From: an uncultured Bacteroidales bacterium
GTDB taxonomy: Bacteria; Bacteroidota; Bacteroidia; Bacteroidales; F082
Direction: 5' to 3'
Length of the DNA: 64,000 bases
Assembly: GCA_900317055.1 (NCBI GenBank)
Contig: ONFF01000008.1
Span: 40,421 to 104,420, forward strand
In this document: positions 1 through 64,000 of the stretch, piece after piece
How positions within the stretch are numbered: position 1 is the stretch's first letter
Layout: the number at the start of each line of letters is the position of its first letter
Notes under the pieces: model-generated
What the model was told of the DNA's origin: nothing
Database searches by the model: none
Seen by the model: the letters and a program-made list of their open reading frames with translations, nothing else
Position numbers and translations under genes: made by a program

Positions 1-1318
1 CGAAATGAATCTTTTCCACCTCGCGGTAGGCGATGCCCCTCGCCTCTTCAATCGAATCGCCATGGGCCGTCACTGCGATGACGCGCCCGCCCGCTGTGAC
101 CACATTGTTTTCGGCATCAAATGCCGTGCCAGCATGGAAGGCGACCACCTCCTTGAGGTTGTCTAACCCACTCATTTTCATGCCTTTCTTGTAAGCCTCA
201 GGATATCCACCAGAGACCATCATCACCGTAACAGCGGTCTTATCACTCTTGGCGTAATGCACCTCGTTCAAGCGGCCATTGGCACAAGCCATGAGCAAGT
301 CAGCGAAGTCGCCCTCGATACGGGTCATCACGGCTTCGGTCTCGGGGTCGCCCATACGAACATTGTATTCAATGACATAAGGATTGCCACCATCGTTCAT
401 CAAGCCCAAGAAAATGAAACCTTTATAGTCGATGCCTTCGGCTTTCAAGCCCTTAAGCGTAGGCTTCACAATTCGTTCTTCCACCCTGTTCAAGAACTCG
501 GGGGTGCAGAACGGCACCGGCGATACGGCACCCATGCCACCCGTGTTCAAGCCTTGGTCACCGTCACCGATGCGCTTGTAGTCCTTAGCCTCGGGCAACA
601 GCACATAATGCTCGCCGTCAGTCAAAACGAACACCGACACCTCGATGCCTTTCAGGAACTCCTCAATGACCACCGTGGCAGAGGCCGCACCAAACTTGCC
701 GTCGAGCATCTTGTCCAACTCATCCTTGGTTTCCTGCAAGTCGTTGAGAATCAATACACCCTTGCCTGCAGCCAGACCATCGGCCTTCAGCACATATGGG
801 GCTTTCACACTTTCGAGAAACTTGTAACCTTCGTTGAGGTTATCCTTGTTGACTTTGAAACACTTCGCTGTCGGCACACCATATTTAGCCATAAAGTCCT
901 TGGCAAAGGCCTTGCTACCTTCCAACTGAGCACCACGCTTGTCGGGCCCGATAATCTTCACAGCTTTAAGGTCGGCATCACCTTTGAAGAAATCCACAAT
1001 ACCATCCACCAAAGGCTGCTCTGGGCCTACCACAACAAGGTTAATCTCTTGCTTTAAGCAAAAGTCCTTTACAGCTTCAGAATCAGAAGGTTTTACATCT
1101 ACATTGACACCGACTTGAGCCGTTCCTGCATTGCCAGGAGCAATGAAAACATGGGCTCCTTCGCTCTGGGCCAGTTTCCATGCCAAGGCATGTTCGCGGC
1201 CACCCGAACCGAGCACTAAAATGTTGCGTCTCACAGCAGTGATGTGTTGTCCTTGGACTTCTTTCCAATCGACTGCATCTTTCTTGGCTTCGCCAGGATA
1301 CATTATTATTTTTGCCAT
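1..1318 (-). CDS. purD: Phosphoribosylamine-glycine ligase (GARS), C-terminus cut by window edge
   Basis: ATP-grasp enzyme of de novo purine synthesis that joins glycine to 5-phosphoribosylamine. I translated the minus strand directly: the frame is open from the ATG at 1318 to the window edge. The N-terminal dinucleotide-like signature LGSGGREHALAWKLAQ, the ATP-grasp metal site GNPYVIEYNVRMGDPETE and the C-terminal GGRVIAVTAHGD are all present; only about the last 20 residues are missing. The protein begins with roughly 28 residues before the usual PurD start; a GTG at 1234 (VRRNILVLGSGG) would give a standard N-terminus. The ATG lies 3 bases after the stop of the upstream glycosyltransferase gene, so the two are probably co-transcribed. 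Family assignment is secure; the start is not. Confidence 0.95.
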   Translation of the reverse strand, partial: MAKIIMYPGEAKKDAVDWKEVQGQHITAVRRNILVLGSGGREHALAWKLAQSEGAHVFIAPGNAGTAQVGVNVDVKPSDSEAVKDFCLKQEINLVVVGPEQPLVDGIVDFFKGDADLKAVKIIGPDKRGAQLEGSKAFAKDFMAKYGVPTAKCFKVNKDNLNEGYKFLESVKAPYVLKADGLAAGKGVLILNDLQETKDELDKMLDGKFGAASATVVIEEFLKGIEVSVFVLTDGEHYVLLPEAKDYKRIGDGDQGLNTGGMGAVSPVPFCTPEFLNRVEERIVKPTLKGLKAEGIDYKGFIFLGLMNDGGNPYVIEYNVRMGDPETEAVMTRIEGDFADLLMACANGRLNEVHYAKSDKTAVTVMMVSGGYPEAYKKGMKMSGLDNLKEVVAFHAGTAFDAENNVVTAGGRVIAVTAHGDSIEEARGIAYREVEKIHF

Positions 1319-1321
1319 ATC

Positions 1322-2446
1322 TTATTCGTTTATTGCCTTAATTAAAGAATTCCAAATGTCCTCAGCAGCCTTATCCCAAGAGAAATCCTTGGCACGTTGG
1401 CGGCCTTTTTCAACCAACGCCTCACGCACCTTCTCATCAAGCATCTCCGTCATGCCTTCGGCGATGGAGGTCTCGCTGAATGGGTCGACAAGCAGTGCCG
1501 CATCCTCAGCCACCTCGGGCATAGAGGTCACATTGGAGGTGATGACCGGCGTGTCGCACTTGAAGGCCTCCAAAATCGGGATGCCAAAACCCTCAAAATA
1601 AGACACATACACCGATGCCAAGGCAGCTGCCGTCACCAAGTGCAAATCCTCAGCACTCAAGCGTCCAGCGAAGACCACCTCATCCTTGAACCGCATGGAG
1701 CTATAGGCCTGCTCAATAGGTTCCGACCACCAGCGCTTCTCCCCTACAATCAGCAACTTGACATTGGATGGTGTCTGGCTCTTGAACAAATCGAAGGCCG
1801 TGAACAAACGCGCCAAGTTTTTGCGTGGATGCAGCGAGCCAACGAACATGAAATAAGGATTTCCGTTCGTATACTTGGCTCGGATGGTTTCCTGCTCCTC
1901 TTCAGATATGGGCGCAAATTTTTCATTCACACCATTGTACGCCACATCAATCTTCTCAGGTTCTATGCCGTAGCATTCCACAATGTCCTGTTTGGAGAAC
2001 TCCGACACCGTCACGATGCGCTTGGCCTTGCGGGCAAACTTCGGGAAGTATTTCTTGTAATGCCAAAGATGGATTTTCGGCATGTCCTTCGGAAAATGCT
2101 CGAAGTTAAGGTCATGGAACTGTGTCACTTGTGGCACATCAGAGCGAAGACTCAAGTAGCCGTCGGGCGAGAAGAACAAGTCGGGCTTGATCTTCTTCAA
2201 GGCCTTGGTCACCGAAAACTCGAAGAACCAAATGAACAGGAATGGGTGTCGTGCCTGCGGGAACAGCACTATGGGTTTCACATTGTCGCCGAAGATGAAC
2301 ATCGGGTCGGGCTCTCGGTCGAAGATGAAGTAGAACTCCACCTTGGGATGGTCTTTGACCATGCGACGCAAAGTCTCATAGGCCACCCACCCGATGCCTT
2401 CCAACTTGTTTTTCAGCAACAAACGCGTATTTACCGCAATTTTCAT
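1322..2446 (-). CDS. Glycosyltransferase family 4 (GT-B fold)
   Basis: Cytoplasmic glycosyltransferase of 374 residues, normal length for GT4. The C-terminal nucleotide-sugar domain shows FVGSLHPRKNL (about residues 212-222) and the hallmark EGFGIPILEAFKCDTPVITS with its E-x7-E pattern (about 285-304), followed by MPEVAEDAALLVDP. The N-terminal acceptor domain carries FHDLNFEHFP and VTVSEFSKQDI, typical of mannosyl- or rhamnosyl-transferases. The donor and acceptor cannot be deduced; a role in cell-surface polysaccharide or glycoprotein glycan synthesis is an inference. It sits between ahcY (9 bases upstream) and purD (3 bases downstream), a tight spacing that suggests one transcript although the functions are unrelated. 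Confidence 0.88.
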   Translation of the reverse strand: MKIAVNTRLLLKNKLEGIGWVAYETLRRMVKDHPKVEFYFIFDREPDPMFIFGDNVKPIVLFPQARHPFLFIWFFEFSVTKALKKIKPDLFFSPDGYLSLRSDVPQVTQFHDLNFEHFPKDMPKIHLWHYKKYFPKFARKAKRIVTVSEFSKQDIVECYGIEPEKIDVAYNGVNEKFAPISEEEQETIRAKYTNGNPYFMFVGSLHPRKNLARLFTAFDLFKSQTPSNVKLLIVGEKRWWSEPIEQAYSSMRFKDEVVFAGRLSAEDLHLVTAAALASVYVSYFEGFGIPILEAFKCDTPVITSNVTSMPEVAEDAALLVDPFSETSIAEGMTEMLDEKVREALVEKGRQRAKDFSWDKAAEDIWNSLIKAINE

Positions 2447-2455
2447 AGCGGCATC

Positions 2456-3886
2456 TTAATAGCGGTAGATGTCCGACTTGTAGGGTCCCTCGACGGGCAC
2501 GCCGATGTAGTCGGCCTGCTTCTGCGTGAGCTTGGTGAGCTTCACGCCAATCTTTTCGAGGTGCAAGCGGGCGACTTCCTCGTCCAAATACTTGGGCAGG
2601 CAGTAGACACCTACTTTATATTGTCCGCGCTTCTCCCAAAGGTCCATCTGGGCCAAGGTCTGGTTGGTGAACGAGTTGCTCATCACAAAGCTGGCGTGAC
2701 CCGTGGCGCAACCGAGGTTGACCAAACGACCTGAAGCCAGCAGAAAGATGCAGTGACCGTCATCGAAGACATATTTGTCAACCTGCGGCTTGATGTTGAT
2801 CTTCTCCTTCAGATGCTCGGTCTTTTCAAGGCGGTCCACCTGGATTTCGTTATCGAAGTGGCCGATATTGCACACGATAGCCTGATCTTTCATCTTCAGG
2901 ATGTGCTCCAATGTAATGACATCGCAGTTGCCCGTGGTGGTGACAAAAATGTTGCCTTCCTTGACGGCCTCCTCCATCGTCGTGACCTCGAAGCCTTCCA
3001 TAGCGGCTTGCAAGGCACAGATGGGGTCGATTTCGGTGACAAGCACGCGGGCACCATAGCTCTTCATGGAGTGTGAGCACCCCTTGCCCACTTCGCCGTA
3101 ACCACAAACGACCACGACCTTACCAGCAATCATCACATCGGTGGCGCGCTTGATGCCGTCGGCCAACGACTCACGGCAACCGTAGAGGTTGTCGAACTTC
3201 GACTTGGTCACCGAGTCGTTCACATTGATAGCGGGCACCAGCAACTCGCCGCGCTCGTGCATCTGATACAGACGGTGTACGCCTGTAGTGGTCTCTTCCG
3301 AGACGCCTTTCCAACCAGCCACAACCGTATGCCAGAAGGTAGGATTCTCTTTATAGGTGGCCTTAATGACGCTCATCAATGCCCTTTCTTCTTCGCTGCC
3401 CGTAGGCGCGTCAAGGAGTTTGGGGTCGTTCTCGCAAGCATAGCCCTTGTGAATCAGCAAAGTGGCATCGCCGCCGTCATCCACGATCAGGTCAGGACCC
3501 GTGCCATCGGGGAAGGTGATGGCGCGTTTGGTGCACCACCAATAGTCTTCCAGCGTCTCGCCTTTCCAGGCAAAGACGGCGGTACCCGTCTCGGCAATGG
3601 CCGCAGCAGCGTGGTCTTGCGTGGAATAGATGTTACACGAGCACCAACGCACCGTGGCACCCAACTTGACCAAAGTCTCAATCAGGCAGGCTGTTTGGAT
3701 GGTCATGTGCAGCGAACCCATGATCTTGGCGCCTTTCAGCGGCTTCGTGTCGCCGTATTTCTTGCGCAGCGACATCAGGCCGGGCATTTCGTGTTCCGAT
3801 ACTTCAATTTCCTTGCGTCCCCAAGCGGCCAAGTCCATGTCGGCCACCAAATACGGGAGTTTGCTATCTAAAAGTCTGTTATCCAT
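2456..3886 (-). CDS. ahcY: Adenosylhomocysteinase
   Basis: S-adenosyl-L-homocysteine hydrolase, 476 residues, which reversibly splits SAH into adenosine and homocysteine in the activated-methyl cycle and so relieves product inhibition of methyltransferases. The NAD-binding Rossmann motif [14 protein letters not shown] (about 257-270) is intact, as are the substrate-domain signatures [13 protein letters not shown] and [10 protein letters not shown] and the C-terminal KSDIYRY tail that closes over NAD in the neighbouring subunit (family form K-x-D-x-YRY). The length fits the longer bacterial/plant form with an inserted segment. First gene of the minus-strand group ahcY-GT4-purD; a Bacteroidetes-type promoter lies just upstream. 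Confidence 0.97.
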
Positions 3887-3924
3887 TGTTTTAAGTATTT
3901 TGTATTCGTATTAGTATGAAAAGG

Positions 3925-3932
3925 CAAAGATA
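3925..3932 (-). promoter_or_regulatory. Bacteroidetes -7 promoter element for ahcY
   Basis: On the minus strand the octamer TATCTTTG matches the Bacteroidetes -7 consensus TAnnTTTG, 38 bases before the ahcY start. A TTG about 14 bases further upstream is closer than the usual 19-21 and may not be the -33 element. The following leader is A/T rich with no Shine-Dalgarno site, as usual in the phylum. Confidence 0.6.
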
Positions 3933-3982
3933 AACAAATTTCCGACACAAATAGAAAAAGGCCGAGATTTCAAATAAATGTG

Positions 3983-3990
3983 TACTTTTG
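3983..3990 (+). promoter_or_regulatory. Bacteroidetes -7 promoter element for the SPFH gene
   Basis: TACTTTTG matches TAnnTTTG and lies 32 bases before the ATG at 4023. It is divergent from the ahcY promoter, so the 136-base gap serves both directions. Confidence 0.6.
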
Positions 3991-4022
3991 CCATCAAAAC
4001 AACAATTTAAAACAGTACTACC

Positions 4023-4838
4023 ATGAATCAACCTTACAACATCAACATCAACCCCAACAAAAAGAAAATCGGACGCTACATCGTTTGGGGCATTGTGGGA
4101 CTCTTCGCCATTCTCGTGTTCTTCTCCTCGTTCTACACCATCCGTTCATCGGAGCGCGGGGTGCTCGCCACCTTCGGCAAGATGAGTGACGAGGTCATTG
4201 GGGACGGCCTTCACATGAAAATACCGTTTATCCAAACCATCAAGCGCGTGAACGTGCAGCAGAAGAAGTTCGACGGCAAAGAAAACAGCTACACCCGCGA
4301 CGTGCAGACTTCGGAAGTGGAATACACCATCAACTATGACTTGGTGCGCGAAAACGTCAGCAAGCTGATGAAGAATGTCGGCGACGACTACCACAACCGC
4401 ATCGTGGTGCCCTTCATCCGCTCGGCCATGAAACAAAGCTTTGGTAATTTTGCGGCAACAGAAATCGTTGAAAACCGTGACGCTGTACGACGCGAAATCG
4501 AGATTTCTCTCCGGGAGGCTCTTGACAGCAACTATTTCATGAATGTCCAATTCCAAATCACCAACATCGACTTCGACGACGACTTCGAGACCGCCATCAA
4601 GGAGAAACAGGTGGCCGAACAGAATGCCTTGAAGGCCAAGAATGTCACCATCCAAGTGGAAGAGCAGGCCAAGCAGACCAAAATCAAGGCCCAAGCCGAG
4701 GCCGAGGCCATGAGCATCAAGGCGGCTGCTTTGGAGAGCAACCCCAAGTTGGTGAACTACGAGGCTGTACAGAAATGGGACGGCAAAATGCCCCAGTACA
4801 TGCTCGGCAACTCAGTGCCTTTCATTGATTTGAAGTAA
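4023..4838 (+). CDS. SPFH/prohibitin-family membrane protein
   Basis: 271-residue protein with a short cytoplasmic N-terminus, one membrane span at about residues 18-38 (YIVWGIVGLFAILVFFSSFY), then an SPFH domain (RSSERGVLATFGK through the QFQITNIDFDDDFE strand) and an Ala/Glu/Lys-rich coiled-coil (about 195-245: KEKQVAEQNALKAKN, KAQAEAEAMSIKAA). This is the prohibitin/HflC/stomatin architecture: oligomeric cages on the membrane that scaffold proteases or lipid domains. The C-terminus (QKWDGKMPQYMLGNSVPFID) is typical of bacterial prohibitin homologues. No HflK partner or FtsH is adjacent, so its client is unknown. It is a single-gene unit followed by a large inverted repeat that may act as terminator. 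Confidence 0.88.
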   Translation: MNQPYNININPNKKKIGRYIVWGIVGLFAILVFFSSFYTIRSSERGVLATFGKMSDEVIGDGLHMKIPFIQTIKRVNVQQKKFDGKENSYTRDVQTSEVEYTINYDLVRENVSKLMKNVGDDYHNRIVVPFIRSAMKQSFGNFAATEIVENRDAVRREIEISLREALDSNYFMNVQFQITNIDFDDDFETAIKEKQVAEQNALKAKNVTIQVEEQAKQTKIKAQAEAEAMSIKAAALESNPKLVNYEAVQKWDGKMPQYMLGNSVPFIDLK

Positions 4839-4849
4839 AAGACTATTGA

Positions 4850-4978
4850 GATTCCCTTACAGGGAATGGAATATTATCATCAATCAATACGCGGCGGCTT
4901 TTAGAGCTTACGACCTGCTAATTTGTTGATGCCGCCGCTTGATAAACCATGGCTTAACTCCATTCCCGTAAGGGAATC
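4850..4978. repeat. 129-bp nested inverted repeat between SPFH gene and protease gene
   Basis: The ends form a near-perfect inverted repeat (GATTCCCTTACaGGGAATG at 4850-4868, CATTCCCGTAAGGGAATC at 4961-4978). Nested inside is a second pair, GCGGCGGC against GCCGCCGC near 4892 and 4931. No coding potential. It could be a strong terminator hairpin or a small palindromic mobile element; no poly-T tract follows directly. Confidence 0.7.
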
Positions 4979-5040
4979 TTTTGAGACACTCGCAAATACA
5001 AAGTTTAATCTTAAACAATTACTTGAACACATACTAAAAC

Positions 5041-8000
5041 ATGAAAAAACTAACTTTACTACTCGTCCTGTTTTTGGGCACTTTCCAATGGGCTTTTGCC
5101 GCTCCTCTAAAAAACATCCCTGTTCGCCTCACCCAACCCGATGGTCAGGTCATCGAATGCTTTGCCTCGGGCGATGAGTTCTACAACTATGTGCATGATG
5201 CCAATGGCTTCACCTTCGCGAAAGACAAAGATGGCTACTATTGCTATGCGATTCATGACAGTAAAGGTGAAGTGGTCGCCTCCACATACCGCGTCAACAG
5301 CGTTGACCCTGCCAAGGTCGGGCTTCAACCTTATGTGAAGATTTCCGAAAAAGCCTATCAGCAGCGTCGTCATGAACGCGAGCAACACATCAGGCCCATC
5401 AAACGGCCCAAAAACCGTGAGATCAACCATGGCATTTACAACAATTTGGTCGTCTTCATCCGTTTTGCGGGCGACACCTACCACAGCACGCATTTTTCGA
5501 CCGTCGACTCGATGTTCAATGCCTCGAACTACGAGTCCATCTCGCTGCGCAACTATTTCCATCATGCTTCCTATAACCAACTCGACATCCGCTCCTATTG
5601 CTACCCCGAACCCGACGGCGAGACCATCCTTTCCTACGAAGACGACTATCCGAAAGAATACTACATGCCTTTCGACCCCGTGACCAATCCCTTGGGTTAT
5701 CAGGAAGGTGAAAACGCCGAACGCGAGTTCTCCTTGTTAGAGCGCGCCATCTACTATGTGGCCGACCAAGTGCCCGACACCCTCGACCTCGACTACAACG
5801 ATGACGGCATGGTCGACAATGTGGTGTTTGTCATCAAGGGTCAGCCCGGCGAATGGGCATCATTGCTCTGGCCCCATCGTTGGTGCATCTACGACCGTTA
5901 TGTGCCGCTGAACGGCCTTCAGGTTTACGATTTCAACTTCCAACTTGAAATCGGTGGCTATTTCAATGTCAGCACACTCTGCCATGAGATGAACCATTCC
6001 TTGGGTGCGCCTGACTTGTACCATTATAGCGATGGTCCTGACCCAATAGGTCCTTGGGACCTCATGGGTGGCACCACCGAGCCTCCGCAACAAATGAGCA
6101 CATACATGAAATACAAATATGGTCACTGGGTGGATGAGATTCCCGTCATCAACCCAGAAACTGACGCTTTCGGCACTTACGAGCTGGAATCTGTCTCTTG
6201 GGAAGGCGGTCGCCGCAACGGCTATATGATTCCTTTGACAAATGACCAGTACTTTTTCGTTGAATACCGCGACAAGAACAATATTTTCGAAAGCCAGATT
6301 CCAGGTAGTGGTATGCTTATCTACCTCATCGACACCCGATTTGACGGCAATGCCGGATGGAACGGCAACGACTATCTTGACGAAGTTTATCTCTTCCGCC
6401 CCGGCGGAACCCCTAATGCTGTTGGCGACCTCGACCACGCCTATTTCAGCGAAGAATCGGGAAGAACATCCTTCAATACGGGCACCGACCCGCATCCCTT
6501 CATCCACAACCAACCCTATCAGTTTTACGACCCAGGCTTTGAAATCACCAACATCAGCAGAACTGGCGACAGGATGAGTTTCGACATTTTGCCTTCACCC
6601 GAGGGAGAGGGTGGCGGTCCATTAATCGAGAATTTCAATGTCAATGTCAACAGTATAGACCATCAGTTGGAATTCTCTTGGAATGCCATGCCTTATGCTG
6701 ACTACTACAAACTGTTTTGCGACGGTTCGGGCATCTCCCAGGGTATCACAGACACCACTTTCGTTTTCCCCTATACCGAAGCCGACAACGGGTATCACGA
6801 CTACAGCGTAATGTATGTCACTGGAGGGATGATGCACATTTATCACGCCGAAACCCACGCTTGGGCCATCCTAGGCAACTACGAGACCATCCATCTCTCG
6901 CTCAGCTGCGAATCGCCATACGGCACCAAAGGCGGCGAGTTGGAAGTGAGTTTCAACCATCCACAGATGCCTACACAGTATTTCACCATTTACGAAGGTA
7001 GCTTGAAGGATGCCGAACTATATGTACCCGCTAACACCGAGGTCACTTTCCGCTGGAATCCAGGCTTCGACCCTGACAGTGAAGGTATCCACCTCATGGC
7101 CAAGCATTTCAACGAAAACGGCGAAGGTACCATTTTTGACCTCGACCGTCCCCAAGCTGGTGTGGTGGCCACCTATACCGTAGCCGACTCTAGCTTAGGC
7201 TTAATCGCCCCACAGCATCTGACCGCCACCTCCAACGGCCAGAGCATCCAACTCAAATGGTCAATACCTACTGAAAACCGTAGTTTCGACATCTATCGCG
7301 ACGGCAGAAAGATAGCTTCACAAGAAAGCTACGGCTATCTCGACGACAAATTCACGCGTTCGGGCACCCATAACTACCATGTGGAAACCACCATCGGAGA
7401 CAATTCCTCATGGAACCCCGACAATTTAGCCTATGCCACCGCGATGAACTACTATTGTGAGCCACCGCAAAACCTCGAAGGCACCTACAATGACGGCCAT
7501 GTGGAACTCAGCTGGGAAGCGCCCGAGTCCGTTGGGCAAGGCATGTTAGCCTACGACGACAACGAGTTTATCGAAAAAGTCGCTAATAACAAATGGGGCA
7601 TCAAGATTGAGCCTAACCTCTTGGCTCATTTTGCTGGCCATCCGCTCACACACATCGAGATGTTCGACTGTTCCTCAGGACATTATACCTTCACCATTTA
7701 CAATGGCGTGACGGCCCACGACAGCACAACCCTTTACGAACAGGGACACGACATGGAAGCCAGCCATAGCTTCGTGAAGTTCGCCTTGGACGAGCCCGTC
7801 GAGTTCGACCCCACACTTCCTTTGTGGATTTGCGTCTCTACCTCGGGTGTCAACAAGCCCATCCCCTGCTGCAACTATGTCGGCGAGAGCAACAGCTGCC
7901 TATTCAAACAAGGTTCCACATGGAAACCCGCTGTTGATGCCGGATTACACCGTTCATGGTTGCTGCGTGCCTACACCAGCCCCATCGACGGTGGCAGCGA

Positions 8001-8439
8001 CTTTACCTATAATGTCTATTGGGGTCCTGAGGAAGGCGGCGATGAACAATTGAATCTGGGTTACGAGAACCTCATGGCCACGCAGGCCAGCTACAACACC
8101 ACAGAGAACCAGAGATACAATGTGACCGCTATCTGGAACGGTCGCGAGACCGAACTTTCCAATACCATCTATCTCGGTCCCAGTGTTGGCATTGAGGAGA
8201 CAGCTGCACAAGACAATGCCTTTGTGGCCTATCCCAACCTTGTCAGCGACCAGCTCATTTTGCAGGGTGAAGGGCTACGCCATGTCAGCCTCATCTCCAT
8301 TACGGGAGCCACAGTCTTCGACAGTGACATTACTGGCGATAAGTTTGTGATTGACATGGAAAGAATGCCTCAAGGGCTTTATCTGCTGAGGGTTTGCACC
8401 GATGAGGGAGTGAAAGTTGAAAAAGTGGTGAAGCGGTAA
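5041..8439 (+). CDS. Secreted M6-family metalloprotease with T9SS sorting domain
   Basis: 1132-residue secreted protein. A Sec signal peptide (MKKLTLLLVLFLGTFQWAFA, cut before AAP) is followed by a prodomain-like region (about 30-130) and an M6 (immune inhibitor A-like) peptidase domain (about 130-520). The zinc site is HEMNH at 315-319 followed by SLGAPDLYHY, the M6 form HExxH-x5-D; Glu316 is the expected catalytic base. Beyond it lie several beta-sandwich and fibronectin-III-like modules (LTATSNGQSIQLKWSIP; NLEGTYNDGHVELSWEAP), one containing a jelly-roll-like insertion, and a C-terminal type A sorting domain (about 1050-1132: VGIEETAAQDNAFVAYPN ... GLYLLRV ... VEKVVKR). It should be exported by Sec, then passed across the outer membrane by T9SS and attached or released. 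Substrate unknown; a digestive or host-protein role is inferred. Confidence 0.92.
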   Translation: MKKLTLLLVLFLGTFQWAFAAPLKNIPVRLTQPDGQVIECFASGDEFYNYVHDANGFTFAKDKDGYYCYAIHDSKGEVVASTYRVNSVDPAKVGLQPYVKISEKAYQQRRHEREQHIRPIKRPKNREINHGIYNNLVVFIRFAGDTYHSTHFSTVDSMFNASNYESISLRNYFHHASYNQLDIRSYCYPEPDGETILSYEDDYPKEYYMPFDPVTNPLGYQEGENAEREFSLLERAIYYVADQVPDTLDLDYNDDGMVDNVVFVIKGQPGEWASLLWPHRWCIYDRYVPLNGLQVYDFNFQLEIGGYFNVSTLCHEMNHSLGAPDLYHYSDGPDPIGPWDLMGGTTEPPQQMSTYMKYKYGHWVDEIPVINPETDAFGTYELESVSWEGGRRNGYMIPLTNDQYFFVEYRDKNNIFESQIPGSGMLIYLIDTRFDGNAGWNGNDYLDEVYLFRPGGTPNAVGDLDHAYFSEESGRTSFNTGTDPHPFIHNQPYQFYDPGFEITNISRTGDRMSFDILPSPEGEGGGPLIENFNVNVNSIDHQLEFSWNAMPYADYYKLFCDGSGISQGITDTTFVFPYTEADNGYHDYSVMYVTGGMMHIYHAETHAWAILGNYETIHLSLSCESPYGTKGGELEVSFNHPQMPTQYFTIYEGSLKDAELYVPANTEVTFRWNPGFDPDSEGIHLMAKHFNENGEGTIFDLDRPQAGVVATYTVADSSLGLIAPQHLTATSNGQSIQLKWSIPTENRSFDIYRDGRKIASQESYGYLDDKFTRSGTHNYHVETTIGDNSSWNPDNLAYATAMNYYCEPPQNLEGTYNDGHVELSWEAPESVGQGMLAYDDNEFIEKVANNKWGIKIEPNLLAHFAGHPLTHIEMFDCSSGHYTFTIYNGVTAHDSTTLYEQGHDMEASHSFVKFALDEPVEFDPTLPLWICVSTSGVNKPIPCCNYVGESNSCLFKQGSTWKPAVDAGLHRSWLLRAYTSPIDGGSDFTYNVYWGPEEGGDEQLNLGYENLMATQASYNTTENQRYNVTAIWNGRETELSNTIYLGPSVGIEETAAQDNAFVAYPNLVSDQLILQGEGLRHVSLISITGATVFDSDITGDKFVIDMERMPQGLYLLRVCTDEGVKVEKVVKR

Positions 8440-8442
8440 TCT

Positions 8443-8649
8443 TCAGAATTCCTCTTCGCGCACAATGCCCATGAAGCCGAAGAGGCAGAGCAAGAGATAG
8501 ACAGGAAGCAATCCCACCAGGAAGGAAATGATACCACCCTTCCAGGTGGGTTTGTTCATTACAGGGCGTCCCATGGCCTTCGCCACCATGATGCCGACAA
8601 TAGTCAGCGCGACCAATACTGTTGCAATGATTAACCACATAATGCTCAA
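8443..8649 (-). CDS. Small two-span membrane protein
   Basis: 68 residues (or 65 from the second Met at 8640). Two hydrophobic segments, WLIIATVLVALTIVGIMVAK (about 5-24) and IISFLVGLLPVYLLLCLFGF (about 40-59), joined by a short basic loop (GRPVMNKPTWKGG), and an acidic tail REEEF. I do not recognise the family. It is convergent with the protease gene, with 3 bases between stops, and is followed upstream by the repeat island. The clean hydrophobic pattern and a start in good position favour a real gene over chance. Confidence 0.6.
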   Translation of the reverse strand: MSIMWLIIATVLVALTIVGIMVAKAMGRPVMNKPTWKGGIISFLVGLLPVYLLLCLFGFMGIVREEEF

Positions 8650-8730
8650 TTGTTTTTGTTAGGTTCGGCTTTGGAGGTGCAATAATCGTACCAGAGCATT
8701 AAGGGCTGAAGCTGTTTATCCTGTAGTTCA

Positions 8731-8784
8731 GCAGGCATGTCCTCCTTGCGTTGGCCTGTGCGTGGGCTTGGGATCTATGCCTGC
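8731..8784 (+). repeat. REP-like hairpin, family 1, copy 1
   Basis: Outer stem GCAGGCAT/ATGCCTGC encloses the core GTC...ATCT. The inner stem is weaker than in other copies (CTCC against GGGAT). The conserved loop GCGTTGGCCTGTGCGTGGGC is shared with copies 2, 4 and 5. Confidence 0.8.
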
Positions 8785-8959
8785 GGCTTGTCATTGTCAT
8801 CCGTCTTATTATGAAAACCCGACATTGCATATCGGGGTGTGATAGGGTCGTCCTTTGACCACGTCGAAATCTCTGATTCAGCGTAGCTAATCTTCGATTT
8901 CAGGACTTTGATGAACCACCCCTCATTCTCACGGAACGACAACACCTGCGCCCCTTGCC

Positions 8960-8988
8960 GTCATCGCGGGCACAGACCCGCGATCTCC
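8960..8988 (+). repeat. Short GTCAT-stem-ATCT hairpin, copy 1
   Basis: GTCAT, then stem CGCGGG/CCCGCG with loop CACAGA, then ATCTCC. The same flanks with a different stem occur at 9440 and 62373. Confidence 0.8.
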
Positions 8989-9039
8989 CTCACCGCAAGA
9001 GGGCTATCCCCTTGTCGTCGCTTCGCGTCATAGAGCGAA

Positions 9040-9093
9040 GCAGGCATGTCATCCCTGCGCTGGCCTGTGCGGGGGCATGGGATCTATGCCTGC
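9040..9093 (+). repeat. REP-like hairpin, family 1, copy 2
   Basis: Outer stem GCAGGCAT/ATGCCTGC; inner stem ATCCC/GGGAT between GTC and CTATG. Confidence 0.8.
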
Positions 9094-9100
9094 GGCTGTC

Positions 9101-9240
9101 TATTTCCGTCCCTTCTCCTTGATGAGAAGGGACCGAAGAATCAAGGCCGACATCAAGGGCCCTACACACATGGCAACCGCCCCTCCCCCATGTCGGCCGG
9201 GCCCGCGCGCCCAACCCAATCTGTCTTTGGCGTTCCCATT
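9101..9240 (+). repeat. About 140-bp direct repeat, copy A
   Basis: Matches 10405-10541 over nearly its whole length with scattered differences and small gaps. It begins with the hairpin GTCCCTTCT...AGAAGGGAC and ends in a GC-rich segment CCGGGCCCGCGCGCCCAACC. Both copies directly follow a family 1 hairpin. No gene product is implied. Confidence 0.8.
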
Positions 9241-9253
9241 CACTCAGAGCGAA

Positions 9254-9307
9254 GCAGCCATGTCATTCCTGCGTTGGCATGTGTGTTGGCTAGGAATCTA
9301 TGGCTGC
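9254..9307 (+). repeat. REP-like hairpin, family 1, copy 3
   Basis: Outer stem changed on both sides relative to copy 2: GCAGCCAT/ATGGCTGC. Inner stem ATTCC/GGAAT. Conserved GTC and CTATG are kept. Confidence 0.8.
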
Positions 9308-9439
9308 GGCACCTAGAAATCTGCCCATCTTATTATGAAAACCCGACATTGCATATCGGGGTGTGGTGGGGTCGTCCTTTCAGGACTCTGATGCTCTACC
9401 CCTCATTCTCATGGAACGACAATGCCCTCGCCCCTTGCC

Positions 9440-9468
9440 GTCATGGCGGACAAGGATCCGCCATCTCC
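9440..9468 (+). repeat. Short GTCAT-stem-ATCT hairpin, copy 2
   Basis: GTCAT then GGCGGA/TCCGCC with loop CAAGGA, then ATCTCC. Confidence 0.8.
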
Positions 9469-9624
9469 TACGCTCTTGGGACTCACTCCTGTCGTCGCTT
9501 CGCGTCATCGCGAGGAGGAACAACGAAGCGATCCATTTATGACAGATTGATGTAAGATTTGACTATGTCGAATGCAGAGCATTTATTTCCAAAAATAAAC
9601 ATCCATTTCATTTCCAACCACTTA

Positions 9625-9671
9625 CCCGACAGCAAACGACAGCAAACGACTACTGTCGACTACAAATGTTT
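9625..9671 (-). repeat. 47-bp dispersed repeat, copy A
   Basis: Same sequence as 27274-27320 in the opposite orientation with two mismatches; internally it repeats the 10-mer AGCAAACGAC. Here it lies about 60 bases upstream of the hypothetical gene at 9733. Confidence 0.8.
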
Positions 9672-9732
9672 AATCAACGGGTATGTCTTGACAGATGGCG
9701 TTTCTTTGTGGTAAAAAAATAAACGAACCACT

Positions 9733-10131
9733 ATGGAAGCACAAGACAACAAGACCGTTGTAGTCCCTATGGGTAATGCCATAGAAGACATCAAAGCAAG
9801 AGAAGCCATTATTTCCGATGTCTATAGATGTTGGTATGAGGCGAACCCTTCAAAAGCAGCGTATAACACAAACTTGAAAGACTATATCAACGTACGATTC
9901 CTGTCAATAAATGAAACCATTCACCATGCTTCAATGTCATATTTATCAACATTAGCAGTTCTTCAATTAGATCTGATTTTGAAAACAGCTCATCAAGTTG
10001 GAAAACCAGTGAAACCAAAACCAGACAACAAAAACCAAGCTGATTTTTCGAAAATACTCATCATGGAGTGTCCTTTAATTGGCATTGGCATAGCTAAACT
10101 AACCGTTGGGGTGAAAAAAAAACTGGCATGA
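9733..10131 (+). CDS. Hypothetical protein, probably frameshifted at an A9 run
   Basis: 132 residues, mostly helical, with no signal peptide, membrane span or catalytic motif I recognise. The sequence (VVPMGNAIEDIKAREAIISD, NLKDYINVRFLSINETIHHA, SYLSTLAVLQLD) looks like a conserved hypothetical family I believe is common in gut Bacteroidales, but that is memory, not a search. The frame ends in KKKLA right after nine A residues at 10114-10122. Shifting by one base there extends the protein to 10166 with the tail TGMKIQYCITAIET. This suggests a recent indel, transcriptional slippage or a sequencing error. A palindromic terminator-like stem follows. Confidence 0.65.
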   Translation: MEAQDNKTVVVPMGNAIEDIKAREAIISDVYRCWYEANPSKAAYNTNLKDYINVRFLSINETIHHASMSYLSTLAVLQLDLILKTAHQVGKPVKPKPDNKNQADFSKILIMECPLIGIGIAKLTVGVKKKLA

Positions 10132-10167
10132 AAATCCAATACTGCATTACAGCGATAGAGACATAAA

Positions 10168-10223
10168 AAAGACCGTCGGAGTTATAAAGGGCTTGGCAGT
10201 CGCCATTTCCCGTCCGACGGTGT
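10168..10223 (+). terminator. Terminator-like stem after the hypothetical gene
   Basis: ACCGTCGGA and TCCGACGGT form a 9-bp stem around a loop of about 30 bases, followed by GTTTTAT. It lies just after the extended (frameshifted) stop at 10166. Confidence 0.5.
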
Positions 10224-10343
10224 TTTATCTAAAACGCAGTAAATCCATGCAAAAGCCAATCTGCGTTTCACGCTGCAAAAATACAACTTTTCCACAAACC
10301 CGCAAGGGGGATGGGCGGTTTTTCTCTTTTTACCGATGCTCCA

Positions 10344-10397
10344 GCAGCCATGTCATGCCAACGCTGGCCTGTGCGTGGGCTTGGGATCTATGGCTGC
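10344..10397 (+). repeat. REP-like hairpin, family 1, copy 4
   Basis: Outer stem GCAGCCAT/ATGGCTGC; inner ATGCC against GGGAT (one mismatch). Conserved GTC and CTATG. Confidence 0.75.
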
Positions 10398-10404
10398 GGC
10401 TGTA

Positions 10405-10541
10405 TATTTCCGTCCCTTCTCCTTGATGAGAAGGGACCGAAGAATCAAGGCCGACATCAAGGGCCTACCGCACTTGGCAACCACTCCTCCCCCATGTTGG
10501 CCAGGCCCGCGCGCCCAACCCGGTCGAGATTTGGCGTTCCC
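10405..10541 (+). repeat. About 140-bp direct repeat, copy B
   Basis: Second copy of the block at 9101-9240, again directly after a family 1 hairpin. The 5' half is nearly identical; the 3' half has several substitutions. Confidence 0.8.
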
Positions 10542-10599
10542 GCTCACGGCATAAGGACAGAAAACAGCACGACAACGGATAACACTCCCGCCCCTTGCC

Positions 10600-10628
10600 G
10601 TCATCGCGGGCACAGACCCGCGATCTCC
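10600..10628 (+). repeat. Short GTCAT-stem-ATCT hairpin, copy 3
   Basis: Identical to the copy at 8960 in stem and loop. The following 45 bases (CACCGCAAGAGGGCTA...) are also shared with 8990-9035, so hairpin and spacer moved or duplicated together. Confidence 0.8.
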
Positions 10629-10672
10629 CTCACCGCAAGAGGGCTACCCCTTGTCGCGCATCATAGAGCGAA

Positions 10673-10726
10673 GCAGCCATGTCATCCCTGCGCTGGCCTG
10701 TGCGTGGGCTTGGGATCTATGCCTGC
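10673..10726 (+). repeat. REP-like hairpin, family 1, copy 5 (left flank of RAYT)
   Basis: Outer stem GCAGCCAT against ATGCCTGC has one uncompensated mismatch; inner stem ATCCC/GGGAT. It lies 79 bases from the 3' end of the RAYT gene. Confidence 0.75.
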
Positions 10727-10804
10727 GGCCTGTCATTGTCATCCGTCTTATTATGAAAACCCGACATTGCATATCGGGGTGTGATAGGGTCGGTCGCCTG
10801 TTTT

Positions 10805-11512
10805 TCATTCCTCATTCGATTCCTCATCCTTCCATTCCATCGGATTACGGACAATGTATTCAGCAATGTATTGGTATTCTATTACATCGCGGATGATATG
10901 GTCATAATAATTCGATTGCCACAGGGGATTGTTTTTGTTGAATTTTGCCATGGTCGGTTGGTTCGCATCAATCCAATCGTCAATCCGTTTGACCGTTGCC
11001 GATTTGAAACCGGCCACAAACGACGATATGGATTTGGGTTGGCGTTGGAATTGTGTGGGCATCAACGGTGTTGGGGCACATGTCCGTTGGGGTGTCGGTA
11101 TCGGTGTCGGTTGGGTTTGTTGGGTTTGGGGTTGCGATTGGGGTAGAGACGCACGGCCGTGCGTCTCTACAGGGCCGAACGACACATCCCCATGCGAACC
11201 ATCCCCACACGCCCCAACATCCATGCATTTCGTTTTGTCCAATATGACAATGGCATGCAAATGGTCGGGCATCAAAACGAATTCGCCCAAAAACAATTCC
11301 GTGCGCATCTCGAACGATTTGAAAAATTCGTCATAAACGATTTGTCCCCATTCGTTCAATACCATTTCGCCGTTCACGATTTCCCCGAACAACCTCTTAC
11401 GGCCAGCGGTGACGATGGTGATGTAATAATGCCCGTTGCGGGCATAATCCCATCCCCGCAAACGATTCGACGGAATCCTGTATTTGTCTTTGAATCTGTC
11501 TGGCATGTTCAA
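10805..11512 (-). CDS. REP-associated tyrosine transposase (RAYT, Y1/IS200-like)
   Basis: 235-residue single-strand DNA transposase of the Y1/HUH class. The N-terminal part has RGWDYARNGHYYITIVT, typical of RAYTs, and the HUH metal motif FVLMPDHLHAIVIL (His-Leu-His, about residues 76-89). The C-terminal part has NNPLWQSNYYDHIIRDVIEY and YIAEYIVRNPMEW, where the NYYDH tyrosine is the expected nucleophile. RAYTs bind and cleave REP hairpins but lack their own transposon ends. Family 1 hairpins lie on both sides (copies 5 and 6), supporting this pairing. Odd feature: between the two halves is a Pro/Gln/Thr-rich low-complexity insert of about 50 residues, whose DNA includes a perfect 28-bp palindrome. 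Confidence 0.88.
   Translation of the reverse strand: MNMPDRFKDKYRIPSNRLRGWDYARNGHYYITIVTAGRKRLFGEIVNGEMVLNEWGQIVYDEFFKSFEMRTELFLGEFVLMPDHLHAIVILDKTKCMDVGACGDGSHGDVSFGPVETHGRASLPQSQPQTQQTQPTPIPTPQRTCAPTPLMPTQFQRQPKSISSFVAGFKSATVKRIDDWIDANQPTMAKFNKNNPLWQSNYYDHIIRDVIEYQYIAEYIVRNPMEWKDEESNEE
11143..11170. repeat. Perfect 28-bp palindrome inside the RAYT gene
   Basis: GTAGAGACGCACGG followed by its exact reverse complement, no loop. It is read in frame as VETHGRASL within the low-complexity insert of the transposase. To my knowledge similar GTAGAGACGC palindromes occur as dispersed intergenic repeats in Bacteroidetes; only one copy is in this window. Confidence 0.9.
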
Positions 11513-11619
11513 TTCGAGGTCTCTTGATCATTATCGTTTTCGATGCAAAGATAATGGTTTTATCGTCCGTGGAATAGCTGAAAGCATCCTTTTTTGGCAG
11601 AGGGCACACAGCCAACTCA

Positions 11620-11672
11620 GCAGCCATGTCATGCCAGCGTTGGCTTGCGCGATGGCGGGCATCTATGGCTGC
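11620..11672 (+). repeat. REP-like hairpin, family 1, copy 6 (right flank of RAYT)
   Basis: Outer stem GCAGCCAT/ATGGCTGC. Inner stem ATGCC/GGCAT is a double compensatory change relative to ATTCC/GGAAT and ATCCC/GGGAT. It is followed by a hairpin CCTTTTGT...ACAAAAGG that replaces the CCCTTCT...AGAAGGG hairpin of the 140-bp repeats. Confidence 0.8.
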
Positions 11673-11733
11673 GGCCTTCTATTTTCGCCCTTTTGTCTTG
11701 AAACAAAAGGACCAACTTTGAACATGATGAGCA

Positions 11734-12750
11734 TTATATTTTCCCCATATTAAGAGCTCTCTCTAATGCAATTATTTCTCCTTCAGCAGTTACTACTCCA
11801 GATGACAAAAGACCAACAAATCTTTTACTATTGATGATGGGGTATAAAGACTCTAAAGAATAATCATTGATTGAAATGTACAACTTTTGCAAACCAAGCG
11901 CGAGTAGAGCGTTGGCTGAAAAGAAGAATAGTTCGTGTTTACGTAGAACGTTGTAAAACAAATCCGCTCGAGGACCTGACGTAGAGCCTTGTACCGATGA
12001 TGGGAGCAGGTCACATTCACGGCCTCCAATCACTAGAAACTTGGCTCGTTTAATACGGTCATCTACCAGCCCCAATTCTGTTTCATAAGCAATCATTTGG
12101 GACTCATATCTGCCTTCTGCCATCATGTGATTAAAGTCTACTTTTGTCTCTGCTATAAAAAGATAATTGTCTCTAGTATTCAGTAGGCTCACATCCAGCC
12201 TCCCTCCTCGATCTCTTTGGTTAATTTTCAGTCCCACCTCTAAAGAAAGCCGTGGCTCCAACGATACGCTAAGAAATTTCATTGCATTTGCTGTCCAGAC
12301 AGCAATGTTTTTTGTTTCGTCGACAGATGTGAAGGACTCAAAACTTTTATATTTTACAGTCAATTGGCTAATGGGAACTTTGGGCAATTGAATAAATGTT
12401 CCTTTAAAAAGTTTCGAAGCAGTCTTCTCTAATTCTAATAATTCTTCTGCCGTGATATCATAACAGAACTTCTCTGGATGGAATCTATTAGACAAAAGAA
12501 TCCTATTGCCCACACAACCAAACACACAAAACATGCAGTTTATACAACACTCATCTTTAACTGAGAACTTGCTAACCATGTCTTCGCCCTTCTTTAGGCA
12601 ACTGACTACTAATGGAACACTATGAGATGATTTACCTTTACTATGCTTTTCATCCTCTATAAAATTAGCAAGATACGAGTACTTGTACATTTGTAAATAT
12701 GCGCAAGGGGCATCAAGCTGGTTGTCTGCGTATAAACAAAACTTGCCCAT
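11734..12750 (-). CDS. Putative PD-(D/E)XK nuclease with ferredoxin-like cysteine cluster (R subunit candidate)
   Basis: 338 residues, cytoplasmic. Two visible parts. Residues 66-80, DECCINCMFCVFGCV, contain C69-x2-C72-x2-C75-x3-C79, the spacing of a [4Fe-4S] ferredoxin motif; further cysteines are at 5, 16, 51, 68 and 96. Residues 184-203, GRLDVSLLNTRDNYLFIAET then K203, give the D186 ... E201-x-K203 core of PD-(D/E)XK nucleases, with E171 as a possible helix residue. Last gene of a five-gene operon with two DNA methyltransferases; its ATG overlaps the preceding stop (TAATG). The obvious reading is the restriction nuclease of an R-M system. I do not recognise the exact family; the Fe-S cluster is unusual for one and makes a repair- or Cas4-like nuclease an alternative. 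Confidence 0.65.
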   Translation of the reverse strand: MGKFCLYADNQLDAPCAYLQMYKYSYLANFIEDEKHSKGKSSHSVPLVVSCLKKGEDMVSKFSVKDECCINCMFCVFGCVGNRILLSNRFHPEKFCYDITAEELLELEKTASKLFKGTFIQLPKVPISQLTVKYKSFESFTSVDETKNIAVWTANAMKFLSVSLEPRLSLEVGLKINQRDRGGRLDVSLLNTRDNYLFIAETKVDFNHMMAEGRYESQMIAYETELGLVDDRIKRAKFLVIGGRECDLLPSSVQGSTSGPRADLFYNVLRKHELFFFSANALLALGLQKLYISINDYSLESLYPIINSKRFVGLLSSGVVTAEGEIIALERALNMGKI

Positions 12751-13928
12751 TAATAGCTAAATTGATTTAGAAAGTTAATAACATCTTGCGGGGCGCCCAC
12801 CTCCAACTCATCCAGATTAAGCCCTTTTGCTGGTTGTAGATACAATTTCCCATTCATATATCTTCTTATGAACGGTATTCCTGCCATGAAGGCGATCTCT
12901 ATCTCTGTCGATATAGTTTCTTCCAAATCCTCTTCTGAAACCACAAATTTGTCTTTATCTTCTTTCAAAACATCGATAATATCACATAGAGAAATAGCAG
13001 TTTTGTTTTGAAAGGCGAGGTTAAGAAGAAACAGGATGGCGAATCGACGATTTTTAATTTTTGCTTCAAAAAACATCGTAGCTTCACGAATAACTGACTG
13101 GCCATTCTCTCTTAAACAGAAATTCATTTTTGTAAGATTATCATAATTGAGAGGTCTATCCGTTATCTCTGCATTAGGAAACTCAACAATTTCATATACC
13201 TGCTCCGTTCGATGCTCACTGTTGATATAATCACGGTAAGCGATGTGTGGATAAGGGGAATAATTTGAAGGTATAAAATGAACAGGCCTGATATAACCTC
13301 CCTGAATCAACCATGCTAATATGCACGATTTTGTTCTTGTATTTGAATCTTGCGTGGAACCAGCCGAAAGCTCTACCATTGAACCATTATATTTTACAAA
13401 TTCTGTAGGAGATGGATAACCCACATTTATTTCGCTGACATTAAAGGTGTCACCAGGGTTATAGCTTGAAAGACCATACATTACCCCAACGACTGGACCA
13501 TAATTCAATACCGCCTTTTTAATGATAGCTTGCATGTCAGCCGTTCCGTATTTGGCTTTAGCGAACCTGATGCCAAAAGAAGATATTCTAACCTTTCTTC
13601 CCACTCGTTCAACAAAGCCAAGTGCGTGCATTGCATTTATAGTGTTGCTTACTTCTTTTGACTTTGTCGTGTCGCTAAGAACACCATTTGTGATAGAGCA
13701 TCCAGCGTCATCAAGTGGATTTTCTTTGAATCGACAGTACTTGCCAACAAGATCGTCTTCGTTGAGCAATGTACAATACTGATGGATATTGATGGCATCG
13801 CGGTCAAACTTAACGTCTTTCAAATTAAACGAGTTTCCGTAGACACCAAATTTCTTTACAATTAACTGGGCGAGCGCATGCAAACACTCTATTCTAGCTG
13901 CAGCAGTACGATTGATAAGAAATGCCAT
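12750..13928 (-). CDS. Uncharacterised R-M operon protein with winged-helix-like N-terminal region
   Basis: 392 residues, soluble. Residues about 90-125 (SNTINAMHALGFVERVGRKVRISSFGIRFAK) look like a winged-helix: recognition helix, then a beta hairpin. A second helix-turn-helix-like stretch lies near 300-350 (RFAILFLLNLAFQNKTAISL, CDIIDVLKEDKDKFVV). No catalytic motif is evident. In the operon it sits between a 147-residue protein (2-base gap) and the Fe-S nuclease (1-base overlap), a position and coupling that suggest a DNA-recognition or specificity partner of the nuclease. This role is an inference; I do not recognise the family. Confidence 0.6.
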   Translation of the reverse strand: MAFLINRTAAARIECLHALAQLIVKKFGVYGNSFNLKDVKFDRDAINIHQYCTLLNEDDLVGKYCRFKENPLDDAGCSITNGVLSDTTKSKEVSNTINAMHALGFVERVGRKVRISSFGIRFAKAKYGTADMQAIIKKAVLNYGPVVGVMYGLSSYNPGDTFNVSEINVGYPSPTEFVKYNGSMVELSAGSTQDSNTRTKSCILAWLIQGGYIRPVHFIPSNYSPYPHIAYRDYINSEHRTEQVYEIVEFPNAEITDRPLNYDNLTKMNFCLRENGQSVIREATMFFEAKIKNRRFAILFLLNLAFQNKTAISLCDIIDVLKEDKDKFVVSEEDLEETISTEIEIAFMAGIPFIRRYMNGKLYLQPAKGLNLDELEVGAPQDVINFLNQFSY

Positions 13929-13930
13929 AA

Positions 13931-14374
13931 TTACATTATTGTCATGAATTCCACGTCAAGTTTTAATGAATCTAATGTCTGACGTATGCTCTGCTCTTCA
14001 ATGGCGTCTGAATATAAAAGCATACACTTGACATTCAATTGAGGAAAAGAATCTGAAACACTTTCCTTAAGTCGAGACAAGTCAATAGCATTACTATCTG
14101 TCGCGAACTTTGTTGATTTCTTATATAAGGTAATTGTATTTGCTTCCTTTGAAACCAAATCTATTCGTCGCGCCCTTAAACCATATTTCCATTCATAGTT
14201 TACCCGTATAAACACAGAACGGTCTTCCGATTCTAAACTGCTGGCGAAATACACTAAGGTATCCAACTCTTTCTTACAAGGCATGTGATAAAAGAATTGT
14301 TTTTCCTCACCGTCTGACGAGTTAGCTACAATCGAAGCCAGCGTACTATTTATATTTCCTTTGTAAATAGGCAT
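13931..14374 (-). CDS. Uncharacterised 147-residue R-M operon protein
   Basis: Alpha/beta protein with no signal peptide. Residues 72-93 (RRIDLVSKEANTITLYKKST and flanks) resemble the central hairpin of PD-(D/E)XK folds (an Asp on the first strand, a charged pair on the second), but the expected Glu-x-Lys is replaced by Tyr-Lys-Lys, so if related it is probably inactive. The rest (DLSRLKESVSDSFPQLNVKCMLLYSD) is an amphipathic helix and strand. Its start overlaps the second methyltransferase by 25 bases, indicating translational coupling. It may be a structural subunit or a DNA-binding accessory of the restriction part. Confidence 0.5.
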   Translation of the reverse strand: MPIYKGNINSTLASIVANSSDGEEKQFFYHMPCKKELDTLVYFASSLESEDRSVFIRVNYEWKYGLRARRIDLVSKEANTITLYKKSTKFATDSNAIDLSRLKESVSDSFPQLNVKCMLLYSDAIEEQSIRQTLDSLKLDVEFMTIM

Positions 14375-15192
14375 TGTTGGGAAACAATAGGGGTTAGTTT
14401 ATTTTTAATGAGCTTTATGTACTCTGAGTTCAACTCAAAACCTATGGATTTTCGTCCCAGTTCTTGAGCCGCTAAAAGAGTTGTTCCTGTTCCAGCAAAT
14501 GGGTCTAATACAGTATCACCCAAAAAACTATATAGTTTGATCAGACGAATGGGAAGCTCCTTGGGGAACGGAGCTGGATGACCTTCTGCTTTTGCCTTTG
14601 CTGGTTGCATCTCCCAAATAGAATTGATAGCCCATTTTTGCCACTCTTCGGTCGTGAGTTTTGATTTCTCTTTTATTTCTTTAGAAACAGGTGGGCGTTT
14701 CCCTTCTTTTGAGAAAACCGTAATCCATTCGTAAGGATATGTTGAGAAGATATTGGGCGGATAAGGGTAGCTGCCAAACGAACTAAATCTTGCTATCTTT
14801 CTCTTGTCCCAGATGTATAATCCGAATTGATACATACATCCAGTTGAATTCATGAACGATTCGATATCGCCCAACACCAATCTGGTTTCACGCCGGCCAA
14901 ATCTTGCGGCCTTACCTGTAAGAAGGAATGGCATGATGTTAATGCAAATTTTTCCATCAGGAACAAGAACTCGAACGCATTCTTTCCATACTTTATTCAG
15001 TTCACTAAGATAGTAGTCGTATGAGCTGCTGCCTTTACCAATTTGACCGTCAACATCGTAATCTTTTAATGTCCAATAAGGAGGACTGGTTATTATCAGA
15101 TGAACACTCTCGTCTGGGACAGCGCTCATATCACTTGAATCATGATTGAACACCGTAGCTTCACCTAATACCAATTTGCTTATTTTGTCCAT
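14350..15192 (-). CDS. DNA N4/N6 methyltransferase, beta-type motif order
   Basis: 280-residue SAM-dependent DNA methyltransferase. Catalytic motif IV TSPPY is at 35-39 and the SAM-binding motif DPFAGTGTT at 230-238, with the target-recognition region between them (about 90-215). This order (catalytic first, SAM last) is the beta class. TSPPY rather than DPPY is most frequent in N4-cytosine enzymes but is also found in some N6-adenine ones, so the modified base is uncertain. It overlaps the first methyltransferase by 13 bases. Having two methyltransferases of different class suggests protection of the two strands of an asymmetric recognition site. Confidence 0.88.
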   Translation of the reverse strand: MDKISKLVLGEATVFNHDSSDMSAVPDESVHLIITSPPYWTLKDYDVDGQIGKGSSSYDYYLSELNKVWKECVRVLVPDGKICINIMPFLLTGKAARFGRRETRLVLGDIESFMNSTGCMYQFGLYIWDKRKIARFSSFGSYPYPPNIFSTYPYEWITVFSKEGKRPPVSKEIKEKSKLTTEEWQKWAINSIWEMQPAKAKAEGHPAPFPKELPIRLIKLYSFLGDTVLDPFAGTGTTLLAAQELGRKSIGFELNSEYIKLIKNKLTPIVSQQCLFTKEI

Positions 15193-16214
15193 ATTACAAT
15201 CTGCTCCTTTCTTTCTGTTTTATTAATTGCATCAAAAACTTTTGAACTTGTACCAGAATAGGATCGTTCCACAATGGAGTAGTGTTCGAATGGACTTATG
15301 GCTTGGAAGTACTCGGCGCCATTAATCACTTTTCCGTGTATTTTCTTGTCGCCTACCACAAATATAACCTGCCCTCCAGGTTTGAGAACTTTGTAAAGTT
15401 TGTTAAGGACAGTTTTCATATCCTCTTTGTAGTTCTCAAAGTTCTGTATAAGACGTGATCTAATCTGAATCCTTTCGTAGCCTAAGATATCGTAAATAAT
15501 TCTTGCGTAATAGGCTGTATAGTCAAGACAATCGAAATATGGTGGACTTGAAAATATGAAATCTACAGAATTAGGTTTGATGATCTTGTCGAGATTTCTA
15601 CTGTCTTCATAATAAACTGTACTGTCATTTGCTATCGGAAGGAAATGCTTTTTTACCTTCAATTGAAGCTTTTCATAAAAAGGAATGTATCTCTTAGGCT
15701 CAATGTTCTTTCCAACCGTACTCGATGTCCACTTGTAGTCATTGCACCCTCTTGCCGTTAAAGCAATTGTGCCAAGAAAACACGCCTTCACATAATCAGA
15801 CATTTTATCATAGAAAACAGAAAGCCTCATGATTTCATCAAGAGACTTCTCATGAAAAAGACTTGTTGGATAGTCTGCTGCGGTTGGCACCTCAGAAAGA
15901 GCATTTGCTTTATTGATTAAACTATCGACTTCGTCTTTCACTTCATGGAAAGACAAGGGAATGTGTATTTTCCCATTTGACAAAGTAACAGCGATAGGGT
16001 TAGCGTCAACACCAATTGTATGCAAGCCATATTTCAAGCCTTCATACACAATTGTCCCTGAACCACAGAAGGGGTCGAGAACAACACTGCCTTTTGGCAT
16101 TTGAGACAAAATCTGCTCCGCATCTAATGCAGCAATTTTCCCACGATATGGATATATTCCATGTATAGAACATGGATTATTGACTGATTTTAGTTCTTTG
16201 ATTATAAAATCCAT
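15180..16214 (-). CDS. DNA methyltransferase, SAM-motif-first order
   Basis: 344 residues. SAM motif I DPFCGSGT is at 47-54 with GVDANPIA just after (acidic residue binding SAM ribose), and motif IV SSPPY at 222-226, followed by a region with VLKPGGQVIFVVGDK. The motif order is opposite to that of the neighbouring methyltransferase (alpha- or gamma-like), and about 170 residues separate the two motifs, including a likely recognition domain. SSPPY points to exocyclic amino methylation. First gene of the five-gene minus-strand operon; the upstream 220 bases hold a large nested hairpin. Confidence 0.85.
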   Translation of the reverse strand: MDFIIKELKSVNNPCSIHGIYPYRGKIAALDAEQILSQMPKGSVVLDPFCGSGTIVYEGLKYGLHTIGVDANPIAVTLSNGKIHIPLSFHEVKDEVDSLINKANALSEVPTAADYPTSLFHEKSLDEIMRLSVFYDKMSDYVKACFLGTIALTARGCNDYKWTSSTVGKNIEPKRYIPFYEKLQLKVKKHFLPIANDSTVYYEDSRNLDKIIKPNSVDFIFSSPPYFDCLDYTAYYARIIYDILGYERIQIRSRLIQNFENYKEDMKTVLNKLYKVLKPGGQVIFVVGDKKIHGKVINGAEYFQAISPFEHYSIVERSYSGTSSKVFDAINKTERKEQIVIWTK

Positions 16215-16276
16215 CTACGCATATAGCTTTATAAGCGAATGGACTTCTATTCGAATGACAATGGGTTCGCAAAAAA

Positions 16277-16436
16277 GGACCTCAGGACACAATAAAAGCG
16301 TGAACCGCCCTTATCGATGTCCTAAGGTCCTCGGATGACCCATTTCTAATCATAAGTCCAGCCCACGCTATTGCGTAGGCGCTGGTACCTATTCGAATTA
16401 GAAATGTCGTTTGAATTTCCGAGGTTCTAGGACATC
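16277..16436. promoter_or_regulatory. Large nested hairpin upstream of the R-M operon
   Basis: Outer stem: 16316-16334 pairs with 16419-16436 (GATGTCCTA/TAGGACATC and CCTCGG/CCGAGG). Middle stem CATTTCTAAT (16341-16350) with ATTAGAAATG (16397-16406). Inner stem CCAGC (16358-16362) with GCTGG (16381-16385). Tip ACGC-TATT-GCGT (16365-16376). In addition 16277-16289 (GGACCTCAGGACA) can pair with 16318-16330, the same strand used by the outer stem, so two folds exclude each other. It lies 63 bases from the first methyltransferase start. It may be a regulatory leader or a palindromic mobile element. Confidence 0.65.
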
Positions 16437-16572
16437 ATCGAATATAGCACAAACGCTGTGTTATTATTTAGTTGTTTATCGTTGTTTTATCTCTTCTTCG
16501 TTATCGGTTTTGTTAGTATTTGGAGTTGTATTTTGCTGCAAAGATAGTAAAAATCTTCACTTCATATAATTG

Positions 16573-16716
16573 TTATTTCTTAGTTTTAGTACCGAAGAGC
16601 ATATGCTGCTGGTAGAATTCTTCGTTAATGAGTTCTTCGGCAACGACTTTCTTGGTGATATTATCACAATGCTTACTGATGGCTAGCACATTTTCGGGAT
16701 TGTAGTTGCCATCTAC
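16573..16716 (-). pseudogene. Remnant of an unidentified gene 3' end
   Basis: A 47-codon open stretch ending in TAA reads VDGNYNPENVLAISKHCDNI and continues to QQHMLFGTKTKK. It has a protein-like composition but no start codon: a stop precedes it directly and the first Met is near its end. It lies downstream of the truncated-looking gene at 16806, past that gene's terminator. Probably the surviving end of a gene lost by rearrangement. Family unknown. Confidence 0.45.
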
Positions 16717-16732
16717 TTAGTCTATAAAAAGT

Positions 16733-16762
16733 CTCCCCACAAGCCAAACGGCTCATGGGGAG
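16733..16762 (-). terminator. Rho-independent terminator for the 143-residue gene
   Basis: CTCCCCA and TGGGGAG, extended by AAGCC/GGCT, form a strong stem. On the minus strand it is followed by ACTTTTTATAG, so it fits the gene ending at 16806. Confidence 0.7.
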
Positions 16763-16805
16763 GCAAAAGGCAGCAGTGACCGAAGTCAAGCTGCTGCCTC
16801 GGGCA

Positions 16806-17237
16806 TTACGCTACTCTTGTGGAGTCAGCGTTTTCGGGAAGGTCGTTGGAGGTGCGCTCGTCGGTGTTTTGCTCATCGACGTTTTCGGGCGATTCCTCAT
16901 CTTCCAAGTCCTCGTCACTCTCGTCCTCATCGAAGTCTTCCATCGCTTTCCTGACCTTGTGCTTGTAGGTCTTGTTGAGGTCGGTGATTAGGCCAACCAC
17001 ATAACCGTAGTCCTTGCCGTAGGTGTCAGGGTCTTTGAAGGCCATGCCGTCGAGATAGACTAACAGCCTCTCCAATTTGGCAGCGGCCTCACGCTTCAGT
17101 TCGAGCTTGCACTTCTGAGGCTTGGCCTCATTGCGCAAATCCTGAACTGTCATAAGCCTTTGTAACAAGGCTTCCATCGCGCTTCTGACATTCTTGATGC
17201 GTGCTTCCAAGCCCGGGATCTCTTTCGACGCCCGCAC
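16806..17237 (-). CDS. Hypothetical protein, N-terminus probably replaced
   Basis: 143 residues: a helical, Lys/Arg-rich part (KNVRSAMEALLQRLMTVQDL to KHKVRKAMEDF) and a very acidic tail (DEDESDEDLEDEESPENVDE). No known family. The first about ten codons lie on the opposite strand of a fragment of a secreted-protein gene (17216-17366), so the original N-terminus seems to have been lost and an accidental start taken over; Met21 (MEALLQRLM) is an alternative start. The terminator downstream is intact. Confidence 0.45.
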   Translation of the reverse strand: MRASKEIPGLEARIKNVRSAMEALLQRLMTVQDLRNEAKPQKCKLELKREAAAKLERLLVYLDGMAFKDPDTYGKDYGYVVGLITDLNKTYKHKVRKAMEDFDEDESDEDLEDEESPENVDEQNTDERTSNDLPENADSTRVA

Positions 17238-17366
17238 GACCGATTACGAGAGCCGCTTCAAGCTGGTGTTCGTTTGCGTGGACAAATGACGACAATGATT
17301 TTGCCTTCTATAGCAATGGCAGCTTCGCTGATAACTGCAAACTGAACAACTCCCAACTCTAAACTC
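17216..17366 (+). pseudogene. Fragment of the C-terminal region of a secreted repeat protein
   Basis: Plus strand reads SFDARTTDYESRFKLVFVCV then DK and a stop; one base later in the next frame it continues DNDFAFYSNGSFADN. The phrase DYESRFKLVF...DNDFAFYSNG is typical of the segment before the sorting domain in secreted Bacteroidales surface proteins. The rest of the gene is absent. It shows that an old surface-protein locus was broken here. Confidence 0.6.
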
Positions 17367-17409
17367 TAAACTGACTCTAAACTCTAAACTCTAAACCCTA
17401 AACTCTCAA

Positions 17410-17412
<3 letters not shown>
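17353..17412. repeat. Tandem AAACTCT-type simple repeat
   Basis: About eight imperfect copies of a 7-base unit (AAACTCT/AAACCCT) immediately after the stop of the beta-galactosidase gene. Low-complexity slippage tract. Confidence 0.75.
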
Positions 17413-21354
<3,942 letters not shown>

Positions 21355-21750
21355 TTAGTCGGCATGCATCATTTTTTCCCTGTCGGCATCAGGTATCCGC
21401 TCCGATTGGTTCGTTTCTCGATTAAAATACACCACCACGGAATGGCACAAGGTCTTGACTTCGCCCGTTTCAGCATCTTTCAGGCATTGCTCCATCTTGA
21501 AGCTGGAGTTGCCTATCTCGAGGACGCGACTTTCACAAACAATGGGGTCGTGGAACAACACGGGATGGCGGAAGTCCAAGTCCACATGGACGAGGACATA
21601 TTTAAAGGTCAGCCAGTCAATTTTGGCTTGGAAGACATGCTCAAAGTATCGGCTTCGACCCATGTCGAAAAAGTTGCATTGCGCCCCGTTGTTGACATGG
21701 TTATACGGGTCGAGGTCGCTCATGCGGATTTGTATGGGACAAGAGAACAT
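21355..21750 (-). CDS. Acyl-CoA thioesterase, hotdog fold (4HBT)
   Basis: 131 residues, the standard length of a single hotdog domain. SDLDPYNHVNNGAQCNFFDMGR is the classic 4HBT signature, with Asp12/Asp14 region and the HVNN turn; the rest gives the expected beta strands (VHVDLDFRHPVLFHDPIVCE; SSFKMEQCL). It probably hydrolyses cytoplasmic acyl-CoA or acyl-ACP thioesters; substrate unknown. It follows nadE with 7 bases between, likely one operon with nadE. Confidence 0.85.
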   Translation of the reverse strand: MFSCPIQIRMSDLDPYNHVNNGAQCNFFDMGRSRYFEHVFQAKIDWLTFKYVLVHVDLDFRHPVLFHDPIVCESRVLEIGNSSFKMEQCLKDAETGEVKTLCHSVVVYFNRETNQSERIPDADREKMMHAD

Positions 21751-21757
21751 AAGCTTC

Positions 21758-22507
21758 TTATTTCATCTCAAAATGCGGTATCGGCTGCAGTTTGAAGAGA
21801 TTGGTGATGTGCTTGTGATCGATGAGGGCCTTGGTCTTGGGGTCATTGCAAACGCCAGTACGGATGTAGTTGTCCAACACGGCATAGGTAAAGCCCAGAT
21901 TGTCCTCATCGCTCTTGTTGGTAAGGCCATCCGAGGGTGTCTTATCCACCAGCTCAATGGGCAAGCCCAACTCCTTCCCTATCGCCTTGACTTCCTGCAC
22001 GGTGAGACCTCCCAAAGGGGCGAAGTCGCCGGCTGCATCACCATAACGCGTCGAATAGCCTACCCAGTCCTCAGAGAGGTTGCAGGTGTTGGCTACACGG
22101 CCGTTCATCGACTGCGAAACAGCATACAAAGTGCTCATACGCAGGCGTGGAGGCAGATTAATCGTGGTCTGACGGCTGACTTCGGCATCCAAAGTGCCAA
22201 GTTGCTCCTTTACGGCAGCTATCAGCGTATTATAGGTGTCGCCGATGTTGACGCAGCAATAACGAATACCCAGATGGTTGATGAGCTTCATACTGTCGTC
22301 GATGTCGGGTTGCACACCATTGGGCATGGTCACGCCGATGACGCGATCCTTGCCGAGGGCTTCGGCACAAAGGCCTGCTACGACGCTGCTATCCTTGCCG
22401 CCCGAGATACCGATGACGGCATTGCAGCCTATTCCGTTCACTTCAAACCAGTCGCGAATCCACTGCACGACTTGGTCTTTTACTTGTTTTGCGTTAAATG
22501 TATACAT
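21758..22507 (-). CDS. nadE: NAD+ synthase, ammonia-dependent type
   Basis: 249 residues; no glutaminase domain, so the short NH3-dependent form. The PP-loop ATP pyrophosphatase motif GISGGKDSSVVAGL is at about 33-46. Other family blocks: NTCNLSEDWVGYSTRYGDAAGDFAPLGG (acceptor and deamido-NAD binding) and LPIELVDKTPSDGLTNKSDE. It makes NAD from nicotinate adenine dinucleotide. Upstream lies a short inverted repeat, so nadE may start its own transcript. Confidence 0.94.
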   Translation of the reverse strand: MYTFNAKQVKDQVVQWIRDWFEVNGIGCNAVIGISGGKDSSVVAGLCAEALGKDRVIGVTMPNGVQPDIDDSMKLINHLGIRYCCVNIGDTYNTLIAAVKEQLGTLDAEVSRQTTINLPPRLRMSTLYAVSQSMNGRVANTCNLSEDWVGYSTRYGDAAGDFAPLGGLTVQEVKAIGKELGLPIELVDKTPSDGLTNKSDEDNLGFTYAVLDNYIRTGVCNDPKTKALIDHKHITNLFKLQPIPHFEMK

Positions 22508-22532
22508 GTTGTTATGGTTTAGTCAGGTTGCT

Positions 22533-22580
22533 GAGCCTGTCGAAGCACCAACATTTAGCTGTCGGCCCTTCGACGGGCTC
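22533..22580. repeat. Inverted repeat between nadE and nucleoside kinase
   Basis: GAGCCTGTCGAAG (22533-22545) and CTTCGACGGGCTC (22568-22580) form a stem with one G-T pair around a 22-base loop. The TTCGAC...GGCTCAGGGACC wording is known to me as a widespread dispersed palindrome. Confidence 0.65.
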
Positions 22581-22594
22581 AGGGACCTTAGGTT

Positions 22595-24262
22595 TTACAT
22601 GAAACTGCTGCCGCCGATGAACTGGCGCAGCATGGATGTGGCCGGAATCTCCTTGTCGGAGACGGGCGTGAAATAATGCAGGAAACGCAACAGACGATGC
22701 GCCTCGGTGTATTCTGGACAGTTGTTCGGCACGGTGGCCAAGATGCTCTCGGCGTGGTTGCGCATGACGGCAAACTCCAAGAGATAGGCAGAGTTGAACA
22801 TCACATCGGCATTCTCCTGGTAAGGATTAATCCACTTTTCCTCGGCTGCACGCACACTTGCCCATTGGCTGATGGTCTGACGCGCCGTAAACGCACCCTT
22901 GTTGTAGTCACGCACGATGCGGCGCAACAATCGATTGTCATCCGTCGGAATGGCGTTGTGGTCATCCAGCGCAGTACTGGTCAAAGTGGAGATAAAGATG
23001 CGGAACTTGGTCGACTCGGGAATCTGGTCCGTAAGCATGGGGTTCAATGCATGAATGCCTTCCAACAGCAAAACAGTTCCTTCTTTCAGCTGTAGTTTCT
23101 TGCCATTGTATTCGCGCATGCCCGTGACGAAATTGTACTCCGGCACTTCTATCTCCTCACCTTTCAACAAGGCAATCAAGTCGCTTTCGAGGGCGGCATG
23201 GTCTACGGTATCGAAATTGTCGAAGTCGTATGTGCCGTCAGGCAGTTTGGGCGTGTCCACACGGTTCACGAAATAGTCATCCGTCGAGAACGAAATAGGC
23301 TTCAACCCACAGGCTTTCAACTGGATGCTGACGCGACTGCAGAAAGTGGTCTTGCCACTGCTACTTGGTCCCGTAATCAGCACCAAGCGTACAGGGTTCT
23401 CACTATGATAGCGTCGATTAATCTCCTCGGCAATTTGCACGATCTTCTTCTCCTGCAATGCCTCAGCCACTTGCACCAACTCCCTCGCCATCCCATTTTG
23501 ACAGGCATGGTTGACATCGCCAACCGTACTCAAGCCCATGATGTCATTCCATTTCAGGCTTTCCGAAAACACCTCGAAGGTCTTTGGCTGGTCTTGCATC
23601 TCGGCCAAGCGGTCAGGATGGTCACGGTCGGGAATGCGCACCAAGATGCCATCACGATAAGCTTCGATATCCCAAATGCCAAGGTAACCTGTAGAAGGCA
23701 CCAAGCGACCATAATAATAGTCAGGGGTTTCGTCTAAGGTATAGTAATCGGTATAGGCTTTTCCGCTGGTTTCAAACAACTTCACCTTATCCTCCTGCCC
23801 TAGTTTGCCAAACATTTTAATGGCATCCTCGATGCGAGCCTCATGACGATGGAACTGAATGTCCTCGGCTACGATATTCCTCATTCGCAATCTGAGAGCG
23901 GCAATGTCGTTGCCATCGAGTATCTTGCCATCGTTTTTCTTGATACGGCAATAAAAGCCTTTGGAGATGGGATGCTCCATGTTCAGTTTGCTATCTGGGA
24001 ACAGATCCTGTGCGGCCTTGAAAAGCAGGAAACCTAACGATCTAAAATATACAAGACGCGCCGTGTGGTGGGTAAGGTCGAGAAACTCAACATCACGGCT
24101 GTTGTAGACGCGGAACTTCAGACCTTGCGAAACATTGTTGACCTTGGCCGAGACAATGGGATAAGGCCTATCAAACTCAAACTCGGGCAGCATCTCTAGC
24201 AAAGTCATGCCTTCCGGGAATTCTTTCGTCGTCTTGTTGTTGATGCAATAAACTTGGATCAT
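22595..24262 (-). CDS. Nucleoside (uridine) kinase with threonyl-tRNA-synthetase-like N-terminus
   Basis: 555-residue protein of the Bacteroidota nucleoside kinase type. The N-terminal half is a TGS domain (about 1-65, MIQVYCINNKTTKEFPEGMT) and a region like the second N-terminal domain of ThrRS; the C-terminal half (about 280-500) is a P-loop uridine kinase/phosphoribulokinase domain: Walker A ITGPSSSGKTTF at about 288-299, SFSTDDYFVNR substrate loop, and VLLLEGIHALNP. Expected reaction: phosphorylation of uridine/cytidine with NTP. Why the kinase is fused to a ThrRS-like editing region is unknown; it is a family trait, not peculiar to this genome. A TPR lipoprotein gene lies 24 bases upstream. 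Confidence 0.9.
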   Translation of the reverse strand: MIQVYCINNKTTKEFPEGMTLLEMLPEFEFDRPYPIVSAKVNNVSQGLKFRVYNSRDVEFLDLTHHTARLVYFRSLGFLLFKAAQDLFPDSKLNMEHPISKGFYCRIKKNDGKILDGNDIAALRLRMRNIVAEDIQFHRHEARIEDAIKMFGKLGQEDKVKLFETSGKAYTDYYTLDETPDYYYGRLVPSTGYLGIWDIEAYRDGILVRIPDRDHPDRLAEMQDQPKTFEVFSESLKWNDIMGLSTVGDVNHACQNGMARELVQVAEALQEKKIVQIAEEINRRYHSENPVRLVLITGPSSSGKTTFCSRVSIQLKACGLKPISFSTDDYFVNRVDTPKLPDGTYDFDNFDTVDHAALESDLIALLKGEEIEVPEYNFVTGMREYNGKKLQLKEGTVLLLEGIHALNPMLTDQIPESTKFRIFISTLTSTALDDHNAIPTDDNRLLRRIVRDYNKGAFTARQTISQWASVRAAEEKWINPYQENADVMFNSAYLLEFAVMRNHAESILATVPNNCPEYTEAHRLLRFLHYFTPVSDKEIPATSMLRQFIGGSSFM

Positions 24263-24286
24263 GGTTACATGTTGGTTATTAGAAGA

Positions 24287-25321
24287 TTATTCTTTTTCTT
24301 GGTTTTGCACACGGTTAAGCGCATCGACGGCTAACTTATAGTCAGGTTGGGTCTTCAGCACATCCTTGTAAATCTCGGTGGCTTGCGAATAGTCGCCCAT
24401 CTGTTCCAGCACACGGCCTTTGTTGTATTTGGCATCGATGTATGCGGGATTGATGGTCAAAGCGCGATTGAAGTATTCCAGTGCAGCTTCGTTGTCCATG
24501 AGGTAGACATAATTGACATAGCCCTTGTTGAACAGCACGATATAGTTATAAGGATACTTCATAAGGATCGTATCGTAATGTGCCAAAGCTTCCTCAGGCT
24601 CGCCATGGCTTTGGAGATACATAGCCAACTCATAGCGGGGTGTCGGAATGTCAGGGAACTGCTGCTGTGCCTTGCGAAGGTAGTCCATCGCATAAGGCGG
24701 CTGCTGAACGGCATAAATACGACTGATCTGTTCGACGGGGTCATAAAAACTGTCGTCCTGCTCGGCTGCCAATTGGAAGTTCTTCAGCGCGTTGACCGTG
24801 TCCTGCTTCGAAGCCATATAGCACATGCCCTTCACGAAATAGGCCTTGGGGTTGTAGGTCGAAAGCCCAAGAGCTTTGTCAACATATGCGAAAGCGAGGT
24901 TAAAATTCTGTTGCAAGAGGTTGAGTTCGGCCAATTTTACCAGCGGACGAGCATCCAAGGAATTGATTTCCACAGCCTTGTTAAGTGTTGAGGCAATATT
25001 GTCCTGGTCGCCTAAGGCATAATATACATCGGCCAGCAAAAGATAGGTCTCCAAATTGTTCGGATTGAGTTGCAAAGCCTTGTTGATGTCGACCATGGCC
25101 TGCCCAACTTGCTCATTGGCAAAATAAGCCTTTGCGCGATGCAGATAGAGGTCAGCATTAGTGCTATCCATAACGATGGAGTCTGAAATCAGTTGGATAG
25201 CATCGTTCACCGTGATGGTAGCCGCAGGTTCCTTGGTTGTGTTGTCTGGTTCTGGTTTAGGCGTGTTGTCGCAAGCGAAAAGGGCAAGCAGCAGGCCGAG
25301 GAATAGGATGTTTTTTTTCAT
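24287..25321 (-). CDS. TPR-repeat lipoprotein
   Basis: 344 residues. Lipoprotein signal peptide with lipobox LLALFAC (Cys17) followed by a Pro/Asp-rich linker (DNTPKPEPDNTTKEP). From about residue 45 to the end there are eight or so tetratricopeptide repeats, for example ADLYLHRAKAYFANEQVGQA, LETYLLLADVYYALGDQDNI and AALEYFNRALTINPAYIDAK. It is a membrane-anchored, periplasm-facing protein-interaction scaffold; Asp at +2 is not a firm retention signal in this phylum. Partner unknown. Likely co-transcribed with the nucleoside kinase. Confidence 0.85.
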   Translation of the reverse strand: MKKNILFLGLLLALFACDNTPKPEPDNTTKEPAATITVNDAIQLISDSIVMDSTNADLYLHRAKAYFANEQVGQAMVDINKALQLNPNNLETYLLLADVYYALGDQDNIASTLNKAVEINSLDARPLVKLAELNLLQQNFNLAFAYVDKALGLSTYNPKAYFVKGMCYMASKQDTVNALKNFQLAAEQDDSFYDPVEQISRIYAVQQPPYAMDYLRKAQQQFPDIPTPRYELAMYLQSHGEPEEALAHYDTILMKYPYNYIVLFNKGYVNYVYLMDNEAALEYFNRALTINPAYIDAKYNKGRVLEQMGDYSQATEIYKDVLKTQPDYKLAVDALNRVQNQEKE

Positions 25322-25357
25322 TGTTTCAGTTTTTGCAAGGGTTTGTTTTACTCCCCC

Positions 25358-25425
25358 TTGCCCCCTCCCAGAGGGGGAACAGCTCAGTAAAAGCAGTCCC
25401 CCCTTTAAAGGGGGCTAGGGGGATT
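25358..25425. repeat. GC-rich palindromic repeat between recA and TPR gene
   Basis: Two hairpin-forming segments: CCCCCTCCCAGAGGGGG and CCCCCTTTAAAGGGGG, the latter a perfect 16-bp palindrome. It follows the recA operon direction and may help terminate it. Such CCCCCTTTAAAGGGGG words are, to my knowledge, dispersed in Bacteroidetes genomes. Confidence 0.65.
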
Positions 25426-25442
25426 AAACATCACTCATTACC

Positions 25443-26471
25443 TTACTCTTCGCTCTTCTCCAACGCCTCGAAGATCTTGGCTGCGAGTTCGTCGGCGAGT
25501 TCGGGGTTGTCTTCGATGAGTTTCTTGACCGAGTCGCGGCCTTGGGCGAGCTTGGAGTCGCCATAGCTGAACCACGAGCCGCTCTTCTTGATGATGCCCA
25601 TCTCCACGCCGAGGTCGACGATTTCGCCGGAGCGTGAGATGCCTTCGCCATAGAGGATGTCGAATTCGGCCTTGCGGAACGGCGGGGCCACCTTGTTCTT
25701 GACAACCTTCACCTTGACGCGGCTGCCCAAAACATTCTCACCGTCCTTGATTTGGCTGATCTTGCGGATGTCAATACGCACAGAGCTATAGAACTTCAAC
25801 GCATTACCACCCGTGGTGGTCTCAGGATTGCCGAACATCACGCCGATCTTCTCGCGCAGTTGGTTGATGAAGATGCAGACGCAGCCCGTCTTGTTGATGG
25901 TGGCAGTGAGCTTACGCATGGCTTGGCTCATCAAGCGGGCTTGGAGTCCCATCTTGCTGTCGCCCATCTCGCCTTCGATTTCGCTCTTGGGCGTCAAAGC
26001 AGCAACGGAGTCGACGACAATGACATCGATGGCACCAGAGCGGATGAGGTTTTCTGCGATTTCGAGGGCTTGTTCGCCATAGTCAGGCTGTGAGATGAGG
26101 AGGTTCTCCACATCCACGCCGAGTTTGGCGGCATAGAAACGGTCGAAGGCATGCTCAGCGTCAATGAAGGCGGCGATGCCACCCTTCTTCTGTGCCTCGG
26201 CAATCACGTGGAGTGCCAGCGTGGTCTTACCCGAGCTCTCGGGGCCGTAAATCTCGATGATACGGCCTTTTGGCAGACCGCCCACGCCGAGGGCGTAGTC
26301 CAGACCGATGGAGCCAGTGGAGATGCTCTCCATCTTCTCGGCCTCGGCACCAAGGCGCATGATGCTTCCCTTGCCAAAGCTCTTCTCGATGTTACCTAAT
26401 GTGGCTTCCAAAGCCTTCAGTTTCTCCTGCCTCAGTTTTGCAGCTTCTTCTTGTGTTTTTTCTGTAGTCAT
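25443..26471 (-). CDS. recA: Recombinase A
   Basis: 342 residues, normal length. Walker [15 protein letters not shown] at about 75-88, Walker [14 protein letters not shown]1/L2 DNA-binding loops ([37 protein letters not shown]) and the core signature ALKFYSSVR are all intact. It forms the filament for homologous recombination and activates the SOS response. The C-terminus ([11 protein letters not shown]) is acidic as usual. A Bacteroidetes -7 element lies about 97 bases upstream; no LexA gene is in view. Confidence 0.98.
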
Positions 26472-26567
26472 GATTGTGGGGTTTTTAATTAGTTAGTATT
26501 TAAGATGATTTAAATATTTAAAATTCAAAGATTCAAGATTCGCTCTTGCGCGTTCATTAATAAGGGA

Positions 26568-26575
26568 CAAAGATA
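26568..26575 (-). promoter_or_regulatory. Bacteroidetes -7 promoter element for recA
   Basis: Minus strand TATCTTTG, 97 bases before the recA start, giving a long A/T-rich leader. No clear TTG at -33. Confidence 0.5.
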
Positions 26576-26625
26576 GTAATTTTTGACATGATGACGTTAT
26601 TTTTGGTTATTTTTCTCGTTGAGAC

Positions 26626-26654
26626 TTGCATATTATGAAAAAGTTGTATTTTTG
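26626..26654 (+). promoter_or_regulatory. Strong Bacteroidetes promoter for a putative small RNA
   Basis: TTG at 26626-26628, an 18-base spacer, then TATTTTTG at 26647-26654. This matches both consensus boxes, with transcription expected near 26660. Confidence 0.65.
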
Positions 26655-26659
26655 CAGAC

Positions 26660-26774
26660 AGTTGGTCGCGGAAACGGATAGAAAAACAGCGGACTATCAA
26701 GACGTAAGGGACTGGCTTCAGCATGATACCCCCCGCGATAACATTTTAAAGCCTCCTATTCGGGGGCTTTTCTT
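26660..26774 (+). ncRNA. Putative small RNA of about 110 nt
   Basis: A well-formed promoter starts it and a clean intrinsic terminator ends it (AAAGCCTCC-TATTC-GGGGGCTTT, 26748-26770, then TCTTTTTCTT). Inside, TCGCGG and CCGCGA pair to close most of the RNA, leaving an A-rich, structured interior. The one open frame across it (26626 onward) would have to begin within the promoter and read through the terminator, so a protein is unlikely. I cannot match it to a known class; it lacks SRP and tmRNA signatures. Confidence 0.5.
26748..26774 (+). terminator. Intrinsic terminator of the putative small RNA
   Basis: Nine-base-pair stem (one G-T pair), 5-base loop, then a T-rich tract. The minus-strand gene at 26756 ends within it, so the hairpin also sits at that gene's 3' end. 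Confidence 0.8.
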
Positions 26775-27214
26775 TTTCTTAGAGATTGAAAAGCCAGGCT
26801 TTTGTTTCTTCCTCTTCTTATCTCTTCTACATAGACATACTGATTTCCTATCTTCTTTTCGTAAATGAAGACTCTGTTCTTATGAATTCTTGTCAAAGAC
26901 GGAGAAATGATCACTGCATCTCGGTTTTTGATAATGTAAGGAATAAGGAAATAATCCTCCACAGTCAAAGGCGCCCTATCTTTACTATTCTCCCCGTGTC
27001 TGTGTTGCGAGTGACTAGTCCCGCTTGTTTCAATCACATGCTTGTAGCCTGTCAAATCTAATCCTTCCTTTTTGGCCAAAAGCATCAATTCTTCATCAAC
27101 CTCGTTGTCGATGATGGCAAACTTGTAATCACACTTCTCATTTATCAATTCCACTAATTCCGAAAACGGGATCTTGATTGACTGTTCTTTGTCGAATGGT
27201 TTCTTGTCCGTCAT
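26756..27214 (-). CDS. Possible PBECR-type (Barnase-EndoU-ColicinE5/D-RelE-like) nuclease domain protein
   Basis: 152 residues, soluble. The second half, HSQHRHGENSKDRAPLTVED then YFLIPYIIKNRDAVI, then RVFIYEKKIGNQYVYVEEIR and a basic stretch GRNKSLAFQSLRKRK, has the layout of phage-linked PBECR nuclease domains as I know them: an H-x-x-K/R-H-G block, an acidic loop, 'IPYII-N-D-V', a strand with YEKK, and a basic R-x-G-R/K tail. The first half (IKIPFSELVELINEKCDYKF) is unassigned. It would be an RNase toxin or a phage-derived nuclease. No antitoxin, immunity gene or phage gene is next to it. Assignment rests on pattern memory, so moderate only. Confidence 0.5.
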   Translation of the reverse strand: MTDKKPFDKEQSIKIPFSELVELINEKCDYKFAIIDNEVDEELMLLAKKEGLDLTGYKHVIETSGTSHSQHRHGENSKDRAPLTVEDYFLIPYIIKNRDAVIISPSLTRIHKNRVFIYEKKIGNQYVYVEEIRRGRNKSLAFQSLRKRKAPE

Positions 27215-27273
27215 AGCATTTTCGATTTTGATGCTGCAAAGTAACGGAGTTTGTCAAGAAAAAGCCGTTGAAC

Positions 27274-27320
27274 AAACGTTTGTAGTCGACAGTAGTCGTT
27301 TGTTGTCGTTTGCTGTCGGG
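27274..27320 (+). repeat. 47-bp dispersed repeat, copy B
   Basis: Inverse orientation of 9625-9671 with two mismatches. It lies between two divergent genes (26756 minus, 27436 plus), within their shared upstream region. Confidence 0.8.
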
Positions 27321-27404
27321 TATATTATTGGTTTACAACGAATAGGAGAATAAGCAATAATATATCAAAAACATAGTTACTTACCGCCATTTTGTAATTT
27401 TTTG

Positions 27405-27412
27405 TATTTTTG
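27405..27412 (+). promoter_or_regulatory. Bacteroidetes -7 element for the EEP-family gene
   Basis: TATTTTTG 24 bases upstream of the ATG. No well-spaced TTG at -33. Confidence 0.55.
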
Positions 27413-27435
27413 ACGCAGAAAAACAACATCAAAGA

Positions 27436-28170
27436 ATGAAAAAGCTCATCGTTTTGATCGTATTGCTATTGGGCATCGCATTGGACTCATTAGGGCAAAA
27501 CAAACAGTTGCAAATCATGAGTTACAATGTGCGCCATTGTGCGGGCATGGACATGGTGGTAGACTATGACCGCACAGCCAGCGTGATTGTCCAACAACAG
27601 CCCGATGTGGTTGCCCTTCAGGAGTTGGACAGCATGACGGGTCGAAGCGGACATCGTGACCAAATAGGCGAGTTGGCTCTCCGTACAGGTTATCATCCGA
27701 TCTTTGGGGCTGCCATCGAGTTTGATGGCGGTCAATATGGTGTAGGCATCCTCACTCGCGAGATGCCCGTGAGCACCAAACGCATCCCTCTGCCTGGCGA
27801 AGAGCCCCGAGTGCTTTCAGTAGTAGAGTTGGAAGATTATGTGATTGCCTGCACCCATCTCGACCTCGACGAGGCGCAACGCATGGCATCGGTCCCTCTC
27901 ATCGTGGAAGAGGCCCAACGTTGGCAGAAGCTTTTCCTTCTTGCCGGTGATTGGAACGACACCCCTGACTCGGAGTTGATCAAGACGATGACGCAGTATT
28001 TCACCGTCCTCTCGGACAACGAAGCCACTTACCCTGCCGACAAGCCGAATGAATGCATCGACTACGTCGCCGTATTCAACGGCCGCGCCGAAGCCATCGA
28101 CTCGCATGTCATCGATGAGCCCGAGGCCTCCGACCATCGGCCTTTGGTGGTATGGGTGCGGTTGCGGTGA
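27436..28170 (+). CDS. Secreted endonuclease/exonuclease/phosphatase family protein
   Basis: 244 residues with signal peptide MKKLIVLIVLLLGIALDSLGQ. The EEP fold signatures are present: MSYNVRHC (first metal-site Asn, about 29-36), VVALQELD (catalytic Glu, about 58-65), ACTHLDLD (His), LLAGDWNDTP (Asp/Asn pair, about 170-179) and EASDHRPLVVWV (Asp-His pair near the C-terminus). EEP enzymes cleave phosphodiesters in DNA/RNA, inositol phosphates or sphingomyelin. Export and small size fit a periplasmic or surface phosphodiesterase; the substrate is unknown. Confidence 0.9.
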   Translation: MKKLIVLIVLLLGIALDSLGQNKQLQIMSYNVRHCAGMDMVVDYDRTASVIVQQQPDVVALQELDSMTGRSGHRDQIGELALRTGYHPIFGAAIEFDGGQYGVGILTREMPVSTKRIPLPGEEPRVLSVVELEDYVIACTHLDLDEAQRMASVPLIVEEAQRWQKLFLLAGDWNDTPDSELIKTMTQYFTVLSDNEATYPADKPNECIDYVAVFNGRAEAIDSHVIDEPEASDHRPLVVWVRLR

Positions 28171-28182
28171 GTTGTTATCTTG

Positions 28183-28428
28183 CGGAGGTTGAAACCGTCC
28201 AGGGATGGGTCATCCTTTCAACTTACTTGAGATCTCCTTCATTTGCGGAGGTTGAAACCGTCAGATACGGTAGGGGTGTCATTTTTCTGCTTACCTGAGA
28301 CCTTTTTTGGTTGCGAAGGTTGAAACCTCCGATGTGTTAGGGTCGTCCTTTTTTCTGCTTACCTGAGACCTTTTTTAGTCGCGGAGGTTGAAACCTCCGA
28401 TGTGTTAGGGTCGTCCTTTCAGGACTCG
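28183..28428 (+). repeat. Palindrome family 2: four units with 63-68 bp period
   Basis: Units start at 28183, 28246, 28314 and 28382 with CGGAGGTTGAAACC (one is CGAAGG), continued by TCCG in the last two to make an 8-bp hairpin with a 2-base loop. Between them the text GGGTCGTCCTTTT..CTGCTTACCTGAGACC recurs. The last unit runs into the left half of an inverted repeat flanking the IS200-like gene. Confidence 0.8.
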
Positions 28429-28539
28429 GATTTAAGCCAGAAAAGGAGAAAAAACTTTTTCCAAAGCAAAACACACAATTCAAAGAGTTTTCCTACTTTT
28501 GTGCTCTGGAGTCAGTGCAGAGTCCTGAAAGGACGACCC
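28408..28539. repeat. 20-bp inverted repeat upstream of the IS200-like gene
   Basis: GGGTCGTCCTTTCAGGACTC (28408-28427) returns as its exact reverse complement at 28520-28539. Each half is itself palindromic (GTCCT-TTC-AGGAC). The left-half sequence also occurs near 9366 in the first repeat island, within GGGGTCGTCC. Confidence 0.85.
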
Positions 28540-28548
28540 GACTTCTAC

Positions 28549-28564
28549 GGGGATTTCAATCCCC
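28549..28564. repeat. Small palindrome GGGGATT-TC-AATCCCC
   Basis: Seven-base stem with the same TC loop as family 2 hairpins but a different stem. It lies 24 bases before the transposase start. Confidence 0.7.
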
Positions 28565-28587
28565 TTGACCACACAAACTCAACCATC

Positions 28588-29049
28588 ATGGGAAGCTCAC
28601 TCGCAAGAAACGACATCCATCTCGTCTTCCATATCAAGTACTGTAGCATGGAGATACGCGACAAAGACCTCGGGCAGGTGTTCGCCTACATCGGAGGTGT
28701 CATCCGCAACATGGGTGGCATACCCGTAGAAATCGGTGGTATCGGCAATCATATTCACATCCTCACCTCATTGCCCAAGACGATCTCCTTGTCCGAATTC
28801 GTGAAGCGCATCAAGGCCTACAGCAGCAAGTGGATCAAGACCTTGGATGAACAGTATTACGAAGGCTTCTGCTGGCAGGCGGGCTATGGTGCTTTCTCCG
28901 TAAGCTACAACGCCCTTGACAATGTGGTTCGATACATCCGCAACCAAGCGGCACACCACCACCGCACCGACTGGAGAGACGAATACAAGCAACTCTTGGA
29001 CGAGGCAGGCGTGGAGTATGACGAGCGATGGGCGTTTGAGACGGATTGA
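28588..29049 (+). CDS. IS200-like Y1 transposase (TnpA)
   Basis: 153 residues from the ATG at 28588, the length of IS200/IS605 TnpA; upstream codons in the same frame are repeat DNA and are not included. HUH motif GGIGNHIHILTSLP (His-x-His, about 52-65), the helix SLSEFVKRIKAYSSKWI, and the catalytic tyrosine in NVVRYIRNQAAHH (about 115-127) are all intact, so it may be active. These enzymes move single-stranded DNA by recognising hairpins at the element ends. Palindrome family 2 lies on both sides (28183-28428 and 29073), suggesting these are its targets. No TnpB accompanies it. Confidence 0.9.
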   Translation: MGSSLARNDIHLVFHIKYCSMEIRDKDLGQVFAYIGGVIRNMGGIPVEIGGIGNHIHILTSLPKTISLSEFVKRIKAYSSKWIKTLDEQYYEGFCWQAGYGAFSVSYNALDNVVRYIRNQAAHHHRTDWRDEYKQLLDEAGVEYDERWAFETD

Positions 29050-29072
29050 GGCGGGCATACTTGGACGAGAAG

Positions 29073-29090
29073 CGGAGGTTGAAACCGTCT
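29073..29090 (+). repeat. Palindrome family 2 copy after the IS200-like gene
   Basis: CGGAGGTTGAAACCGTCT, 23 bases after the transposase stop and just before the end of the convergent nuclease gene. Confidence 0.7.
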
Positions 29091-29093
29091 GAA

Positions 29094-30305
29094 CTACGGC
29101 ATCCTTAATTGCAACTCGTCAATCTCAGAAATTATTTCCTCGAACTTTTTCTTGATGTAATCAAATACTTTCCCTTGAACAATGTTATCAATAATTTCAT
29201 AATTCCAATTACGAATATCATTTTGCAAGAATTCCCATCCATAAGGCCATTCTTCATCATTTGGGTCAAAAGAGTTTAAACAATTCAATTTACAATCTTT
29301 ACGATCTTTTTTGGATATTTTATTCTTCCGATTTGGCACTTCAAACCAACTTACACCTACAAACATATCAGCCCAATACTTTCTGTTTTTCGTCCAAATA
29401 AAAATCCCATAATATTTCCATTCTTCCCTATATATCCATGCCCCTGCTCCATTCCAATCCCCTGCAATTTCCAATTCTTTACCAAACAGCATTTGCTTTT
29501 GTTTTGCTAGTTTTTCCAATGGATTCCATATATACTTTTCAAGAATCATCCCAAACCATTCATCTTGAAGTTGCAACATCTCGCCTACGGCAATAACGTT
29601 CTTGGAATCAAGCATTATCGACATCAAATTATTTTTGTATGTTGTATCCATATCTGTATTGGTGATTTGTTTCACAAGTTCACAATATTGCTTTATAACA
29701 GATTGAACCAATGGCTTACTATCGGAAATGGAATAACACTTTTCAAGCCATTCAACAATCTCTTTTTCAAAGGATATGACTTTATACTCATCTTTTCCCA
29801 ATGAACAATCATCAGGCTCATGTCCATCAAGAGAAAGATAAACTAGTTTGTATCCGTTGGGGAACTCTTTTTTAGCATAATTGTTATATCTAAGCATTTG
29901 GTTCTTTTGGTCACTCGCATAGATTTTATTTTCAATAATGACGGCATGGTTTCCATCTTCAATGATAATATCTATTCTACCGCCTTCTGTTCCCATATCG
30001 TTTACTGGGCCAATCACACGCTCAACAATATCATTGTGCCCGCATCGACAATAGTCCAAATAATCATCTGATGTTTCTATCACTTCCAAAAAAGCCTGAA
30101 GGAAACGTTGAGACAATCCATGAGAACCTTTAGGATTTAGCAACTCAGCAATAAAAGCAGAGTGCAGCCGCACCTCTTCCGTCCGCAAACCAATTGTATT
30201 GAACACATTAAAGAATTCACCTTTTTCTCGTTTCTTTTCTTCCACTTTCTTCTCTTGTTCGTAAAGTTTTGAGATAGAGTCTAGCATTTTTATAGTTGTT
30301 TCCAT
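29094..30305 (-). CDS. PD-(D/E)XK nuclease superfamily protein (PDDEXK_4-like)
   Basis: 403 residues, soluble. The N-terminal segment FFNVFNTIGLRTEEVRLHSAFIAELLNPKGSHGLSQ is the lead-in typical of the PDDEXK_4 family; the nuclease core is GGRIDIIIEDGNHAVIIENKI, giving D (about 109) and E-x-K (about 120-122), followed by the conserved QNQMLRYNNYAKK helix. The C-terminal half (about 220-403) is family-specific and of unknown role. Such proteins are common in defence or mobile islands, but their function is mostly unproven. It sits alone, next to the IS200-like element, and has A/T-rich codon use unlike the housekeeping genes nearby, consistent with recent transfer. Confidence 0.8.
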   Translation of the reverse strand: METTIKMLDSISKLYEQEKKVEEKKREKGEFFNVFNTIGLRTEEVRLHSAFIAELLNPKGSHGLSQRFLQAFLEVIETSDDYLDYCRCGHNDIVERVIGPVNDMGTEGGRIDIIIEDGNHAVIIENKIYASDQKNQMLRYNNYAKKEFPNGYKLVYLSLDGHEPDDCSLGKDEYKVISFEKEIVEWLEKCYSISDSKPLVQSVIKQYCELVKQITNTDMDTTYKNNLMSIMLDSKNVIAVGEMLQLQDEWFGMILEKYIWNPLEKLAKQKQMLFGKELEIAGDWNGAGAWIYREEWKYYGIFIWTKNRKYWADMFVGVSWFEVPNRKNKISKKDRKDCKLNCLNSFDPNDEEWPYGWEFLQNDIRNWNYEIIDNIVQGKVFDYIKKKFEEIISEIDELQLRMP

Positions 30306-30333
30306 ATCATCAGTTTTTTAGCGAAAAACTACA

Positions 30334-31041
30334 CTATTTTTCCAACTCATCCAAACTCTTCACCAACTCCTCCACCCCTTCCACCGCCTTAGCCTTGATA
30401 TGCTGGAACCCAGCCGGCAGGCCTCCTTTCAGGTCTTTCGGATCAATCAGGAACTTGGGTATCTCACTTGGGGCATACTCGACCAATCCAGCCGCCGGAT
30501 ATACCACCAACGAAGTGCCGATGACCACGAAGATGTCGGCCTGTTGCACCCAATATTCTGCCAATTCCATACCGTCGACATACTCGCCGAACCATACAAT
30601 ATAAGGTCGCAGTTGCGAACCATCAGCGGCTTTGTCACCTAATCGAATGGGGACATCAAGCGGATAGTCCTTGATGCAATTGGGGTCGAGGCGGTTGCGT
30701 GATGAAGTCACCTTGCTCAACTCGCCGTGAAGATGCAGCACCTTGCTACTGCCTGCCCTTTCGTGAAGATTGTCCACATTCTGGGTGATGATGGTTACAT
30801 CGTATTGTTTTTCCAAGTCCGCCAAAACACGATGTGCATGGTTCGGTTCCACTTCCAACAGGTTTTTCCGACGGGCATTGTAGAAATCAAGCACTGCCTG
30901 AGGGTCTTCCTCAAAACCCTCAACACTGGCCAACTTCATAGCATCATACTTGCCCCACATGCCATTGGCATCCCGAAAGGTAGGGATTCCGCTTTCGGCG
31001 CTGATGCCTGCGCCGGTGAAGACTACAAGTTTTTGCCGCAT
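30334..31041 (-). CDS. Sir2-family NAD-dependent protein deacylase
   Basis: 235 residues from the ATG at 31041 (MRQKLVVFTGAGIS); an upstream in-frame ATG adds 11 unlikely residues. NAD-binding motifs FTGAGISAESGIPTFRD (8-24), ITQNVDNLHERAG (catalytic His region LHLHGEL near 119) and IGTSLVVYPAAGLV are intact. The FYNARR segment has the Tyr-x-x-Arg pattern seen in class III sirtuins, which favour succinyl- or malonyl-lysine. Odd: the four zinc cysteines are not there; the region after LHGEL has a single Cys (RLDPNCIKD). I believe related Bacteroidetes sirtuins share this loss. It removes acyl groups from lysines using NAD, in the cytoplasm. Confidence 0.9.
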   Translation of the reverse strand: MRQKLVVFTGAGISAESGIPTFRDANGMWGKYDAMKLASVEGFEEDPQAVLDFYNARRKNLLEVEPNHAHRVLADLEKQYDVTIITQNVDNLHERAGSSKVLHLHGELSKVTSSRNRLDPNCIKDYPLDVPIRLGDKAADGSQLRPYIVWFGEYVDGMELAEYWVQQADIFVVIGTSLVVYPAAGLVEYAPSEIPKFLIDPKDLKGGLPAGFQHIKAKAVEGVEELVKSLDELEK

Positions 31042-31143
31042 AATAGTGTAATTAAAAGTGATTAGATTTTGCAAAGATACACAAACAAGCTAAAACCCGC
31101 ACTATTTCACATTAAGCAAAGTCCCGAAGGGACGGCCCTACCA

Positions 31144-31317
31144 CATCGGAGGTTTCAACCTCCGTCTAAAAGTGTCAGTACAACCTCACCTCATCGGAGG
31201 TTTCAACCTCCGCAAAAAAAACAGCGGTACGCCCCTACCCCATCGGAGGTTTCAACATCCGTCTAAAAGTGTCAGTGCAACCTCACCTCATCGGAGGTTT
31301 CAACCTCCGTTCAAATC
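31144..31317 (+). repeat. Four tandem palindrome family 2 units, 48-49 bp period
   Basis: CGGAGGTT-TC-AACCTCCG begins at 31147, 31195, 31244 (one base changed, AACATCCG) and 31292. Spacers are about 30 bp; the first and third are nearly identical (TCTAAAAGTGTCAGT...), the second differs. Orientation is opposite to the 28.2 kb array. Not a CRISPR. Confidence 0.85.
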
Positions 31318-32639
31318 CGCTTCCTCCCCCAATCCGCCTTCCAAATATACACCAGCGAAATCAGTCCAATGAGGATGTTGTAGACCCACTCGGCGGTCCA
31401 AACGCCGGCGATGGTGGAGGTCTTCGACATCAAGAAGACATAGATAATGTATATGATGAGGATGCCGAACTCCAAGGCCATGGCTGCCGTGGTGTTGCCC
31501 GTGCCCGAGACGGCCTCAAAGAAGGTCATGGAGAAGGCACCCAACAAGGTGGCGACACAAATCACATAAACCGAAGGGATAGCCGCCTGCGCCAAAGCCA
31601 AGTCTTCAGTGTAAATTTGAAGAACCAGCTGCGGAATGATGGCCACAACAACAACCAACACCAAAGAGCATAAGAAACTGTTCTTCACCACTTTCCAGAT
31701 GCTTGCCATCACCTCGTTGCTCTTGCCCTCACCAATGATGCGACTGGTCAGAGTGTTGGCAGTCGAGGCAAAGGCAATACCCGGGATGATGAGGATCATA
31801 TAGGTGCTGCGGACCACCGACGAAACGCCGATGGCGGTCTCTCCCATCTTCTCGATCATGACGAAGAAGATGAACCAAGCACCGAACGAGAACAGACGCT
31901 GTATCATGCTCGGGAAAGCCACCTTGAGAATATCGCCCATTAAGGCAGGCTGCCACTTGTGCCAACGGAACATGCCGTATTCCTCATGCGGTATCTTGAT
32001 GTAGGTGTAAATCCAGAAAAAGAAAAACGCCGTGATTTCAGCCAACAGCGAAGCCAAAGCCGCGCCGCCGATGCCCATCTCTGGCAAACCCACATGGCCG
32101 AAGATCAAAGCCCAGTCGAAGAAAATGTTGACCACCGCCATAATGATGGTCGAGAAGGTGATGACTTGGGTGCTGCTGATGCCGACATAGAAGGAGCGGA
32201 ACAGGAAGTTGAACACAACGAACATGATGCCGAACTGCCTGAATTTCAAGTATTCGTTGGCCGCAGCATAGATGTTTTCCGACTCAATGATGACTTGCAA
32301 CAGCCGATGGCTGAAGAAGAACAGAATGCTGAACAACAAAAGGCCCAACCCCAGCACAAACAATGCCCCATGCTGAAACACCACGCCGATTTTGCTGAAG
32401 TTGCCCTCGCCGTAACGCCGTGCTATAAAGATCTGTATGCCCACGGCAAAACCCATCGCCAAGGTGGTGAAGACAAAATAATACAAGCCTGCCATCATGG
32501 AGGCGCTCAGCTCGATGGTGCCAAGGTGACCCAAGAAAGCGGTGTCGGTAAAGGTGATGATGGTCTGCGCCAAGTTGCCCAACATGATGGGGTATGCAAT
32601 GCGCCAGATCTCGCGGTTCGATACGGTGGTTTTAATCAT
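31311..32639 (-). CDS. MATE-family multidrug/sodium antiporter
   Basis: 442 residues with about twelve hydrophobic segments. It opens with NREIWRIAYPIMLGNLAQTIITFTDTAFLGHLGT, the MATE N-terminal pattern (Pro-x-x-x-x-x-x-x-x-x-x-x-D in helix 1-2), and has a second MATE half beginning VAFPSMIQRLFSFGAWFIFF. It probably exports cationic compounds driven by Na+ or H+. No regulator is adjacent; the upstream gene is divergent (T9SS protein at 32777). Its stop overlaps the last unit of the palindrome array at 31292, an unusual case of a REP-like unit touching coding sequence. Confidence 0.92.
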   Translation of the reverse strand: MIKTTVSNREIWRIAYPIMLGNLAQTIITFTDTAFLGHLGTIELSASMMAGLYYFVFTTLAMGFAVGIQIFIARRYGEGNFSKIGVVFQHGALFVLGLGLLLFSILFFFSHRLLQVIIESENIYAAANEYLKFRQFGIMFVVFNFLFRSFYVGISSTQVITFSTIIMAVVNIFFDWALIFGHVGLPEMGIGGAALASLLAEITAFFFFWIYTYIKIPHEEYGMFRWHKWQPALMGDILKVAFPSMIQRLFSFGAWFIFFVMIEKMGETAIGVSSVVRSTYMILIIPGIAFASTANTLTSRIIGEGKSNEVMASIWKVVKNSFLCSLVLVVVVAIIPQLVLQIYTEDLALAQAAIPSVYVICVATLLGAFSMTFFEAVSGTGNTTAAMALEFGILIIYIIYVFLMSKTSTIAGVWTAEWVYNILIGLISLVYIWKADWGRKRI

Positions 32640-32710
32640 AGACTAGCTAACAATGAATGGCAAAAATACACAATCCCAAGAATACTTTTCCAGATTTTTC
32701 AATCCACCCC

Positions 32711-32740
32711 TTGTAAAATTCATTTTTTTATCTATTTTTG
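32711..32740 (+). promoter_or_regulatory. Bacteroidetes promoter for the choice-of-anchor protein
   Basis: TTG at 32711-32713, 19-base spacer, TATTTTTG at 32733-32740; start codon 36 bases further. Confidence 0.65.
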
Positions 32741-32776
32741 CCGCTGTCAAAATGTTGAAAAAAAGAACTTTGCGAA

Positions 32777-35347
32777 ATGAAAAGAAAAAGAACACTATTC
32801 CTGATTACCATACTACTGGGCTTTCTATTTTCAGGGAAACTGCACGCCCAACTTATTGTGACAGAAGCCTCAGACCTGAATGGCTGGACAGCGGATTCAT
32901 TGGTCAGAAACATCCTATTGGACAATGGCGTCACCATATCCAATGCCAAATTCAACGGTTCCGAAAGAATCATTTATTGCAACCTCATTGGTAAGTTCGA
33001 GACAGGTAGTACACCTACCAACATCGGTATGGAGTCTGGTCTCATCCTGGCTACTGGAGGAGTGAGTGTCGCTGTCGGCCCAAACGACTCAGATGAAACA
33101 ATGGTTCCTTCAACATGTGACGCGTATTACGATGATGATTTAGCCTCCATTGCCTCTGGAACAACACAAAATGTCGCAGTGCTTGAGTTTGATTTTATCC
33201 CTTGGGATAATACATTGACTTTCAGTTTTGTGTTCGGCTCTGAAGAATATATGGAATGGGTCGGCGGGGATTACAACGACGTATTTGGCTTTTTTGTGGA
33301 AGGAATCAATCCTGCCGGCGGATATTACGACCATCAGAACATGGCCTTGATACCTGGAACGACAGATGTCGTCAGCATCGACAATGTGAACCTCAACCAC
33401 AATTCAGCGTATTACATCGACAATACAGGAGGCTCTACCATTCAATTTGACGGTTTCACAACCTTGATTGAAGTAAGTTTCAACGTGGTTCCCATGTCGA
33501 ATTACCATATCAAAATGGCCATTTGTGACGTAGGTGACGAGTTTGCTGATTCAGGCGTTTTCCTTAAGGCACATAGTTTTTCTACCAACTTCAATTACAC
33601 CATGACAATTGACGGCTGGGATTATTCGGAAATCCCTGAAGACCATTATTTCTGCACCAATCAAGCCTTGGAATTCAATACGGAAACCAACTGGCACTAT
33701 GATGACGTGACATGGTATTTTGGCGATGGCACTTCAGCGCAAGGCGAACAGGTTACCCACACTTATACCACTGACGGTTTCTATACTGTAACCAATGTGC
33801 TTCATAACCCTCACAGAACAATGGATTCGCTCTATCTTACCAAAACGATAAATGTCAGGACCTTGATTTCAGAAGAGTATGCAACTGCATGCGACAGCTA
33901 TGATTGGCGAGGGAATACTTATACTGAAAGCGGCACATACACCCAGATTGTCCATACACCTGGAACCTGCGACAGCACTTTGATACTTCACCTGACCATC
34001 AACCCTGTTGACACGACCTATCTTAACATTACAGCATGTGATGAATATGAATGGTATAACACGACTTACACCGAATCTGGAGTATACACCCATCTGGCGC
34101 AGAGCATTGATGGATGCGACAGCCTTTTGCTCTTGAACCTTGTCATCAGTGGAAGCTATAATTCAGAGGAAAATGTAACAGCATGCAACAACTACCATTG
34201 GCGTGGAACCAACTTTACGAATAGCGGCACATACGTAAATATTATTCAAGAACCCGGAACTTGTGACAGCACCTTTGTGCTACACCTTACCCTTGGCCAT
34301 GATTTCCAAGGTGACACAGCGGCAGTCGCATGCAACGCGTTCACCTGGCACGGTGCCACCTATACGGAATCGGGTGATTACGCGTATTCGTCACAAACGG
34401 CTCTTGGCTGCGACAGTACAATTACGCTGCATCTTACGATAGATCATGAGCGAATCCATCCAACTGAAAGAGTGAAAACATGCGAAAACTCGTTCACATG
34501 GCGTAATCACGAGTACTTCCATGATGGTGTTTATTACGACACTATTACCGATTCTATTGGATGCGACGATATCTATATACTAGACCTTACCATCAAGAAA
34601 GGTTATGAAGCTAGCTTGGTGGAAACGGTGTGCGACAGGTATCCGTGGAAGGCAGCCCCAGATGGCTATCTTACGGAGTCAGGTCATTATCAGTATGAAG
34701 GTCTGACTAGAGATGGCTGTGATAGCATTATTGATTTGAACCTTACCGTGAATTACGAACCTAATCCAGTTTTGGAGTGCATCACGCCAACCATCGAGTC
34801 ACCGCATTATCCTATCACAGCGACAGAGTTCAATGTGAAATGCTATACCTTCCAAGCTATCGACTCTCTTTCCGATTTCACGTGGATTGACAGCCTATGC
34901 GAATGGAGCATTTCAAAACCGAGCTGGCGCATCGTCCCTTCCGACGACAATCGCACTTGCATCTTGTATCCGATGGATTGGGTGGAGGATACCGTTTGGC
35001 TTACCTTCAAAGCGGTGAGCCCTTGTTCGAAAGAGGAAGATATAGTGCGTTATTGGCTTATACCATCATTCTATGGCATCAACGAACAGGATGATCCTAG
35101 GAGCACCTTCGATATCATTCCCAACCCCAACAATGGAGAAATGGAACTACGTTTTGAAGACATGGAGGGTAAAGTTGTGGTCAAAGTGTATGATATGATG
35201 GGAGGTTTGATTGATGTTATCCAAACCTTTAACGCCTCATGCACCAAAGAATTGGAGTACAGTATGAAAAGACGCGCAAAAGGGATTTATTTCTTCGTGG
35301 CTACTGGAAAAGAGGGCACCTTGACCAAAAAGGTGGTCGTCAGATAG
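32777..35347 (+). CDS. Secreted choice-of-anchor L adhesin-like protein with T9SS sorting domain
   Basis: 856 residues, signal peptide to about residue 25 (FSGKLHAQ). Residues about 28-265 match the choice-of-anchor L domain (SGLILATGGVSVAVGPND; FSFVFGSEEYMEWVGGDYND). Then a PKD-like domain (VTWYFGDGTSAQGEQVTHTY, about 310-340). Residues about 365-665 hold at least six repeats of about 50 residues with the frame ACDSYDWRGNTYTESGTYT...GTCDSTLILHLTI; each has two Cys. A last beta domain and a C-terminal type A sorting domain (FDIIPNPNNGEMELRFEDM to LTKKVVVR) follow. It is expected on the cell surface, perhaps in adhesion or matrix. Ligand unknown. Confidence 0.88.
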   Translation: MKRKRTLFLITILLGFLFSGKLHAQLIVTEASDLNGWTADSLVRNILLDNGVTISNAKFNGSERIIYCNLIGKFETGSTPTNIGMESGLILATGGVSVAVGPNDSDETMVPSTCDAYYDDDLASIASGTTQNVAVLEFDFIPWDNTLTFSFVFGSEEYMEWVGGDYNDVFGFFVEGINPAGGYYDHQNMALIPGTTDVVSIDNVNLNHNSAYYIDNTGGSTIQFDGFTTLIEVSFNVVPMSNYHIKMAICDVGDEFADSGVFLKAHSFSTNFNYTMTIDGWDYSEIPEDHYFCTNQALEFNTETNWHYDDVTWYFGDGTSAQGEQVTHTYTTDGFYTVTNVLHNPHRTMDSLYLTKTINVRTLISEEYATACDSYDWRGNTYTESGTYTQIVHTPGTCDSTLILHLTINPVDTTYLNITACDEYEWYNTTYTESGVYTHLAQSIDGCDSLLLLNLVISGSYNSEENVTACNNYHWRGTNFTNSGTYVNIIQEPGTCDSTFVLHLTLGHDFQGDTAAVACNAFTWHGATYTESGDYAYSSQTALGCDSTITLHLTIDHERIHPTERVKTCENSFTWRNHEYFHDGVYYDTITDSIGCDDIYILDLTIKKGYEASLVETVCDRYPWKAAPDGYLTESGHYQYEGLTRDGCDSIIDLNLTVNYEPNPVLECITPTIESPHYPITATEFNVKCYTFQAIDSLSDFTWIDSLCEWSISKPSWRIVPSDDNRTCILYPMDWVEDTVWLTFKAVSPCSKEEDIVRYWLIPSFYGINEQDDPRSTFDIIPNPNNGEMELRFEDMEGKVVVKVYDMMGGLIDVIQTFNASCTKELEYSMKRRAKGIYFFVATGKEGTLTKKVVVR

Positions 35348-35448
35348 TTTCTTTACTCAACATACTCTTTTCACTCGAATCGACACATACATATTTATCA
35401 CGCAGAATCCGCAAAATTATGGGAATCGCAATGCGATGATTGGTTTGC

Positions 35449-35532
35449 GTCCGGCAGGTTCTGCGATTTCAGCGAATTCTGCGTGAAGCAATCGTGTCCA
35501 GCAGGTTCTGCGATTTCAGCGAATTCTGCGTG
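35449..35532. repeat. Tandem direct repeat of 37 bp
   Basis: Units 35449-35485 and 35496-35532 differ at one base (GTCCGGCAGG/GTCCAGCAGG) and are 10 bases apart. It lies between convergent genes. The TTCTGCG...CGAATTCTGCG wording also appears once, degenerate, near 35400. Confidence 0.8.
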
Positions 35533-35540
35533 GAAAAAAA

Positions 35541-37049
35541 CTACTTCGCGTGAAGCGCAGCGTATGCCTTCCCCAAATGCTCCGTGATATCAGAAGCCAT
35601 CAATGCCTCCTGCCCAATCTCATCGGCGGCAAGGTCACCAGCGAGACCATGGAGATACACACCCAACACGGCAGCTTCTTCGGGCGAATAGCGTTGCGCC
35701 AAAAGCGAGAGGATGATGCCTGTCAGCACATCACCGCTGCCCGCCGTGGCCATGCCAGGATTGCCCGTGGTGTTGAAGAAGATGGTACCGTTGGGCATCG
35801 CGACGGTGGTGTGCGCGCCTTTCACGATGACGACGAGGTTGTATTTGGTGGCCAGTTCCCTTTGTTTCTCAAGGCGTTCAAACGAGGTCGAGGTCTTCCC
35901 TACCAAGCGTTCAAACTCCTTGGGATGCGGCGACAGTATCGTTTTGGCAGGCAGGAACGGAAGCCAAGTCGGGTTGTCGGAGAGGATGTTCAAGGCGTCG
36001 GCATCCATGACGAGCGGCACTTGCACCTCTTGAATCAGGCGTTTCAAGGCGCGGACGGTGTCATCCGCCTTGCCCAAGCCCGGACCCACGCCCACAGCGG
36101 TATAGGCATCCAATTTGCCAAATGTCGAGAAGCAGGTTTCTGAGTCGTCGCCATCAATCATCGCCTCGGGGATGGCGGTCTGCAAAGGCAGTTGCGCCAC
36201 CTTGGGCAGATGTACGCTCAACAGGCCAACACCCGTGCGCAGACAGGCTTTCGCGCCCAGCAAAGCCGCGCCTGTCTTGCCTTCGGAGCCAGCAATCAGC
36301 ATGGCGTGGCCGTAGGTGCCTTTGTGGGAGTATTTCGTGCGGTTGTGCAGTATCGGCTTCACCATCGCCTTGACGGTCAGCAGGTTGTTGGTCTCCACCT
36401 CTTCCAGATAGCGCGGGTGCAGGCCGATGTCCAACACCTCGAAGCGACCCACATACGGGTCGTTCTCGGGAAGCAGAAAAGCCAACTTGGGGTTTTGGAA
36501 GGTCAGCGTGTAGTCGGCCTTGAAGATGAAGCCCAAGACGCTGGGCTCGTCGGCGAAAAGGCCCGAAGGAATGTCGATGGCCACGCGGATGGCCTTGCTT
36601 TGGTTGAGGTAGGCAATCAGGTCGGCAGTCATGCCCTGCGGCGGACGGTTAAGGCCCGAGCCAAAGATGGCGTCGACGACCACATCGTTGGCATCGACTT
36701 TCGGGAAGTCGTCCTCGGTGAGGATGTCGAACATTGGCACCTTGGTCTCGTTCACGAGGCGGTAGTAGTTCACCTCGCAGTCGTGGCTCATGCGGTCGCT
36801 GTAGCGCACCATAAACACCTGCGGGACAATCTCTTGCTCGTTGAGCAGACGGGCCACCTCGAGGCCGTCGCCGCCATTGTTGCCCATACCGCAGAAGATC
36901 TTGATGGTCTTGTCGCGCGGCGTACGGCGGTAAAGCCATTCAAAGACTTTGGTGGCCGCCCGTTCCATCAGGTCAATCGATTCGATGGGTTCGTTTTCGA
37001 TTGTGTATTTGTCCGCTTCGCGGATTTGTTGGACTGAGAGGATTTTCAT
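35541..37049 (-). CDS. nnr: Bifunctional NAD(P)H-hydrate epimerase / ADP-dependent dehydratase
   Basis: 502 residues: an N-terminal YjeF_N epimerase domain (about 1-215; GMGNNGGDGLEVARLL at 54-69, VDAIFGSGLNRPP) and a C-terminal ribokinase-like dehydratase (about 225-500; HKGTYGHAMLIAGSEGKTGAALL, GPGLGK, VMDADALN, TGNPGMATAGSGDVLTGII). Together they repair hydrated NAD(P)H: the epimerase interconverts R and S forms and the dehydratase restores NADH using ADP. Both catalytic regions look complete. Single-gene unit. Confidence 0.95.
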   Translation of the reverse strand: MKILSVQQIREADKYTIENEPIESIDLMERAATKVFEWLYRRTPRDKTIKIFCGMGNNGGDGLEVARLLNEQEIVPQVFMVRYSDRMSHDCEVNYYRLVNETKVPMFDILTEDDFPKVDANDVVVDAIFGSGLNRPPQGMTADLIAYLNQSKAIRVAIDIPSGLFADEPSVLGFIFKADYTLTFQNPKLAFLLPENDPYVGRFEVLDIGLHPRYLEEVETNNLLTVKAMVKPILHNRTKYSHKGTYGHAMLIAGSEGKTGAALLGAKACLRTGVGLLSVHLPKVAQLPLQTAIPEAMIDGDDSETCFSTFGKLDAYTAVGVGPGLGKADDTVRALKRLIQEVQVPLVMDADALNILSDNPTWLPFLPAKTILSPHPKEFERLVGKTSTSFERLEKQRELATKYNLVVIVKGAHTTVAMPNGTIFFNTTGNPGMATAGSGDVLTGIILSLLAQRYSPEEAAVLGVYLHGLAGDLAADEIGQEALMASDITEHLGKAYAALHAK

Positions 37050-37113
37050 ATTTTCTTATTTTGATATTGCCTTCGGCAAGAAATCTTTCAAAATCAACAA
37101 TCTACATTAACAC

Positions 37114-38352
37114 TTACTCGTAATACTCATACCGATACACATTGAAATAATACTCCCAATTCTGAGTCGTTGGCATCCATTGAATATGTACTATGCAGTT
37201 GCCTCTTTCATCGTAGAAAAACAGGCTTTCATGGTCAAACTCATGATTCTCGCCTAAATAAACAGCATAATATGACCATAATTCAGTATCTCGATAATAC
37301 TTCCAAACCCTTTTAAAACGCCCTGGATTAACATGCTTGTCTATTATCTTTTCTTCAACCACCCTTCCCAATTCATCATATTGCTTTGTGCTTGTGTAAC
37401 GAGGTTTCGAGTCAATACTATCATAAATTTCAAACACTTCTTCGACAGGAAATCCATCTTCATTACGAGAAATCATCCTTACAGAGTTCGACTCCATCTT
37501 TACTTTGGAATGATTGGTCGTTATACCAAAACGTTCAACGGCTTGTCCTGTTGAGTCTATCTCTTTCCATATGGTATCTTTAACCGTGGAAGTGACCCAT
37601 CTCGTTTCCCTCCATATATCTTTTATTATGCTGTCATTCTTATCGTATTGGTAACTTGTTGTTCTTTCTAAATAAGGGGTAAAAGTGCCCCAATTATATG
37701 TCCTTTCAAAAACGACATTGCCTTTTGAGTCGTATTCGCAACATCCACTTCTGTTACCTCCTTCCCTGTTATCAAAACTCTCTTTCTTCTTTAAGACACC
37801 TTCCTTGTCATAGTCATATTTTTCAAGGATAAGAACTGAATCCATTTCAGTATCCTTGTATATGTATTCCAAAAGACGACTATCCAAATCATATCTCCAT
37901 TGATGTATACGATTCTGATATTTTCTTTTCACAAGCCGACCAACTTCATCATACTCAAAAAAAATGGTGTCTATTGGCTCATTCTCTACCACAATTCTCC
38001 TATTCAATATACGACCATAATCATCATATTCATTTATATAATGTCTATCATGCAATTTCGTGAATTGTCCCAATGAGTCGTATTCACAACTTGTATTGTA
38101 ATAAGAGTCTTTTTCTGTTTTGATACTGTCAGCAAAACGGAGCATTTTATCTACGTCAAATCCACAGATATAAAACTGTCTCATAAATTCATCGTGGTTG
38201 ATGGAATCGCTAATATCAAATTCATAGTCATACTCCGCAAATGTTTTCACCTTGCCTTGCAAATGATCGAATTCCCATCCAGTTTCCTGCCCAAAAGCAT
38301 TCCCAGCCAAGACAATTAACACGATTAACAATATATTTTGAATTTGTTTCAT
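37114..38352 (-). CDS. Secreted YD-repeat-like protein of unknown function
   Basis: 412 residues with signal peptide MKQIQNILLIVLIVLAGNAFGQ. The rest is built of repeats rich in Tyr-Asp with the form YDxxGRxxxR (CEYDSLGQFTKLHDR; YDDYGRILNRRI; YDEVGRLVKRKY; YDSKGNVVFERTY; YDELGRVVEEKI), like RHS/YD repeats, which fold as a beta-wrap. Too short for an RHS toxin shell, and no toxin tip is present. A/T-rich relative to its neighbours. Role unknown; probably periplasmic or surface-exposed. Confidence 0.75.
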   Translation of the reverse strand: MKQIQNILLIVLIVLAGNAFGQETGWEFDHLQGKVKTFAEYDYEFDISDSINHDEFMRQFYICGFDVDKMLRFADSIKTEKDSYYNTSCEYDSLGQFTKLHDRHYINEYDDYGRILNRRIVVENEPIDTIFFEYDEVGRLVKRKYQNRIHQWRYDLDSRLLEYIYKDTEMDSVLILEKYDYDKEGVLKKKESFDNREGGNRSGCCEYDSKGNVVFERTYNWGTFTPYLERTTSYQYDKNDSIIKDIWRETRWVTSTVKDTIWKEIDSTGQAVERFGITTNHSKVKMESNSVRMISRNEDGFPVEEVFEIYDSIDSKPRYTSTKQYDELGRVVEEKIIDKHVNPGRFKRVWKYYRDTELWSYYAVYLGENHEFDHESLFFYDERGNCIVHIQWMPTTQNWEYYFNVYRYEYYE

Positions 38353-38432
38353 TGCATAATGAATTAAATGACCTGAATTTGTGCAAAATTACGAATAAAA
38401 CCAAGATAAAAGCAGCACATTCATCAATGGTT

Positions 38433-38485
38433 TGGAAAAAAGTTGCAAAAATGGTGTTGAAACAGTGGAAAAAAGTTGTAAAAAT
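38433..38485. repeat. Short direct repeat upstream of the YD-repeat protein
   Basis: TGGAAAAAAGTTGCAAAAAT (38433-38452) and the same with one change at 38466-38485, 33 bases apart, in the region between the two minus-strand genes. Could be a regulator site pair or chance A-rich repetition. Confidence 0.4.
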
Positions 38486-38516
38486 CCATTATAATAAATT
38501 ATGAACCAAGTATTTA

Positions 38517-39116
38517 TTAGCACAACAATTTATTTAGCACTTCCTCCAGTTTTTCTTTTCCCTCAAACAATATCCCAGTGATTCCCAAAGCATTCGCGGC
38601 GGCAACATTATTCGGGTTATCATCAATAAACACCGTTTCCTCGGCCTTGATGCCGAAACGCTTCAAGGCCAATTGGAAAATCTTCGGGTCGGGCTTCATC
38701 ACCCGCTCGATGCCCGAAATCACCATGTCCTCCATTAGGTCGAGGACAGGATAAACCGGCCTTACCAAGGCAAAGGTCTCCTCCGACCAGTTGGACAAGC
38801 CGAACACACGGAATCCTTTGGCTTTCAACTTTTTGACAAACTCCTCCATGCCTGGTATCTGCCCGCCCATCATCTTCATGAACTCGCCGTAATACAGCTC
38901 GATTTCCTTCTTCCACTCAGGATGCTCAGCGATGAGTTCCGCAACGCCTTCAGCAATGGGTTTGCCGTTGTCGTGCTGGGCGTTCCACTCGTAGGTACAG
39001 ATGTTGGTAAGGAACCACTCAGCCTTGTCCACATCGCCGAAATAAGGGTCATAAAGATAATGCGGGTTCCAGTCGAGGAGCACACCGCCGTAGTCGAAGA
39101 TTATGTTTTTGATCAT
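38517..39116 (-). CDS. HAD-family hydrolase
   Basis: 199 residues. HAD motif I is FDYGGVLLDW (nucleophile Asp8; the second Asp of DxD is Gly, as is common in this subgroup), motif II GLSNWS, motif III Lys in VMKPDPKIF, motif IV FIDDNPNNV. A helical cap (about 15-85) makes it a type I HAD, near the haloacid dehalogenase/phosphatase YihX group. Small phosphorylated metabolite is the probable substrate. It starts 2 bases after the BRO-N gene's stop, so the two are co-transcribed. Confidence 0.88.
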   Translation of the reverse strand: MIKNIIFDYGGVLLDWNPHYLYDPYFGDVDKAEWFLTNICTYEWNAQHDNGKPIAEGVAELIAEHPEWKKEIELYYGEFMKMMGGQIPGMEEFVKKLKAKGFRVFGLSNWSEETFALVRPVYPVLDLMEDMVISGIERVMKPDPKIFQLALKRFGIKAEETVFIDDNPNNVAAANALGITGILFEGKEKLEEVLNKLLC

Positions 39117-39118
39117 GT

Positions 39119-39982
39119 TCAGTTCTTTTCGTTGATTTGTTTTTGTTCGTTTTCTTTTGCTGCTTTCAGTTTCATTGCCTCTTTAGCGTTCAGCGAGGTC
39201 ACCACGGGCTTCCCCGTTTTGGTTTCCAACTCCATACGGGCGTGGCGGGCAATCTCGCCGCCTTGACGTGCCACATCCATGTGCTCGCCAAAAGTTTCGG
39301 GGTTTTGGCTTTCTGAAATATCCTTGGTTGAGAGTTCAGCCAGCATGTTCAACACCAGTTCGCGGTTAGTCATGTTGTCGCGCAGGTTTTCTTTCTTCAA
39401 GCCCTTGAATTGCTTGTATTCCTTGGCCGTCATGCCTGACCATGTGCTGTAAATGATGTCCGTCAAAGTCGCGAATTGAACTCCTTCCTGCAAACCACGT
39501 TTCTTCCATTCATCGGTCAAGTCTTTTCTGATTTCTATCGACTTCAGCCGCTGGTTAATCCAAGCATCGGAATAGCCCAAACGCTTGTAGTCCATCATAG
39601 CCTGCTCAATGCTCAGCTCAGGGTCTTGCATTTGGTCAAGACGTTGTGCCGCCACCTGCGCCATCCATTGCTTGAAAGGCTCGGCCTTGGGTGATGGAAT
39701 GGATTGAATAAGACGAAGAAGTTGCTCTGTATCAGCGACATCCGTCATTCTCATCTTGCCATCAGGAGCAAGCATTTTCAAACCGTGACAATTTGTCACG
39801 GTTTCATTTCCTTCTTCCTTTAACCTTTGCTTCAATTTACGCCAATAGGCAGTCGGATCAACACTATCGGTTAATACCGCTACTGCATCCACAATGGAAA
39901 AATACCATTTTTCAGCCTCGTCGTCCCAAAGGGCGCGGACTTTCTTCTCCTCGAAAAGCTGTATTTTGTTGTGCTGGGTCAT
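39119..39982 (-). CDS. BRO-N domain protein (DinD-like)
   Basis: 287 residues from the ATG at 39982. The promoter-like TAACTTTG lies just upstream of it, so the longer frame with 15 extra codons is unlikely. Residues about 8-95 are a BRO/phage antirepressor N-terminal domain (EEKKVRALWDDEAEKWYFSIVDAVAVL; DPTAYWRKLKQRL), followed by a DinD-like region (SIEIRKDLTDEWKKRGLQEGVQFATLTDIIYSTWSGM) and a basic C-terminus. In enterobacteria DinD is SOS-induced and inhibits RecA; here that role is only suggested by similarity. Cytoplasmic DNA-associated protein. Confidence 0.82.
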   Translation of the reverse strand: MTQHNKIQLFEEKKVRALWDDEAEKWYFSIVDAVAVLTDSVDPTAYWRKLKQRLKEEGNETVTNCHGLKMLAPDGKMRMTDVADTEQLLRLIQSIPSPKAEPFKQWMAQVAAQRLDQMQDPELSIEQAMMDYKRLGYSDAWINQRLKSIEIRKDLTDEWKKRGLQEGVQFATLTDIIYSTWSGMTAKEYKQFKGLKKENLRDNMTNRELVLNMLAELSTKDISESQNPETFGEHMDVARQGGEIARHARMELETKTGKPVVTSLNAKEAMKLKAAKENEQKQINEKN

Positions 39983-40116
39983 AATTCCTTGATTTTGCCG
40001 CAAAGTTAGCGAAAAATCAAACATCACAAAACAAATGATGAAACAATTATCTTCGTTGAAATCTCCATTTCAAATAATAAAAAACTAAATTATTAGTTTC
40101 ATATTAAAAAAAAACA

Positions 40117-40124
40117 TATTTTTG
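40117..40124 (+). promoter_or_regulatory. Bacteroidetes -7 element
   Basis: TATTTTTG 26 bases before the ATG of the secreted protein at 40150. Confidence 0.55.
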
Positions 40125-40149
40125 CAACCAATCTTCAAATAAATCAACT

Positions 40150-41604
40150 ATGAAAAAGCTCTTTTTATTTTTCGCGGCCCTCGTTATGTTGGTTTTGGCG
40201 TCCTACGGCCAACAAGAGACGACAAAAACAGAAAAACCATACCTGCTCAAGGTGAAAATGAAAGAAACCGACTGCTTCCGTTGTGTGTCTGGACAAATCA
40301 CCATGCGCGACCTTTCGGAAGTGGCCGATGTGGAAATCGTGTTCAACGGCTTGAATGAAAAAACCATCGAGCAGTTCCTCAAGACCAATGCGCTCGAATA
40401 CGTCAAAGGGAACGAAGGCTTCAAAATCATTTCCGACAAGGAGGAATACACCAAGTTGAACACCATCCCCACCGTTTCCGAAGGCCATCTGATGGACAAA
40501 AAAGGCAACGAGATCATGGTGTTCCAATTCAGGCTCGACAAGCCGACTCAAGACCGCCTCAAAGCAATCAAAACCAAAGGAGAAACCTTGATGCAAAAGG
40601 AGCCCACGACCCTACAGACCGATTACAACAACGACGGCATCAAATTTTCCACGCAAGGCAACTACTACGTCCTGACCAACAGCCCGATGAACCTTTGCCA
40701 AATATTTAATACCGACGGAAAAATGATACGCGAAATCGACGGCAACCTCGTCGACCCCGCCGATGTTTTCCCCGAATTGAGGCAACTGGACTCCGCATTG
40801 ATACAATCCATCAAGAGCTTTGGATATTATCGCAGTTCGGTGGAAGACGTCTTCATCAACGGGAAAGAGATTTGGATTGGCTTCACGGTTTCTTGCCCCA
40901 GCATGGAAGACGGACAAGTCAGTCTGCGATCCCCTTATCAAGTGCTTTCCTATCCGCTTTACGACACAACGCAGGACTTCAAAGTGATTTTTGACGGAAG
41001 GCAAAACGAGGTCGCCACCATGATGTTCGGCCATTCCAACAACAGCGGTAACAGCCTTCCGTTTTTACAAGATGTATATGTCGTTTCGCAAAAGTTCGAC
41101 CAAGAGGGACAAAGCATCTACACCCAAGCCAAATGCGAAGTGCAGGATGGCATTCTCACATTGAAAGACAAGCGTCCGATTCACTATCCCGAGTTTGAGC
41201 AAAAGGATTTGCTGTGGTACAAGCCCAAACTGAAAGATGGCATGCTCAACCTTGCGTTCACAGAATATCTTCTTGACATACAAAAAGATACCGTTTTCAA
41301 TTTGCCTTTCCGATACAACACCAAAGTGATTGACCACGGCGGTTTCAACATTCAAATGACTCAAGATGCCCTGCTTGTGGATTGGGCTTTCGACGGGGAA
41401 ACGCTCGGCGTGATTTACGACGACATTGTGGACAACCAAAGAAGCAAACGCCATCACCTCGTTTGGCGAAAAGGCCAAAAGGACTTTACGGACACCGAAA
41501 TAACCCTTCCTGAAGAGGCACTTGTCGGGATGCAGCTGGTTCTCCCCGATGTGGCCTGCTATCTGACGACAGACAACCGCGTTGGGACGATGGTGCTGGA
41601 ATAG
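40150..41604 (+). CDS. Secreted protein of unknown function, possible beta-propeller
   Basis: 484 residues with signal peptide (MKKLFLFFAALVMLVLASYGQ). Two cysteines close together near residue 40 (DCFRCVSG) and a beta-rich remainder with phrases like FSTQGNYYVLTNSPMNLCQI, YRSSVEDVFINGKEIWIGF and DGETLGVIYDDIVDNQRSK that suggest a propeller or other repeated sheet. No enzyme motif and no T9SS tail, so probably periplasmic. I do not recognise the family. Stand-alone gene with its own promoter. Confidence 0.7.
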   Translation: MKKLFLFFAALVMLVLASYGQQETTKTEKPYLLKVKMKETDCFRCVSGQITMRDLSEVADVEIVFNGLNEKTIEQFLKTNALEYVKGNEGFKIISDKEEYTKLNTIPTVSEGHLMDKKGNEIMVFQFRLDKPTQDRLKAIKTKGETLMQKEPTTLQTDYNNDGIKFSTQGNYYVLTNSPMNLCQIFNTDGKMIREIDGNLVDPADVFPELRQLDSALIQSIKSFGYYRSSVEDVFINGKEIWIGFTVSCPSMEDGQVSLRSPYQVLSYPLYDTTQDFKVIFDGRQNEVATMMFGHSNNSGNSLPFLQDVYVVSQKFDQEGQSIYTQAKCEVQDGILTLKDKRPIHYPEFEQKDLLWYKPKLKDGMLNLAFTEYLLDIQKDTVFNLPFRYNTKVIDHGGFNIQMTQDALLVDWAFDGETLGVIYDDIVDNQRSKRHHLVWRKGQKDFTDTEITLPEEALVGMQLVLPDVACYLTTDNRVGTMVLE

Positions 41605-41988
41605 CGATAAAACCGAAAAGAATCTTGGAATATTGTTTTTTACGAACAAAAACACAAAATCATCAAGACATACTTGAAGATTCCCTATCTTTGCAGTAAA
41701 ATTTAATTATTTGTAATTTACAAATTTGTAAAGAATTAAACTTTAATGAAATCAATAAGTTGCAAGACATGCCAACCTATTAATAAATAACCCGTAACAA
41801 ACGGCACAAAAAGGAATTTCCGGACGCTTCCCAAATACAAAAAACCAAATAGCCAAAGCGGATTCTTGTTGCCTCGGCCTAACTCCACGCCGTCGATGGC
41901 TGAAAATCAACATTCCAATATGGAAATGTAAAAACTGGCCTATGTTTGCAAAGAAAACCGTACTTTTGTCTCTTTAATTTTTCGACCT
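41605..41988. other. Intergenic region upstream of tex
   Basis: 384 bases without a credible gene. It contains three TAnnTTTG-like boxes on the plus strand: TATCTTTG near 41688, TATGTTTG at 41941-41948 and TACTTTTG at 41961-41968; the last two could both serve tex. The stretch between (41700-41940) is A/T-rich with no strong hairpin. Confidence 0.6.
41961..41968 (+). promoter_or_regulatory. Bacteroidetes -7 element for tex
   Basis: TACTTTTG 20 bases before the ATG; overlaps in function with TATGTTTG at 41941. Confidence 0.5.
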
Positions 41989-44121
41989 ATGCAAAACATC
42001 GATTTCGCCCCGCAAATCGCACAGGAACTCAATCTAGCCGCGCACCATGTGGCCAATGTCATTCGCCTCTTCGACGAAGGCGCCACCATCCCCTTCATCG
42101 CCCGCTACCGCAAGGAAATGACGGGCACGATGAATGAAGAGAACGTGGCCGCTGTGCAAAGACGCCTCGAACAACTCACCGAACTGCAAAAACGCAAAGA
42201 AAGCGTCATCGCCTCCATCCGTGAGCAGGAGAAACTTACGCCTGAATTGGAACAAAAGATACTGAACGCCAAGACCTTGCAAGAGGTGGAAGACCTTTAT
42301 CTCCCCTACAAGCCCAAACGCCGCACCCGCGCCGCCATCGCCCGCGAGAAAGGTTTAGAGCCACTGGCCGCACAAATCATGGCGCAGAATGTAGACATGG
42401 TAGACCGCCTCGCAGCGCGTTATGTGAATGCAGGCAAGGGCGTCAACGACATCGAGGAAGCTCTGCAAGGTGCCAAGGACATCATGGCCGAGTGGGTCTC
42501 GGAAAATATCAATGGACGCAACCGCATCCGCAAGATCTTCCACATGCAGGGCAACATCAGCTCCGCCGTGGTCAAAGGCAAGGAAGAGGAAGGCAAGACC
42601 TACCAGCAGTATTTCGACTTCCGCGAGCCGATTTCCGAGGCACCCTCGCATCGCCTTTTGGCCCTGTTCCGCGCAGAGGAAGAAGGCATGGTGAAGCTGA
42701 AAATCAAGGTGGATGATGACTTTGTGCTGAACTCGCTAGAGAGCATCTTCCTAAAGAACGACAACGAATCATCGGAACTTGTACGCGAGGCTATCGCTGA
42801 CTCATGGAAACGCCTTTTGGAGCCTTCCATCGAGACCGAGATCCGCAATTATTATAAGGAGAAGGCCGACGAGACTGCCATCCGCGTCTTCGCCGAAAAC
42901 CTGAAACAGTTGCTCCTCGCCGCCCCCATGGGCCAGAAGCGCGTCCTCGCCATTGACCCAGGCTTCCGCACAGGTTGCAAGGTGGTGGTCTTGAGCGAAA
43001 CAGGCGCATTACTCCACAACGAAACCATCTATCCTCACCCGCCCAAGTCGGACACGGTGGGTGCCATGCGCAAGATCAAGAGTCTCGTGGACGCCTACCG
43101 CATCAAGGTCATCGCCATCGGCAACGGCACGGCGGGCCGCGAGACCGAGGACTTCATCCGCTCCATCAAGTTCGACCGCGACCTGATGGCTGTGATGGTG
43201 AGCGAGAGCGGTGCCTCGGTTTATTCCGCCTCCAAAATCGCCCGCGACGAATTCCCCGACTACGACATCACCGTGCGCGGCGCGGTCAGCATCGGGCGCC
43301 GACTGATGGACCCGCTGGCCGAGTTGGTTAAGATCGACCCAAAGAGCATCGGCGTGGGTCAGTATCAGCACGATGTGGACCAAAAGAAACTCGGCGAGAG
43401 CCTCGACCAAACCGTGGAGAGTTGCGTGAACGCCGTCGGCGTGGAACTCAACACCGCCAGCCAACAGCTGCTGTCGTATGTCAGTGGTGTCGGCCCTGTC
43501 TTAGCTTCCAACATCATCCAATATCGTGAGGAACAAGGCGGCTTCAAGAGTCGCAAGCAACTCAAAGAGGTGCCGCGCCTCGGTGACAAAGCCTTTGAGC
43601 AATGTGCAGGCTTCTTGCGTATCCATAACGGCGACAATCCGCTGGACCAAAGTGCCGTCCACCCCGAGAGCTACCACATCGTGGAAAAGATGGCCAAGAA
43701 ACTGGGTGTGAAAGTGAAAGACCTCATCGGCAACAAGGAACTCATCGCGAAAATCAAGCCGGAAGAGTTTGTGGAAAACGACTTTGGTTTGGAAACCATC
43801 AACGACATCCTCACCGAATTGGACAAGCCCGGCCGCGACCCGCGTAAGACCTTCGAGGCCTTCGAGTTCGATAAGAACATCCGGGAAGTCAAGGATTTGC
43901 GTGCGGGCATGACCCTCAACGGCATCGTGACCAACATCACCGCTTTCGGTGCCTTTGTCGACATCGGCGTGCATCAAGACGGCCTTGTCCACATCAGCCA
44001 GATGGCCGACCATTACATCAAAGACCCAAACGAAGTGGTACACCTTAATCAAAAAGTGCGCGTGAAGATTTTGGAAGTCGATGTCAACAGAAACCGTATC
44101 AGTTTGACGATGAAATTGTAA
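41989..44121 (+). CDS. tex: Tex-family RNA-binding transcription accessory protein
   Basis: 710 residues. Tex N-terminal helical domain (about 1-190; PFIARYRKEMTGTMNEENVA and DLYLPYKPKRRTRAAIAREKGLEPLA), YqgF/RuvC-like domain (about 315-445; RVLAIDPGFRTGCKVVVL), helix-hairpin-helix module (about 480-560; GVELNTASQQLLSYVSGVGP, FKSRKQLKEVPRLGDKAFEQ) and a C-terminal S1 RNA-binding domain (about 640-710; LNGIVTNITAFGAFVDIGVH). This is the full Tex architecture, related to eukaryotic Spt6. It binds nucleic acid and affects transcription and toxin expression in other bacteria. Single gene; the efflux operon begins 33 bases after it. Confidence 0.95.
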   Translation: MQNIDFAPQIAQELNLAAHHVANVIRLFDEGATIPFIARYRKEMTGTMNEENVAAVQRRLEQLTELQKRKESVIASIREQEKLTPELEQKILNAKTLQEVEDLYLPYKPKRRTRAAIAREKGLEPLAAQIMAQNVDMVDRLAARYVNAGKGVNDIEEALQGAKDIMAEWVSENINGRNRIRKIFHMQGNISSAVVKGKEEEGKTYQQYFDFREPISEAPSHRLLALFRAEEEGMVKLKIKVDDDFVLNSLESIFLKNDNESSELVREAIADSWKRLLEPSIETEIRNYYKEKADETAIRVFAENLKQLLLAAPMGQKRVLAIDPGFRTGCKVVVLSETGALLHNETIYPHPPKSDTVGAMRKIKSLVDAYRIKVIAIGNGTAGRETEDFIRSIKFDRDLMAVMVSESGASVYSASKIARDEFPDYDITVRGAVSIGRRLMDPLAELVKIDPKSIGVGQYQHDVDQKKLGESLDQTVESCVNAVGVELNTASQQLLSYVSGVGPVLASNIIQYREEQGGFKSRKQLKEVPRLGDKAFEQCAGFLRIHNGDNPLDQSAVHPESYHIVEKMAKKLGVKVKDLIGNKELIAKIKPEEFVENDFGLETINDILTELDKPGRDPRKTFEAFEFDKNIREVKDLRAGMTLNGIVTNITAFGAFVDIGVHQDGLVHISQMADHYIKDPNEVVHLNQKVRVKILEVDVNRNRISLTMKL

Positions 44122-44154
44122 TCATTTTTTTTTGAAACATAATATAACAAGTAT

Positions 44155-45174
44155 ATGAAATACAAAACTTTACTAATCACTGCTTTATCCGCATTACTAT
44201 TGATTGGATGTGGCAATAAGAAAGCACAAAAGCAAACTTTCGACCCCATCATTCCCGTTGAGATTAGCGTTATCGAGCAATCCAACGACAACAATTTACG
44301 CAATTATGTAGGGACAACCAAGAGCGAGATGGAACTTCCAGTTTCATTTCCTTTGGGCGGCAAATTGACCGGCATCTATGTCAAAAATGGGCAACATGTC
44401 AAAAAAGGCACTGTCATTGCCCGCGTTGACGCAACTTCAGCCAAAAGCATCCACGACGCCGCCCTGGCCACCCTCAACCAAGCTGAGGATGGCTATAACC
44501 GCCTGAAGCAAGTGCACGATGAAGGTGGTATCCCGGATGTGCGATGGGTACAGATGGAAACCGACCTCGAAAAAGCCAGACAAACCGAAATCACCGCCCG
44601 CAAGCACCTGAATGAATGCACTTTGATTGCACCACAAGAAGGCTTCATCAGCATGGACAAGCATACTACGGGTGAAAACATGCTCCCCACCACCCCATTC
44701 TGCCGTATCATCGACATGAACAAGATGATTGTTGAGTTCTCCGTCCCGGAAAAAGAGATCGGCATCATCCAAGTGGGCGACAAGGCTGAAGCCAGTTTCC
44801 CAGGCTTGAACAACTTGACCAAGACCATCGAAATCATCGATAAGTCGTTCGTCTCCAACCCCATGGGACACACCTATACCATCAAAGCCAAAGTGCCCGT
44901 CGAGAACAAGGACATTCTTCCCGGCATGGTAGCCAAAATCAAGCTTTCACTCTCGGAAGCATCGGGCATCGTTGTGCCTTCTTCATGTGTTCTGACCATG
45001 CCTGAAGGTGCCGATGTTTGGACCGTCAAAAACGGCAAAGCCTACCGCCGCAACATCAAGGTGGGAGGCTTTGTGAAAAACGGCGTGGTGGTCGAAAGCG
45101 GCCTCGAAAGCGGCGACACCATCATCACGATGGGCTACCAAAAACTTTACAACGGAGCCAAAGTTTCGTTTTAA
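44155..45174 (+). CDS. RND efflux periplasmic adaptor lipoprotein
   Basis: 339 residues, lipoprotein signal with lipobox LLLIGC (Cys at about 20). Membrane-fusion protein layout: barrel-sandwich hybrid halves FPLGGKLTGIYVKNGQHVKKGTVIARVD and NECTLIAPQEGFISMDKHTTGENM around a helical hairpin (about 105-150), then beta-barrel and membrane-proximal domains. It links the inner-membrane pump to the TolC channel and is the first gene of a three-gene operon. Confidence 0.92.
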   Translation: MKYKTLLITALSALLLIGCGNKKAQKQTFDPIIPVEISVIEQSNDNNLRNYVGTTKSEMELPVSFPLGGKLTGIYVKNGQHVKKGTVIARVDATSAKSIHDAALATLNQAEDGYNRLKQVHDEGGIPDVRWVQMETDLEKARQTEITARKHLNECTLIAPQEGFISMDKHTTGENMLPTTPFCRIIDMNKMIVEFSVPEKEIGIIQVGDKAEASFPGLNNLTKTIEIIDKSFVSNPMGHTYTIKAKVPVENKDILPGMVAKIKLSLSEASGIVVPSSCVLTMPEGADVWTVKNGKAYRRNIKVGGFVKNGVVVESGLESGDTIITMGYQKLYNGAKVSF

Positions 45175-45219
45175 TGTATTGTAAATGAAAAATCTATTGT
45201 TGTGTAAGAACAATTTGGC

Positions 45220-45294
45220 CGTCAGCCTTCAGCTATCAGCTTTCAGCCACTATACAAGTGAGCTGATGGCTGACTGCTGATGGCTGATAGCTAA
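45220..45294. repeat. Inverted repeat of CAGC-rich words between adaptor and pump genes
   Basis: GTCAGCCTTCAGCTATCAGC (45230-45250 region) faces GCTGATGGCTGACTGCTGAT and GGCTGATAGCT further on, giving a long imperfect hairpin inside the efflux operon. It might tune the expression ratio of adaptor to pump. Simple-word repetition (CAGC/GCTG) suggests expansion of a palindrome. Confidence 0.6.
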
Positions 45295-45322
45295 TGAATA
45301 AAAGTCACAAATCTGATAAACT

Positions 45323-48300
45323 ATGGCTCAAAAAAGAAATATAATAGAAGGAGCAATGAGGAACTACAAACTCGTGTTCTTCTTCATGGCCATCATTGTC
45401 GTGTTTGGCTTCATCTCCTTGCCCAAACTCAAGAAAAACGAGTTCCCCGATGTGACCATCCGCATCGGCGTGGTGGCCGTTGTCTATCCGGGTGCCACCG
45501 CCGATGAAATCGAACAACGCGTGGCCAAGCCCGTCGAGCAATACCTGTTCACCTTCAGCGATGTGGACAAGCAAAAGACCTATTCACAATCCAAGGACGG
45601 TGTGCTGCTTGTCTTCGTCTCGTTGGTCAACGACACCAAAGACCCCAAGATGACCTGGTCGCGCATCCGCCAAGGACTTGTCCTTTTCCAAAGAACTGAC
45701 CTGCCTCAAGGTGTATTAGCCACTACAGTCATTGATGATTTTGGCAATGCCTCATCCTTGCTCCTTGCCATTGAGAGCGACCAACGCTCACCTCGTGAGC
45801 TGCGCGACTTTGCCGACCGCCTCTCGGAACGCCTGCGCAACATCGAAACAATGGGCAACATCAAAATCGTGGGCGAGCAAAAGGAAGAAATCGCCATCTA
45901 CATGGACCCCACACGCATGACCCAATACGCAGTGTCACCGTCGATGATTACGGCAGAATTGGCTGCCCACAGTCTCCGAACCATCACAGGCAAGGCCGAT
46001 AACGCTGACGGCTCTGCGGTCATCCATGTGAATGTCCCATACAGCGACATCTACGAACTCTCGGAACTGATTGTCTTCTCCGACCCCGTCACTGGGCAGA
46101 TTATCCGCCTGCGCGATGTGGCTCGACTTGAACGCCGCTACCAAGAGTCGTCTCAATACATCCAATACTCCGACAGCATCGTCGACGGCAACCAATGCCT
46201 CATCTTCTCCATGGAGATGCGACCTGGACACAATGTGGTGGCCTTCGGCGATGAAGTCAACAAAGAGATTGAGACTTTCCTTGCCACGGCGCCGCCCGAC
46301 ATCAAAGTGCACCGCATCACCGACCAGCCCGTGGTGGTCAACAAGTCGGTGCGCTCCTTCCTGAAAGACCTCATCGAGGCTGTCATCATCGTTATTTTGG
46401 TGATGCTCTTCCTCTTCCCCTTGCGTACCGCCTTGGTCTCTTCCACTTCGGTGCCTGTCTGCATCGCGGCCGCGTGGGCCATCATGTACCTGTTAGGCAT
46501 CGAATTGAACACCGTTACTTTGGCAGCGCTCATCGTTGTGCTGGGTATGATTGTGGATGACTCCGTCGTGGTCATCGATGGCTACACCGACATGCTCAAT
46601 TCGGGGCGTTCCCGTTGGTATTCCGCCGCTGTCTCCACCAAGAGCCTGATGACCTCTATGCTCATCGCCACCTGCTCCATCTCCTTCATGTTCTTCCCCA
46701 TGCTATCGTTGATGAAAGGCACCAACATGGGTGATTTCATCGGGATGTTCCCTTGGGCCATCTTCATCACCTTGTCGTGCAGTTTCCTCTATGCCATCTG
46801 GGTGATTCCCTACCTTTCGGCTAGAATCATCGGGCCTTCGAATCCCAACAAACGCTCGAAGTTGGAGAAAATCCAAGCCAAGTTCTTCGACGCGCTTCAA
46901 AAATCCTACAAGAAGCTCCTCGACCTCTGTTTCCGTCACAAATGGGGCACCATCATCGTATCTGTCATATCCGTGGCCATCGGGGTGTTTTTCCTCACTC
47001 GCATCAATATCCAGATGCTGCCCAAAGCCGAGCGCGACAGCTTCGCTGTGGAGGTACATCTTGCTGCCGGCAGTTCGCTTGACGAAACCGCCAAAGTGTC
47101 CGATTCCCTATCGAAAATCCTATTGGCCGACAAACGCGTGAAATCCGTCACCACATTCCTCGGCATGGCATCGCCGCGTTTCCACATAACCTATGCTCCC
47201 GAGCCCATGCCCACCTCGGCTTATTCCCAATTCATCGTCATCACCGAATCGGAGAAAGCCACCAAAGAGATGATGAAAGAGTACTCGCAGCAATACGAGA
47301 ACCATTTCCCCTCTGCACAAATCCGTTTCAAGCAGATGGACTATCAAGTGGTGAATGCGCCCGTGGAATATTACCTCATGGGCGACAGCTACGACAAGCT
47401 TGAACCCATCAAGGACTCGCTCGTTGCCTGCTTGAAACAAAACCCCGACCTGTTTTTCGTCCATTCCGACTATGACGACACTGAAGAAATCGTGGAAGTA
47501 GACTTGAACATAGACGAAGCCAACCGCCTTGGTGTGACGCAAGCCGTGCTTTCGGTCTACCTCTCAAGTGCCCTTTCGGGCAACAAGATGGTCTCTATGT
47601 GGGAAAACGGCTACAACCTGCCCACGACCATCTATACCGAAGGCCTGCACGACATCGACTATGAGGGCATCGGCAACATGCTGGTGCCCACCTCGCTTCC
47701 TGGTGTTTGGGTGCCTTTGCGCCAAGTGGCCGATATCCATCCCCGTTTCCAACACGACAACCTGACCCACCGCAATGGCCGCCGCTGCATCACCGTGATG
47801 GCTGATGTCATGCCTGGATGCGGACAATTGACGCAATACAAGAAGACACAAGAATATCTCAACACACTCAACATACCCGAAGATGTGGTCATCGAAGAAG
47901 GTGGCTCCATGTTGCTCACCAAAGAAACCATGCCTTCGCTGCTCATGTCCATCTTGGCAGCCGTGGTGGTTATGTTCATCGTCTTGATTATCCACTACAA
48001 GCGCATCGGCATTTCCTTCCTCTCGATTTCTGTCTCGCTGCTCTGTGTCTTTGGTGCCATGTTCGGCTTGTGGCTGTTTGGCCTCGACCTGTCGATTACC
48101 GCCATGCTGGGTGTCATCTCGCTCATCGGCATCATCGTACGCAATGCCATCATCATGTACGACTATGCAGGCGAATTACGGTCAAAAGAGAAAATCGCCG
48201 TGCACGATGCAGCCTACGAAGCTGGACTGCGCCGCATGAGACCTATCTTCCTCACCTCGGCCACCACAGCCTTGGGCGTCATCCCGATGATTTTAGCCAA

Positions 48301-48529
48301 GACCCTGCTTTGGGAGCCCATGGGCGTGGTCATCTGCTTCGGCACCATCTTCACCTTCCCCTTGGTCGTCACCGTGCTGCCCGTAGCCTATTGCCTGGCC
48401 TTTGATGCGGGCGAACGCGACCAGAAACGCTTGAAGAAAGCCAACCAACGCTTCCTCGACCGCCTCGACGAACGCGACAAGCGCAACGAGGAAAAGAACA
48501 AAAACGAAGAAAACAACACACAGCCATGA
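45323..48529 (+). CDS. RND-family efflux pump permease
   Basis: 1068 residues, the size of AcrB/MexF-type pumps. One N-terminal span (LVFFFMAIIVVFGFISL), two large periplasmic porter regions, and two groups of spans. The proton relay motif is in GMIVDDSVVVIDGYTDM (about 412-428), the two adjacent Asp in span 4; the second half repeats it as GVISLIGIIVRNAIIMYDY. It trades H+ entry for export of hydrophobic compounds. The C-terminal tail is very charged (KRNEEKNKNEENN). Its end overlaps the TolC gene start by 4 bases (ATGA). Substrate not predictable. Confidence 0.95.
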   Translation: MAQKRNIIEGAMRNYKLVFFFMAIIVVFGFISLPKLKKNEFPDVTIRIGVVAVVYPGATADEIEQRVAKPVEQYLFTFSDVDKQKTYSQSKDGVLLVFVSLVNDTKDPKMTWSRIRQGLVLFQRTDLPQGVLATTVIDDFGNASSLLLAIESDQRSPRELRDFADRLSERLRNIETMGNIKIVGEQKEEIAIYMDPTRMTQYAVSPSMITAELAAHSLRTITGKADNADGSAVIHVNVPYSDIYELSELIVFSDPVTGQIIRLRDVARLERRYQESSQYIQYSDSIVDGNQCLIFSMEMRPGHNVVAFGDEVNKEIETFLATAPPDIKVHRITDQPVVVNKSVRSFLKDLIEAVIIVILVMLFLFPLRTALVSSTSVPVCIAAAWAIMYLLGIELNTVTLAALIVVLGMIVDDSVVVIDGYTDMLNSGRSRWYSAAVSTKSLMTSMLIATCSISFMFFPMLSLMKGTNMGDFIGMFPWAIFITLSCSFLYAIWVIPYLSARIIGPSNPNKRSKLEKIQAKFFDALQKSYKKLLDLCFRHKWGTIIVSVISVAIGVFFLTRINIQMLPKAERDSFAVEVHLAAGSSLDETAKVSDSLSKILLADKRVKSVTTFLGMASPRFHITYAPEPMPTSAYSQFIVITESEKATKEMMKEYSQQYENHFPSAQIRFKQMDYQVVNAPVEYYLMGDSYDKLEPIKDSLVACLKQNPDLFFVHSDYDDTEEIVEVDLNIDEANRLGVTQAVLSVYLSSALSGNKMVSMWENGYNLPTTIYTEGLHDIDYEGIGNMLVPTSLPGVWVPLRQVADIHPRFQHDNLTHRNGRRCITVMADVMPGCGQLTQYKKTQEYLNTLNIPEDVVIEEGGSMLLTKETMPSLLMSILAAVVVMFIVLIIHYKRIGISFLSISVSLLCVFGAMFGLWLFGLDLSITAMLGVISLIGIIVRNAIIMYDYAGELRSKEKIAVHDAAYEAGLRRMRPIFLTSATTALGVIPMILAKTLLWEPMGVVICFGTIFTFPLVVTVLPVAYCLAFDAGERDQKRLKKANQRFLDRLDERDKRNEEKNKNEENNTQP

Positions 48530-49875
48530 AAAAAAGACATATCCTATCCATAATCTTTGCCCTGTTTTGCATCAGTGTCAATGCTCAAACTTCTGTACTG
48601 ACGCTCGACTCTTGCTTTGCCTTAGCCAAAGCCAACAATGTGCAGTTGCAGACCAACCAGTTGGAAATCGAAAAAGCGCAACAGGTCAAAGCACAGGTGT
48701 TCACCAAGTATTTTCCACAGGTGTCGATTTCATATTTGGCCTATTTTGCCGCCAGACCCATTATTGAATACGGTATCAACGACATTCAGGACGACGATTT
48801 GGGGGCTTTCCTTTCAGCGCTCATCACTACATTGAACGACCCTGAAGGGGCCAATATAGGACTGCCGACCGAGATCAACCTGATGAAGAAAGGCCACGGC
48901 GTGAATGCCACGGCCATGATGCCTGTTTATGCTGGGGGACGCATCAAGAACGGCAACCAGTTGGCCAACCTCGGTATAGAAGCTGCCCGTCTGAAAGCCG
49001 AAGTATCGGAGCGCGACATGCTCGAAAACATCGAATCTTCCTATTACCTTGTAGCGGGCTTGCAGGACAAGGTCCGCACCGTGGAGTCAGCTTTGGCACT
49101 TACCGACAGCCTCGAACACATCGTAAATGTTGCACTGAAAGCAGGGCTTATCACCAAAAGCGACAAACTTCGCCTTGCTTTGAAGCAAAATGAGTTGAAA
49201 GCCAAACAGATGCAACTTGGTAACGGCATTGTTTTGGCTTCACAACTGCTTTGCCAGCAGATAGGCATTGAATATCCCGAAGCGGGTCTGACCTTGGATA
49301 CGACTAGTTTTTCAACAATGAGCACTCCCGTTGCTACGGTTCAGGAAAACTTCATCCGTCCAGAGCACCAACTGCTTCAACTCCAAGTAGATGCAGAGAA
49401 TCTTCGAAAAAAACTGACTTTGGGAGAAGCTTTACCTCAAGTCGGCATCGGCGGCAGTGCGGTTTATGGTAATCTCGTGAGAAAGTACAAATTCAACGCC
49501 ATTGCCCTTGCCCAAGTTTCGATCCCGTTGACGCAATGGTGGGAGACCTCGCACAAGCTGAAAGAGCACGACATCGTCATCCGAGAAGCGGAGCTGATGC
49601 AGAAAGACCTGACAGAAAAGATGAGTTTGCAGTTGAAACAGGCGTATAACCAAATGGTGGAAGCCGATGCCTTGATGCAATCCGACAAGGCGGCCTTGGA
49701 CATGGCCAAGGAGAACTACCGCCTCGCCGAGCTCAACTACCGCGCTGGCATGAACACCATCACCGATGTGCTTGAGGCTCATGCGCTATTGCTGCAGGCC
49801 AAAAACGCCATCACCGACCGACAAATCACCTACCTCACTGCCCGCCGTCGATACCAAGATTTGAGCGGACAATAA
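48526..49875 (+). CDS. TolC-family outer membrane efflux protein
   Basis: 449 residues with signal peptide to about residue 22 (FCISVNAQ). Two OEP repeats, each mostly long coiled helices: LTLDSCFALAKANNVQLQTNQLEIEKA in the first, LSLQLKQAYNQMVEADALMQ ... ENYRLAELNYRAGMNTITDVLEA in the second. It forms the trimeric outer-membrane channel of the pump coded just upstream, with translational coupling (4-base overlap). Last gene of the operon. Confidence 0.93.
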   Translation: MKKRHILSIIFALFCISVNAQTSVLTLDSCFALAKANNVQLQTNQLEIEKAQQVKAQVFTKYFPQVSISYLAYFAARPIIEYGINDIQDDDLGAFLSALITTLNDPEGANIGLPTEINLMKKGHGVNATAMMPVYAGGRIKNGNQLANLGIEAARLKAEVSERDMLENIESSYYLVAGLQDKVRTVESALALTDSLEHIVNVALKAGLITKSDKLRLALKQNELKAKQMQLGNGIVLASQLLCQQIGIEYPEAGLTLDTTSFSTMSTPVATVQENFIRPEHQLLQLQVDAENLRKKLTLGEALPQVGIGGSAVYGNLVRKYKFNAIALAQVSIPLTQWWETSHKLKEHDIVIREAELMQKDLTEKMSLQLKQAYNQMVEADALMQSDKAALDMAKENYRLAELNYRAGMNTITDVLEAHALLLQAKNAITDRQITYLTARRRYQDLSGQ

Positions 49876-49977
49876 TCATGAGACTCAAAAAACATCCAAA
49901 TCGAACCATTGTTTGTTCTTTGGACGGTTTCTAGTTTCATGGATACGCGAAGCAATTCATCTTTTTTGCTTAAATAC

Positions 49978-50008
49978 TTGCTTTTTTAAAATAAAACACC
50001 TATTTTTG
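49978..50008 (+). promoter_or_regulatory. Bacteroidetes promoter for the C10 protease array
   Basis: TTG at 49978-49980, 20-base spacer, TATTTTTG at 50001-50008, 20 bases before the first protease ATG. The only strong promoter before the four genes, which are 24-27 bases apart, so they likely form one transcript. Confidence 0.7.
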
Positions 50009-50028
50009 CACCCGAAACACCTTTTAAG

Positions 50029-52497
50029 ATGAATAAACTGACCAACATTCTATCACTTATCGTTGCTGTTTTCGGGTTGCATCACACCTTAACTGCTCAT
50101 CCCGTCGACCTGCAAACAGCGCAATCCGTCGCCGTCAAGTTCATGGGAGCAAGCGACGCGCAACTAGTCTCCACTTATCGAACAGACAAGAACGCTGCCG
50201 CATTCTATGTCTTCAATACCGAAGACGGCTTCGTCATCGTTTCGGCCGACGATTGCGAGACACCCATCATCGGCTATTCCCATGAAGGCCGCTTCGACCC
50301 AAACGAAGTTCCAGTGCAGATGGAAGCCTATTTGCAGGACTTCGTGGAAAGGATACAATACGGCATCGAAAACCATATTGAAGCGGATGAACTTACGGCA
50401 AGACAATGGGAAATGGTGAAGGCCATTGGGCGGCTCAACGAAAGCAAAACCGCCTCAGCCGTCGAGCCCTTGCTGACCGAGATGTGGGAGCAGGGATGCC
50501 ATTACAACGAGCTCTGCCCCACCTTTTCAAAAGTCCCGTGTGGCCATGCCGAAGTGGGCTGTGTGGCCGTGGCCATGGGGCAGATTATGCACTATTGGAG
50601 ATACCCAAACACGGGTTGGGGCTCTCATTCTTATTACCACATGGGCAATGTGAATGCCACTCTTTCTGCTGACTTTGGTAACACCGTTTACGACTGGGAT
50701 CACATGCCCGATTCGCTGACCGACGACTCCAGCGACATTGAAGTTGAAGCCGTGGCAACCTTGCTGTTCCATTGCGGCGTCTCAGTTGATATGAATTACG
50801 GTTACAACGGATCTTCAGCCAGCTCCAACAATATTCGGAACGCCATGACACGGTATTTCAATTACTCAAGGTATATGCACCAGGAAAGCCGTGTTGACTT
50901 TAGCGATGCAGAATGGCTCACGATGATAAAAAACGATCTCGACCTACAACATCCGGTCCAGTATTCTGGTTCAGGAAGCGGCGGGCATGCCTTTGTCTGC
51001 GACGGCTACGATGAGAACGACCTGTTGCACTTCAACTGGGGTTGGGGTCGCGCCAACGGCTATTTCGCCTTAGGTCATCTGAATCCTATCGGTTACCATT
51101 TCAACGACGACAACTCTGCCATTTTTGGCATCGTCCCGCAATATGATCCATGGCCTGTCTCCGTCACAGTATTTCCAGCCACCGCAGGAACTGTAATAGG
51201 CACTGGCGACTACCATATTGGTGACACCTGCACACTTACCGCAGTGCCTTCCGACCAATGCGATTTCTATTGTTGGAAAAAAGACGGACAGATCGTAACC
51301 TTCAACCCAACATACACCATTGGCGTAGAAGAAGACAATATATACGGTATTGAAGCCATCTTCTCCTTAGGCATGTCGACAGACATCACCGCAAGCCATT
51401 ATCCCGACCCCAACAACCCCAATAGTACTTCCGTAAGCCTGTCATGGGGAGTGCAAGGAGCAAACGACTGGATATTGGTAAAAGAATTCGATGTAGGCGA
51501 GCATGAAGATGGAGTAGGAACCGATGGAGATTTCATTTATACGAGTTGCAGTAGTTCATATTATCCAGTGGCATTTGGCAAATACAGCGCGGATGGGGAT
51601 TCGATCGAGTCATTCAATATCGAGGGAAGTAGCCATAGTGCTGCTATGGCCTATGATGGGAACTACTTCTACTATCTTACCTCTGATAAAAAACTCCATT
51701 GTGTCGATTTTGTCACAAAAACGCTCATCAGTAGCGTTACATTGTATCCGCCAACAGGTCAGTATTATTATAACACATTATGTGCTTACGATCCGATCAG
51801 CGATGGTTTTTGGCTTGTTTCCCAAATTGGTTCCAGTAATATCCGTTACAGATTTAAACTCATTAGCCGAAGTGGTCAAACTATATGTGAGAGCCCCATT
51901 ATTCCAAATAGCATGCAAGATTATTACGACGGAATCTACGGATCATGCCATCTAATAGCCAATGACGGGACTCAACATCTTTTGTTTGCCAACGGAGGAA
52001 AACTCTATGATTTCAACATCACAAACAACATCATAAGCGACAAATGCCTTATTGCATTTCAGCATAATTTCAAGGGAGCTTGCATAGGACAACATAAAGG
52101 GAAAGAAGCCTTGTTCGTTGTTTATAGCAACAAGATTCATATTTATGAAAGAAACGGCCATCTGTCGCAAATCGAGGGATATCGCATCTATCGCGCCGAC
52201 AGCGAAGGGAATAGCGTGATGCTGGCAGATGAAGTCACCAACACATCCTATATCGACCACACTTGGAATGAGGCTCAAGCTGGCGAATACCATTTCGGCA
52301 TCAGCGAGGTTTATCACAACGGTGTAGAATCAGAAATCATTTGGTCCAACACCATCGTGAAGACAGACTTCGGCATTGATGAAAACGGCAACCAAGAAGA
52401 CTCTGAGCCTTCTGTTCAAAAAGTGATTGAAGACGGACACATCGTTATCATCAAGGACGGGAAACGCTATAGCGTATCAGGACAAACATTGAATTGA
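50029..52497 (+). CDS. C10 family (streptopain-like) cysteine protease, paralogue 1
   Basis: 822 residues. Signal peptide to about 23; then the Spi/C10 propeptide (about 24-135; HPVDLQTAQSVAVKFMG, ADDCETPIIGYSHEGRFD). The peptidase domain (about 140-380) has nucleophile Cys178 in EVGCVAVAMGQIMHYWRYP, His320 in GGHAFVCDGYD, and Asn336/Trp338 in LHFNWGWGRANGYFALG. After it come a divergent InlB-type repeat (about 385-455; GTGDYHIGDTCTLTAVPSD), an FN3-like segment, a beta-propeller-like stretch with no close match in the paralogues, a second FN3-like segment (GYRIYRADSEGN) and a fixed last tail (KVIEDGHIVIIKDGKRYSVS). Secreted protease made as zymogen; substrate unknown. Confidence 0.92.
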   Translation: MNKLTNILSLIVAVFGLHHTLTAHPVDLQTAQSVAVKFMGASDAQLVSTYRTDKNAAAFYVFNTEDGFVIVSADDCETPIIGYSHEGRFDPNEVPVQMEAYLQDFVERIQYGIENHIEADELTARQWEMVKAIGRLNESKTASAVEPLLTEMWEQGCHYNELCPTFSKVPCGHAEVGCVAVAMGQIMHYWRYPNTGWGSHSYYHMGNVNATLSADFGNTVYDWDHMPDSLTDDSSDIEVEAVATLLFHCGVSVDMNYGYNGSSASSNNIRNAMTRYFNYSRYMHQESRVDFSDAEWLTMIKNDLDLQHPVQYSGSGSGGHAFVCDGYDENDLLHFNWGWGRANGYFALGHLNPIGYHFNDDNSAIFGIVPQYDPWPVSVTVFPATAGTVIGTGDYHIGDTCTLTAVPSDQCDFYCWKKDGQIVTFNPTYTIGVEEDNIYGIEAIFSLGMSTDITASHYPDPNNPNSTSVSLSWGVQGANDWILVKEFDVGEHEDGVGTDGDFIYTSCSSSYYPVAFGKYSADGDSIESFNIEGSSHSAAMAYDGNYFYYLTSDKKLHCVDFVTKTLISSVTLYPPTGQYYYNTLCAYDPISDGFWLVSQIGSSNIRYRFKLISRSGQTICESPIIPNSMQDYYDGIYGSCHLIANDGTQHLLFANGGKLYDFNITNNIISDKCLIAFQHNFKGACIGQHKGKEALFVVYSNKIHIYERNGHLSQIEGYRIYRADSEGNSVMLADEVTNTSYIDHTWNEAQAGEYHFGISEVYHNGVESEIIWSNTIVKTDFGIDENGNQEDSEPSVQKVIEDGHIVIIKDGKRYSVSGQTLN

Positions 52498-52523
52498 AAA
52501 AACAAACAAAAACTATGATTCCC

Positions 52524-54950
52524 ATGAAACGAATTTGTCTACTCTGCATAACTCTTATGGGGCTATCTCTATACTCAATAGCCAATCCTGTCGACCTGCA
52601 AACAGCGCAATCCGTCTCAGTCAAATTCATGGGAGCAAGCGATGTGCAACTAGTCTCCACTTATCGAACAGACAAGAGCGCTGCCGCATTCTATGTCTTT
52701 AACACCGAAGACAGCTTCGTCATCGTTTCGGCCGACGATTGCGAGACACCCATCATCGGCTATTCCCATGAAGGTCGTTTCGACCCGAACGACGTTCCCG
52801 AGCAAATGGAGGCCTATTTGCAGGACTTCGTGGCAAGGATACAATATGGCATCGAAAACCAAATTGAAGCGGATGAACTCACGGCAAGGCAATGGGAACT
52901 GGTGAAGAACGCTGGACGGCTTTACGAGCGTAAGGATTCTAAATCCGTCGAGCCGTTGCTAACCGAAATGTGGGAACAAGGATGCCATTACAACGAACTC
53001 TGCCCCACCTTTTCAAAAGTCCCTTGTGGTCATGCCGAAGTGGGCTGTGTTGCCGTGGCCATGGGTCAGATTATGCACTATTGGCGCTATCCTGAAACCG
53101 GCTGGGGGTCGCATTCTTATAACAATACAGGCCTCACACTTTCCGCAAACTTCGGCAACACCGTCTACGACTGGGACCACATGCCCGATTCGCTGACCGA
53201 CGACTCCAGCGACATTGAAGTTGAGGCAGTGGCAACCTTACTGTTCCATTGCGGCGTTTCCGTTGACATGCAATATACCACCAACGGTTCGGGTGCTGAT
53301 TCAGGAGATGTGCCCGATGCATTGATACGCTACTTCAATTATTCAAGGCGGCTCCATTTAGAAAAACGCAGTGATTTCAGCGACGAAGAATGGATTTCGA
53401 TGCTGAAAGCCTGCCTCGACTTGCAGCGCCCCGTGTATTACGGAGGAAAAGGCAGCCAAGGTAGCCATGCCTTCGTTTGTGACGGCTATGACAACAATGA
53501 CTTGTTGCATTTCAACTGGGGTTGGGGTCGTGCCAATGGCTATTTCGCCTTGGGCAACTTGAATCCGATTGGAATTAGCTTTAACGAAAAGAATTTTGCC
53601 ATACTCGACATCAATCCAGAATATGAGCCATGGATTATTGAGGCTACGGCTTATCCTCCTACAGCCGGGACCATTGAAGGAACCGGAGAATATCATATTG
53701 GCGAGCAATGCGTGCTTACTGCGATACCCAACGAAAATTGTGAATTCAAATACTGGAAGAAAGATGGCAAAATCACATCCTGCGACACAACCATCACCAT
53801 AAATGTGGAAGGCGACATAAATAACTATGTAGCCTACTTTACTCACCTGCCCGTGAAACAAATCGAGGCGAGCTATGCACCTGACCCGAACGATCCGAAC
53901 AGTCCCTATGTGAATCTGTCCTGGACCCATGACGACACCGAATGTGTGCTTTTGAAACAATTCGATATTAATTATGAAGATGGCGTAGCCACCGATGGCG
54001 AATTCATCTACACCAGCAATGATCCGAGTAGCTCCGATAACTATTCGTTCATGTTCGGAAAATACACATTTGAAGGTGAATTAGTTGAACTATTTAATCT
54101 AAATGCACAAAATACTGTTTTTTCCAGGTTTCTGGCCTACGACGGAGACTATTTCTATTGTACCCGTACTTTCAACGAAATAAAAAGGCTGCACCGTGTT
54201 GACTTAGCAAACAAAACATATATCGGTTCCATCTCTCTTGCAGATATCTGGAAAATATCTACATGTAGCTATGACAATATTAACAACGGGTTTTGGCTGT
54301 CCGAATCGGAAGTACAACAAATCAGATTAAAGTTTGTAGACCGGCAAGGACATTTGCTATCCAATGGTCCTCTTATACCAAACACGACAAAGGGCACCGG
54401 ATTCATCATCGCTAAAGACGGTAGTCCACATTTGCTATTGGTCAGCGGAGAGGTATACGATTATGACATCAACAACAACATAATCCTTAATCGTCCATTG
54501 ATTACCATTGGCAATACCAAAGACGCCTGCGTTGGAGAATACGAGAACAAGGATGCATTGTTTGTTATTTCTGGCAACACCCTCTGCATTTATGAAATCA
54601 AGACCAACTTGTCACAAATAATGGGCTACCGCATTTATCGCACAGACAATGAAGGCAATACTGTGATGCTAGCCGATGGAATAGCGGGCAATTCGTTCAG
54701 TGACCACACATGGGACCAAACTATAGCCGGATCCTACCGCTTTGGCATCAGCTCGGTTTTCGCCAACGGCAATGAATCGGAAATACTATGGTCCAATCCT
54801 ATTGAGAGTGTGTTTGATGCCATCGAGGAAATCAATGACGGCAAAGAGATTTACACCGACCCATCTGTCCAGAAAGTAATTGAAGACGGACACATCGTCA
54901 TCATCAAGGACGGAAAACGATACAATGTGTCGGGGCAGCATTTGAATTGA
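52524..54950 (+). CDS. C10 family cysteine protease, paralogue 2
   Basis: 808 residues from the ATG at 52524, chosen because MKRICLLCITLMG matches the starts of paralogues 3 and 4; the frame is open to a TTG that overlaps the previous stop, and an ATG at 52515 is also possible. Same layout as paralogue 1: propeptide, catalytic Cys near 175 (HAEVGCVAVAMGQIMH), His near 315 (GSHAFVCDGYD), Asn and Trp in HFNWGWGRANGYF. The catalytic part is almost identical to the other copies. The middle (about 460-700) diverges, and the C-terminus ends with the shared VIEDGHIVIIKDGKRYNVSG. Confidence 0.92.
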   Translation: MKRICLLCITLMGLSLYSIANPVDLQTAQSVSVKFMGASDVQLVSTYRTDKSAAAFYVFNTEDSFVIVSADDCETPIIGYSHEGRFDPNDVPEQMEAYLQDFVARIQYGIENQIEADELTARQWELVKNAGRLYERKDSKSVEPLLTEMWEQGCHYNELCPTFSKVPCGHAEVGCVAVAMGQIMHYWRYPETGWGSHSYNNTGLTLSANFGNTVYDWDHMPDSLTDDSSDIEVEAVATLLFHCGVSVDMQYTTNGSGADSGDVPDALIRYFNYSRRLHLEKRSDFSDEEWISMLKACLDLQRPVYYGGKGSQGSHAFVCDGYDNNDLLHFNWGWGRANGYFALGNLNPIGISFNEKNFAILDINPEYEPWIIEATAYPPTAGTIEGTGEYHIGEQCVLTAIPNENCEFKYWKKDGKITSCDTTITINVEGDINNYVAYFTHLPVKQIEASYAPDPNDPNSPYVNLSWTHDDTECVLLKQFDINYEDGVATDGEFIYTSNDPSSSDNYSFMFGKYTFEGELVELFNLNAQNTVFSRFLAYDGDYFYCTRTFNEIKRLHRVDLANKTYIGSISLADIWKISTCSYDNINNGFWLSESEVQQIRLKFVDRQGHLLSNGPLIPNTTKGTGFIIAKDGSPHLLLVSGEVYDYDINNNIILNRPLITIGNTKDACVGEYENKDALFVISGNTLCIYEIKTNLSQIMGYRIYRTDNEGNTVMLADGIAGNSFSDHTWDQTIAGSYRFGISSVFANGNESEILWSNPIESVFDAIEEINDGKEIYTDPSVQKVIEDGHIVIIKDGKRYNVSGQHLN

Positions 54951-54977
54951 AAACGATAATAATAAATACAAAAGTAT

Positions 54978-57416
54978 ATGAAACGCATTTCCCTACTCTT
55001 CATTGCCCTTTTCGGGCTGATTTTGAGCACAGCAGCCCGCCCCGTCGACTTGCAAACGGCGCAATCCATCGCCATCAAGTTCATGGGAGCAAGCGATGCG
55101 CAACTGGTCTCCACTTATCGAACAGACAAGAGCACTGCCGCATTCTATGTCTTTAACACCGAGGACGGCTTCGTCATCGTTTCGGCCGACGATTGCGAGA
55201 CACCCATCATCGGCTATTCCCATGAAGGCCGCTTCGACCCAAACGCCGTCCCCAAGCAAATGGAAACCTATTTGCAGGACTTCTTGGCAAGGATACAATA
55301 CGGCATCGAAAACCATATTGAAGCGGATGAACTCACGGCAAGACAATGGGAAATGGTGAAGACCATTGGGCGGCTCAACGAAAACAAGACTGCCACAGCC
55401 GTCGAGCCCTTGCTAACCAAGATGTGGGAGCAGGGATGCCATTACAACGAGCTCTGCCCCACCTTTTCAAAAGTCCCGTGTGGTCATGCCGAAGTGGGCT
55501 GTGTGGCCGTGGCCATGGGGCAGATTATGCACTATTGGCGTTATCCCGAAACTGGCTGGGGTTCGCACTCTTATAACAATGCAGGCCTCACACTTTCCGC
55601 TGATTTCGGCAACACCGTCTACGACTGGGACCACATGCCCGATTCGCTGACCGACGACTCCAGCGACGCTGAAATTGAAGCTGTAGCAACCTTACTATTC
55701 CATTGCGGCGTTTCTGTGAACATGAAATATACCACCAATGGTTCAGGAGCCGATTCTGGCGATGTCCCTGATGCATTGATACGCTACTTCAATTATTCAA
55801 GACGGCTCCATATCGAAAAGCGAAGTGATTTCAGCGATGACGAATGGATGTCGATGCTGAAGGCTTGTCTTGACTTACAGCGACCCGTGTTTTACGGAGG
55901 TAAAGGCAGCCAAGGCAGCCATGCCTTCGTGTGTGACGGCTACGACGACAACGACTTGCTGCACTTTAACTGGGGATGGGGCCGAGCCAACGGCTATTTC
56001 GCCTTGGGACATCTGAATCCGATCGGATATAGCTTTAACGAAAAAAACTTCGCCATCCTCGACATCAATCCGGAATATGAGCCATGTATTATTGAGGCTA
56101 CGGCTTATCCTCCTACAGCCGGGACCATTGAAGGAACCGGAGAATATCATATTGGCGAGCAATGCGTGCTTACTGCAATGCCTAACGACAACAGTACATT
56201 CAGTTATTGGAAGAAAAACGGAAAAATCATTTCCTACGATAGGTCATACTCGTTTGTGGTCAATGCCGATGTCAACGATATCGAAGCACACTTCTCCTTC
56301 AATCCCGTAAAGGAAATACTAGCATTTCATTCACCCGACACGAATGACATGAACAGCCCATACATCAACCTGACCTGGAACTATGACAGCATCCATGAAT
56401 GGAACCTTTTGAAACAATTGGAAATTCACGGAGAAGTGAGAGGTGTGAGCACAGATGGCGAATACATCTACACCAATCGTAACAGATATGATGACTTGGG
56501 AAAATCAATTGTAGGACTGAAGAAATACACTTTCGATGGCGATTTGTTGGATTCGTTTGAACTAGAAAACGCCTATGTCCTCAACATAACAAACGACGGT
56601 AGTTTTATTTATTTCGGGAACGACAACATTTACTCCTTGTATCTTTATTTGACCGACTTTACCCACAAAACCATAGTGGACAGCATCAACATGAACTTCA
56701 GACCCGAATATTGTGCATACGATGCCACAAACGACAGCTTCTGGTTAAGCGAAACATATCCAAGAAGACAAATAGTGCTTGTTAACCGTCAAGGCGAAAC
56801 GATTTGCAACGGGCCTACACTATCAACCACCGATTTTATTCAAGGATTTGGCAGCATCATCGCCGAAGACGGTAACTTACATTTGTTGATAGTTGACCTC
56901 CACAATGTTAGAAATTACGACACCTTCGACGGAAGTTTCAACAACCGTTACATGTCTCCATTGAATTACACAGGTCAACTGGAAGGAGCTTGCATTGGAA
57001 AATATAATGGCAAGGACGCTTTGTTTGTTGCCTCATACAATTACAATTTAAATAGCAGTATTATCTATATTTTCGAAATCGATTGTCAACTCGCTCGTAT
57101 TATGCACTATCGTCTATATCGTAGCGACAGCGAAGGAAACATCGTGATGCTTGCCGACCATGTCACCGAAACATCTTTCATAGACCATTCTTGGGATAAT
57201 ATCAATGCAGGAAAATATCGTTTCGGCATCAGCGAGGTTTATTTCAACGGTGCCGAGTCGGAAATCATTTGGTCAAAAACCGACAATGGCATCCCAGAAA
57301 ACGACAGTCACCAAGAAGACATTGGATCATCTGTCAAAAAAGTGATCGAAGACGGACACATCGTCATCATCAAGGACGGTAAACGCTACAATGTATCGGG
57401 CCAGCATTTGAATTGA
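54978..57416 (+). CDS. C10 family cysteine protease, paralogue 3
   Basis: 812 residues, signal peptide MKRISLLFIALFGLILSTAA. The propeptide and peptidase residues are as in paralogue 1 (Cys near 175, His near 315, Asn/Trp in FNWGWGRANGYFALGHLNP). The InlB-like segment (about 385-445) starts identically to paralogue 2 (ATAYPPTAGTIEGTGEYHIG) and then departs (NDNSTFSYWKKNGKIISYDR). The central segment is unique. One notable difference: QDFLARIQ in place of QDFVARIQ, and TKMWEQG in place of TEMWEQG; neither touches the active site. Confidence 0.92.
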   Translation: MKRISLLFIALFGLILSTAARPVDLQTAQSIAIKFMGASDAQLVSTYRTDKSTAAFYVFNTEDGFVIVSADDCETPIIGYSHEGRFDPNAVPKQMETYLQDFLARIQYGIENHIEADELTARQWEMVKTIGRLNENKTATAVEPLLTKMWEQGCHYNELCPTFSKVPCGHAEVGCVAVAMGQIMHYWRYPETGWGSHSYNNAGLTLSADFGNTVYDWDHMPDSLTDDSSDAEIEAVATLLFHCGVSVNMKYTTNGSGADSGDVPDALIRYFNYSRRLHIEKRSDFSDDEWMSMLKACLDLQRPVFYGGKGSQGSHAFVCDGYDDNDLLHFNWGWGRANGYFALGHLNPIGYSFNEKNFAILDINPEYEPCIIEATAYPPTAGTIEGTGEYHIGEQCVLTAMPNDNSTFSYWKKNGKIISYDRSYSFVVNADVNDIEAHFSFNPVKEILAFHSPDTNDMNSPYINLTWNYDSIHEWNLLKQLEIHGEVRGVSTDGEYIYTNRNRYDDLGKSIVGLKKYTFDGDLLDSFELENAYVLNITNDGSFIYFGNDNIYSLYLYLTDFTHKTIVDSINMNFRPEYCAYDATNDSFWLSETYPRRQIVLVNRQGETICNGPTLSTTDFIQGFGSIIAEDGNLHLLIVDLHNVRNYDTFDGSFNNRYMSPLNYTGQLEGACIGKYNGKDALFVASYNYNLNSSIIYIFEIDCQLARIMHYRLYRSDSEGNIVMLADHVTETSFIDHSWDNINAGKYRFGISEVYFNGAESEIIWSKTDNGIPENDSHQEDIGSSVKKVIEDGHIVIIKDGKRYNVSGQHLN

Positions 57417-57440
57417 ATTTGATAATAAAAACAAAAACAT

Positions 57441-59849
57441 ATGAAACGCATTTCCCTACTCTGCATTGCCTTTTTCGGGTTGTTTTTAAGCACTGCAGCC
57501 CATCCCGTCACCTTGCAAACAGCGCAATCCATCGCCATCAAGTTCATGGGAGCAAGCGATGTGCAACTAGTCTCCACTTATCGGACAGACAAGAGCGTGT
57601 CTGCATTCTATGTCTTCAATACCGAAGACGGCTTCGTCATTGTTTCGGCCGACGATTGCGAAACACCCATCATAGGCTATTCCCATGAAGGCCGTTTCGA
57701 CCCGAACGCCATTCCCGAGCAAATGGAAGCCTATCTGCAGGACTTCGTGGCAAGGATACAATATGGAATCGAGAACCCTATTGAAGCAGATGAACTCACG
57801 GCAAGGCAATGGGAACTGGTGAAGAACACTGGGCGGCTCAACGAAAGCAAAACCGCCACAGCCGTCGAGCCCTTGCTGACCGAAATGTGGGAGCAGGGAT
57901 GCCATTACAACGAGCTCTGCCCCACCTTTTCAAAAGTCCCATGTGGTCATGCCGAAGTGGGTTGTGTGGCTGTGGCCATGGGACAAATCATGCATTATTG
58001 GCGCTATCCCGAAACTGGATGGGGTTCGCACTCTTACAACAATGCAGGCCTCTCACTTTCCGCTGATTTCGGCAACACCGTCTACGACTGGGACCACATG
58101 CCCGATTCGCTGACCGACGACTCCAGCGACATTGAAGTTGAGGCGGTGGCAACCCTATTGTTCCATTGCGGCGTTTCCGTTGACATGCAATATACCTCCA
58201 ATGGTTCTGGTGCTGATTCAGGAGATGTGCCCGATGCATTGATACGCTACTTCAATTATTCAAGGCGGCTCCATATCGAAAAACGAAGTGATTTCAGCGA
58301 CGAAGAATGGATTTCGATGCTGAAGGCCTGTCTTGACTTACAACGACCCGTATTCTATGGAGGTAAAGGCAGCCAAGGCAGCCATGCCTTCGTTTGTGAC
58401 GGCTACGACGACAACGACCTCCTGCACTTCAACTGGGGCTGGGGTCGCGCCAACGGCTATTTCGCCTTGGGACATCTGAATCCGATCGGATATAGCTTTA
58501 ACGAAAAAAACTTCGCCATCCTCGACATCAATCCAGAATATGAACCTTGGGCTGTGGAAGCCACAGCCTATCCATCAACAGCAGGCGCTATCAATGGCAA
58601 TGGCGAATACCATATTGGTGATTCATGCACTTTGACAGCAATTCCGGCAGAAGGCTACCAGTTTTATTGTTGGAAGAGAAACGGGGAAACCATATCCAAC
58701 ATACCATCCATAACCCTTAGCGTGGAAGAAGACATCCTCGACATTGAGGCTTACTTCTCCGGTTTTCCAGTTGGTCAAATCACGGCAAGTTATTCACCCG
58801 AGGCGAACAACCCGAATAGCACTAGTGTAAGCCTTTCATGGAGCAAAGCTGATACAGAGTGGAGCCTCCTCAAGGAAATTGACATTAATGAGGAATGTGG
58901 CGGCGTGGCCACCGATGGCGAATACATCTTCGTCACCTACGCATATTGGGACAACCCTCCTTTCTCATACGGAAAATACACCATGGATGGAGAATTGCTC
59001 GAAAAGTTCAATGTGGAAGGTGTCCCGGAAACTTTAGGCATTGCTTACGATGGGACTTACTTTTATAGTAATAGTGTACGTTCAGGACTCAGTGTTTTAT
59101 ATAGTATAGACCTTTACAACAAAACTGTCAACGACAGCATAGATATGGGCATTTGGTTCGGGGCAACGACCTACGACCCTGAATATGACGGCTTTTGGAT
59201 TGACCATAATAAGGAAGCAATCCTTTATGACCGTCAAGGACAAAGAATCATGTTCAGTCCAACAGCACCAGAACCCATCTATGGCTCAGGCTACTTCACC
59301 GCAAAAGACGGGACCCCTCACTTATTGCTGTCAGGTGAAACTGGAGTTTACGATTATGACATCACCAACAACATTATCTTGGACCGTCCTCTGATGGAAC
59401 CAGGCTGGGATTACACCTACGGAGTTGGAGCCCACATTGGGAAATACGATGGCAAAGATGCCATGTTTATTGCCATTGGCTTCTCCATTCGCATTTATGA
59501 AATCAAGAGCCGTCTGGAACAAATCATGGGCTATCGCATCTATCGTGCCGACAGCGAAGGGAACAGCCTAATGCTGGCAGATGAAGTCACCAGCACATCC
59601 TATATCGACTACACCTGGAATGAGGCTCAAGCTGGAGAATACCGTTTCGGCATCAGCGAAGTGTACGCCAACGGTGTCGAGTCGGAAATCATTTGGTCCG
59701 ACACCATCGTGAAGACGGACTTTGGCATGGATGAAAACGGCAACCAGGAAAGCCAAGAGCCTTCTGTCCAGAAAGTGATCGAAGACGGACACATCGTCAT
59801 CATCAAGGACGGAAAGAGGTATAGCGTATCGGGACAGCATTTGAATTGA
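57441..59849 (+). CDS. C10 family cysteine protease, paralogue 4
   Basis: 802 residues, signal peptide MKRISLLCIAFFGLFLSTAA, same domain series with all active-site residues kept (EVGCVAVAMGQIMH; GSHAFVCDGYDDND; FNWGWGRANGYF). Its InlB-like and central segments (YPSTAGAINGNGEYHIGDSC; SYSPEANNPNSTSVSLSW) resemble paralogue 1 more than 2 or 3, and the C-terminal FN3 and tail (TIVKTDFGMDENGNQESQEP) closely match paralogue 1. This mosaic suggests exchange between copies. Last gene of the array. Confidence 0.92.
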   Translation: MKRISLLCIAFFGLFLSTAAHPVTLQTAQSIAIKFMGASDVQLVSTYRTDKSVSAFYVFNTEDGFVIVSADDCETPIIGYSHEGRFDPNAIPEQMEAYLQDFVARIQYGIENPIEADELTARQWELVKNTGRLNESKTATAVEPLLTEMWEQGCHYNELCPTFSKVPCGHAEVGCVAVAMGQIMHYWRYPETGWGSHSYNNAGLSLSADFGNTVYDWDHMPDSLTDDSSDIEVEAVATLLFHCGVSVDMQYTSNGSGADSGDVPDALIRYFNYSRRLHIEKRSDFSDEEWISMLKACLDLQRPVFYGGKGSQGSHAFVCDGYDDNDLLHFNWGWGRANGYFALGHLNPIGYSFNEKNFAILDINPEYEPWAVEATAYPSTAGAINGNGEYHIGDSCTLTAIPAEGYQFYCWKRNGETISNIPSITLSVEEDILDIEAYFSGFPVGQITASYSPEANNPNSTSVSLSWSKADTEWSLLKEIDINEECGGVATDGEYIFVTYAYWDNPPFSYGKYTMDGELLEKFNVEGVPETLGIAYDGTYFYSNSVRSGLSVLYSIDLYNKTVNDSIDMGIWFGATTYDPEYDGFWIDHNKEAILYDRQGQRIMFSPTAPEPIYGSGYFTAKDGTPHLLLSGETGVYDYDITNNIILDRPLMEPGWDYTYGVGAHIGKYDGKDAMFIAIGFSIRIYEIKSRLEQIMGYRIYRADSEGNSLMLADEVTSTSYIDYTWNEAQAGEYRFGISEVYANGVESEIIWSDTIVKTDFGMDENGNQESQEPSVQKVIEDGHIVIIKDGKRYSVSGQHLN

Positions 59850-59861
59850 TGATGATTTTGT

Positions 59862-59869
59862 ATTTTTGC
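59862..59869 (+). promoter_or_regulatory. Bacteroidetes -7 element after the protease array
   Basis: TATTTTTG 12 bases after the last protease stop. It could start a leader of about 200 nt for the outer-membrane protein gene, which would contain the hairpin at 59962. Confidence 0.5.
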
Positions 59870-59961
59870 AACGCTTTTGCAATAAAAACGCCACAAATCA
59901 GTTAATCCTACAAGTTGAGATAATTAATAGATTTAGTTTACACATAGGGACAATGACTTGC

Positions 59962-60034
59962 GACAATGACAATGACCGCTTAAACGAAACCAAGAATCTT
60001 TTACATTAAAGTAAAAGCGGTCATGGTCATTGTC
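59962..60034 (+). promoter_or_regulatory. 20-bp stem hairpin in the leader of the outer-membrane protein gene
   Basis: GACAATGACAATGACCGCTT (59962-59981) pairs with AAGCGGTCATGGTCATTGTC (60015-60034), 19 of 20 positions, around a 33-base A/T-rich loop. It ends 46 bases before the ATG. It has no T run, so it is either a leader structure affecting translation or stability, or a palindromic repeat. Confidence 0.6.
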
Positions 60035-60080
60035 AGTAGTCATAGTCAAAAAGAAGTTTGTATTTAAATAGTTACTTAAT

Positions 60081-60944
60081 ATGAAGAAATCCAGAATAGT
60101 TTCCCTGCTTTTAGCCTTATTCATGGCCGCTCCTGCCCTGCTCCATGCCCAAATCGTCAAAGGCGAACTGATCTTGGGCGGCAATATTTGCCAAGTGGAC
60201 GGCGACGAATGCTACCATTACCGCAAGCCGGGCGTCCATGTCGGCGCCGGTGCCTTAATCCCCATCACCAACTGGTTGGATGTCGGCCTTGAGGTGCTTT
60301 TCAACCAAAAAGGTGCCTACAAGGGCGACTCCATCAACCCCCATCTTGGACTGTATTCGGGGCGTTATAAACTGAACCTCAACTATGCCGAAATCCCGGT
60401 GATGATCTATGTGACCGACAAGGACCGCTATAGTCTTGGCGTCGGCGTGTCATACGGGCGTATTGTCGGACTCCAAGAATACATCAACGGACAATCCTCA
60501 GCCATCCGTTTGGGTGACGGACAAATCCATTGGAGGAATGAAGCCGAAGGCCTTCCCGACATCACTCAAGCAACCAACATCAAGGAATTGACCAAAATGC
60601 TATACACGGCAGGCTATCCGCAAGACGCAGCCATCGAAGAGCTGGTTCCACAAGTGATTGCCAACTCCGACAGCTATCGAGGCAACGACTTCTGCATTTG
60701 CGCCGATGCCCGAGTCCGGATCTGGGAAGGCATCCATGCTGAATTGCGCTACCAATACTCGCTGATGCCCATTCGTACACGCCTGTTCTACAAAGACACC
60801 AACGAAACCCTCCTGAAAACCGACGACTCGCGAGTGCAACCCCTGCAACGCCAGTACAACAACAGCATCACACTGAGGGTGGTATATCTCTTCAACGAAC
60901 ACCGCGCCAAGGCAAACAAAGAGGCCTCGAAGAAGGGGCAATAG
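60081..60944 (+). CDS. Outer membrane beta-barrel protein (PorT/OMP_b-brl-like)
   Basis: 287 residues with signal peptide MKKSRIVSLLLALFMAAPALLHAQ. The opening strands GELILGGNICQVDGDECYHYRKPGVHVGAGALIPITNWLDVGLEVLFNQKGAY are typical of small Bacteroidetes barrels (G-x-N-x-x-Q-V-D-G-D, then 'GLEVLFNQKG'). Alternating hydrophobic strands continue (YAEIPVMIYV; YSLGVGVSYGRIVG) to RVVYLFNEHR and a basic tail. A central loop of about 70 residues (about 150-225) is larger than usual. Role unknown; some relatives support T9SS, which this organism uses. Confidence 0.8.
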   Translation: MKKSRIVSLLLALFMAAPALLHAQIVKGELILGGNICQVDGDECYHYRKPGVHVGAGALIPITNWLDVGLEVLFNQKGAYKGDSINPHLGLYSGRYKLNLNYAEIPVMIYVTDKDRYSLGVGVSYGRIVGLQEYINGQSSAIRLGDGQIHWRNEAEGLPDITQATNIKELTKMLYTAGYPQDAAIEELVPQVIANSDSYRGNDFCICADARVRIWEGIHAELRYQYSLMPIRTRLFYKDTNETLLKTDDSRVQPLQRQYNNSITLRVVYLFNEHRAKANKEASKKGQ

Positions 60945-60950
60945 TCCTGA

Positions 60951-61020
60951 AATGTTTCTGGAAACATGTCATTCCTTGCAGAGGCTTGCAGGGATTGGAA
61001 TCTATGTTTTCAGAAACATT
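60951..61020 (+). repeat. REP-like hairpin, family 1, copy 7
   Basis: Outer stem AATGTTTCTG-GAAACAT with ATGTTTTCAGAAACATT; inner stem ATTCC/GGAAT between GTC and CTATG. The outer stem is quite different from the 9-11 kb copies, yet paired. Confidence 0.8.
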
Positions 61021-61026
61021 ACACTG

Positions 61027-61087
61027 TTCAACCTTCTATAGATTCCAAATCGCACATCCTTTGCGAGGAATGACATAGAAGGTTGAA
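61027..61087 (-). repeat. REP-like hairpin, family 1, copy 8 (inverted)
   Basis: Reads in the reverse direction: TTCAACCTTCTAT (61027-61039) with ATAGAAGGTTGAA (61075-61087), inner GATTCC/GGAATG. With copy 7 it forms a head-to-head pair filling the gap between convergent genes. Confidence 0.8.
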
Positions 61088-61094
61088 GCAATTG

Positions 61095-61808
61095 TCACAA
61101 TCCAAGGTAATAATCCTTCAGAAATTCGTTGTATTGCGCCGTGAAACGCTTGTCCGCATCGCGGATGATGAAGGTTTCCTCAAATATATTATAGCTTTTT
61201 TCAAAGCCCAACTCCAGATTGACGCGATTGGGCTCCTTCCCCGCTATCGGCACGATGGTCATCCTTTTGTGAAGATAAAGGCCTTTACACTCCGCTGTAT
61301 CCAGAAATTCCTTTGACACATCGGCGGGCAACACTAAGGCAAAACGACCATCAGGCTGCATCAAACGACCAACCTCTTGGCATATCGTGGCATACGATAG
61401 CCCCGCATCGTTGTGCCGCGCACGACTCTTACGCTCCGAGTCGCATTTCGAGAAACGGTTGAAATAAGGGGGATTGGAAACAATGAGGCCGTATTTCTTA
61501 TCCGTTTGAAAATCAACGATATCGATGCAAAAGGCTTTCAGATGCTCGTGCCACTGCGAAGCCTCGAAATTGACCTTCGCCTCCTCAATAGAAGCTTTGT
61601 CAATGTCCACAGCATCCACATGCGCCACACCCTTTTGCGAGAGCATCAAAGGCAAAAGGCCGCAACCTGTGCCAACATCCAGCACAACATCCAATGGCTT
61701 GACCTCCGTCCAGCGCCCCAACAAAATGGCATCGGTCCCTACCTTCATCGTCGAGCGATGATGGTAGAGACTGAAATGCTTGAAGTGGAAGGGACGCGCA
61801 TCGGTCAT
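61095..61808 (-). CDS. trmN6: tRNA1(Val) adenine-37 N6-methyltransferase-like protein
   Basis: 237 residues. SAM-binding motif I VLDVGTGCGLLPLMLSQ (about 40-56), AVDIDKASIEEAK, and motif IV IVSNPPYFNRF (about 110-120), the N6-adenine methylating form. The start FHFKHFSLYHHRSTMKVGTDAILLG matches the TrmN6/YfiC family, which modifies A37 of tRNA1-Val. Its start overlaps the rimM stop by 4 bases (ATGA), so both RNA-maturation genes are translationally coupled. Confidence 0.9.
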   Translation of the reverse strand: MTDARPFHFKHFSLYHHRSTMKVGTDAILLGRWTEVKPLDVVLDVGTGCGLLPLMLSQKGVAHVDAVDIDKASIEEAKVNFEASQWHEHLKAFCIDIVDFQTDKKYGLIVSNPPYFNRFSKCDSERKSRARHNDAGLSYATICQEVGRLMQPDGRFALVLPADVSKEFLDTAECKGLYLHKRMTIVPIAGKEPNRVNLELGFEKSYNIFEETFIIRDADKRFTAQYNEFLKDYYLGL

Positions 61809-62329
61809 TGCAAGTACATGTCTATCAAGCCTTCAGGAGCCGTTATCGTAAGTATTTTCTTATCTCTGTCTACATTTTGGATGACCTGGTCCAAAATCGG
61901 GATAAGGATTTCTTTTTTGTCTTTCATTACCTGCAAGATGGCCTGCGTGGGGTATTCCAGCACCTGACTAACGGGTCCAAGTTCGCCTTTCTCCGTGTCG
62001 ACCACCATAAAGCCCACAATCTCATGGAAATAGAACTGCTTGCCGCTGAGCTTGGGCAACATTTCCAAGGGTAAATACACTGACTTTCCGACCAGATGTT
62101 GCGCTGCCTCAATAGTCTTCATGTCCTGAATAGCAATAAAGAATTTATCACCGCTCATCGTAATCTTCTCCACGAAGAAAGGGGTCAGCACCTTATTGAT
62201 TTCTAGGAAAAAATGCTTCATCTCAAGGTATGCGGAAGGATCGTCGGCCTCCACTTTAAGAGTCACCTCCCCTTTCAGTCCGTGTGTCTTGGCAATCTTG
62301 CCGAGGTAAAAACAGTCTTCTTTTTTCAT
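61805..62329 (-). CDS. rimM: 16S rRNA processing protein RimM
   Basis: 174 residues, normal length. N-terminal RimM domain YLGKIAKTHGLKGEVTLKVE (about 8-27) and C-terminal PRC barrel (about 95-170; GFMVVDTEKGELGPVSQVLE, YPTQAILQV, EILIPILDQVIQNVD). It binds ribosomal protein S19 and assists 30S head maturation. First gene of a two-gene unit with trmN6. The usual neighbour genes (rpsP, trmD) are not here. Confidence 0.95.
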   Translation of the reverse strand: MKKEDCFYLGKIAKTHGLKGEVTLKVEADDPSAYLEMKHFFLEINKVLTPFFVEKITMSGDKFFIAIQDMKTIEAAQHLVGKSVYLPLEMLPKLSGKQFYFHEIVGFMVVDTEKGELGPVSQVLEYPTQAILQVMKDKKEILIPILDQVIQNVDRDKKILTITAPEGLIDMYLQ

Positions 62330-62372
62330 ATTACACCGATAACTGACCGAGAAGAACTACATTCTTCCTCTA

Positions 62373-62404
62373 GTCATCATGGCGGAGGGACATCCGCCAT
62401 CTCC
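62373..62404 (+). repeat. Short GTCAT-stem-ATCT hairpin, copy 4
   Basis: GTCATCATGGCGGA then GGGACA loop and TCCGCCATCTCC. The stem matches the 9440 copy; the 5' part carries an extra CAT. Confidence 0.8.
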
Positions 62405-62432
62405 CAAGCAAGAAAACGAATCCTTCCGCTTA

Positions 62433-62462
62433 GGAGATTGCGGATCAAGTCCGCAATGATGA
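62433..62462 (-). repeat. Short GTCAT-stem-ATCT hairpin, copy 5 (inverted)
   Basis: On the minus strand: TCATCATTGCGGA, loop CTTGA, TCCGCAATCTCC. With copy 4 it makes a head-to-head pair 28 bases apart between divergent genes rimM and the manganese transporter. Confidence 0.8.
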
Positions 62463-62525
62463 TTAAAGGGATAAGTCTCGTTATCCCAGTCCTTTTTCTT
62501 TTTCGCTGCAAATATAGGAATTTCT

Positions 62526-62535
62526 TATTTTTGCA
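62526..62535 (+). promoter_or_regulatory. Bacteroidetes -7 element for the manganese transporter
   Basis: TATTTTTG in TTATTTTTGCAG, about 20 bases before the ATG at 62552. Confidence 0.5.
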
Positions 62536-62551
62536 GCTCATTTTTCAAATC

Positions 62552-63643
62552 ATGCACGACTTTTTGCATTTGTCATTGGATGTGCTGAGAAACAGCGTCT
62601 TAATCACTGGCCTGGTGATTATCATGATGCTGATGATCGAGTATGTCAACATACATTCCCACGGAAAGTGGTTCACCAAGTTGCGCCATAACCACTTCGG
62701 ACAGGTGGTTTTGGGTGCGGGCTTGGGCATCATCCCGGGCTGCATGGGCGGTTTCGCCGCCGTGTCGATGTACTCGCATAAGCTGTTGAGCTTCGGCGCC
62801 TTGATCGCCATGATGATTGCCTCATCGGGCGATGAAGCCTTCATCATGCTTGCCATGATTCCCAAGGAGGCCTTGCTGCTGATGGTGGTCTTGTTCGCCA
62901 TTGCCATCCTTGCCGGCTGGCTGGTGGACAGATTCTCCAAGCCAAACAACAAAGCCCAACACGGAGGCTGCGAAGACGGCTACCAGATCCATGAGGAAGA
63001 CCACCATGATGAGACGCACCAACCCGAGAAAGCATCGTTCCGCAACATGCGCCATGCCAGCGCGGAGCGTATCGCCCTGCTGCTTGGCGTCATCCTGTTC
63101 ATCGTGGCCCTCGCTTTTGGTATGCTAGAGCACGAACATGAACATGAGGAAGCCGTCCACACCCAGCTGAATATCTTCGACGAATATTGGATGAACCTCA
63201 TCTTCGCCGTCGTGAGCCTCTTCGTGGTATGGTTCGTTGCCACGGCGCCCGAGCATGTCGTCAAGGAACACCTGTGGGAACACATCATCCGCAAGCATTT
63301 CTTGAGCATCTTCCTCTGGACCTTCGGTGCCTTGTTTGTCATCCAGGTCGGGCTGCATTACTTTGACATTGAAACCCTTATCAGCAACAACATCCCATGG
63401 ATGATCCTGTTGGCTGTCTTGGTAGGCATCATCCCCGAATCGGGGCCGCATTTGCTGTTTGTCACCTTGTTTGCCACGGGAACAGTGCCTTTCTCGGTGC
63501 TGCTGGCCAGCAGCATCTCGCAGGACGGCCATGCCTCGTTGCCGTTGCTTGCCGAGAGCAAAAGGAGTTTCTTGAAAGCAAAGATAGTTAATGCCTTGGT
63601 GGCAGCGATGTTCGGGTATTTGAGTTATTTCATTGGGGTTTAA
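62552..63643 (+). CDS. Putative manganese transporter (10-TM, ArsP_2/MntX-like)
   Basis: 363 residues from the ATG at 62552; the frame is open further upstream but that part is repeat DNA. About ten spans, with the family marks GAGLGIIPGCMGGFAAVSMYSHK (about 56-78), SSGDEAFIMLAMIP and its second-half counterpart LVGIIPESGPHLLFVTLFATG (about 290-310). This matches the putative manganese transporter family (PF11449, as I recall). Two His/Glu/Asp-rich cytoplasmic or periplasmic loops (HEEDHHDETHQ and EHEHEHEEAVH) fit metal binding. Direction (export) is inferred from the family. No Mn riboswitch (yybP-ykoY) is visible upstream. Confidence 0.82.
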   Translation: MHDFLHLSLDVLRNSVLITGLVIIMMLMIEYVNIHSHGKWFTKLRHNHFGQVVLGAGLGIIPGCMGGFAAVSMYSHKLLSFGALIAMMIASSGDEAFIMLAMIPKEALLLMVVLFAIAILAGWLVDRFSKPNNKAQHGGCEDGYQIHEEDHHDETHQPEKASFRNMRHASAERIALLLGVILFIVALAFGMLEHEHEHEEAVHTQLNIFDEYWMNLIFAVVSLFVVWFVATAPEHVVKEHLWEHIIRKHFLSIFLWTFGALFVIQVGLHYFDIETLISNNIPWMILLAVLVGIIPESGPHLLFVTLFATGTVPFSVLLASSISQDGHASLPLLAESKRSFLKAKIVNALVAAMFGYLSYFIGV

Positions 63644-63714
63644 AATCCCTGCTGGGTATGTCATTCCAACACAGGCTTGTGGGTTGGCGGGAATCTATGG
63701 CCAGCAGGGATTTT
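63642..63714 (+). repeat. REP-like hairpin, family 1, copy 9
   Basis: Outer stem AAAATCCCTGCTGG (63642-63655) with its exact complement CCAGCAGGGATTTT (63701-63714); inner ATTCC/GGAAT, conserved GTC and CTATG. It starts inside the stop codon of the transporter gene. Confidence 0.85.
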
Positions 63715-63752
63715 CATCAAACAGTTCATAGTGCTTTTTTTAAACTACAACA

Positions 63753-63824
63753 AAATTTTTGCCTCCTATAGATTCCATCCGCGCATAACCTCCGCTAGGA
63801 ATGACATAGAAGGCAAAAATTTTT
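63753..63824 (-). repeat. REP-like hairpin, family 1, copy 10 (inverted)
   Basis: AAAATTTTTGCCTcCTAT with ATAGaAGGCAAAAATTTT; inner GATTCC/GGAATG in reverse orientation. Pairs head-to-head with copy 9. Confidence 0.85.
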
Positions 63825-63855
63825 GAATAAGTAATCAAAAAAAGCTGTATTTTTG
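63823..63855 (+). promoter_or_regulatory. Bacteroidetes promoter before the TPP riboswitch
   Basis: TATTTTTG at 63848-63855; a TTG at 63823-63825 is 22 bases upstream, slightly long for -33. Its TTG lies at the edge of hairpin copy 10. Confidence 0.55.
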
Positions 63856-63868
63856 CCGCAGAATTACA

Positions 63869-63952
63869 AAGGGGTGCCTTCCCTGCTTCGGCAGGGTGAA
63901 AAGGCTGAGAACATACCCTCTAACCTGATCCGGGTAATGCCGGCGTAGGGAT
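63869..63952 (+). promoter_or_regulatory. TPP riboswitch (THI element)
   Basis: All conserved parts of the thiamine pyrophosphate riboswitch are present: GGGGTGCC (63871), the P3 hairpin CCCTGC-TTCG-GCAGGG, GGCTGAGA (63903), the ACCCTCTAACCTGATC stretch and CCGGGTAATGCCGGCGTAGGGA. It represses the downstream gene when TPP is abundant. That gene is outside the window; by analogy a thiamine synthesis or uptake gene. The downstream GCATTCCCCTT can pair with the switch's 5' AAGGGGTGC and may be part of the expression platform. Confidence 0.95.
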
Positions 63953-64000
63953 TGGATAGATTCAAGCATTCCCCTTCACATTTTATTAAACTAAAAACTC

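Follow-up and report, generated by a model that had tools for sequence, protein, structure and literature searches.

Restriction-modification operons endanger a recipient cell if the methyltransferase and the nuclease are not produced in proper sequence. The known solutions to this problem are controller (C) proteins, which serve to time restriction-modification expression, antisense RNAs and promoter arrangements. FokI, a type IIS enzyme, has a recognition domain of about 387 residues, and the FokI-like enzymes that we aligned carry recognition and cleavage in one chain. In the type IIT enzymes R.BspD6I, BtsI and BsrDI the large subunit combines recognition with one active site. The two different catalytic subunits of these enzymes are separate, and they are generally accompanied by two methyltransferases (according to a part of PMC4081073). 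Cysteine-bound metal is also familiar among restriction enzymes, given that NotI holds iron in a Cys4 site and that BslI, PacI and DpnI need zinc (a part of PMC4081073). Here we compare with these systems a five-gene cassette, and the leader RNA in front of it, from an uncultured Bacteroidales bacterium; "the window" denotes the whole stretch of 64,000 nucleotides that was analysed.

The cassette and its FokI-related protein

The minus-strand open reading frames of all five genes were found again at the coordinates of the original prediction:

15180-16214 (-), M1: DNA methyltransferase, 344 aa, motif I before motif IV
14350-15192 (-), M2: DNA methyltransferase, 280 aa, motif IV before motif I
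13931-14374 (-), X3: 147 aa, family unrecognised
12750-13928 (-), X4: FokI-like DNA-recognition subunit (predicted), 392 aa, no recognised cleavage domain
11734-12750 (-), R5: candidate PD-(D/E)XK nuclease, 338 aa, N-terminal cysteine-rich region

The gene junctions are as first described (overlaps of 13 and 25 bases, a gap of 2 bases and an overlap of 1 base), and the organization of the five genes as one operon is supported. The A/T-richness claimed for the cassette is also real (G+C of 0.38-0.39 in four 1-kb intervals across 12001-16000 versus 0.43-0.50 in two 1-kb intervals on each side), as is the adjoining repeat island (8723-11713; searched from 8600 to 12000), which contains an open reading frame (10805-11512) matching an IS200-like Y1 transposase.

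Co-occurrence of the five genes, proposed as a neighbourhood check, was borne out by recurrence of the gene order at six other loci, five of which hold all five genes. At the sixth (L003, excluded from the M1 and leader work) the contig begins inside M2 and the order is kept from there on; L002 holds all five genes, two of them broken (an in-frame stop in M2 and an interrupted X4), and was used neither for aligning X4 nor for the dN/dS table. Purifying selection acts on all five genes (dN well below dS), which together with the recurring order indicates that the cassette is more than a chance assembly. Its flanks differ between genomes, and at L007 it is present without the leader. R5 occurred in 1 of the 393 genomes of the order that were searched (the window's own) and in 3 of 173 genomes of the family (the window's own, L002 and L006), and a search of 395 genomes of the phylum with X4 recovered, apart from the window's own, no more than two matches, both weak and interrupted. 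No relatives of R5 were found in the phages or plasmids searched, none of X4 in the plasmids searched, and none of R5, X4 or M1 in the viral contigs searched. Relatives of M1 share about 23-32% identity among the matches listed, and their neighbourhoods (opened for six plasmid records out of 53 and for three genomes) hold other genes and are thus uninformative on X3-R5.

Both methyltransferases are recognizable as such. M1 matches the Pfam families N6_N4_Mtase (E 4.1e-15) and MethyltransfD12 (1.4e-6), with DPFCGSG early and SSPPYF late; M2 matches N6_N4_Mtase (E 1.1e-46), with TSPPYW early and DPFAGTG late, and its solved relatives span N4-cytosine and N6-adenine enzymes. The opposite motif order originally reported is therefore present. 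It had been taken as expected for an asymmetric site, where two methyltransferases are indeed expected; the motif order is not. By these matches, M1 and M2 would supply the two DNA methyltransferase activities typical of asymmetric-site type II (IIS/IIT) systems, a logic shared with FokI; in contrast, four annotated FokI-like plasmid genes each adjoin a single Dam-family methyltransferase gene.

X3, X4 and R5 have no curated or convincing match in Pfam, NCBIfam, PADLOC or PHROGs. Of the two proteins first called unrecognised, X3 remains without a family (none below E 0.1 in family-profile searches, no convincing solved relative, and no FokI signal by hhalign with shuffles) and, judged by eye only, is possibly a small PD-(D/E)XK-like subunit, whereas X4 is related to the FokI recognition domain. 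FokI was matched when X4 was compared with PDB profiles (E 0.004), and hhalign against the FokI recognition half gave 87% (P 4.1e-6), a score that none of 200 column shuffles reached. On this profile evidence X4 is a distant relative of that half and would provide the sequence-recognition domain of a type IIS/IIT restriction enzyme. X4 ends after the recognition part and hence does not join recognition and cleavage in one chain as the FokI family proper does. PF09254 found no match in the window's genome at E 0.001. Two PF09254-matching proteins (L022, compared by BLAST only, and L023) and a 586-aa Helicobacter protein were tried as relatives and rejected, as they gave no alignment with X4 or R5.

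The predicted structure of X4 has a Wadjet protein as its best fold match, followed by winged-helix repressors and others, with FokI not among the best 50 fold matches listed; both AF2 models were poor (mean pLDDT 46.3 and 49.7). The winged-helix matches, and the complete D/ExK set that R5 has by itself, would suit a type II system regulated by X3 or X4, with R5 acting unaided as a conventional restriction enzyme. We regard this arrangement as unlikely, given that X4 matches, in sequence, the corresponding part of a restriction-enzyme recognition domain (X4 95-220 aligns with FokI-like 117-255) and that its 392 residues approach the length of such a domain (385 residues in the FokI cut used for hhalign). 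The best reading of the sequences is instead a type II restriction-modification system that assigns recognition and cleavage to different chains. The idea of an undescribed defence system holds insofar as X3, X4 and R5 match no named family convincingly in the libraries searched; as X4 has a FokI relative, the most likely view is that the cassette arranges a type II restriction-modification system in a new way, not that it is a defence of a new kind.

A structured leader RNA

The region upstream of M1 contains the following features (TAnnTTTG is the Bacteroidetes -7 box consensus):

16539-16546 (-): -7 promoter box TAnnTTTG, Bacteroidetes type (TATCTTTG), 73 nt before the leader
16212-16465 (-): structured leader RNA (model R1), about 250 nt, ending with the ATG of M1
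16419-16434 (-): 5' strand of the leader, alternative stem A, pairing with 16318-16334
16318-16334 (-): middle strand of the leader, common to stem A and the terminator-like hairpin
16275-16332 (-): terminator-like hairpin (stem T); in the window its base continues into TTTTTT

The original prediction did not include this leader. The RNA fold of 16212-16460 has a z of -9.1. In an alignment of 15 copies, the 74 pairs of the leader are paired in 98.7% of cells, with 63 double-change cells (neither value matched in 500 shuffles; slid controls 29-44% paired), and 15 pairs show double changes (0/500 shuffles); the number of further pair types was reached in 57/500. Stem A is paired in 95.4% of cells (slid controls at most 47.7%), with one of its 13 pairs unpaired in 8/15 copies; two of five measures do no better than shuffles: the count of 3 pairs with double changes was reached in 261/500, and that of 5 further pair types in 361/500. 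On cells paired and double changes, both stems exceed the shuffles and the slid controls in the 15 copies. Among 41 further copies outside that alignment, pairing reached 97.7% for the outer P3 (shuffle maximum 53.1), 83.8% for the lower 15 pairs of stem T (68.4; the model-fitted alignment leans toward this stem) and 76.3% for stem A, which is not in the model (65.0). The leader therefore has, as attenuators and riboswitches do, mutually exclusive stems that are both under selection.

This resemblance extends to the 5' position and to the end near a start codon; unlike such leaders, the element has no Rfam family (none at gathering threshold in eight loci), stands before unrelated restriction types and shows clean U runs in some copies alone: the window reads TTTTTT, whereas in most copies TTCTTTGTTT or TTCTTCGTTT takes its place. 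A simple terminator scan did not list the hairpin. The best Rfam match in 16000-17400, to mir-5881 (24.9 of 87 bits, E 0.004), was judged to be chance, the hairpin falling far below threshold, and a small protein was rejected as the product of the leader, as the third codon is a stop in the window, L051 and L055, all of which retain the stems. The leader copy of L052 reads open by eye.

Searches with model R1, which was built from copies before two operon kinds (the window cassette and PLD/SNF2-helicase operons) and whose E-values are rough by the tool's own statement, located the leader in the genus (45 of 90 genomes) and among other members of the order (12 of 81 genomes), where some of the weaker matches are only 160-190 nt long. 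Near copies stand before HKD+Snf2 helicase and type IIG genes (L051 and L053 were scanned), and their homology stops at the start codon. About 90 genus-level places, including near copies and antisense shadows, were reduced to 40 divergent ones, best scores first; five copies in range were omitted (G478:C45, G477:C22 and G505:C4, and, for want of downstream sequence, G445:C55 and G488:C44), and L123 and L125 (<100 aa) were left out of the resulting scan of 38 proteins. The first gene behind the leader encodes a DNA methyltransferase in 22 of these 38 (a raw count from BLAST clusters or singles with Pfam matches), of type I, EcoRI, Dam-like and type III kinds, among others; the remaining first genes include HSDR_N, ResIII, PLD and DarT matches, and in 12 of the 40 copies the first gene was not recognised as restriction or defence. 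The leader is thus a family common to many unrelated restriction-modification operons of related bacteria.

The recurrence of one element before unrelated operons, near-copy homology that ends at the start codon, the different flanks of the cassette across genomes and the adjoining REP/transposase island could also be read as signs of a DNA element (that is, a folded single-strand or cruciform recombination site exchanging defence modules behind a fixed promoter). We consider this improbable: at many positions, among them columns 138-189, 151-177 and 90-103, pairing is maintained through G-U, as expected for RNA, and in most copies the end of the element coincides with a start codon or lies close to one (in 26/41 exactly with the ATG of an open reading frame of at least 60 codons, in 33/41 within 12 nt), with the promoter box upstream (TAnnTTTG at most 130 nt away in 29/41 divergent copies; mononucleotide-shuffle mean 2.4, maximum 7). 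A defence RNA that acts in trans (as a guide, a decoy or a binder of toxin) and lies upstream by chance would account for a large, stable and conserved RNA that also precedes DarT-like and other non-methyltransferase genes, yet is very unlikely in view of those 26 ends at start codons and the varying partner proteins, among which no common RNA-binding protein was noticed in passing. The exclusivity and covariation of stems A and T rather suggest a cis-acting switch, and the distribution of the family suggests an RNA switch shared by bacterial immunity genes. Such a switch would resemble the controller proteins as a shared means of timing restriction-modification expression (compare PMC6237814), with the difference that their controller is a protein, whereas here it would be an RNA in front of the operon.

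The candidate nuclease

R5 combines two sets of residues:

12514-12546 (-): C69-x2-C72-x2-C75-x3-C79, in 7/7 sequences
12142-12195 (-): D186...E201-x-K203, in 7/7 sequences

The invariant positions in all seven R5 sequences comprise D186, E201, K203 and eight cysteines; L007 keeps 8 of the 9 N-terminal cysteines despite an identity of 67/141. Loss of the cysteines in homologues, set beforehand as the observation that would count against the prediction, was therefore not seen, and R5 would have the conserved ligands required of an iron-sulphur nuclease. The combination of a cysteine cluster with a D...E-x-K core, put forward as unfamiliar, is present and conserved; its novelty is reduced by the metal-cysteine sites already known in NotI, BslI, PacI and DpnI, which differ from R5 with its CxxCxxCxxxC spacing and eight invariant cysteines and are absent from its Pfam and PDB sequence matches. 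An iron-sulphur cluster is possible, as the cysteines are spaced like those of ferredoxins and Fer4 and NuoI gave weak matches (E 0.024-0.18). One family member matched the unrelated FmdA_AmdA better in that scan (E 0.0089), so that matches at this level are near noise.

The C-terminal half has an alpha-beta core topology in a low-confidence AF2 model, and the Foldseek matches, all of them weak, are led by FokI (rank 1, E 0.048), with the small subunit of BspD6I further down (rank 19, E 0.76). As a sequence claim, a FokI cleavage domain in R5 was rejected (hhalign probability 1.8%, reached by 2/200 shuffles; no PF09254 match in the Pfam scan of R5), and a FokI cleavage-like fold is kept as a weak lead from the model. 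That R5 is instead a non-nuclease metal-cluster enzyme (for example, a redox or sensor protein), as the ferredoxin-like features might suggest, is highly improbable given the invariant D/ExK set in the predicted alpha-beta core and the fold matches to FokI and the BspD6I small subunit. We thus retain R5 as a candidate PD-(D/E)XK nuclease. The cassette would then share separate subunits and two methyltransferases with R.BspD6I, BtsI and BsrDI, differing in that no active site is recognised in X4, where their large subunit has one; we know of no counterpart of the cysteine-rich R5 or of X3 in type IIT systems.

Proposed model and significance

We lean towards the view that the locus is a split type II restriction-modification operon behind a conserved leader RNA that acts as a cis switch. 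M1 and M2 would each methylate one strand of an asymmetric site, X4, as a stand-alone relative of the FokI recognition half, would locate that site, and R5, with X3 as a small partner, would cut DNA lacking the methyl marks. A Bacteroidetes-type promoter, to judge from the sequence box, would drive the operon through the leader, whose middle strand may pair with either the 5' strand (stem A) or the 3' strand (hairpin T). The leader could thereby serve as a cis-acting attenuator or translational control that sets the amounts of methyltransferase and nuclease; we infer the switching, its direction and its trigger, which might be, for example, a metabolite (SAM, say) or the establishment of the operon in a recipient cell.

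A restriction enzyme that places recognition and cleavage in different polypeptides would, if confirmed, be useful for the study of modular nucleases. If the proposed switch is real, one RNA design used across restriction types that are not related would answer the timing problem in a general way, and the leader would mark defence operons so that these could be found by their RNA alone, as suggested by a model that was built from two operon kinds and yet has a DNA methyltransferase gene behind more than half of its scanned divergent matches. Tentatively, and with slightly less than even confidence, we propose that this undescribed leader-RNA family may be a common layer of immunity control in Bacteroidales (spanning type I, II, IIG and III restriction-modification and at least one DarT-like gene), to which the window would add a split FokI-like system with a possible iron-sulphur nuclease.

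A probable five-gene restriction-modification cassette and its structured leader

The original prediction described a cassette of five overlapping or nearly touching open reading frames, of low G+C content and with methyltransferase and nuclease motifs, all of which were confirmed on re-examination of the window. In order, the elements are:

16212-16465, minus strand: leader, a structured RNA upstream of M1 that ends with the ATG of M1
15180-16214, minus strand: M1, methyltransferase
14350-15192, minus strand: M2, methyltransferase
13931-14374, minus strand: X3
12750-13928, minus strand: X4
11734-12750, minus strand: R5, candidate nuclease

Scanning public genome contigs with R5 yielded six further cassette loci, five of which preserve the complete gene set and its order; the contig of the sixth (L003) begins within M2 and holds the remaining cassette genes. 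In L002 (5666-6992), two genes are broken, M2 by an in-frame stop and X4 by an interruption, which may reflect decay or an assembly error. Given that the flanking genes differ from locus to locus, the cassette has probably been mobile in the past. Across the five genes, dN was 0.006-0.082 and dS 0.27-1.55 (window versus L004 and L006), with dS saturated against L005 and L007; X3 evolves fastest (28% identity to L007, versus 71% for M1). Next to the cassette, a REP-like repeat island (8723-11713), in which a 65-nt unit occurs up to six times, surrounds an open reading frame (10805-11512) that matches an IS200-like Y1 transposase, an arrangement resembling a RAYT/REP system, and related repeats also lie 3' of the cassette in L002 and L006. 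The sequence at about 16575-16720, which precedes the leader and is shared by the window, L002 and L006, resembles by eye the tail of a broken gene and is perhaps the 'scar' of the original prediction.

M1 and M2 fall among DNA methyltransferases (Pfam) and both contain an SPPY motif, the usual signature of N4-cytosine enzymes; as the solved relatives of M2 include both N4-cytosine and N6-adenine enzymes, the methylated base may be of either kind. Distant M1 relatives elsewhere (L034 2885-7623; L035 6539-11270) adjoin large proteins of 853 and 1236 amino acids that look kinase-like by eye and possibly represent another defence system. For X3, X4 and R5, Pfam, PADLOC, NCBIfam and PHROGs gave no convincing family. 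X3 had no match in searches for relatives, and we infer by eye, from the expected alternation and conserved acidic and YK positions, a likeness to a small PD-(D/E)XK fold.

A six-sequence X4 profile matches FokI in the PDB (residues 108-167, E 0.004), and X4 95-220 aligns with the N-terminal 385 residues of four plasmid-encoded FokI-like enzymes (hhalign 87%, P 4.1e-6; score 50.2, maximum 23.0 in 200 column shuffles). The AF2 model of X4 is poor (mean pLDDT 49.7); its fold matches (a Wadjet subunit, winged-helix repressors and others) are consistent with winged-helix DNA binding in general, without specificity for FokI. One FokI-like gene, on a Lactobacillus johnsonii plasmid (L026 3724-5546), consists of two overlapping open reading frames, split inside the recognition part as judged by eye against relatives.

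In R5, cysteines 5, 16, 51, 69, 72, 75, 79 and 96 and residues D186, E201 and K203 are invariant among seven sequences. Its N-terminal part shares 67 of 141 residues with L007, which retains eight of the nine window cysteines there, and the sole cysteine of the C-terminal part is not retained. The AF2 model of R5 is of poor overall quality (mean pLDDT 46.3), but in its C-terminal half a helix is followed by three strands, then by helices and one more strand. Its best PDB fold match is FokI (E 0.048), and the BspD6I small subunit ranks 19 (E 0.76), with unrelated enzymes and some viral nucleases in between; at the sequence level, hhalign did not convincingly connect R5 with FokI cleavage domains.

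Most likely, the cassette represents type II restriction-modification in a new arrangement, in which a separate chain provides FokI-like recognition and the cysteine-rich nuclease is uncertain. Passages of PMC4081073 describe two-subunit restriction enzymes accompanied by two methyltransferases, as well as restriction enzymes that have a Cys4 metal site, so the cassette itself is less novel. Passages of PMC12839542 and PMC10853773 report that BREX BrxA has FokI-like helix-turn-helix modules and that iron-sulphur occurs in DndC and its relatives, and do not describe the cassette.

Structure and switch-like anatomy of the leader

In the DNA comparison of the cassettes, about 250 nt upstream of M1 are conserved with paired changes in L002, L004, L005 and L006, and the leader strand folds with a z-score of -9.1. 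An alignment of 15 leader copies (A7) supports 74 pairs with 98.7% of cells paired, including changes on both sides in 15 pairs (63 cells); none of 500 shuffles equalled it on cells paired, double-change pairs or double-change cells, and the count of further pair types alone was matched by 57 of 500. As related sequences may beat shuffles without structure (the tool's own warning), more weight falls on the slid versions of the A7 structure, which paired at 29-44%, and on 41 copies outside A7 (L062 and 40 of the more divergent places), in which the outer part of the P3 element is 97.7% paired (shuffle maximum 53.1). G-U pairs are frequent, which argues for an RNA rather than a DNA cruciform. 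The existence and structure of the leader RNA family are well supported.

The middle strand (16318-16334) has two possible partners: the 5' strand at 16419-16434, which gives stem A, and the 3' strand of stem T, a long hairpin at 16275-16332 whose base continues into TTTTTT in the window. Stem A was never included in R1, the covariance model of the leader. In A7, 95.4% of its cells are paired and 18 cells show double changes, both values exceeding every shuffle, with slid controls at or below 47.7%; its counts of pairs with a double change (three) and of further pair types (five), however, were equalled or exceeded in 261 and 361 of 500 shuffles, respectively. Among the 41 outside copies, stem A is 76.3% paired (shuffle maximum 65.0; slid controls 35-60%) and lower stem T 83.8% (shuffle maximum 68.4). 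Selection on two mutually exclusive pairings is a hallmark of attenuators and riboswitches, and we infer a function of this kind for the leader. Translational control is as plausible as attenuation, because the U run after stem T is imperfect in most copies and the hairpin is absent from the list of a simple terminator scan.

Distribution and genomic context of the leader

By BLASTN, the leader occurs in 14 of 173 family genomes (the window's genome counted; two partial only), versus 3 of the same 173 for R5, with a second copy in the window's own genome. R1, which uses no gene information, detects it within the genus at E <= 0.01 (45 of 90 genomes) and elsewhere in the order (12 of 81 genomes, each of another family), the weakest and shortest of the latter matches being doubtful. 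Three leaders were found by R1 in the window's genome, some further matches being antisense shadows of the same places; the three are that of the window and these two:

L051 8810-9057 (contig C12): leader copy before a PLD/SNF2 helicase and a type IIG enzyme
L129 4104-4349 (contig C21): leader copy ahead of a methyltransferase of 1231 aa that includes a type I specificity domain

The operons that follow other copies differ from the cassette. The PLD/SNF2 helicase and type IIG enzyme also follow in L053 and, judged by length and start, in others; the first gene is shortened in L058, and helicase and type III genes follow in L062. For the 40 divergent places, 38 first-gene proteins were scanned with Pfam, giving N6_N4_Mtase (9), N6_Mtase (7), D12 (4), EcoRI-type methylase (3), HSDR_N (3), ResIII (2), PLD (2) and DarT (1). 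DNA methyltransferases make up 22 of the 38 as a raw count, which comprises BLAST clusters of 9, 4, 3, 2 and 2 (each with a singly scanned member) together with L102 and L114. For twelve of the 40 first genes, no tie to restriction or defence was recognised (L096, L099, L103, L107 (HAD), L108, L113, L116, L120, L121, L123, L125 and L132), with L123 and L125 outside the scan and some judged through a cluster or joint scan alone. In L099, L103 and L108, an unrecognised protein family (283-293 aa) immediately follows the leader, and these are possible new restriction or defence proteins. In L112 (2335-4062), the gene behind a leader copy encodes a DarT-like ADP-ribosyltransferase, apparently membrane-anchored, and not a methyltransferase.

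Of the 41 outside copies, 26 end exactly on an ATG that opens a reading frame of 60 codons or more, and 33 have such an ATG no further than 12 nt away; 29 are preceded by a TAnnTTTG box in the 130 nt upstream (shuffle mean 2.4, maximum 7). In most copies, therefore, the element forms a 5' leader that separates the promoter from the first gene.

When the window stretch and eight loci were compared with Rfam 15, no family reached its threshold. Outside preprints and most subscription papers, full-text searches on structured RNAs with restriction-modification or methyltransferases listed nothing on such a leader, as judged from listings and the openings of abstracts, and 'restriction' and 'methyltransferase' are absent from the main text of PMC8040213 (structured RNAs of human microbiomes; term search), although the leader may be among its unnamed candidates. 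The link of the leader to restriction-modification operons is strong, and it is this RNA family, rather than the cassette, that is the more surprising part.
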